Of a stretch of DNA of 34,160 bases, positions 1-34,160 are shown in pieces. This DNA comes from Candidatus Kerfeldbacteria bacterium (GTDB lineage: Bacteria; Patescibacteriota; Patescibacteriia; UBA9570; XYC2-FULL-38-9). How positions within the stretch are numbered: position 1 is the stretch's first letter; each line of letters starts with the position of its first letter. The stretch lies in contig JAHBAR020000042.1 of the NCBI GenBank assembly GCA_018500015.2, positions 1 to 34,160 on the forward strand. The letters run 5' to 3'. The notes below the pieces were generated by a model. That model searched no databases. It was not told the DNA's origin and saw nothing but the letters and a program-made list of their open reading frames with translations. Both the position numbers and the translations under genes were made by a program.

Positions 1-2
1 CA

Positions 3-2717
3 AAGCAATTTGGATTTCCGCTCATGATTCGGTCAGCTTTTTCGCTTGGCGGAAAAGGGAGCGGGGTTATTCATTCTATAGAAGAGCTGCGTGAGCGTTT
101 AGATGAAGCGTTTGCTTCTGTCCCGCAGGTATTGATTGAAGAGTATCTTGGTGGCTGGAAGGAGATTGAGTATGAGGTTGTGCGCGACAATAACGACAAC
201 TGCGTCACCGTGTGCAACATGGAGAATATGGATCCGATGGGCATTCACACCGGCGAAAGTATTGTGATCGCTCCATCGCAAACACTGACGAACGCTGAGT
301 ACCATCATTTGCGCAATATTGCTATTAAAACCATCCGTCATCTGGGTATTATTGGTGAATGCAATATTCAATATTCGCTTAATCCAAAAACATCGGAGTA
401 CCGCGTCATCGAAGTCAATGCTCGTTTGTCTCGCTCGTCTGCCCTTGCATCGAAGGCAACGGGCTATCCTCTTGCATGGGTTGCGGCAAAATTAGCGCTC
501 GGGTATCGCATGAATGAAATTCGCAATAAGATGACTGGTGTAACACAAGCATTTTTTGAACCTGCGCTTGATTATGTAGCGATTAAAATGCCGCGCTGGG
601 ACCTGACAAAATTCAAAGCAGCAAATCGTCGCATTGGTTCTGAGATGAAGAGTGTTGGGGAGGTCATGGCACTCGGACGAACATTTGAAGAGGCCATTCA
701 AAAAGCAGCGCGCATGGTGAGCGTTGGCGCGCAAGGCGTTATTGCACCACAGATTGCGATTGAGAATATTGACGACGAGCTTGAGCACCCAACAGACCGT
801 CGTTTGTTCGCATTGTCTCGCGCATTTGAACGCGGAGACTCAGTTGACGAGGTGTTTGAAAAAACTAAAATTACACCATGGTTTTTACATCGCATCAAAC
901 GTATCACTGATTTAAAGAGGCAGATCGAAAAAACAAAAACATTCTCAAAAGAGTTGTTACGAGAGGCAAAAGAAGCTGGTTTTTCTGACATACAAATTGC
1001 GCAGTTCCGCAAAACGACCCACGAAAAAATTCGCATACAGCGTAAGAAGCATCATGTCACCCCTGTCATCAAACAGATCGACACACTCGCTGGTGAATTT
1101 CCCGCGCAAACAAACTATCTCTACTGCACGTATTATGGTTCTGTTTCTGATATAGAGCCTTCACAAAACAGCATGATGGTGCTTGGCAGTGGTCCATATC
1201 GTATTGGCTCCTCTGTAGAATTTGATTGGTGTGGTGTCCAAGCTGTGCACACTGCAAAGCAAAAAGGGTTTTCGACGATCATGCTTAATTGTAATCCTGA
1301 AACGGTCTCGACAGATTTTGATATGTGTGATCGTTTGTATTTTGACGAACTCACACTCGAGCGTGTTCTTGATATTGTTGATTACGAAAAGCCTGAAGGT
1401 GTGAATGTGTCCATGGGTGGACAAACGCCAAACACACTCGCGCTCCCTCTGCACAAGCATGGAGTGAAGCTTCTCGGAACATCTGCAGAAAGCATTGATC
1501 GCGCAGAAGATCGTAATAAATTTTCACGACTGTGCGATGAGCTTGGTGTTGAGCAGCCTGAATGGAAAGAGCTTACAACAATGAAAGATGCTGAGAAATT
1601 CGCAGATCGCGTTGGATACCCAGTGCTTATTCGTCCTTCGTATGTGCTCTCAGGTGCTGCGATGAATATTGTTACTTCGCAAGAGCACCTCAAAGCGTAC
1701 CTAGAAGAAGCAGCTGCTGTATCTGCTGAACATCCCGTGGTCATTTCCAAGTTTATCGAAGGTGCCAAGGAAATTGAGGTCGATGGTGTCGCACAAAACG
1801 GCAAGTTGGTCATGTACGCTTTTTCAGAACACATTGAAAATGCTGGTATTCACTCTGGTGACGCAACTGTTGTGCTGCCTCCTCAGAAATCATACTTAGA
1901 AACAATTCGTCAAATAAAAAAACGTACGCGTGCCATTGTAAAAAAACTTCACATTACAGGGCCATTTAATATACAATTTCTCGCACGTTCAAATAAGTTG
2001 CGCGTCATTGAGTTAAACTTACGCGCATCACGCAGCTTTCCCTTTGTGTCGAAGGTGACCAAATATAACTTTGTCGACATCGCAACGCGTGCAATGCTTG
2101 GCGAAGATGTCTCTGGTTCGTACAACACTCTCGATCTTGATTATGTTGCTGTGAAGGCACCGCAATTTTCATATTCGCGTATCAAAGGTGCTGATCCAGT
2201 GCTTCATGTAGAAATGGGTTCTACGGGTGAAGTTGCGTGCTTTGGTGCAGATATGCACGAGGCATTGCTCAAAGCACTTGTAGCTTCAGATGTGCGTATG
2301 CCGAAGAAAAATATACTGGTTTCAATTGGTAAAGATGAAGACAAGGCTGCGCTTACAAAATATATTCGGATGTTGTCGGATCTTGGATATACCTTGTATG
2401 CTACAGAGCACACTGCAGACTTCTTAGAAAAAAATGAAGTTCGTGTGAAACGCATATACAAAGTATCCGATAAAAAATCTCCAAATGTGTTGGAGTATAT
2501 GAACGCAGGCAAAATTGACTGTATCATTAATATTCCGCGCTCCTATACGCGCGTTGCTGCAAGTGATGGATATGTGATTCGTAGAACAGCAATTGATCGC
2601 AATATCACTCTCTTTTCAAATGTTCAGCTTGTAAAAGAGTTTATTGTGGGATTGCAACTCTTGCAACAAGGAAAAATTCAGCTTTCAATTAAGGCATGGG
2701 ACGAATATGAAAAATAA
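3..2717 (+). CDS. carB: Carbamoyl-phosphate synthase large subunit, N-terminus cut by window edge
   Basis: Frame is open from base 3 (KQFGFPLMIRSAFSLGGKGSG...), two ATP-grasp halves (EYEVVRD...EVNARLSRSSALASKATGYPLA; IEVDGVAQNGK...ELNLRASRSFPFVSK), C-terminal MGS-like domain. Confidence 0.96.
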   Translation, partial: KQFGFPLMIRSAFSLGGKGSGVIHSIEELRERLDEAFASVPQVLIEEYLGGWKEIEYEVVRDNNDNCVTVCNMENMDPMGIHTGESIVIAPSQTLTNAEYHHLRNIAIKTIRHLGIIGECNIQYSLNPKTSEYRVIEVNARLSRSSALASKATGYPLAWVAAKLALGYRMNEIRNKMTGVTQAFFEPALDYVAIKMPRWDLTKFKAANRRIGSEMKSVGEVMALGRTFEEAIQKAARMVSVGAQGVIAPQIAIENIDDELEHPTDRRLFALSRAFERGDSVDEVFEKTKITPWFLHRIKRITDLKRQIEKTKTFSKELLREAKEAGFSDIQIAQFRKTTHEKIRIQRKKHHVTPVIKQIDTLAGEFPAQTNYLYCTYYGSVSDIEPSQNSMMVLGSGPYRIGSSVEFDWCGVQAVHTAKQKGFSTIMLNCNPETVSTDFDMCDRLYFDELTLERVLDIVDYEKPEGVNVSMGGQTPNTLALPLHKHGVKLLGTSAESIDRAEDRNKFSRLCDELGVEQPEWKELTTMKDAEKFADRVGYPVLIRPSYVLSGAAMNIVTSQEHLKAYLEEAAAVSAEHPVVISKFIEGAKEIEVDGVAQNGKLVMYAFSEHIENAGIHSGDATVVLPPQKSYLETIRQIKKRTRAIVKKLHITGPFNIQFLARSNKLRVIELNLRASRSFPFVSKVTKYNFVDIATRAMLGEDVSGSYNTLDLDYVAVKAPQFSYSRIKGADPVLHVEMGSTGEVACFGADMHEALLKALVASDVRMPKKNILVSIGKDEDKAALTKYIRMLSDLGYTLYATEHTADFLEKNEVRVKRIYKVSDKKSPNVLEYMNAGKIDCIINIPRSYTRVAASDGYVIRRTAIDRNITLFSNVQLVKEFIVGLQLLQQGKIQLSIKAWDEYEK

Positions 2718-3633
2718 TACGTTTAGCGACATTCTTGGAATCGAACAATTTTCCGCACAAGATTTACTCTCGATTATTGATCGTGCACGTCTTTTTACAG
2801 AAAAAGGAATCCCATCAGACGTGCTGCGTGGCGCTGTTGTGGGTCCTCTCTTTTTTGAACCCTCAACACGCACGCGATTGTCATTTGAAGCTGCTGTACA
2901 CAGACTTGGTGGGTCGGTAATAGGTTTTGAAAACACAGAGTCGACTTCAATTACAAAGGGAGAAACTTTTGAAGACACCATTCGTATGGTTGATGGATAT
3001 GTTGATTTTCTTGTTGTACGCCATCCAGAAGCGGGCGCAGCACAGCGTGCAGCATCTGTTGCCGAGCATGCTGTGATTAATGCTGGAGATGGCGCACATG
3101 AGCATCCTACGCAGAGTTTGCTTGATCTCTTTACGATTGCGCAGAGTCAGGGCTCTCTTGAGAAGCCGCTCAAAATTGCTTTTGTCGGTGATTTAAAATA
3201 TGGTCGTGTACCGCACTCTGATGCTAAAGCTCTCGCGCTATTTTCAAACATCGAACAGTATTGGGTTGCTCCAGATGCGCTACGCATGCCTGATGATGTG
3301 CGCGCGTATGTTCAATCGAAAGGAGTAACGGTTGTTGAAACAGCTGATGTAGCAAATGTATTACCTGAGGCAGATATTGTGGTGATGACACGAGTTCAAA
3401 AGGAACGTTTTGCTGATGTTGCCGAATATGAGAAAGTGAAAGATGTGTATATCCTCACCCCTGAAATGTGTATGAGTATAAAAAAGAGTATGCGTATTTT
3501 ACATCCTCTTCCTCGTCGATACGAAATTCCAGAGAGTATTGATGCGCTACCTCAAGCATATTACTTTCAACAAGCGCGTTTTGGTGTCCCTGTTCGCGCA
3601 GCCCTTCTTTCTCTCATCGTTGAGAATCAATAG
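2707..3633 (+). CDS. pyrB: Aspartate carbamoyltransferase catalytic subunit
   Basis: FFEPSTRTRLSFEAAVHRLGG, HPTQSLLDLFTI, HPLPRRYEIP motifs; ATG at 2707 overlaps carB end by 11 bp. Confidence 0.95.
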   Translation: MKNNTFSDILGIEQFSAQDLLSIIDRARLFTEKGIPSDVLRGAVVGPLFFEPSTRTRLSFEAAVHRLGGSVIGFENTESTSITKGETFEDTIRMVDGYVDFLVVRHPEAGAAQRAASVAEHAVINAGDGAHEHPTQSLLDLFTIAQSQGSLEKPLKIAFVGDLKYGRVPHSDAKALALFSNIEQYWVAPDALRMPDDVRAYVQSKGVTVVETADVANVLPEADIVVMTRVQKERFADVAEYEKVKDVYILTPEMCMSIKKSMRILHPLPRRYEIPESIDALPQAYYFQQARFGVPVRAALLSLIVENQ

Positions 3634-3634
3634 T

Positions 3635-4906
3635 ATGTTTGTTATTCGCCAAGCTGCCATTCCTGAAGTAGGAGAGTCCGATATTGTCATTGATCACGGC
3701 CACATCGTTGAGGTTGTTGAGCATTATGATGGCGATTATGAGAGTGAATACAACGCAAAGGGGCTGTTTGCATTTCCTGGTGGTATAGATATGCATGTAC
3801 ATTTTCGTATTCCTGGAAATCCTGAAAAAGAAAATTGGGTGAGCGGATCTCGCGTTGCACTCGCAGCTGGATACACAACGGTGTGTGACATGCCAAACAC
3901 AACCCCCGCAACGATTTCAGTGCGTGCTGTAGAAGAAAAAAAAGCGCTTATTCAACGTGATGCAAAAGTGCGCGCTGAACTCTATATTGGTGCTACGAGT
4001 GATAATCTTGACGAAATAATCGCGGCACAAGATATGGTGTGCGGAGTAAAAGTATATTACGGTACATCTACGGGCAATCTAACAATGAATGATCCTGAAG
4101 CTTTGCGTGAATTATTTGAAGCACGTTTACGTGTTCCGATTGTCATTCATGCTGAAGATGATGCATGCATTGAAAAGCATGCGCAAGAACTTGCTACATA
4201 CTCAGGTGTAGACAAGCACAGTAAAGTGCGCGATAAAGACGCAGCAATTACAGCTGTGCGAGATATTATCGCTTTGATCAAGGAAACGGGGGCGACGAAC
4301 GTGCATATTACGCATGTAACAACCGCAGAGGAAATAGCGCTCATCCAACAAGCGCAAAATGAAGGTGTGCACATTACGTGTGATGTGGCGCCGCATCATC
4401 TAACATTTACAATAGATGACTACGAGAGATTACATGGACAACTACAGGTGAATCCTCCAGTACGCACGCATGAAGATGTAGAGGCGTTATGGCAAGGTAT
4501 TCGTGCGGGGGTGGTGTCATGCATTGCGAGCGATCACGCACCACATACGCTGAAAGAAAAAAAATCAGACCACGCACCGTCGGGGATTCCCAGTTTGCAT
4601 GTAGAGCTGCTTTTGTTGCTTGAGCATGCATCATCAGATTTTTCATACGCCGATATTATGCATCTTACCTCAACATTCCCAGCACAACTGCTCGGCTTCA
4701 CAGATCGTGGTGCAATAGAAAAAGGGAAGAGAGCTGATATTACGCTTATTGATCCGGCAATTCACACATCTATCACAAAAGAAAATATGCATTCTGCGTG
4801 CGGATGGTCGCCTTGGAAAGGTAAGACATTCTCTCATTCGATTGCTGCAACCTTTGTTGATGGACAACTTTTCTACGAACGTGGACATTTCACCTATGAT
4901 ATATAG
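3635..4906 (+). CDS. pyrC: Dihydroorotase
   Basis: FPGGIDMHVHFRIPG, VKVYYGTSTGN, DVAPHHL, ASDHAPHTLKEK; ATG at 3635 just after pyrB stop. Confidence 0.93.
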   Translation: MFVIRQAAIPEVGESDIVIDHGHIVEVVEHYDGDYESEYNAKGLFAFPGGIDMHVHFRIPGNPEKENWVSGSRVALAAGYTTVCDMPNTTPATISVRAVEEKKALIQRDAKVRAELYIGATSDNLDEIIAAQDMVCGVKVYYGTSTGNLTMNDPEALRELFEARLRVPIVIHAEDDACIEKHAQELATYSGVDKHSKVRDKDAAITAVRDIIALIKETGATNVHITHVTTAEEIALIQQAQNEGVHITCDVAPHHLTFTIDDYERLHGQLQVNPPVRTHEDVEALWQGIRAGVVSCIASDHAPHTLKEKKSDHAPSGIPSLHVELLLLLEHASSDFSYADIMHLTSTFPAQLLGFTDRGAIEKGKRADITLIDPAIHTSITKENMHSACGWSPWKGKTFSHSIAATFVDGQLFYERGHFTYDI

Positions 4907-5993
4907 ATTGCTTCGAAAAATTTTATTTAAGGTTGACGCAGAGCGCATTCACAGCATTATGCATACTATTGGTGCCTTTCTTTCTTCTTATCAGATTGTT
5001 TGGCGCACTGCAGCTTTTTTTTACCGTCGATATATGCCATCATTACGTTCAACAGTTGCTGGTATCACTTTCGAAAGTCCGGTTGGTTTGGCTGCAGGTT
5101 TTGATAAACCGGGAGAACTTATAGATATGATGTACGGACTTGACTTTGGTTTTACAGAAGTTGGCACTGTGACACCGCGTCCACAAGCGGGTAATCCACA
5201 ACCTCGATTATTTCGTCTGCAACAAGATCGAGCAATTCTCAATCGTATGGGGTTTAATAATGATGGGGTTGAGCGTTTTGTAAGCGCACTTAAAAAACGT
5301 AAAAGTCCAATCATTGTTGGCGGTAATATCGGTAAAAATAAAGATACAGATGTATCTATTGCAGAGATAGACTACCGTGCATGCGCTCAGGCTATCGCTC
5401 CGTTTGTCGATTATATTACTATTAATGTGAGCTCTCCAAACACGCCGGGGTTACGTAGTTTGCAGAATGCAACAGAGCTTCGGCGTATTATTGTGGCGGT
5501 GATGGATCAAGTACACACATCCAAAAGACGTTTGCCTGTCTTTTTAAAGATCGCTCCTGATATTACAGATGAACTTCTAAGAGATATTCTACATGTGGTG
5601 AATGAAACACATTGCAATGGATTGATTGTGTCTAACACTACTATTTCTCGCGAAGGATTGCATACCGATGTTGCTGATGTCCGGGCATTGGGCGACGGAG
5701 GTATTTCAGGCGCGCCGGTTCATGCTCGTGCAGTTCAACTTGTTTCTCGGTGTTATAGGCTCACGAATGGCGCACTTCCTATTATTGGCGTTGGCGGCAT
5801 TTTTACTGCTGATGATGCGTATGAACTTATTTGTGCCGGTGCCTCTTTGGTGCAGCTCTATACTGGACTCATTTATGAGGGGCCGAGTGTTGCCTATCGT
5901 ATAAATCGAGGCCTAGATCGACTGCTTCGTAGAGATGGTTTTACCTCTATTACACAAGCCGTTGGAAGCAGCTATAAAAACAGTGTACAATAA
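4896..5993 (+). CDS. pyrD: Dihydroorotate dehydrogenase, class 2 (quinone-type)
   Basis: N-terminal helical extension MIYRLLRKILFKVDAERIHSIMH, VGLAAGFDKPG, NRMGFNNDG, ITINVSSPNTPGLRSLQ (catalytic Ser), GVGGI. ATG at 4896 overlaps pyrC end by 11 bp. Confidence 0.93.
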   Translation: MIYRLLRKILFKVDAERIHSIMHTIGAFLSSYQIVWRTAAFFYRRYMPSLRSTVAGITFESPVGLAAGFDKPGELIDMMYGLDFGFTEVGTVTPRPQAGNPQPRLFRLQQDRAILNRMGFNNDGVERFVSALKKRKSPIIVGGNIGKNKDTDVSIAEIDYRACAQAIAPFVDYITINVSSPNTPGLRSLQNATELRRIIVAVMDQVHTSKRRLPVFLKIAPDITDELLRDILHVVNETHCNGLIVSNTTISREGLHTDVADVRALGDGGISGAPVHARAVQLVSRCYRLTNGALPIIGVGGIFTADDAYELICAGASLVQLYTGLIYEGPSVAYRINRGLDRLLRRDGFTSITQAVGSSYKNSVQ

Positions 5994-5998
5994 CACAT

Positions 5999-6640
5999 AT
6001 GAGAGAACATGATATTGCAAAAATTTTACTCGACATTCATGCAGTTATGCTCAATGTCGATGAGCCATTTCGTTATACTTCGGGTATCCTCAGCCCAATA
6101 TATTGTGACAATCGTTTGTTGATTTCATATCCACAAAAACGCGATGCTGTGATCTCCAGCTTTTTGGATCTCATGGATGAAAAAGAGTTGGATTATGATG
6201 TTGTTGGCGGAATCGCAACAGCTGGAATTCCTCATGCGGCAATTATTGCTGATCGCTTAGACTCGCCGATGATCTATATTCGCAACAAACCAAAAGAGCA
6301 CGGACGCAAAAATTTGATTGAAGGTCATCTTGAAGAAGGTGCTCATGTCTTGCTGGTTGAAGATCTTATCAGTACCGGTGGAAGCTCGCTCAAAGCCGCT
6401 GAAGGTGTGCGCGAAGAAGGTGGAGTAGTCATGGATTGTCTTGCCATTTTTAGCTATCAGATGAAAGCGGCTCAAGATGCATTTGCAGAAGCGCATGTGC
6501 GTTTACATACGTTGACCAATTTTACTGCATTGGTTGAAGTAGCGCGCGATGAAAAAATTATTCGTGAAGAAGATGTGGCAAAAATTTTAGAATGGAATCA
6601 GAATCCTTCAGAATGGGGAAAGAAGCATGGGTATGAGTAG
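5999..6640 (+). CDS. pyrE: Orotate phosphoribosyltransferase
   Basis: FRYTSGILSPIYCDNR, KEHGRKNLIEG, VLLVEDLISTGGSS PRPP-binding motif. Confidence 0.94.
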   Translation: MREHDIAKILLDIHAVMLNVDEPFRYTSGILSPIYCDNRLLISYPQKRDAVISSFLDLMDEKELDYDVVGGIATAGIPHAAIIADRLDSPMIYIRNKPKEHGRKNLIEGHLEEGAHVLLVEDLISTGGSSLKAAEGVREEGGVVMDCLAIFSYQMKAAQDAFAEAHVRLHTLTNFTALVEVARDEKIIREEDVAKILEWNQNPSEWGKKHGYE

Positions 6641-7406
6641 AGTTTCATACGAAGAAAAATTGAAGCACGCCAAAAACCCGACTGCCCAGCGTTTGCTTTT
6701 GTGTATGCTTGAGAAGCAGACGAACCTCTGTGCTTCTCTTGATGTCGGAAAAATATCCGAAGTGCTTTCAATTTCAGAACAGATTGGCAGCGATGTATGC
6801 ATGGTCAAAATTCATGCAGATGCCCTTTCTGATGTGAGCATAGATGCGCTCCTTACTTTACAAGAGCTTTCCGAGAAAAATAATTTTTTGATCTTTGAAG
6901 ATCGTAAGTTTGCAGATATTGGAAGCACTGTTCGTATGCAATATGCTGAAGGTCCGTATCGCATTGTAGAATGGTCTGATATTACTAATGCACATATTCT
7001 TCCGGGCCCTGGAATTATCGAGGGACTCAGTGAAGTAGGAATGCCACATCATCGAGGGCTTTTGCTTCTCGCTGAAATGAGTTCACACGGTGCGCTCATG
7101 GATGAACAGTATCGAAAGACAGCATACGAATGGGCAGAAAAATATTCAGAATTTGTTATTGGTTTTATTGGTAAGGGCCGTACTGAGGCCCCACAATACT
7201 TGATTATGTGTACGCCTGGAATCCATCTTGAAGCCCTCTCTGATGGCTTGGGGCAACAATACCAATCACCAATAGATGCTATTGCTGCTGGCACAGATGT
7301 GATTATTGTTGGACGCGGGATCTATGGCAGCGGCTCAGCTCAAACAGCCTCTCGTCATTATCGCGAGATAGGTTGGGATGCATACACCCAAGCTATGCGC
7401 GGATAG
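6627..7406 (+). CDS. pyrF: Orotidine 5'-phosphate decarboxylase, eukaryote/UMPS-like type
   Basis: LIFEDRKFADIGSTV, EWSDITNAHILPGPGIIEGL, RGLLLLAEMSSHG, DGLGQQY, DVIIVGRGIYG; start overlaps pyrE by 14 bp. Confidence 0.92.
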   Translation: MGMSRVSYEEKLKHAKNPTAQRLLLCMLEKQTNLCASLDVGKISEVLSISEQIGSDVCMVKIHADALSDVSIDALLTLQELSEKNNFLIFEDRKFADIGSTVRMQYAEGPYRIVEWSDITNAHILPGPGIIEGLSEVGMPHHRGLLLLAEMSSHGALMDEQYRKTAYEWAEKYSEFVIGFIGKGRTEAPQYLIMCTPGIHLEALSDGLGQQYQSPIDAIAAGTDVIIVGRGIYGSGSAQTASRHYREIGWDAYTQAMRG

Positions 7407-8706
7407 GATTTTCGTCTGCAGCAGAAAGATACGTTCCGCTTAAACGCCACGCGTCACAGCTTTCGACGCGAACAAGAACAAAATGACCAATGAGCGATTC
7501 ATCGGTTGATGCAAACTCAATTGATTTTAAACCTTCGGTACGCGCAAGTAGCTTGCCATCTTTACGGCTCGCAGTTTCGACAAGCGCTGGAATTGTTTTT
7601 CCAACAAGCTGTTGATTATTATTGAGTGCGCCAATTTTTAATATATCTGTGAGTACTGTATGACGGCGTTTTTTTTCATCTTTCGCTACTGTATCAGCAA
7701 ATCGTTTTTCCGCGACAACTCCAGGTCGCACTGAATACTGTGCAATAAATGCGATGTCATAATGTGCGCGTTCAACGGCGCGACAAGTATCTGTAAATTG
7801 TTCTTCTGTTTCGTCGCAGAATCCTACAATAATGTCGGTTGACACTGTCATGTCAGGAATAATTTCGCGCGCTAAGTCAAGAATTGTCATGTAATGCTCA
7901 ACAGTGTATCTACGGTTCATTTTTTTGAGCACGTCGTTATTTCCAGATTGCAGTGGAAGGTTAAGGTAGTGGGCGAGCGATGGATGCTTTGCTTGCACTT
8001 CAAGTACCTCGCGCGTCATGTCGCGTGGATGTGGAGAGGTGTAATGTATCCACACACGATGTGGTGCTTTGTCGGCCATTGTACCAACAGCATCAAGGAG
8101 TTGGGCAAACGAAAGTTCTTCACCTTTTTTATCAAGCCCATATGAATTCACATTTTGTCCAAGCAAGGTAATTTGTCGAACTCCGCTTTGAATGAGGGAT
8201 TCAACCTCTTTTAAGATATCTTTTGACGAACGCGATACTTCACGACCGCGCGTATATGGAACAGCGCAGTATGTGCAGAACTTGTCGCAGCCGTTTTGAA
8301 TAGGCACCAGCGCTTTGTATTGGTGTTGGCGTTTTGGCGTGATGTCCCAGAAATGTTCAACAGGTGATGTGCCGTATTCTTTGAGCATGTGTGGCATCTC
8401 TGGAACCTTGTCTAAGGGAACGACCAAATCAAACAACTTTAAGAATTTTTTTTGATCGGCGGCTAGCATACAGCCCGACACGAATGTCGTGACCGTACGG
8501 TTTTTTTTCCATTGGTTCCACTGATGCACTTTGCCATATACACGATCAATGGCAGATTGTCGAATTGAGCACGCAATCACACCAATGAGATCAGCCTCTT
8601 CTTCACTATTCGCCGTGGTATATCCAACCGAAGACAAGACACCAGCAATACGCTCGGCATCTGCTTTGTTCGTTGCGCACCCTAAAGGAAGAAGAAAGTA
8701 CTTCAT
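7393..8706 (-). CDS. miaB: tRNA-2-methylthio-N6-dimethylallyladenosine synthase (radical SAM methylthiotransferase)
   Basis: GCATNKADAER, ACSIRQSA, GCMLAADQ cluster cysteines; radical-SAM CDKFCTYCAVPYTRGREVSR; LLGQNVNSYG. Confidence 0.92.
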   Translation of the reverse strand: MKYFLLPLGCATNKADAERIAGVLSSVGYTTANSEEEADLIGVIACSIRQSAIDRVYGKVHQWNQWKKNRTVTTFVSGCMLAADQKKFLKLFDLVVPLDKVPEMPHMLKEYGTSPVEHFWDITPKRQHQYKALVPIQNGCDKFCTYCAVPYTRGREVSRSSKDILKEVESLIQSGVRQITLLGQNVNSYGLDKKGEELSFAQLLDAVGTMADKAPHRVWIHYTSPHPRDMTREVLEVQAKHPSLAHYLNLPLQSGNNDVLKKMNRRYTVEHYMTILDLAREIIPDMTVSTDIIVGFCDETEEQFTDTCRAVERAHYDIAFIAQYSVRPGVVAEKRFADTVAKDEKKRRHTVLTDILKIGALNNNQQLVGKTIPALVETASRKDGKLLARTEGLKSIEFASTDESLIGHFVLVRVESCDAWRLSGTYLSAADENPIRA

Positions 8707-10460
8707 GATAACGTCAATTCAGATGAACGGCTCATATCGAGAGAGCGAATACCAGCGAGTAGTTGTTCACGAGAAACTGTGACACCATCTTTTTGACCGC
8801 GTACACGCACTTGGAAGTTGCCACTTTCGATTTCTTTATCGCCGACAACAACCACGAACGGGATTTTTTCGTGCGCGCTGTTGCGAATTTTTTTACCAAT
8901 TGTTTCGTTTGCAATATCAAGATCGGCACGAACAGCGCGTCCTGCGCACTCGTGAGCAAGCGCTTTTGCAAATTCGGCATGCTTTTCTGAGACAGACATA
9001 ATGCGCAGTTGCACAGGTGAGAGCCAGATAGGGAAGTTGCCAGCATAGTGTTCAATCAACACCATGAGCGCGCGCTCTGCTGAGCCTAAAATCGCTCGAT
9101 GCATCATGACTGGGCGTGCTGAACTGCCATCTTCTGCAGTATAGGTAAGATCAAAGCGCTCAGGCTGTACCATGTCGATTTGAATTGTGGAGAGTTGCCA
9201 TTCGCGACCAAGCGCATCTGTTGCCATCAAATCCATTTTTGGGCCATAAAATGCCGCTTCGCCCGGACCATCAAAATATTCAATGTTATTGCGCTGCATG
9301 ATCTTCACTGCCCATGCCTCGAGTTTGTCCCACACGGCTGGATCGCCAAGATATTTCTCGGGATGTTGTGGGTCGCGTGTACTCAAACGGTAGCGATACG
9401 AGAAGCCAAATGTATTCATCACTTTTTTAGTCATCGTAAGTGCAACATCGATTTCGCTATCAACTTGGTCTTCGCGACAAAAATCGTGACAATCATCTTG
9501 TGAGAAGCTGCGTACTCGAGCAAGCCCTGAGAGCTCGCCTGGTTTTTCGTCTCGATACAGCATCGCGAAGTCAGTGATGCGAAGTGGAAGATCACGATAA
9601 CTGCGCGGCTGACTTGCGTAGATCTGAGTATGCTGTGGACAGTTCATCGGCTTCAAGAAAAATTCATCCTTGCTGTAGTTGCTTATCACGCGGAACATAT
9701 CTTCTTTGTACTTGTCGTAGTGACCGCTTGTTTTGAAGAGTTCTGCTTTAGCAATTTGCGGTGTGTGTACTTGCATGTAGCCTTCAGCACTTTGTAGCTC
9801 TTCAATGTAGTTCATCAGTAAACGTCGCATGAGAGCACCTTTTGGAGAATAGAGCGGCATGCCAGAGCCAACAAGATCAGAGAAGCTAAATAAATCCAGC
9901 TCACGGCCAATTTTGCGATGATCACGCTTTTTTGCTTCTTCTTGTTGCCACAGATAGTGATCCAAATCTTCTTTACTAAAGAACGCAGTGCCGTACACGC
10001 GCGTGAGCATTGTATTTTTCTCATCGCCGCGCCAGTACGCACCAGCGACTTTGAGCAGTGTGAAGTGCTTCAATTCTTTTGATGGGTTTCCATTGTGTCC
10101 ACCACGGCAGAGATCGCGGAAATTTCCAGACTGATAGATTGTTAATGTTTTATCTTCACCAGAAAACTCATTGATAAGTTCGAGTTTATATTGGTTGTCC
10201 GCGAATTCTTTTTTCGCTTCATCAATTGTAACTTCAAAACGTTCAAACTTTGTCCAATGCTTTGCTATCGAACGCATCTTTTGTTCGATTTTTGTTAAAT
10301 CGTTTTCAGAAAGCGGCTCTGTACCAAAATCAAAATCGTAATAAAAACCTGTCTCGATCGCAGGGCCGATCGTGCGCTTTGCGTGTGGGTAGAGTTCTTG
10401 CACTGCTGCGGCAAGAAGATGCGCGCAGGAGTGTCGTAGTTCTTGAAGTGCGTTGTCCAT
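8703..10460 (-). CDS. thrS: Threonyl-tRNA synthetase lacking the N-terminal TGS domain
   Basis: Begins MDNALQELRHSCAHLL (editing-domain start); FYYDFDF, LCRGGHNGN, KPMNCPQHTQIY, RVRSFSQDDCHDFC, HRAILGSAERALMVLIEHYAG. Confidence 0.95.
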   Translation of the reverse strand: MDNALQELRHSCAHLLAAAVQELYPHAKRTIGPAIETGFYYDFDFGTEPLSENDLTKIEQKMRSIAKHWTKFERFEVTIDEAKKEFADNQYKLELINEFSGEDKTLTIYQSGNFRDLCRGGHNGNPSKELKHFTLLKVAGAYWRGDEKNTMLTRVYGTAFFSKEDLDHYLWQQEEAKKRDHRKIGRELDLFSFSDLVGSGMPLYSPKGALMRRLLMNYIEELQSAEGYMQVHTPQIAKAELFKTSGHYDKYKEDMFRVISNYSKDEFFLKPMNCPQHTQIYASQPRSYRDLPLRITDFAMLYRDEKPGELSGLARVRSFSQDDCHDFCREDQVDSEIDVALTMTKKVMNTFGFSYRYRLSTRDPQHPEKYLGDPAVWDKLEAWAVKIMQRNNIEYFDGPGEAAFYGPKMDLMATDALGREWQLSTIQIDMVQPERFDLTYTAEDGSSARPVMMHRAILGSAERALMVLIEHYAGNFPIWLSPVQLRIMSVSEKHAEFAKALAHECAGRAVRADLDIANETIGKKIRNSAHEKIPFVVVVGDKEIESGNFQVRVRGQKDGVTVSREQLLAGIRSLDMSRSSELTLS

Positions 10461-10622
10461 AAAAATAGAAAAAAACCTATTATTTATTTTGGGATCCTGT
10501 GTTCAGGATGGTTCCACCCAAATTCCTTGCTTCTCGCAAGGCGCTTTACCACGTACTCTTCGGCGTTTCGAGGATGAATCGAGGATAGTTTGTCTCTATC
10601 TCTACGCAAAAAGTACTCTTAT
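10461..10622 (-). promoter_or_regulatory. T-box leader upstream of thrS
   Basis: Minus strand 10522->10488: UUUGGG-UGGAACC-AUCCUG-AACA-CAGGAU-CCCAAA, i.e. 6-bp A1, the 7-nt UGGAACC bulge and 6-bp A2 of a T-box antiterminator/antisequestrator. Upstream hairpin CCTTGC-GAGAA-GCAAGG (10541-10525) and a ~13-bp basal stem (10616-10604 with 10566-10553). Confidence 0.9.
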
Positions 10623-10629
10623 GAAGAAA

Positions 10630-10658
10630 ACTATATAAAGATCAATGCCTTCTGTCAA
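10630..10658 (-). promoter_or_regulatory. Sigma-70-type promoter for the thrS leader
   Basis: Minus strand TTGACA-17 nt-TATAGT. Confidence 0.85.
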
Positions 10659-10670
10659 GAAAAAGAACAA

Positions 10671-10787
10671 CAAGATTGCTTCGTCGTGCCTACCCTGCCT
10701 ACCGGCAGGCAGGCGGCAGACAGGCGCTCGCAAGGACAAACATTCCGCATGTCATTGCGAGGAGGCGCAGCCGACGCGGCAATCTTG
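10671..10787. repeat. Nested inverted-repeat intergenic element
   Basis: CAAGATTGCTTCGTCG (10671-10686) with CGACGCGGCAATCTTG (10772-10787); inner CTCGCAAGGACA (10727-10738) with TGTCATTGCGAG (10750-10761); inner CCTGCC-TACC-GGCAGG (10694-10709). Confidence 0.8.
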
Positions 10788-11966
10788 TTATTTCGCAATT
10801 TTGACCTGAATATGGTCTTCAAGTGATGGAGTTACCTTGAGCCAAAAAGGGGAGAACTGAACAGAAACGGTGCTGACATCTGGGATAGCAAGGAGATAAA
10901 ATTTTACTTTACTTTCAGTCATATTTACTAAATGTTTTGAGGCGAGTTTTTCGTTTGATTCACTCAGCGTAATGCTGTATGGGATAGCGACGTGCACTTC
11001 CGCATCTGAGCCGTCGGTTGCGTGTAGGGTGACAGTTGTCGCAATATCATCGGTGTTGAGTGATTGCGCTAATTCGTAACCTTCGGGAATAGAGTTTGAG
11101 ATTTTTTCTGAAAGTGTAGACACAAGTAGCGTGCTATCATATGCAGCAATTGCCGCCGAGCCAGCAACAGTAACAGTTAAGTCATTGGCAGTTGATCCAA
11201 CTTCAGCACTTGGTGTGATGGTGAGCGGAAGTACTGGAGTAATGGAAGAGTATGCAACGTTTGTCGGCAGATCTGTGCGCGACGATAATTCATCCGTGAA
11301 GTGGGCTTGTGCTTCCGCGTCAAATTGTGTTTTGGCTTCAGTGGTAACAGCGTCTACATCCGTTTGTGCAATGGTTGATGTGGAAATAAGACCGCCGGTC
11401 ATAGACTCAGCACTTGTGCCGTAAATTTTATCTTTTAAACCATCCCACAGTGCTACGATCTCAAATCGAGACGCGGAAATATTGCCCGAGGCACCTTCTT
11501 GATCGGCAATTACCGGTACATCAATCGTGCTGCCGGCAGGAACAGTAATGCTTTCTTGTGTGCGGAACAGTATTCCTTCAGTTGATAACAAACGAGTGGT
11601 TGCAATCAAACGTTGTGCTTGTGAGTACTCATTGTGAATGGTCACTGTACCGGTTGCTTTGCTTGGGCGTTGTGTCGTGCTGTTGAAATCTTGACCGGTG
11701 GCGCTTCCTGTCGCATCAACAAAGTATACCTTGCCCGCAATCTCAGAGAGAGCAATCTCAAAAGAGCCTTCAACGGTTCTCACATTCGAGGTAATCGTGA
11801 TTGTAGTTTTTGTAAACGAGAAATACAGAATACATGCAATGAGCAGAACACTGAGCAGAACAAAAATACTGACTATCTTTGTATAGTGTTGTTCGATGCG
11901 AGATGCGGCCTTATGTTTTTTTGGAGTGTGCACAATAATACGTTTTTTGATTTGTGTCTCTTTCAT
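10788..11966 (-). CDS. Membrane-anchored protein with baseplate-J-like domain
   Basis: One N-terminal TM (IVSIFVLLSVLLIACILYFSF), then ATGTVTIHNEYS...TRLLSTEGILFRTQESITVPAGSTIDVPVIADQEGASGNI, resembling baseplate J family. Confidence 0.65.
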   Translation of the reverse strand: MKETQIKKRIIVHTPKKHKAASRIEQHYTKIVSIFVLLSVLLIACILYFSFTKTTITITSNVRTVEGSFEIALSEIAGKVYFVDATGSATGQDFNSTTQRPSKATGTVTIHNEYSQAQRLIATTRLLSTEGILFRTQESITVPAGSTIDVPVIADQEGASGNISASRFEIVALWDGLKDKIYGTSAESMTGGLISTSTIAQTDVDAVTTEAKTQFDAEAQAHFTDELSSRTDLPTNVAYSSITPVLPLTITPSAEVGSTANDLTVTVAGSAAIAAYDSTLLVSTLSEKISNSIPEGYELAQSLNTDDIATTVTLHATDGSDAEVHVAIPYSITLSESNEKLASKHLVNMTESKVKFYLLAIPDVSTVSVQFSPFWLKVTPSLEDHIQVKIAK

Positions 11967-11986
11967 ATGTTTGAAACAGTACCTTT

Positions 11987-14900
11987 TTATAATTGTACCA
12001 TGCGCACATGGTCATGTCCAAAAAGTTTGACCAAGGTTTTGTATGCTTCAAGCGAGACGCGTTCATGTAAGTGCATCCGTTTTTTACCCATGATGACTGT
12101 CACACCATATGTACCGGGATGTTGTGATAAGAGTGCTCGCGCTTGAGTCAACTTTTCCGCAGATGTGCTGTGAGGAATATGGATCTCACATTCAAATTTT
12201 TCAGGAACAAATGGGATGATTTCGTTTGCGAGCATCTTTGGAGTGTCATCACCGCTTTCTATGCTGCCTTTTGCGCGCAACAACGCCTCTTCCACACACA
12301 GCGCACCGGCAACCTTTGCAACTTTTGGAAACAGAATAACCTCAATCTCTTGCGTGGTATCCTCCAGTGTCAAAAAATACATAATTTCACCGTTCTTGGT
12401 GAGAATGCGCTTTACGTGCTTGACCATGCCGGTCAGGGTAACGACTTCTTCCGGTCGATCAATTTTTGCTTGTGCGATAGAGAGGCCCGCAGCCCGGAGT
12501 AACGGTTCGTATTCCTCTAAAGGATGGCCGGAAAAATAAACACCCATCAATGCTTTTTCATATCCAAGAAGTGCATTGCGAGAGACCGCGGGCAGTGTGG
12601 GCAATGTCAGTTTTGGTTGTTTGGTAATTGCAAGATTGGAAAATAAATTAAATTGTCCACTCACATGTTCTTCTTGAGCGCGTTTTGCATATTGTAACAA
12701 GATGTCGAGATTTCCCAGAAGTTGTGATCGATCAAAGAAAAGATCAAGGGCTCCTACTTTTATCATGCTTTCCATAGACTTACGATTGAGGTCACGATCT
12801 TTTACTCGAGAAAGAAGATCCTCAATAGATATATATACTCCGTTGGTCATGCGCTCAGTAACGATGCGATCCACAATATGGTTGCCAACGTTTTTAATTG
12901 CCTTGAGGCCAAATCGAACGGTGTCACATGGAGTGTTGTCTGATTTTTTCACAACCGAAAACATACCCTCTGACAAGTTGATGTGCGGTGGGAGTATGTT
13001 CAATCCCATTTCTTTGGCATGTTGAATTTCAATAGCAATGCGATCGGTATCGCCGTAGTCAGCTGTGAGGAGCGCTGCCATAAATTCAGCAGGATAATGC
13101 GCCTTTAAGTATGCGGTGCGGTAGGCGATCATGGCGTAGCATGCGGCGTGCGATCGATTAAAACCGTACCGAGCAAATGGCAAGATGAATTCCCAAATGT
13201 GTTGAGCAATTTTTTTCTCAATGCCATGAGCAACCATTCCACTGATAAGTTTTTCACCTTGTTCGTCAAGCAACGATTTAATTTTTTTTGCCACAGCTTT
13301 GCGTAACATGTCGGCTTCACCGTACGAAAAGCCAGCCAGCTGACGCGCAATTTCCGACACTTGTTCTTGATACACGGCAATGCCGTATGTGGAGCCCAGT
13401 ACCGGCTCAAGACGATTATCGATGTACTCAATTTTTTTTCGGCCATGCTTCCCATCAATGTAGTCGGGAATGAATTCCATTGGACCCGGGCGATACAACG
13501 ACACCATCGCGATAATATCTTCGATCTCGGTTGGTTGCAGTTGTTTGAGGTAGCGACGCATGCCGGCACTTTCAAGTTGGAATACGCCAACTGTTTCTGC
13601 GCGCTGGAGTAAGGAAAATGTTTTCGCGTCATTGAGTGGAATATGTTCGATGTCAATATCTATCCCCGTACTTTTTTTGACGAGCTTGAGGGTGTCCTCG
13701 ATGATGGTAAGGTTTTTTAATCCTAAAAAATCCATTTTTAACAGTCCTAGTGACTCAATGGGCTTCATCGAATATTGCGTGATCATGGTATGGTCATCTG
13801 CGCTTGCATATTGCAATGGTACAGAGGTTGTGAGCGGATCTTTTGTGATCACTACCGCACAGGCATGAATAGATGTGTGACGCGCAACACCCTCGAGTTT
13901 TTTGGCGATTGCAATCAAACGCTCGGCATCTGGATCCGATGTAAGGAGCTCTTGTATTTCAGGGACGGTTTTCACCGCATCTTCGAGTGTTGTAAACATT
14001 GGAATACACTTTGCAATGCGATCACAAAATCCATAACTCAAACCCAGAACGCGCCCAACATCGCGGATTGCAGCTCGCGCAGCCATCGTTCCAAACGTGA
14101 TGATTTGCGCCACGTGATCTTTACCGTATTTTTCTTCTACGTACCTCAGCACATCTTCACGGTGAACATCTGAAAAGTCCGTATCAATATCAGGTTGTGA
14201 GACACGCTCAGGATTTAAGAAACGCTCAAAAAGGAGTTTGTAGGGGATAGGGTCAATGTCAGTAATGGAGGTGAGATATGATACGAGTGAGCCGGCTGCA
14301 GATCCGCGGCCTGGGCCTACAGCAACGCCAGAGTTTTTTGCCCAATTAATAAAATCTTGCACAATTAAAAAGTAGGATGCGTAGCCTGTTTTCTCAATCA
14401 CAGAGAGCTCGTAATCAAGTCGAGTGTGTACACCTTCAGGAACAGTAGAGCCATATCGTTTTTGAATGCCTAGCTCACACAGTCGTCTTAACTCTTGGTT
14501 TGGAGTAATACCGTCAGGTAGTGGATACGCAGGAAGTTTAATCGTGTCCAGTTCAATATTGAGATCAATTTTTTCTGCAATCATGACTGTGGTGTCGACC
14601 GCTTCCGGGATGTCGGCAAACCATTGACGCATCTGTTCTTCTGATACAAAGGAGTAATCTTCGTTGCGCAATGTTGAGCGTTGCGTCTCCTCGAGGAGTT
14701 GTTTTTGTCCTATACAACGCAAAACATCTTGCGCCTCTCTATCTTCCGGACGAATGTAGCGCACGTCGTGCGTTGCTACCACAGGAACATTGTGCTGTGC
14801 GTGTAGTTCACGAAATAGCGCATTCACTTTTTCTTGTTCAGGTTGATGTGGTTTGTGCATGAGCTCCAAGTACACTTCACCTTCAAACACAGCGGCGTAC

Positions 14901-15373
14901 TCTTGCACGAGTTGATGTGCGGCATCGATGCCGTGCGTGAGCGCGACTTTTGCGATGTGCCCTGTGGAGTTGCCGGAAAGTGCGATCAATCCGCGCGCAT
15001 GCTTCTTCAACAGTTCCCAATCAATGCGCGGACGCAAAAAGAAACCGGTGGTGTGCGCGATTGTTGTAAGCTCGACAAGATTCCTATACCCTTCTTCATT
15101 CTTTGCAAGAAGAACGAGTTGGTATGGGTGCTCTTTCATGGAGTGATCGTTGATACCTTGCGGCGCAAGGTACACCTCACTTCCTATAATAGGCTTCAAT
15201 CCTTTTTTTTTCGCCTCTTGATAAAATTCAATTGCACCATACATGTTGGCTGTATCAGTGAGGGCGATGCCATTCATGCCCTGTTCTTTAGCGGCATACA
15301 CAAGTTCGGAGATCTTTGGCAGACCATCAAGAAGAGAGTAGTGGCTATGGGTATGGAGGTGGACAAATGACAT
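11987..15373 (-). CDS. dnaE: DNA polymerase III alpha subunit
   Basis: FVHLHTHSHYSLLDG PHP start; VGPGRGSAAGSLVSY, QPDIDTDFSD, YGIAVYQEQV, FNRSHAACYAMIAYRTAYLKAHYPAEFMAALL; C-terminal OB-fold-like region. Confidence 0.96.
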   Translation of the reverse strand: MSFVHLHTHSHYSLLDGLPKISELVYAAKEQGMNGIALTDTANMYGAIEFYQEAKKKGLKPIIGSEVYLAPQGINDHSMKEHPYQLVLLAKNEEGYRNLVELTTIAHTTGFFLRPRIDWELLKKHARGLIALSGNSTGHIAKVALTHGIDAAHQLVQEYAAVFEGEVYLELMHKPHQPEQEKVNALFRELHAQHNVPVVATHDVRYIRPEDREAQDVLRCIGQKQLLEETQRSTLRNEDYSFVSEEQMRQWFADIPEAVDTTVMIAEKIDLNIELDTIKLPAYPLPDGITPNQELRRLCELGIQKRYGSTVPEGVHTRLDYELSVIEKTGYASYFLIVQDFINWAKNSGVAVGPGRGSAAGSLVSYLTSITDIDPIPYKLLFERFLNPERVSQPDIDTDFSDVHREDVLRYVEEKYGKDHVAQIITFGTMAARAAIRDVGRVLGLSYGFCDRIAKCIPMFTTLEDAVKTVPEIQELLTSDPDAERLIAIAKKLEGVARHTSIHACAVVITKDPLTTSVPLQYASADDHTMITQYSMKPIESLGLLKMDFLGLKNLTIIEDTLKLVKKSTGIDIDIEHIPLNDAKTFSLLQRAETVGVFQLESAGMRRYLKQLQPTEIEDIIAMVSLYRPGPMEFIPDYIDGKHGRKKIEYIDNRLEPVLGSTYGIAVYQEQVSEIARQLAGFSYGEADMLRKAVAKKIKSLLDEQGEKLISGMVAHGIEKKIAQHIWEFILPFARYGFNRSHAACYAMIAYRTAYLKAHYPAEFMAALLTADYGDTDRIAIEIQHAKEMGLNILPPHINLSEGMFSVVKKSDNTPCDTVRFGLKAIKNVGNHIVDRIVTERMTNGVYISIEDLLSRVKDRDLNRKSMESMIKVGALDLFFDRSQLLGNLDILLQYAKRAQEEHVSGQFNLFSNLAITKQPKLTLPTLPAVSRNALLGYEKALMGVYFSGHPLEEYEPLLRAAGLSIAQAKIDRPEEVVTLTGMVKHVKRILTKNGEIMYFLTLEDTTQEIEVILFPKVAKVAGALCVEEALLRAKGSIESGDDTPKMLANEIIPFVPEKFECEIHIPHSTSAEKLTQARALLSQHPGTYGVTVIMGKKRMHLHERVSLEAYKTLVKLFGHDHVRMVQL

Positions 15374-15385
15374 AGGTGTTCGAGT

Positions 15386-15394
15386 ATGATACCA
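15386..15394 (-). promoter_or_regulatory. Extended -10 promoter for dnaE
   Basis: Minus strand TGG-TATCAT 12 nt upstream of the dnaE ATG. Confidence 0.45.
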
Positions 15395-15423
15395 TATTTT
15401 TAAACCTTAAAATTATTTACTGT

Positions 15424-15891
15424 ATGGTCAAAACAAAATCCCCTTTTACCAAACGAAAATGGTCGTTTGACATTATGATGCTTGCCTATGGTGTTATTAT
15501 TGTTGGTGTGCTGGCAATCGCTGGTCAGTTGTGGGCAATGCGTAGTCGCATGATGCAGGTGATTCCAACAGATACCTACCAAGCGGTGTTCCTCACCAAC
15601 GGTCAGGTGTATTTTGGAAAGCTCAATAACCTCAACTCAGAATACATGGTGTTGAAAGATGTATATTACATTCAACAATCAACAGATGACACTTCAGATG
15701 AGGCAGCGACCACTGATGATGAATCAGAAAATACACAACTCAAAATTATTCGTCTCGGTGAGGAGATTCATCAGCCACAAAACGGTATGATTATTGCACG
15801 TGATCACATGATGTACTGGGAAAATTTACGCGCCGACTCTCGTATTATTGATGCTATTAATCAAGAGAAACAACACACAGTAACTGAGTAA
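15424..15891 (+). CDS. Hypothetical single-TM protein
   Basis: MVKTKSPFTKRKWSFDIMMLAYGVIIVGVLAIAGQLWAM... basic start plus TM, then a soluble acidic domain. Confidence 0.6.
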   Translation: MVKTKSPFTKRKWSFDIMMLAYGVIIVGVLAIAGQLWAMRSRMMQVIPTDTYQAVFLTNGQVYFGKLNNLNSEYMVLKDVYYIQQSTDDTSDEAATTDDESENTQLKIIRLGEEIHQPQNGMIIARDHMMYWENLRADSRIIDAINQEKQHTVTE

Positions 15892-15925
15892 GTAAAAAGA
15901 GCCAACAGGCTCTTTTTACTTTTTC
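15891..15925. terminator. Bidirectional intrinsic terminator
   Basis: AGTAAAAAGAGCC-AACA-GGCTCTTTTTACT, 13-bp perfect stem between convergent genes with T/A tracts on both sides. Confidence 0.9.
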
Positions 15926-16200
15926 GTTTTTTTGTTTGAATGTCGTTTCACCATCTCAACCACGCTCCCGATTTCTTGTGCAATGAATGTGATTGAAGAG
16001 GCTGAGGAGACTACTTTTTCTCGGATAGAGTTAATGCTGCGTTCAAATTCAGCAATTTTTGTACGAATATCTGTAATGACCTCATTCCCTTGTTTAAGGA
16101 TTTGAACGATGTAGTACATAATCCAGACAAGAAAAAATGTGAATACAATAATGGCGATGGTCAATGCACCGTACATAAGATCAACACTTGTTTGAAACAT
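15916..16200 (-). CDS. Small hypothetical membrane protein with coiled-coil-like tail
   Basis: TM IAIIVFTFFLVWIMYYIV then amphipathic helix and a Lys-rich end. Confidence 0.6.
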   Translation of the reverse strand: MFQTSVDLMYGALTIAIIVFTFFLVWIMYYIVQILKQGNEVITDIRTKIAEFERSINSIREKVVSSASSITFIAQEIGSVVEMVKRHSNKKTKK

Positions 16201-16264
16201 AAAAGATTTTTATTTTACTCTCTTTGAGATAGTATACATCTATAGGCGTGTCAGAGCAAATTGT

Positions 16265-16272
16265 GCTAGTAT
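16265..16272 (+). promoter_or_regulatory. Extended -10 element, apparently leaderless start for the 16279 gene
   Basis: TG-C-TAGTAT followed by 6 nt then ATG. Confidence 0.4.
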
Positions 16273-16278
16273 GCATCC

Positions 16279-17121
16279 ATGGACATACCCACAGAAGATC
16301 ATACTTCGTTTAAGCTTGGATATTGGATTGCAGTGCACAAATCATCTTTGCGCATAGCATATACAGTATTTTGGGTTGTAATTGTTGCTGGTATTTGGAT
16401 TTCGTTCTTTGTTCGAACTGTTGATTGGATCACGCATCTTCAGCAAGCAAACGAGATTGTGCGCAATGCCGCTCAGAGCATTGTGAAATGGGATGCGCGT
16501 GTTGCGCCCGAGGATGTGCAAGTGGTAAAAATTTCTACCGTTCGGTATAACGCAAGTAGTGTGGATGTGCTTGTGCATGTGTACAATCCAAACGCAATTT
16601 GGGCTGCCTCTTCAGCAAACTATACCTTGAGCGTGAATGGCAACGAGGTTGAAACAGCGTCGCTGTCTATTGCGCCGTTGCAAGATCGTTATGTGACACG
16701 TTTGCGCATACCGAGCACAAGCGACGTGTTGCCAAATGTTCGCATGACATGGGGCAAGGTAGTCTGGAAAAAGATGGCTGATGCAGCCACGCGTTTACCG
16801 ACGCAAAGTTGGGCATTTGAAAACGCCTCGTTTCACGAGATCACCGGTGATGCCGCAGATGCGTTTCGTACTGAGCTTTCCTTTGATTTGGTAAACAACA
16901 GCGTCTTTGGATTCAATCAAGTGAAAGCTGTGGTTGCCATGCACACTGCCGAGGGTACGATCACCGCACTCAGTAGCGTTGTAGTTGATACATTGCTCAC
17001 CAAAGAGTCACGTTCAATTATTTTGCGATGGCCGGCAGCATTGAGTCGTTTAGATACGCCACAACTCTATATTGATCTCGATCTGCTCGATGAGAGTAAG
17101 ATTATTCGCACGCTCCAATAA
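16279..17121 (+). CDS. Hypothetical membrane-anchored protein, possibly LEA14/WHy-like
   Basis: TM IAYTVFWVVIVAGIWISFF; VDVLVHVYNPNAIWAASSANYTLSVNGNEV resembles the LEA_2 'NPN' region. Confidence 0.55.
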   Translation: MDIPTEDHTSFKLGYWIAVHKSSLRIAYTVFWVVIVAGIWISFFVRTVDWITHLQQANEIVRNAAQSIVKWDARVAPEDVQVVKISTVRYNASSVDVLVHVYNPNAIWAASSANYTLSVNGNEVETASLSIAPLQDRYVTRLRIPSTSDVLPNVRMTWGKVVWKKMADAATRLPTQSWAFENASFHEITGDAADAFRTELSFDLVNNSVFGFNQVKAVVAMHTAEGTITALSSVVVDTLLTKESRSIILRWPAALSRLDTPQLYIDLDLLDESKIIRTLQ

Positions 17122-17123
17122 CC

Positions 17124-18224
17124 ATGTTTGGCGCGACCACACAATTCTTAAGAAAAATCGACTGGATACTGCTGCTCAGTATCGGCACACTCCTTATTAT
17201 TGGTTCGCTTACTCAGTATAGTTTGAGTATTGAGCCCGGCGTGGTGATCTCTGAAAAAATGGTGCGCCAACTGGTGTATGTAGGTTTGGCCATTATTGTT
17301 TTTTTTGTCGCATCTTTTATAAATTACCGAGTGTATATTACGCGTCCAGCAGTCAGCGTGATATGTATGGTAGTGCTGCTCCTTGCTGTACTTATGTTTG
17401 GTCGAGAGTTTAATGGCGCGACAGGGTGGATTATTATTGGTCCGCTATCGACGCAACCTGTCGAATTGGTCAAGCTCTTGTTCATTATTTTTTTTGCAAC
17501 CATTATTCGCAGGCGCGGTGAACGTCAAGAACACATGAGTTACGAAAATATTGTTGTTACCGGCGGCGTTACCGCTCTTATACTATTGTTGATTTTTCAA
17601 CAGCCGGATTTAGGTTCAGCATTCATTATTTTTTGTGTGTGGGTTGGTCTATTAGCACTTGCTCGTGCACCAAAGTTGGTGATTGCAGGCGTTCTTCTCA
17701 TTGCAGTGCTTGCCGGAGTGATTGGATGGTTTTTTGTGTTTCAGCCATATCAAAAAGATCGCTTAAGTATTTTTCTCAATCGTTCCAGCGACCCGTTGGG
17801 AACAGGGTATAATATTACACAGTCTATTATTGCCGTGGGCTCAGGCGGATTGTGGGGTAAAGGGTTTGGAGAAGGGACCCAAAGCCAGTTGCAATTTTTG
17901 CCTGAAGCATCGTCTGATTTTGCGTTTGCCGTGGTTGCCGAAGAGTTTGGATTTGTTGGAGCGACCCTTGTCATCGTGAGTTTGTTCATGTTGTGTTTTC
18001 GTTTGATACGCACGATGCAGACGAGTAGTGATACATTCGTTTTCTTTTTTTGTGGAGGAGTCGTGGTGTATATGTTAGCTCAGAGTGTTGTTGTGATCGG
18101 TATGAACATGGGGATCATGCCTGTGACCGGTTTACCGTTGCCATTTATCAGCTCCGGAGGCTCTTCGCTGCTGACCACAGCAGCTATGTGCGGGATTGCG
18201 CATAGTATGTGGATTCGTGGCTAA
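17124..18224 (+). CDS. FtsW/RodA/SpoVE family cell-cycle/shape protein
   Basis: Multi-TM; GATGWIIIGPLSTQPVELVKL, QQPDLGSAFI, GYNITQSIIAVGSGGLWGKGFGEGTQSQLQFLPEASSDFAFAVVAEEFGF, GLPLPFISSGGSSLL. Confidence 0.93.
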   Translation: MFGATTQFLRKIDWILLLSIGTLLIIGSLTQYSLSIEPGVVISEKMVRQLVYVGLAIIVFFVASFINYRVYITRPAVSVICMVVLLLAVLMFGREFNGATGWIIIGPLSTQPVELVKLLFIIFFATIIRRRGERQEHMSYENIVVTGGVTALILLLIFQQPDLGSAFIIFCVWVGLLALARAPKLVIAGVLLIAVLAGVIGWFFVFQPYQKDRLSIFLNRSSDPLGTGYNITQSIIAVGSGGLWGKGFGEGTQSQLQFLPEASSDFAFAVVAEEFGFVGATLVIVSLFMLCFRLIRTMQTSSDTFVFFFCGGVVVYMLAQSVVVIGMNMGIMPVTGLPLPFISSGGSSLLTTAAMCGIAHSMWIRG

Positions 18225-18239
18225 AAAGAGCCATTTTTA
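18218..18239 (+). terminator. Short intrinsic terminator overlapping the stop codon of the ftsW/rodA gene
   Basis: TGGCT-AAAAAG-AGCCA-TTTTTAT; the stop TAA lies in the hairpin. Confidence 0.5.
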
Positions 18240-18247
18240 TATGGGGG

Positions 18248-18276
18248 TTGAAATTTTTTCCGAAATGTGGTATATT
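18248..18276 (+). promoter_or_regulatory. Promoter for the GC-rich lipoprotein gene
   Basis: TTGAAA-17 nt-TATATT with extended TGG; followed by hairpin ATGGGGCA...TGCCCCAT abutting GGAGG. Confidence 0.7.
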
Positions 18277-18363
18277 TTTTTGTCTTTTTGCTCTATCCGT
18301 GGTGCTAAATATTAGCAGTATTGATGGGGCAACAACTTCAACACTGCCCCATGGAGGTGCGCC

Positions 18364-19314
18364 ATGCGCACGGTTTTTTGGGTTTTTTTCGTAGTCTTGG
18401 CATCCTGCCAAGACTACGGTCTTGGCAAGGTCGACTCGGAGGGGGAGACGGCTCCCTCCTTCGAGTCCGGAGGCGGCAACGCCTCCGACACTGCTTGCCC
18501 GGGGGAGACCACCCCGGGCGGCAACAACGACCAGGACTGCGACGGCTACGCCGCCGCAGTCACCGACTGCGACGACGGCGACCCGTCGATTCACCCCGGC
18601 GCCGCCGAGGTCTGCGAGGATGGCATCGACCAGGACTGCGACGGCATCGACCTCGCCTGCCCGGACACGGGCGGCGGGGAAACCGGCGAGACCGCCGACA
18701 CCGCGGAGAGCGGCGACAGCGGGGAGACCGAGGACACGGGGTCCAGTGGGACCACCGCCATCGGCACGTTCACCGTGCCCGACGGCGCGACCCAGGTGAA
18801 CGCCTGGGTGCAGGTTCAGTGTCAGGACGACCCGTCGTCCTGTCTCGACATCCAGACGCTGCTCCAGCGTCTGACGTTGGCAAATGCCGACGGCTCTCTC
18901 ATTCTCGAGACGGATTTCACCGGCATTCTGGAGGTCTCTGACCTTCAGTGGTCCGGGGAGATCGCCGAGGTGGGGTGTGACGGGATGGAGGGGTGTAAGA
19001 CCCCCACCTACCCGCCCTTGGAGTTCTTCACGGACTCCAAGGACAACTCGGGGCTCGTCTTTACGGCCCCGGCCGGCTGCTACGCCGGTCCCTTCTCCTG
19101 CAACGTCGACCTCGACTGCGACCGGCCGGTGGTCGCGGGCACCGAGCTCTCGTTTACCGGCGCGCTGTGCCGGTACGACGAAGGGGAGGGGGATGTGCAG
19201 TTCCGACTGGGTATGGACTTTTTCGAGGAGCGGAACGGTACCTACATCTCGTCCATCGAGAAGGAGTGGATTTCGTTCCCTGTCGGCACCTGTTTCGAGG
19301 TGTTGACAAAATAG
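18364..19314 (+). CDS. GC-rich predicted lipoprotein with MopE-like metal-binding motif
   Basis: SD GGAGGTG; signal/lipobox MRTVFWVFFVVLASC; NDQDCDGYAAAVTDCDDGDPSIHPGAAEVCEDGIDQDCDGIDLACPDTGGGETGETADTAESGDSGETEDTG. Confidence 0.85.
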   Translation: MRTVFWVFFVVLASCQDYGLGKVDSEGETAPSFESGGGNASDTACPGETTPGGNNDQDCDGYAAAVTDCDDGDPSIHPGAAEVCEDGIDQDCDGIDLACPDTGGGETGETADTAESGDSGETEDTGSSGTTAIGTFTVPDGATQVNAWVQVQCQDDPSSCLDIQTLLQRLTLANADGSLILETDFTGILEVSDLQWSGEIAEVGCDGMEGCKTPTYPPLEFFTDSKDNSGLVFTAPAGCYAGPFSCNVDLDCDRPVVAGTELSFTGALCRYDEGEGDVQFRLGMDFFEERNGTYISSIEKEWISFPVGTCFEVLTK

Positions 19315-19372
19315 GGGCTGGTCACCCCCACAACAACGGGCTTGCGGTCGCCCTAGAGTACCGTTGCGGTTC

Positions 19373-19463
19373 GTCGTGATGCCGCTTTCTCACCACGACA
19401 CTTCAATCTCAAAAGGAGATTCAAGTCCTGCAGATCGGGTTCAGACCCCGAAAGCATGCGGGG
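19373..19463 (+). other. Structured 3' UTR or ncRNA candidate downstream of the lipoprotein gene
   Basis: Consecutive hairpins: GTCGTG...CACGAC (19373-19399), ACTTCAATCTC-AAAAG-GAGATTCAAGT (19400-19426), TCGGG-TTCAGAC-CCCGA (19435-19451). Confidence 0.55.
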
Positions 19464-19516
19464 AAAAGGCCCTTAAGTGATGTTACGCAAGTAGCTCCTT
19501 AAGGCCTTTTTCTTTT
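19464..19516 (+). terminator. Intrinsic terminator
   Basis: AAAAGGCC(C)TTAAG - 20-nt loop - CTTAAGGCCTTTTTCTTTT. Confidence 0.8.
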
Positions 19517-19532
19517 CCTAATAAAAGAGATG

Positions 19533-19742
19533 ACGTGGGTCCTGTCACCGATGCTTCCCTAGCCGTGCTCGCAGTACATCATTGGCATGCTGATGTACTT
19601 CTGCGCTTCGTCTAGGGAACCCGCATCGGTGCCACCCACTTTTACAGATTACATAGCGGGTGGTGCCAGACGTAGGGTTCCCGGCGCCACGCAGCCACGA
19701 AGTGGCGAGGACGACGGGATACGTGGGCGACAGGACCCGCGT
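19533..19742. repeat. Four-way-junction (cloverleaf) structured intergenic element
   Basis: P1 ACGTGGGTCCTGTC (19533-19546)/GACAGGACCCGCGT (19729-19742); P2 19550-19562/19612-19627 enclosing AGTACATCA/TGATGTACT; P3 GGTGCCACCC (19628-19637)/GGGTGGTGCC (19658-19667); P4 ACGTA+TCCCG (19670-19683)/CGGGATACGT (19715-19724) enclosing CGCCAC/GTGGCG. Confidence 0.8.
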
Positions 19743-19772
19743 AACAAACGGAATATGTGAGAGTATAAAATG

Positions 19773-19781
19773 TGGTATAAT
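19773..19781 (+). promoter_or_regulatory. Extended -10 promoter, apparently leaderless SDR transcript
   Basis: TGG-TATAAT, then 7 nt, then ATG at 19789. Confidence 0.65.
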
Positions 19782-19788
19782 TTGTTGC

Positions 19789-20733
19789 ATGAAAACAATA
19801 CTCGTGACAGGGGGTGCGGGTTTTATTGGATCTCATCTCTCTGAAAGTCTCTTGACGCGCGGCGATCGTGTTATTTGTGTTGATAATTTTTACAGCTCAC
19901 AGCGAGAAAACGTTTCACATCTTCTTGAAAATCCAAATTTTCGTCTCATCGAACACGATGTCACACTTCCCATGATGTTTGAGTGCGATGAGATTTATCA
20001 TCTCGCGTGTCCAGCCTCGCCCGTGTATTACCAACACAATCCTGTCTACACTGTGCGCACAAATGTCTCTGGGTCGATCAACGTTCTTGATCTTGCCAAA
20101 AAACTAAGGATCAAAGTGCTGCTCACTTCAACCTCTGAAGTGTATGGCGACCCTGAAGTGCATCCACAACCTGAGACGTACGTTGGTCATGTGAACCCTA
20201 TTGGTCCGCGTGCCTGTTACGACGAAGGAAAGCGTTGTGCTGAAACATTGTTTTTCGATTATCATCGCGAATACAATGTCGACATTCGTGTTGCGCGCAT
20301 CTTCAACACATACGGTCCGCGCATGCACCCAGATGATGGGCGAGTGATTTCAAACTTCATCATGCAAGCGTTGCAACACCAACCGATCACCATCAATGGC
20401 GACGGTTCGCAAACGCGCTCGTTTCAATACGTTGATGATTGCGTGCGAGGACTTATAGCGCTCATGGACAACGCTGACATAGTTGGACCAGTGAACATTG
20501 GAAATCCAGAAGAGTATACGATTAAGGAGATGGCTGAGATTGTTCTAAAAAATATTCCTCAAACACAAAGTAAAATTGTGTTCACTCCAGCGGTCGTTGA
20601 TGATCCAAAGCAACGTAAGCCGGACATCACTCTTGCGCGCAACATCTTACAGTGGTCACCAAAAGTACCGTTTGAAAACGGACTCAAGCGTTCAATCCCG
20701 TATTATCGATCGTTTCTCTCAAATACAAAGTAA
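19789..20733 (+). CDS. UDP-glucuronate decarboxylase-like extended SDR
   Basis: VTGGAGFIGSHL Rossmann start; STSEVYGDPEVHPQPETYVGHVNPIGPRACYDEGKRCAETL. Confidence 0.88.
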   Translation: MKTILVTGGAGFIGSHLSESLLTRGDRVICVDNFYSSQRENVSHLLENPNFRLIEHDVTLPMMFECDEIYHLACPASPVYYQHNPVYTVRTNVSGSINVLDLAKKLRIKVLLTSTSEVYGDPEVHPQPETYVGHVNPIGPRACYDEGKRCAETLFFDYHREYNVDIRVARIFNTYGPRMHPDDGRVISNFIMQALQHQPITINGDGSQTRSFQYVDDCVRGLIALMDNADIVGPVNIGNPEEYTIKEMAEIVLKNIPQTQSKIVFTPAVVDDPKQRKPDITLARNILQWSPKVPFENGLKRSIPYYRSFLSNTK

Positions 20734-20735
20734 AT

Positions 20736-22778
20736 ATGCTGGAACGTCTCCTTTCTCCTCGCTCAATTGCCGTTATTGGTGCTTCCCATACAGTGGGGAA
20801 ACTGGGCTATGAGGTGTACAATAATTGTGTTCAGTTTGGATTTACCGGTAGCGTCTATCCAGTCAATTCCAAAGGCGGAAAAATTCGTGGAAAGAAGTGT
20901 TATGCATCTGTAGGTGCAATAGAGAAAGAGATTGACGTTGCTGTTATTGTTGTCCCAAAAGATGCTGTGGTGAGTGTTGTGGAAGAGTGCGGAAAAAAAC
21001 AGATTCCATATGTAGTCATAATCTCTGCAGGGTTTCGTGAAACAGGGGATGAAGGCGCTTCGCGCGAAAGACAGATAGAGACTCTTGCCAAGAAATATGC
21101 CATTCGTGTTTTGGGTCCAAACTGTTTAGGGTTCATCGTACCAAAAGCAAAACTCAACGCATCGTTTACAGAAGGGTTGCCAAAATCAGGTGGTGTTGCT
21201 CTTGTGTCGCAATCCGGAGCAATGTGCGTATCGATTCTTGATTGGGCACAAGATTCGGGCATGGGTTTTTCAACAGTGCTCACCATCGGCAACAAGCTTG
21301 ATATTTCTGAAATCGAAGCGCTTCAGTATCTTGAAAAAGACCCTGACACCTCAGTGATCGCGCTCTACTTAGAAAGTGTTGAGCGTGGTCAAGAGCTGCT
21401 TCAGCTTGCGCGCAGAATTACGGTAAAAAAACCGATCGTCTTGATTAAGAGTGGAGTCAGTCAACAAGGTGAAAGAGCTGTACAATCGCACACTGGATCC
21501 CTTGCTGGAAGTAGAGAAGCTATCAACGCACTGTGCCAAAAAGCCGGTATCATGCAAGTGCATTCTGTGCAAGAATTTTTTGATGTCATCCTTATTCTTT
21601 CGTGCGGCCGTATTCCTCAAGGTAGCAACATCGGTATTCTCACAAACGCTGGCGGACCCGGAGTGCTCACTGTTGATGCGATGGAAAACACGTTACTTTC
21701 GCTTGCGCATGTGAGTGGTGGTACACAAAACCTTTTGCGCTCAGTGCTTCCTGCTTCAGCGAGTGTTAAAAATCCAATCGATATTATTGGCGATGCAACT
21801 CCAGAGCGATATGAGCAAGCGTTGAATATTTTTGCCCCCATGTGTGATGCGTTGATTGTGATATTGACTCCGCAAATCATGACCGACCCTCTGCTAGCCG
21901 CGAAAAATATTATTTCAGTGTATAAAAAAAATCGCACCCCAATTATGTGTAGCTTTATGGGCGGCGGATCACTCCATCAAGCACGAACATTGTTACATGC
22001 AGCAGGCATTCCGCATGTATCCACTCCAGAGCGTGCAGTGCGTGCTTTGGATGTGCTTGAGCGTGCACGAAAAAACGAAGGCATGGTTGTGGCTCTTGAA
22101 GAAAAAACAACCGCTTCTTTTACACTTTCATCGAATACAGATCGTGTTCAACTCTCTACACAGGCTGTTGAGGAATTTTTGAACGCCCACGACATTCGAG
22201 CCTTCCGTTCTCAACTTCTTCACTCCTCATTTGAGTGTGATCGTATTCGCCACTTTCCTGTGGTGATGAAAATTGCCTCTCGTGACATTATTCACAAAAG
22301 CGCTGTTGGCGGTGTGCAGGTAAATATAGGCTCTGTAACAGAGGCGCAGCAGGCGTTTGAACGCATTACTCGCACTGTGCGTAGCGCTCACCCTGAAGCA
22401 GAGCTAGAAGGTGTGCTTGTGCAACCGTTGTTGAGTTACAAACAGCACGATCGCGAAATGTTTATTGGTATAAAAAAGGATTTTTCGTGCGGCATGGTGA
22501 TGGTGTGTGGTGTTGGTGGCACGGCTGTTGAAGTGTTGAAGGATGTTTCGTATGGTATCGCACCACTTTCAACTCAAGAAGCGATGCATATGGTGAGATC
22601 TCTCAAGAGCTTCCCACTGCTTGCTCATAACGACATTTCTGCCTTTGCTGAACTTCTTGTCAAAGTGTCACAGATTGGTGTACAGTACACAGGATTTTCA
22701 TCGCTCGATATGAATCCTGTTGTCCTTCACGAACGCAATGCTGGTTACACAATTCTTGATGCACGCATTCTTCTATGA
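20736..22778 (+). CDS. Acetate/acyl-CoA ligase (ADP-forming), fused alpha-beta
   Basis: CoA-binding domain LLSPRSIAVIGAS, VLGPNCLGF, ALVSQSGAM, SHTGSLAGS phosphohistidine motif, C-terminal ATP-grasp FSSLDMNPVVL. Confidence 0.9.
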   Translation: MLERLLSPRSIAVIGASHTVGKLGYEVYNNCVQFGFTGSVYPVNSKGGKIRGKKCYASVGAIEKEIDVAVIVVPKDAVVSVVEECGKKQIPYVVIISAGFRETGDEGASRERQIETLAKKYAIRVLGPNCLGFIVPKAKLNASFTEGLPKSGGVALVSQSGAMCVSILDWAQDSGMGFSTVLTIGNKLDISEIEALQYLEKDPDTSVIALYLESVERGQELLQLARRITVKKPIVLIKSGVSQQGERAVQSHTGSLAGSREAINALCQKAGIMQVHSVQEFFDVILILSCGRIPQGSNIGILTNAGGPGVLTVDAMENTLLSLAHVSGGTQNLLRSVLPASASVKNPIDIIGDATPERYEQALNIFAPMCDALIVILTPQIMTDPLLAAKNIISVYKKNRTPIMCSFMGGGSLHQARTLLHAAGIPHVSTPERAVRALDVLERARKNEGMVVALEEKTTASFTLSSNTDRVQLSTQAVEEFLNAHDIRAFRSQLLHSSFECDRIRHFPVVMKIASRDIIHKSAVGGVQVNIGSVTEAQQAFERITRTVRSAHPEAELEGVLVQPLLSYKQHDREMFIGIKKDFSCGMVMVCGVGGTAVEVLKDVSYGIAPLSTQEAMHMVRSLKSFPLLAHNDISAFAELLVKVSQIGVQYTGFSSLDMNPVVLHERNAGYTILDARILL

Positions 22779-24487
22779 CGACTCCCGGTCAACAACTGTT
22801 TCCCGAAGGCATTCCAACACCACCACAAGATGCAGGAGTATTTAGGGCTCAATCAATCTCAGGTGAAGCGCATGTACAACCAGCCGCTCGTTTTACCGGC
22901 AAGCCACTTACCCCATTGGTTCTGTTAATTCTTGATGGATGGGGTGTTGCGCCTGCGTCGCGCGGCAACGCAATTACGTTGGCTCGTACGCCAAATATGA
23001 ATCGCCTGATGAGCATGTATCCTACCGTTACTCTTCACGCTTCAGGCGAAGTTGTGGGGCTGCCGTGGGCGGAGATGGGCAATTCAGAAGTAGGTCACTT
23101 GAACATTGGTACAGGCAAAATCATCTACCAGAATTTACCGATGATCAACAAAGCTATTTCAGATGGATCTTTTTTTCGTAACGATGCTTTTTTGCAAGCT
23201 ACGGCTGCAGTACAAGAGCGCACATCCAAACTCCATATTGTTGGTATGGTGAGCCCTGGAGGCATTCATTCCAGTCAGGATCACGTATTTGCCTTGCTTG
23301 AATTTTTTCGCAATCAAGGTCTTGGCAAGGAAGTGTTTGTTCATGCAATTTTAGATGGACGCGACACGCAAAAAGATGCGGCGTTAAAAAGCATCGCAAA
23401 GCTCGAAACAAAAATGCACGAAACAGGGGTTGGCACGATTGCTTCACTGTCCGGCCGCTTTTATGCCATGGACCGTGACAATCATTGGGAACGTACTGAA
23501 AAAGCGTACAATGCGATGCGGCATGGAAGATCTGAACACACAACAGATAGTCCGTTGAAAGCCATTGAAGAGTCGTATCGACAGCATATTTTTGATGAAG
23601 AGTTTCCGCCAACAGTTGTTGTTGGGGTTGACGGAAAACCGGTCACAGAGATTGGTGATAATGATGTGGTGATTTTTTTTAACTTTCGTGCTGATCGTGC
23701 TCGGCAGCTTACAAAAACATTTGTGCTCCCAACTTTTCAAAAGTTTGATCGTGGCACGCCAATTGCAAACCTTATGTTCATTACCATGACAGAGTATGAA
23801 CGTAATCTGCCGGTGACTATCGCTTTTCAACCTGACCACGCACGGTTTAACATCGCGCGCATGGTGTCAGAAGCTGGTATGCGACAACTGCATATCGCGG
23901 AAACGGAAAAGTATGCGCACGTTACATTTTTTTTTAATGGCGGCAGCGAAGAGGAGTATGCTCATGAAGATCGCGTACTGATTCCTTCACCGCGCGTCAT
24001 CTCATATGCCGAGACGCCAGAGATGTCTGTGAGAGCGGTTGCTGATCGCATCATTCAAGAGTTGCAGCATGGGCGCTATCAATGTATTGTGACAAACTTT
24101 GCAAATGCTGACATGGTTGGCCATACAGGCAATTTACAAGCGGCGATTCAAGCCATTGAAGCTACCGATGAAGCGATCGGGCGTGTTGCTCAGCAGGTAC
24201 TGAACATGAATGGAACACTTGTTGTGACCGCTGACCATGGAAACGCAGAAGAGATGATTAATTTGCAAACAGGGGAGATCGATAAAGAGCATTCCACAAA
24301 CCCTGTTCCATGCATCATGGCCAATAGCTTGCTCGCATCCCAGCGATCCCTTTGGCCTCCGGTACTTGATGGGAATCTCTCCTCTTTGCAGCCGGTTGGC
24401 GTTCTTTCAGATGTGGCTCCAACTGTGCTACAATTGCTCGGAATTCAGCCACCATCTGAAATGACATCACGAAGCCTTATTCGATAG
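22775..24487 (+). CDS. gpmI: 2,3-bisphosphoglycerate-independent phosphoglycerate mutase
   Basis: LLILDGWG, MGNSEVGHLNIG, ILDGRDTQKDAA, VTADHGNAEEM; ATGA overlap with the preceding stop. Confidence 0.94.
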   Translation: MTTPGQQLFPEGIPTPPQDAGVFRAQSISGEAHVQPAARFTGKPLTPLVLLILDGWGVAPASRGNAITLARTPNMNRLMSMYPTVTLHASGEVVGLPWAEMGNSEVGHLNIGTGKIIYQNLPMINKAISDGSFFRNDAFLQATAAVQERTSKLHIVGMVSPGGIHSSQDHVFALLEFFRNQGLGKEVFVHAILDGRDTQKDAALKSIAKLETKMHETGVGTIASLSGRFYAMDRDNHWERTEKAYNAMRHGRSEHTTDSPLKAIEESYRQHIFDEEFPPTVVVGVDGKPVTEIGDNDVVIFFNFRADRARQLTKTFVLPTFQKFDRGTPIANLMFITMTEYERNLPVTIAFQPDHARFNIARMVSEAGMRQLHIAETEKYAHVTFFFNGGSEEEYAHEDRVLIPSPRVISYAETPEMSVRAVADRIIQELQHGRYQCIVTNFANADMVGHTGNLQAAIQAIEATDEAIGRVAQQVLNMNGTLVVTADHGNAEEMINLQTGEIDKEHSTNPVPCIMANSLLASQRSLWPPVLDGNLSSLQPVGVLSDVAPTVLQLLGIQPPSEMTSRSLIR

Positions 24488-24499
24488 AGCAATCCGAGT

Positions 24500-25456
24500 A
24501 TGAAGAAATACGATATCGTCACTGTTGGAAGTAGTTTGCGCGATATTATGTTTTATGCAAATACAGGAGTCATTTCTCAGAAAGAGGTGTGGGAATTGCA
24601 CTACGGCGGCAAAGTGATGAGTGATCGAGTATTTCTTGAGTACGGCGGCGGCGCAAGTACGGCGGCCGTAAGTTGCGCGCGATTAGGTTTGCGTGTCGGC
24701 ATCATCTCTTCAATTGGTGCCGATGAATACGGCGGAGAGATGCGTAAACATTTCCGCGCCGAGCATGTTGATACTTCGATGCTTTATACATCATCCCATC
24801 ACACGGGATTTTCATTTATCTTGGTGCATCAGCGCACAGGCGAACACGTTGCATTCATTCACTATGGGGCTGCAGAGGAGTGTGTGTTGCCGCAAAATTT
24901 CAAAACACTCAACACCGAATGGTTTTACGTGTCGTCGCTTAACACAACACAGTGGCCAAAAATTATGCGCACGTTGATTGCGCACGGAGGGAAAATTGCA
25001 TGGAATCCGGGGAATACCCAATTACGCTCTTCCTCCCACATTTTAAAAGAGATGCTCGCTTCTGTGCATACATTGATTGTGAATGAGGATGAGTCATTGC
25101 TTTTTGCACGTTCGTTATCTGAAAAGAAAGAGTCGCTTCGACAACGCATTCGATTACTGCACGGTGCCGGTCCAAAAGTTGTGGTCATTACACGAGGTCG
25201 TAAGGGTGCGATGAGCTTTGACGGAACGACATTGTATATTATGCCAAAAGTGGATGACCGACCGGTGGACACTACAGGCGCGGGCGATTCCTATGGCTCA
25301 GCTTTTGTTGCTGGTTTGCATATGTATAAGGGGGATATACAACGTGCTATGGATTTGGCAGCGCTCAATAGCGCATCGAATGTTGCAGTTGTTGGCGCAC
25401 AGCGCGGCCTTTTGTATCGATCCGATCTTCCTCGTCATTTACAACCACATATATGA
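24500..25456 (+). CDS. PfkB/ribokinase-family carbohydrate kinase
   Basis: GGGASTAAVSCARLGLRVGIISSIGADEYG; VDTTGAGDSYGSAFVAGL. Confidence 0.87.
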   Translation: MKKYDIVTVGSSLRDIMFYANTGVISQKEVWELHYGGKVMSDRVFLEYGGGASTAAVSCARLGLRVGIISSIGADEYGGEMRKHFRAEHVDTSMLYTSSHHTGFSFILVHQRTGEHVAFIHYGAAEECVLPQNFKTLNTEWFYVSSLNTTQWPKIMRTLIAHGGKIAWNPGNTQLRSSSHILKEMLASVHTLIVNEDESLLFARSLSEKKESLRQRIRLLHGAGPKVVVITRGRKGAMSFDGTTLYIMPKVDDRPVDTTGAGDSYGSAFVAGLHMYKGDIQRAMDLAALNSASNVAVVGAQRGLLYRSDLPRHLQPHI

Positions 25457-26373
25457 AACCTTTTGTTATCCTTTCAGGAACATCCCATCCCGAATTTGCA
25501 AAAAAGATTGCCGACGAACTTGGCGTGAAGCTCGGCAATGTAGAAATCGCCCAATTTTCTGATAGCGAAACTCACGTTATTGTTCATGAAGATGTTGCCG
25601 GAAAAGAGGTGTTTTTAGTGCAGTCCGGGTACGCGCCGACAAACGAACGTTTGATGGAGCTCCTTCTTCTTGCCGAAGCGGTCTGGAATAAGAAGGCAAA
25701 ACGCATTACTGTGATTTTGCCATTTGTACCATATCGTCGTCAGGAAAAGCAGACAAAAAACGGCGAAGCGTTGAGTTTTGAAGTGGTTGCACGTTTGTTG
25801 CGCGCCGTTGGTGTGCGTCGTGTGCTCACCATCGATTTACACAAACATCGTAGTCGTCGATTTTTTAAAGACCAGCATATTACCTGCAAAGAACTTCGTG
25901 CATTCCCGGTCTTTGTTGATTTTTTTAAAAAGCAAAAGTCTTTGGAAGATGTTGTTGTGGTTGCTCCAGACAAAGGGTCTATTCCTGAATCTGAAAAATA
26001 TGCGCGTACACTCAAGGTGCCTTTGGTCCGTTTTTATAAACGACGCACTAAACGCGATCAGATTGTCATTGACCGCTTCGAAGGTTCGGTGAAGGGAAAG
26101 AATGTGCTTATTATTGATGATGAAATCAACACGGGCGGAACACTCGTGGGCGTTGTGCAGACGCTCAAAAAAAATGGTGCGGGTGAAGTTCATTTTGCCT
26201 GCACCCATGGTGTGTTGTCTGGTCCTGCAATCGAGCGTTTGTCCTCGTCTTCTTTAGAGCACATTCTTATTACAGACACCATTCCGCAATCCAAAGAAAA
26301 ACGGATAAAAAAAATGACTATTGTTTCTGTTGCTTCTCTGTTTGCACAACAGGTACGACAATGGGTAAAATAG
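25453..26373 (+). CDS. prs: Ribose-phosphate pyrophosphokinase (divergent)
   Basis: FSDSETHVIVHEDVAGKEVFLVQS, YRRQEKQTKNGE, TIDLHKH, VLIIDDEINTGGTLV. Confidence 0.85.
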   Translation: MKPFVILSGTSHPEFAKKIADELGVKLGNVEIAQFSDSETHVIVHEDVAGKEVFLVQSGYAPTNERLMELLLLAEAVWNKKAKRITVILPFVPYRRQEKQTKNGEALSFEVVARLLRAVGVRRVLTIDLHKHRSRRFFKDQHITCKELRAFPVFVDFFKKQKSLEDVVVVAPDKGSIPESEKYARTLKVPLVRFYKRRTKRDQIVIDRFEGSVKGKNVLIIDDEINTGGTLVGVVQTLKKNGAGEVHFACTHGVLSGPAIERLSSSSLEHILITDTIPQSKEKRIKKMTIVSVASLFAQQVRQWVK

Positions 26374-26978
26374 TCCGTCTACCTTCACGAAAAGAGTGTG
26401 AATTACTGTGGCATGAACACGCAACGCCGCATCATGTGCGTGCTCACGCGATGCAGGTTTCCCGTATAGCGCGAGCGCTTTCACGCGCGTTGATTTCTGC
26501 CGGCACATGTGTTAGGATAGATCTTGTTGATCGAGCTTCATTGCTCCACGATCTCATTCGCGTGACTCAATGGGCAAAAATAGACCCATCTCGCTTGCAG
26601 TATACGCCAACACCAAAAGAGTTGGCTGTTTGGGAACGGCAGCGTCGAACGTTTTCGAATGCCATACCTCACGCACAAGTTACTGCAAGTGTTCTTGAAC
26701 ATCACTATCCAGAGCTTGCGCATGTTATAGCTCTTCATAGTTTTTCATCGGTGAATGAGCTACGGAGTATTGAAGAAAAAATTGTATATTACGCTGATCG
26801 TCGCGTCGCTCACGATCGCATTGTTTCTCTTACGGAGCGCATGAATGAAGCGGAAGGTCGTTATCCTGCCGAGTCACCTGAAGCGAAAGAAAGAGAGCGC
26901 GTGCTGCGTATGAGCGTATACACACTCGAAGAGGAGCTGTTCTCTTCGCTCGATGTAACACCAGATCAATTGCTGTAA
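26361..26978 (+). CDS. HD-domain phosphohydrolase
   Basis: HHVRAHAMQVSRIAR...LLHDLIRVTQ...HSFSSVNELRSIEEKIVYYADRRV. Confidence 0.75.
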   Translation: MGKIVRLPSRKECELLWHEHATPHHVRAHAMQVSRIARALSRALISAGTCVRIDLVDRASLLHDLIRVTQWAKIDPSRLQYTPTPKELAVWERQRRTFSNAIPHAQVTASVLEHHYPELAHVIALHSFSSVNELRSIEEKIVYYADRRVAHDRIVSLTERMNEAEGRYPAESPEAKERERVLRMSVYTLEEELFSSLDVTPDQLL

Positions 26979-27464
26979 ATGTATATGCTACAACACCATT
27001 CAACATCCAACGCGAACACACCCCCTCGCGCTCTTTCTTCAAAGAGTGTTGGCGCGGTTGTCCTCAATGCACAATATAAAGTGTTGGTGATTTTTCAAAA
27101 AAAGAATCGATATTGGGAATTTCCTAAAGGAAAGGTGGAAGAGGGGGAAAATGAGGTTCAAACTTTGCAACGCGAAGTGTTTGAAGAAACAGGTATTCGT
27201 CATTTTAAGCTTTCAAAAACATTTCGTGCCACCATGCGATACACTTTTATGTTTGAAGGTAAGCGTGTAAAGCGTACGGTGGTCTATTATTTGTTGCAAA
27301 CCGCCGACGCTGTGCGCATTTCCGGTGAGCATACCGCATATCGTTGGTTGTCGTTGCGTAGCGCTCAAAAAATTTTGAAACATGCAAACCATAAAAAAAT
27401 TTTGGATGAAGTAATGACTCGTATTTATGCTCAAAAAAGACGAACTCAAGTGGGTGGTAGGTAG
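26979..27464 (+). CDS. Nudix hydrolase
   Basis: Nudix box GKVEEGENEVQTLQREVFEETGI. Confidence 0.88.
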   Translation: MYMLQHHSTSNANTPPRALSSKSVGAVVLNAQYKVLVIFQKKNRYWEFPKGKVEEGENEVQTLQREVFEETGIRHFKLSKTFRATMRYTFMFEGKRVKRTVVYYLLQTADAVRISGEHTAYRWLSLRSAQKILKHANHKKILDEVMTRIYAQKRRTQVGGR

Positions 27465-29130
27465 TAGCGCGCCTCAGGAATTTCTTGACCGTTTTCCGGA
27501 GCTGCATCCTATTGTTGCTGCTATTTTGTACCATCGCGGCATCGAAACTCAAGCAGAGGTAGATGCCTATCTTTCGCCAGACTATGCTCGCGATCAGCAC
27601 GACCCATATTTGTTTAAGGATATGAAGGTGGCTGTTGATCGGATTCAACACGCAGTCGTAGAAAAGCAGAAAGTGGTTGTACATGGTGATTACGACGCTG
27701 ATGGTGTGTGTGGTGCCTCTGTCTTGTACACAACGCTCAAAGCGATTGGCGCTGATGTTTCTGTATACTTGCCTCATCGTGACACAGAAGGATATGGCTT
27801 GAACATGAACACCGTGCGTACATTGAAAGCCTCTGGCACCCATCTTGTTATCACTGTTGATTGTGGTATTTCAAATGCGCCTGAAGTTGAAGAGGCTGTA
27901 GCGCTTGGTATGGATGTCATTGTCACAGATCATCATTCTGAGCCGCCGGTATTGCCATCCGCAGCTCTCGCAATTTTAAATCCAAAAATTTCCGGAGAAA
28001 CGTATCCATATAAATATCTGGCTGGCGTTGGAGTTGCGTTTAAGCTCTCCCAAGCTCTTGCGCGGGCGTATGAATTAGGTGAAGCTTTTGAGAAGTGGCT
28101 CCTTGATCTTGTTGCAATTAGTACAATTACTGATTTTGTGCCATTGACTGGTGAGAATCGAGTTTTGGAAAAATTTGGACTGCTTGTATTGCGTAAAAAT
28201 CGGCGCATTGGTTTACGCGAATGGTGCGCGTCAAATGGAATTGACCCCACAAAAATCGATACAACAACGATTGGTTTTAAGCTTGGTCCGCACATCAATG
28301 CTGCGGGGCGGCTTGAGCATGCAAACATGGCCTTTGAAATGATGGTGTCTGAAGACCCTGTCAAAGCACGCGAGAGTGCCGAAAATTTAAAGCACACAAA
28401 CGCTTCTCGTCAAAAGCTTTCTGATAGTATGAGCAAAGATGCGCTTGCTCAAGGTGAACAGCAAAAAGGGGAGCAGGTGATTATCGCTATAGGGAAAGAT
28501 TGGCCGGTAGGACTTGTTGGCTTGGTTGCCGGCAAGGTTGCATCAACGTATCAGCGTCCGACATTTGTCATTTCAACATCTGAAGATAAAATTATGGGAT
28601 CAGGTCGTTCAATTGAACAGTTTAACCTTGTTGAAGCTATGCAAAGTATGCCTGAGGTATTTGAGAAGTATGGCGGTCATCCACAAGCTTGTGGATTTAC
28701 AATTAAAGATCAACCATCGCTTGAGCAATTTACAGCGCACATGCGCGAACGTGCTCGTTCAATTCTTGAAGGTGCTGATTTGCGTAAGACCTTAAAAATT
28801 GAATGCGAGTTGCGCGTCTCCGACATTGATTGGAAGTTGGTTGACATGCTGCAATCATGTGCGCCGTTTGGAGAAGGCAATCCAGAACCTGTGTTTAAAA
28901 TTTCACAGGCAACAGTGGAAGATTTTTCAACAATAGGGAAGAAGGGTGACCATTTGCGTTTATCCATTTCGCATAATGGCATTACACGTAAGTGTATTGC
29001 ATTTGGGGCGGGGCACCACTCTCTCAATTTGCATATTGGTAAGGTGATTGATGTTGCAGCGACTGTTCAGATTAATGAATGGAACGGCAATCGCGACATT
29101 CAACTTGAATTGAAAGACATACACTTATGA
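27427..29130 (+). CDS. recJ: Single-stranded-DNA-specific exonuclease RecJ
   Basis: VVVHGDYDADGVCGASVL, VITVDCGISN, VTDHHSEP, GPHINAAGRLEHA, GGHPQACGFT. Confidence 0.95.
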   Translation: MLKKDELKWVVGSSAPQEFLDRFPELHPIVAAILYHRGIETQAEVDAYLSPDYARDQHDPYLFKDMKVAVDRIQHAVVEKQKVVVHGDYDADGVCGASVLYTTLKAIGADVSVYLPHRDTEGYGLNMNTVRTLKASGTHLVITVDCGISNAPEVEEAVALGMDVIVTDHHSEPPVLPSAALAILNPKISGETYPYKYLAGVGVAFKLSQALARAYELGEAFEKWLLDLVAISTITDFVPLTGENRVLEKFGLLVLRKNRRIGLREWCASNGIDPTKIDTTTIGFKLGPHINAAGRLEHANMAFEMMVSEDPVKARESAENLKHTNASRQKLSDSMSKDALAQGEQQKGEQVIIAIGKDWPVGLVGLVAGKVASTYQRPTFVISTSEDKIMGSGRSIEQFNLVEAMQSMPEVFEKYGGHPQACGFTIKDQPSLEQFTAHMRERARSILEGADLRKTLKIECELRVSDIDWKLVDMLQSCAPFGEGNPEPVFKISQATVEDFSTIGKKGDHLRLSISHNGITRKCIAFGAGHHSLNLHIGKVIDVAATVQINEWNGNRDIQLELKDIHL

Positions 29131-29531
29131 GAGTGCGAGCGTTTACAGATGGAGGAGCAAGAGGAAATCCGGGCCCGGCCGGAATTGGTGGGGTAGTGTA
29201 CGATATGGAAGGCAATGTGCTTGCTGAAGTGTCGGAGTTTATTGGTCATACAACAAACAATCAAGCTGAATATCGCGCACTGATTGAAACGCTCAAAGCA
29301 GCAAAAGCATGTGGAGCAACAGAGGTGGAGTGCTACATGGACAGTCAGCTTGTTGCCAAACAAATGAGTAGAGAGTACAAGGTAAAAGATCTCAACTTAC
29401 AAAAGGTATTCATTGAAGCGTACAACCTCGTACAAGAGTTTAAGAGCATTTCATTTACTCACGTGTATCGTGAAAAAAACAAAGCCGCCGACGCGCTTGT
29501 GAACAAAGCTATTGATGCCGCTATAAAGTAA
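29127..29531 (+). CDS. Ribonuclease HI family protein
   Basis: FTDGGARGNPGPAGIGGVV, TTNNQAEYRALI, MDSQLVAKQM, REKNKAADALVN. Confidence 0.92.
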   Translation: MRVRAFTDGGARGNPGPAGIGGVVYDMEGNVLAEVSEFIGHTTNNQAEYRALIETLKAAKACGATEVECYMDSQLVAKQMSREYKVKDLNLQKVFIEAYNLVQEFKSISFTHVYREKNKAADALVNKAIDAAIK

Positions 29532-29553
29532 TTGCTGTTCCTTCTCACACGAA

Positions 29554-29691
29554 GCACCTCTTCCCTGCATGTGGGGCTCTCGGAAGGATTTTTAGCTAGG
29601 TGTATTGCGTAAGCAATACTAAAAATCCTGAGAGGGAAGGACGCGCTCCGCAGGAGAGCGCGTACCTGTACCCACAGGCAGGGAAGGGTGC
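29554..29691. repeat. Large cruciform-like inverted-repeat element between convergent genes
   Basis: GCACC(T)CTTCCCTGCATGTGGG (29554-29575) with CCCACAGGCAGGGAAGGGTGC (29671-29691); inner GGATTTTTAG/CTAAAAATCC (29586-29628) with GTATTGC-GTAA-GCAATAC; inner ACGCGCT/AGCGCGT (29641-29663). Confidence 0.8.
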
Positions 29692-29697
29692 GAAGCA

Positions 29698-31797
29698 TCA
29701 CTCGTACTGAGCCAATCCTTTTTCACCTTTTTTCATCGTCATCCCTTTTTCAGGAAATGCGACAAAAAATGTCGTGCCTTTTTTTTCTTCTGTCGTGTAC
29801 CAAATGGTCCCGCCTGATTGATCAACGATCATTTTTACCAGATACAAACCTAAACCAGTGCCTTCGGCGACCGCATGCATAGCATTATCTGCTCGGAAAA
29901 GTTTTTGAAATAGTTGAGGACGCGCCTCTTCAGGTATGCCAATACCTTGATCCTCTATAGAAAAAACGACATATTTGCCACTCTTTTTTAGGTGTTCATG
30001 TCGTTGTTTTTTTGTAACATCAATAACGCGTGCATTGACCGTAATAATTGAAGCGGTGTCGTGAGGAGAGTAGCGTATGGCGTTGGTAAGTAAGTTATGG
30101 ATGAGTTCATGAAACAAATTTGGGTCTAAAAACATTTGCGGAATAGATCGCGAAGTGTTTGAGAAGGTAATATGTGCTTGAGAAGTGTTCAAAAGCGGCT
30201 GCACCTCTTTGATAGCATCAGTGATGATCTGTACTGGGTGAATTTTTTCCGGGCGGATGCTGAGTTTTCCTGATTCAATACGCGAGACATTCAAGAGGTC
30301 ATCAACGAGCCCTACAAGACGACGACTGCTGCGATGCACCTCCTCAATGTACTCTTTTTGTTGATGCTTAAGGGTACCCGTCTCTCCAGAGAGCAGCATT
30401 TCTAAGTACCAGTTAATTGAGGTCAGTGGTGTGCGGAGTTGATGTGATGCAACTGAAACAAAGCTGCTTTTTTCTTCATCAATGGCCTTTTCGTGTGTGA
30501 TGTCACGTATAATACCTATAGCTCCAATAACCCGATCTTGCATATGAATGGGGGTGGTGGTGATCGAAGCTGGAAACAGAGTGCCGTCCGTCCGCTGATA
30601 TGAGTATCCGGTTAATGAGTGTATTTGCTTCCCACTCTCAAGCGCGCGAGTAAAGGGTCGTCTGCGTTCAGGAACGAGATGTCCATGTGCATCAAGCATC
30701 GGCATGATTTTTACAATAGCCTTGCCCAACATTTGTTGTGGCGTAAGTCTTAGTAAAGAGTACAGTGCGGGGTTTGCAAAAATGACACGACCGCGGTCAT
30801 CTGTCACCACAACACCATCACCAATACTGTTGAGCATCGCTTCATCTTGTGCGTGTGCCTTTGCAATTTCGTTGAGTTGTTGTTGAATTTCTCGTTTCTG
30901 TGATTTTGTTTTTTCTAGCGCTTCATTGAGCTCAGCTTCTATGGCAGAGAGTGTGGCGTTTTTTGACACCAGAGCGTCTTGGTTGCGTTCTGTATTTTTA
31001 AGTATTTGCCACATACTCACCACTACGCCCAGCATCCCTACTATGTTGGCCACCTCCTTTACAAGCAGGGCGATTGTATATGAGTTGTCAGAGAGCGCTA
31101 CTGATCGACTCATAAAAAAAATGTGTGAGAATGCAAGGAGTACAACAGAAACTGTGATCCAGAAAAAGAATGGTTCATCTCTCCATTCATGATCTTTGCG
31201 CATGAATGAAACAGCAGTAATGAGCAACACAACGCCGGGTATGAATTCCCATAGATTTGTAAACCCGAGCCATACGGAGTGTGGAAAGTGAAGATCAAAC
31301 AGTGCGACACTTGCTGTCGGAATGAGAATCGAGAGGTACACGCTCGTTGACAATACGACCAGTCCAAAAAACGAAGAGAGTTTGAAACGTTGCGTAATAT
31401 AAGGCACGACCCAGCTGAGAAGAAGCAAAAAAGCGAACGCATTTGCGGATGAAAACCATGCCCAACGTAGCCAGCTTTCGATCACCGCGGGGTCAAGGTT
31501 CACCACCCATGGACGCATGCCGATAAATGCGATCGTACGTAAAATTGTTGCGGAAAAAAATGCCCATGCAACAAATCGCATGTACAGTGATTTTTTTGAA
31601 AAATATTGAAGCAATGCAAAGCCGCCAATACAAAGAGAAAAGCCGATGTCGAGTCCATACAAGACGAAGAGTAATTTTCCTGCTGTCGTAAATTGAAAAA
31701 TCTGCACAGTAGCGAGCAGCCCAAGTGATGCAGCTGCGGTCAACAAAAGACCGAAGATGTACCACAGTGAGTGTTTGTGTGTATCGCGAGAACGCAT
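29698..31797 (-). CDS. Sensor histidine kinase (multi-TM, PAS, HisKA, HATPase)
   Basis: About seven hydrophobic N-terminal segments, PAS region (MLNSIGDGVVVTDDRGRVIFANPAL), H-box SHQLRTPLTSINWYLEML, N-box HNLLTNAIRYSP, G-boxes DQGIGIPEE and GTGLGLYLVK. Confidence 0.93.
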   Translation of the reverse strand: MRSRDTHKHSLWYIFGLLLTAAASLGLLATVQIFQFTTAGKLLFVLYGLDIGFSLCIGGFALLQYFSKKSLYMRFVAWAFFSATILRTIAFIGMRPWVVNLDPAVIESWLRWAWFSSANAFAFLLLLSWVVPYITQRFKLSSFFGLVVLSTSVYLSILIPTASVALFDLHFPHSVWLGFTNLWEFIPGVVLLITAVSFMRKDHEWRDEPFFFWITVSVVLLAFSHIFFMSRSVALSDNSYTIALLVKEVANIVGMLGVVVSMWQILKNTERNQDALVSKNATLSAIEAELNEALEKTKSQKREIQQQLNEIAKAHAQDEAMLNSIGDGVVVTDDRGRVIFANPALYSLLRLTPQQMLGKAIVKIMPMLDAHGHLVPERRRPFTRALESGKQIHSLTGYSYQRTDGTLFPASITTTPIHMQDRVIGAIGIIRDITHEKAIDEEKSSFVSVASHQLRTPLTSINWYLEMLLSGETGTLKHQQKEYIEEVHRSSRRLVGLVDDLLNVSRIESGKLSIRPEKIHPVQIITDAIKEVQPLLNTSQAHITFSNTSRSIPQMFLDPNLFHELIHNLLTNAIRYSPHDTASIITVNARVIDVTKKQRHEHLKKSGKYVVFSIEDQGIGIPEEARPQLFQKLFRADNAMHAVAEGTGLGLYLVKMIVDQSGGTIWYTTEEKKGTTFFVAFPEKGMTMKKGEKGLAQYE

Positions 31798-31832
31798 GTA
31801 TTTTTATTTTGTAGGTACACAGAGTATAACAA

Positions 31833-31865
31833 AAAACACCACACGATTCAAGCGTGTGGTGTTTT
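31833..31865 (-). terminator. Intrinsic terminator downstream of typA
   Basis: AAAACACCACACG-ATTCAAG-CGTGTGGTGTTTT 13-bp stem, T-tract on the minus strand. Confidence 0.85.
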
Positions 31866-31871
31866 GTTTTT

Positions 31872-33677
31872 TTACATACCTCTTGCTTTGCGTTTTGCTG
31901 CTACTTCGTCGAGGATGATTTTGCGGATGCGGATGTGTTGTGGGGTGACTTCAACGTACTCGTCGTCCGCGATGTACTCAAGAGCATCTTCTAAGCTCAT
32001 CACGCGAGGAGCGTTCATGTGTTCTGTGGTGCCGTCACCCTTTGATCGCATGTTCGAGAGTTGTTTTGCTTTACAGACATTGATGGAAAGGTCGCCAGAG
32101 CGGATGTGCTGGCCGACAACTTGGCCTTTGTACACCTTATCGCCAGGTGAGACGAACAATGTGCCACGATCTTGGACGTTGAGAATACCGTAGGAGTTAC
32201 ACTCACCGGTTTCATGAGCTGTCAGAGAACCTTGGTCGCGTTCCGCAAACTCTCCCGGGTCAGGGCGATACCCTTCGAACAGGGTGTTGATAATACCAAG
32301 ACCGCGAGTATCGGTAAGGAACTCTGTGCGATATCCAAATAAGCCGCGTGTAGGGATGAGGAATTCAAGAGAGGTGATGCCAGAGTCAGATTGCATGTTG
32401 AGAAGTTCTCCCTTTCGACCGCCGAGTTTTTGAATAACGGCGCCAGCATACTCGTCTGGAGTTTCGATGAAGACGCGATCATATGGTACTTGCTTCTTGC
32501 CTTCAACAACGCGTTCGATCACTTGAGGGCGAGAGACTTGGAGCTCGTATCCTTCGCGGCGCATGCGTTCGATCAAAATAGCCAAGTGCAATTCACCACG
32601 ACCAGACACAATCCAGCCAGCAGTAGGTGAGTCTTCAACGCGAAGAGCCATGTCGGTTTCAAGCTCTTTCATCAAGCGTTCGCGAATTTGGCGCGATGTG
32701 CAGAATTCACCTTCTTTACCACAAAATGGAGAGTCGTTGACCATGAATGTCATTTTCACTGTAGGCTCTTCGATTTTGAGCACAGGAAGCGCGATTGGAT
32801 TTTCGAGATCAGCAATAGTTTCACCAATGTTAATGTTAGGGATGCCGGCAATAGCTGCGATGTCTCCAGCTTCAACTTCTGTAGCATCGAATTTGTTTAA
32901 TCCCTTAAATGACATGACTGCAGTGAGGCGATGTTGTGAAGGAACGCCGTCACGGTTGATGCGAGTGATATTTGCGCCAGCTTTGAGTACACCATTGTAC
33001 ACGCGGCCTGTTGCAATTCTGCCTTTGAAGTTGTCTGAGGTAATGGTAGTCACCAAAAATTGGAGTGGTTTTGTGCTGTCTACTTGAGGAGCCGGGACGT
33101 GTGTGATGATCGCTTCAAAAATAGGGGAGATGTCGGTCATTGTTGCGAGGTCTGGTTGCAATCCAGCTTTGCCAGCGCGTGCTGCAGCATAGACTACAGG
33201 GAATTCAGCAGTTGCGTCGTCAGCGCCAAGGTCGATGAAAAGGTCGAACGTTTCGTTGAGCACTTCTTGAATGCGCGCCTCTGGTTTGTCGATTTTGTTC
33301 ACGACAACGATGATCTTGAGTTTCATCTCAAGCGCTTTTTTCAGCACGAAACGAGTTTGTGGCATTGGCCCTTCTTGTGCGTCAATGAGTAGTAAGCAGC
33401 CGTCAGCCATGGTGAGCACGCGTTCCACTTCGCCACCAAAGTCAGCGTGGCCCGGAGTGTCGATGATGTTCACTTTCATGTCGCCCCATTGCACTGCAGC
33501 GTTCTTTGAGAAAATAGTGATACCACGTTCGCGTTCGAGTTCATTGTTGTCCATGATCAATTCGCGGTCGGCAACATCTTTGTCGAGCGTAGTTTTGGAT
33601 TGACGAATAAGAGCATCGACGAGGGTGGTTTTGCCGTGGTCGACGTGGGCGATGATCGCAACGTTGCGAATGTTCAT
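31872..33677 (-). CDS. typA: GTP-binding translational GTPase TypA/BipA
   Basis: IAHVDHGKTTLVDAL, ERERGITIFSKNAAV, DTPGHADFGGEVERV, VVNKIDKPEAR; C-terminal NVCKAKQLSNMRSKGDG. Confidence 0.96.
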   Translation of the reverse strand: MNIRNVAIIAHVDHGKTTLVDALIRQSKTTLDKDVADRELIMDNNELERERGITIFSKNAAVQWGDMKVNIIDTPGHADFGGEVERVLTMADGCLLLIDAQEGPMPQTRFVLKKALEMKLKIIVVVNKIDKPEARIQEVLNETFDLFIDLGADDATAEFPVVYAAARAGKAGLQPDLATMTDISPIFEAIITHVPAPQVDSTKPLQFLVTTITSDNFKGRIATGRVYNGVLKAGANITRINRDGVPSQHRLTAVMSFKGLNKFDATEVEAGDIAAIAGIPNINIGETIADLENPIALPVLKIEEPTVKMTFMVNDSPFCGKEGEFCTSRQIRERLMKELETDMALRVEDSPTAGWIVSGRGELHLAILIERMRREGYELQVSRPQVIERVVEGKKQVPYDRVFIETPDEYAGAVIQKLGGRKGELLNMQSDSGITSLEFLIPTRGLFGYRTEFLTDTRGLGIINTLFEGYRPDPGEFAERDQGSLTAHETGECNSYGILNVQDRGTLFVSPGDKVYKGQVVGQHIRSGDLSINVCKAKQLSNMRSKGDGTTEHMNAPRVMSLEDALEYIADDEYVEVTPQHIRIRKIILDEVAAKRKARGM

Positions 33678-33732
33678 AAAAATAAAAATGGGCGTTTAAA
33701 AAACCACGCTGCAGTGGTCAAATTCGATGTAC

Positions 33733-33761
33733 ACTAAACCATGTTCTACGTGTAGTGTCAA
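33733..33761 (-). promoter_or_regulatory. Promoter for typA
   Basis: Minus strand TTGACA-17 nt-TTTAGT. Confidence 0.65.
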
Positions 33762-33770
33762 GCGTTTTTC

Positions 33771-33910
33771 ACGCGGGTCCTGCCGCCTGGGTACCCCACC
33801 GTCCTCGTGACTGACGCACTCCGGGCGGCGGAGGCCTCCCCCTTGGCGTCACCCGCTGTATTTTTGTTGTCATGAGCTCGGAGGTCTTAAGGCCGACGTG
33901 GCAATCTTTT
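33771..33910. repeat. GC-rich intergenic repeat cluster
   Basis: 33771-33812 matches the reverse complement of 19701-19742 at 33 of 42 ungapped positions by hand count; CCGACGTGGCAATCTT near 33890-33909 matches CCGACGCGGCAATCTT of the 10671-10787 element. Confidence 0.65.
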
Positions 33911-33929
33911 TATTGGGTTAAGGCTAGGG

Positions 33930-33958
33930 TTGACAAAAGTCATCAAAAATGCTATTTT
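33930..33958 (+). promoter_or_regulatory. Promoter for the gene at the window end
   Basis: TTGACA-17 nt-TATTTT. Confidence 0.7.
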
Positions 33959-34025
33959 ATTACGTCATTTTGGGCTTGTGTCGGTAGCCTTTTTCTGACT
34001 TTTGGAAGGAGGAACGACCACCAAA

Positions 34026-34160
34026 ATGACCTCGCGTGAGCCAGTGATGACTCACATCAGTCCTTTGACAATCCTGTATGTATATTTGTCTCAACGGCAG
34101 ATCAGGGGAAGTAGGAAAAAGAATGGCGAAGCAATTTTGTTGTTTCTTTTTTCAGCTCCC
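34026..34160 (+). CDS. Possible CDS truncated by the window end
   Basis: ATG downstream of GGAAGGAGG, frame open to the last base (MTSREPVMTHISPLTILYVYLSQRQIRGSRKKNGEAILLFLFSAP); too short to assign. Confidence 0.35.
   Translation, partial: MTSREPVMTHISPLTILYVYLSQRQIRGSRKKNGEAILLFLFSAP

Follow-up and report, generated by a model that had tools for sequence, protein, structure and literature searches.

A head-to-head pair of palindromic repeat units in a Candidatus Kerfeldbacteria contig, probably part of a mobile element dispersed across bacterial phyla

Introduction

Knowledge of short palindromic repeats in bacteria tends to be confined to single genera, and in many cases their mover is not understood. 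Rickettsia palindromic elements (RPEs), known from Rickettsiales, are mobile palindromes roughly 100 nt long that insert into protein genes without breaking the reading frame, and no enzyme is known to mobilise them. MITEs are derivatives of particular insertion sequences (IS), whose ends they share, and integron attC sites carry a variable terminal hairpin. REPs are palindromes of 20-40 bp with stems of 5-13 bp and an unpaired GTAG or CGTC tag, and the RPEs of R. conorii end with CGTC (PMC3733652). QMITE2 of Coxiella is one example of a bacterial MITE (PMC5896051) and attC sites are recognised by structure, not sequence, on one folded strand (PMC2727003).

The window, that is, the whole stretch of DNA analysed here, comprises 34,160 nucleotides of contig JAHBAR020000042.1 from a Candidatus Kerfeldbacteria bacterium (assembly GCA_018500015.2). 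At positions 19533-19742 the initial annotation had described an element folding into a four-way junction, and had considered a structured non-coding RNA, a MITE-like mobile repeat and a recombination substrate. This stretch is not one RNA; it contains one repeat twice, in head-to-head orientation. The region probably represents two units of a mobile palindromic element that is old, dispersed and non-autonomous and that is recognised in folded form and moved in trans, and a role of the stretch as a putative recombination substrate is possible.

An inverted pair of repeat units in the window

The two-unit layout (Table 1) was deduced by aligning the BLAST matches to the stretch in its own genome (15 matches; 1.07 Mb in 48 contigs), most of which cover one half only. 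Copies of unit A elsewhere in this genome are up to 94% identical, and unit B is 91% identical to a copy at C2:11069-11157 (both by BLAST). The covariance model R1, trained on own-genome copies only, matches at 22 places in the genome, strongly at 17 of them, while the model R2 finds 20 copies, and three subtypes of the unit (A, B and C) are distinguished there. A second inverted pair of the same design, with a spacer of 16 nt, lies at C36:45405-45617. The P2 and P4 arms of the initial annotation are the inner parts of the two units, and its P1 stem is formed by their paired 3' ends.

Table 1. Features of the repeat units in the window. E-values of R1 and R2 are rough, and the R1 training set included both unit A and unit B.
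Feature	Positions	Strand	Description
Unit A	19533..19640	-	5' AGTGGGTGGC ... GACAGGACCCACGT 3' on the minus strand; R1 E 7e-22, R2 E 5e-12
Unit B	19655..19742	+	5' AGCGGGTGGTGCC ... GACAGGACCCGCGT 3'; R1 E 1e-16, R2 E 2e-10
Spacer between inverted units A and B	19641..19654	.	14 nt, TTTACAGATTACAT; read from the sequence
P1 5' arm (14-bp closing stem)	19533..19546	.	3' terminal motif of unit A, GACAGGACCCACGT, on the minus strand
P1 3' arm (14-bp closing stem)	19729..19742	.	3' terminal motif of unit B
P3 of the initial annotation	19628..19667	.	5' terminal motifs (AGYGGGTGG) of both units, paired across the spacer
Unit A internal-loop motif and variable apical hairpin	19565..19606	-	GCGCAG ... 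CGAGCAC (minus strand); alignment A1, 113-unit parse
Unit B internal-loop motif and short apical hairpin	19690..19712	+	CGCAG ... CGAGGAC; alignment A1, 113-unit parse
Third, diverged unit	33771..33857	-	R1 E 2e-9, R2 E 3e-11; absent from both training sets

The strong fold proposed for the stretch is borne out, with minimum free energies (MFE) of -117.3 kcal/mol on the plus strand (z -7.75 against dinucleotide shuffles) and -114.3 kcal/mol on the minus strand (z -7.4), that is, a z of about -7.5 on both. None of 200 dinucleotide shuffles matched the real fold on either strand, so that the comparison with shuffled controls, named beforehand as a check, came out in favour of the real sequence. 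In the MFE structure the two halves are paired with each other, and the 14-bp closing stem described earlier (19533-19546/19729-19742) is part of it; the exact four-way junction reaches only -103.9 kcal/mol and is not the MFE structure, and two independent hairpins reach -94.2 kcal/mol. When DNA parameters are used, the junction (-49.6) and the two hairpins (-48.2) are nearly equal. An inverted pair can thus adopt either of two pairings, the four-way junction or two separate hairpins, and the idea of a single four-way-junction RNA is rejected, because two inverted units explain the junction as a by-product and many copies elsewhere stand alone.

The placement of the element between a terminator and an SDR-family gene, with no plausible ORF, agrees with the sequence. 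Searches of Rfam 15 with the window element and nine other loci gave no convincing match even at lax E-values, and a known RNA family, which the initial annotation had likewise failed to recognise, is rejected on this ground. The one Rfam match lying over a unit (locus L077) is to a microRNA model on the reverse strand, with 31.7 bits against a cut-off of 100, and represents a generic hairpin match. Upstream of the element, a predicted protein with a Cu-binding MopE-type metal-binding motif is encoded at 18364-19314.

Conserved structure, covariation and strand

The unit is a long imperfect hairpin of 75-125 nt with the ends GGGTGRC...GRCAGGACCC, an internal loop C[GSA]/[GA]G and a variable apical hairpin. 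When 98 units drawn from many phyla are aligned to R1, 92.8% of pairs are kept; shuffling the partners lowers this to 70.1%, and shifting them by 1-3 columns to 29-52%. Two-sided changes were counted 441 times, compared with 133 in shuffles. This alignment was fitted to the R1 model, which works in the model's favour. In a MAFFT alignment of the own-genome copies, the paired fraction is 95.2% against 84.0%, with 46 two-sided changes against 15.6. Compensatory changes, which had been suggested as a means of checking the element, are present in both sets.

Covariation extends to positions outside canonical pairing. Near the base of the hairpin, where GGGTG[R]C faces G[R']CAGG, a non-canonical purine pair is G.A in 60 copies, A.G in 42 and something else in 7, so that one of the two purine arrangements occurs in 102 of 109 copies (Fisher p 4e-13 for the swap among folding matches, copies not being independent). 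The pair adjoining the internal loop is G-C in 61 cases and C-G in 31, and both this position and the purine pair were left free by the search pattern described below. This G.A/A.G covariation and the conserved loops point to specific recognition of the folded strand.

As to which strand is folded, G.T pairs outnumber A.C pairs in the inner stems (P2-P3) by 35 to 11 (p 5e-4, copies not independent), and the forward strand is therefore probably the folded one. G.T pairs are rare in the parsed stems, 35 against 1251 Watson-Crick pairs, which is a hint toward DNA and not a proof. Outside the core, palindromic arms with at least 8 perfect pairs flank 13 of 95 units, against 0.18 expected from partner-swapped flanks, and they may reflect target choice or a later templated change.

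Distribution across phyla and copy number

Related units were found in Omnitrophota, Acidobacteria/Aminicenantes, Gammaproteobacteria (including Legionella relatives), Nitrospirota (Nitrospira), Deltaproteobacteria, Actinobacteria, Patescibacteria and others, and the R1 search gave further copies in relatives; the search for homologues, another of the checks named at the outset, thus returned copies in the own genome and in other genomes. A pattern combining the conserved ends and the loop (GGGTGRC-N-GAGNAC-N-GRCAGGACCC), run against one genome per GTDB species, matched at least 120 stretches. By a rough estimate, about 100 chance matches are expected for a pattern of such size in the full 264 Gb, and the matches were therefore checked by fold. 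Those from Streptomyces, Frankia and similar genomes do not fold into the hairpin and, since the distant loci were mostly fetched by this repeat-derived pattern, some of them, such as these, are chance matches. Of 127 distinct matches compared with shuffles, in a test that is conservative for GC-rich sequence, 69 fall at z<-2 and 45 at z<-3. The internal-loop motif, whose 5' side was not fixed by the pattern, is present in 68 of these 69 and in 47 of the remaining 58. Many distant loci have an R1 E below 1e-6, a score of which the pattern search had preselected a part.

Copy numbers were counted with R2 in 17 genomes chosen because they bear units, and they reach 105 in G060 and 97 in G061 (both gammaproteobacteria), 68 in G065, 60 in G059 (Omnitrophota), 28 in G066 and 27 in G063 (Actinobacteria). 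Units are present in 24 of 389 genomes sampled evenly from the own class. The sources are mostly metagenome-assembled genomes, and consequently phylum assignments resting on a single copy may include contamination, those of genomes with tens of copies being safer. One clear unit (R2 E 1e-10) lies at 2916-3010 of the viral contig IMGVR_UViG_3300036760_000384 (locus L180), a possible carrier between hosts; for the queries tried, BLAST gave no match in plasmid and phage collections.

Genomic layout, flanks and in-frame insertions

In the genomes surveyed, units occur singly or as inverted pairs. G060 has at least 10 such pairs, in which the units are about 50 nt apart and enclose the palindrome TGAATCCGGCCGGATTCA or a related one. 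Beyond the core, the units vary by lineage, with 14-bp inverted repeats (TCCGGCCGGATTCA/TGAATCCGGCCGGA) framing the units as terminal repeats in G060, other arms shared among the copies of G053, and no terminal repeats in G063, whose copies have CGAG at the right end and often also at the left. No clean target-site duplication could be defined for the units. Within contigs the orientation of units is mixed, which is at odds with a strictly lagging-strand single-strand mechanism, and it is mixed relative to neighbouring genes as well.

Several other small repeats were observed close to units or in the same genomes. Most units of G061 (loci L260-L266) have the small hairpin TTCCACGAAGTGGAA or a variant of it little over 10 nt upstream, the variants differing in sequence and keeping the pairing. 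A different palindromic repeat, GAGCTCGGAGGTCTTAAGGCCGACGTGGCAATC, adjoins the third unit of the window (at about 33874-33907) and resembles repeats near other units. Two own-genome units, at G000:C26:3706-3788 and G000:C45:93-199 (L041 and L042), contain at the same spot a 24-nt palindrome, CCATGTCGTTCGCGAACGACATGG, bounded on both sides by CAGG, as if a REP-like repeat had inserted with a 4-nt duplication. At locus L021, the Y1 gene at 2516-3160 of G000:C28 has on both sides a repeated stretch with the translation PPNPICHQIGFGAKT, which is probably that gene's own REP.

Units also lie inside protein-coding genes. The ksgA gene of G069 carries one, at which the match to solved KsgA proteins breaks and the spacer measures 34 residues against 8. 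In 11 other genomes of the same family the two flanking KsgA halves match in separate pieces, and in all 6 relatives compared in sequence the insertion is missing. It amounts to 30 codons (90 nt), coincides with the unit, and would fit a 2-nt duplication of GC. Once these 90 nt are removed, the gene has the spacing of a relative, 17 residues between two landmarks as counted residue by residue, which suggests that both arms predate the insertion or were reshaped without a change in length. The C-terminus of this KsgA protein is encoded by a second unit. In G063, a unit of about 75 nt lies in frame within hisF (27 residues against 2 in HisF-LUCA), and another lies in frame within a ferredoxin-domain gene. 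The units in ksgA, hisF and the ferredoxin-domain gene are strong signs of insertion, as judged by sequence comparison between species, not strains. The cases of ksgA and hisF show that core genes tolerate hairpin DNA, which is thereby a source of new peptide segments. Together, the roughly 20 dispersed copies in the own genome, the in-frame gene insertions elsewhere and the compensatory changes support the mobile-repeat reading that the initial annotation had listed among its options.

The search for a mover and the alternative explanations

If the units were REP sequences of exceptional length belonging to a RAYT/Y1 transposase, and the pair in the window a true REPIN, their inverted pairing and intergenic dispersal would be accounted for, as would the finding that 3 of the 5 Y1_Tnp genes of the own genome lie within about 3 kb of a unit and that 13 of 16 unit-bearing genomes have a Y1 gene. 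This nearness is not repeated elsewhere, however: none of 30 Y1 loci taken with about 1.5 kb on each side contains a unit, the repeat on either side of the Y1 gene in the 105-copy genome is another one (GGGGACAGATTTATTTT), and, among 389 genomes, Y1 genes are found in 12 of 24 with units and in 196 of 365 without (p 0.83). A profile built from the own-genome Y1 genes, applied alongside a control, detected no Y1 gene in the distant loci, and no GTAG or CGTC tag was seen at unit ends, the conserved ends being GGGTGRC/GRCAGGACCC. Adjacency and co-occurrence both failing, a RAYT/Y1 transposase is unsupported as the mover, and the REPIN explanation is quite improbable. Spread through an RNA copy and a reverse transcriptase, as in a bacterial SINE, would agree with the RNA-like conserved loops and the strand asymmetry; it is very improbable, given that reverse transcriptase genes are not enriched (found in 14 of 24 unit-bearing genomes and in 183 of the other 365, p 0.53) and are absent from genomes carrying 8 and 11 units, and the enzyme is rejected as the mover for want of co-occurrence. 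An all-against-all comparison of ORFs around the loci revealed no recurrent mobile gene among the 25 largest clusters, all of them common household families. The moving factor thus does not appear to be a RAYT/Y1 transposase or a reverse transcriptase, and a mover since lost may lie beyond the reach of co-occurrence tests.

The 14-bp inverted repeats around the G060 units and the common arms of the G053 copies are what would be expected of ordinary MITEs of DDE insertion sequences that share a hairpin core by chance. Elsewhere these outer repeats vary or are missing, and conservation across phyla lies in the core, which is opposite to the MITE pattern; moreover, no autonomous copy or full-length transposon with the G060 terminal repeats is present among the pattern matches listed in that genome, and this explanation is rather improbable. 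Finally, each unit or the whole junction could be a structured non-coding RNA that serves the host in regulation or protein binding, and the deeply conserved non-helical motifs (the G.A/A.G swap and the C[GSA]/[GA]G loop) and the one-strand bias of G.T over A.C are indeed RNA-like. Such a role is nevertheless unlikely as the main explanation, considering the approximately 100 dispersed copies in some genomes, the units inserted inside unrelated genes and in mixed orientation to their neighbours, the scarcity of G.T pairs, the negative Rfam searches and the lack of units in most relatives; the pair arrangement seen in the window is, in addition, not general.

Under the preferred reading of a mobile palindromic element, the unit would be recognised as a folded hairpin of the forward strand, more likely in single-stranded DNA or an extruded cruciform than in RNA, and a factor supplied in trans would move it to new, often palindromic, sites, any host role of the unit or of the junction being presumably secondary. 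A wider proposal, put forward tentatively, is that the units form an unnamed superfamily, whose conserved folded core, with two non-canonical motifs and purine-pair covariation across phyla, might be served by a conserved protein that recognises the folded strand and inserts it, frequently into palindromic sites or accompanied by palindromic flanks, independently of RAYT and reverse transcriptase. One structural core shared by many phyla, including the ultra-small Patescibacteria, provides a model with which such a superfamily can be searched for as a whole, and also a direct route for seeking its mover.

Comparison with known repeat families

A limited search of the open-access literature found no description of the unit family, and the literature matches listed for the terminal motif are all unrelated. 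The units resemble REPs, REPINs and BIMEs in being intergenic, foldable palindromic repeats, often in inverted pairs and also found inside genes (PMC3733652), the inverted pairs being those of the window, of C36 and of G060. They differ in their size of 75-125 nt, in their two conserved internal loops and in the missing link to Y1 genes and, with size, tag and transposase link all departing from the definition given in PMC3733652, they are not members of the REP/RAYT family as defined there.

With attC sites the units share a variable terminal hairpin and recognition of a folded strand, described for attC in PMC2727003 and proposed here for the unit. They differ in that, on inspection of alignments A1 and A2, their ends are GGGTGRC/GRCAGGACCC and not R boxes, and in that they form no cassette arrays. 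MITEs are similar in being small, non-autonomous, hairpin-forming and dispersed, and some unit subfamilies have terminal inverted repeats, but across phyla it is the core of the unit that is conserved and not the ends. RPEs are likewise palindromic mobile DNA of about 100 nt found in frame inside genes, here ksgA, hisF and the ferredoxin-domain gene, whereas the unit family, set apart from RPEs on the basis of their description, spans many phyla and has a conserved core of its own. The unit family, which is without REP tags or a transposase link, is likened in its workings to the REPIN, RPE and MITE repeats.
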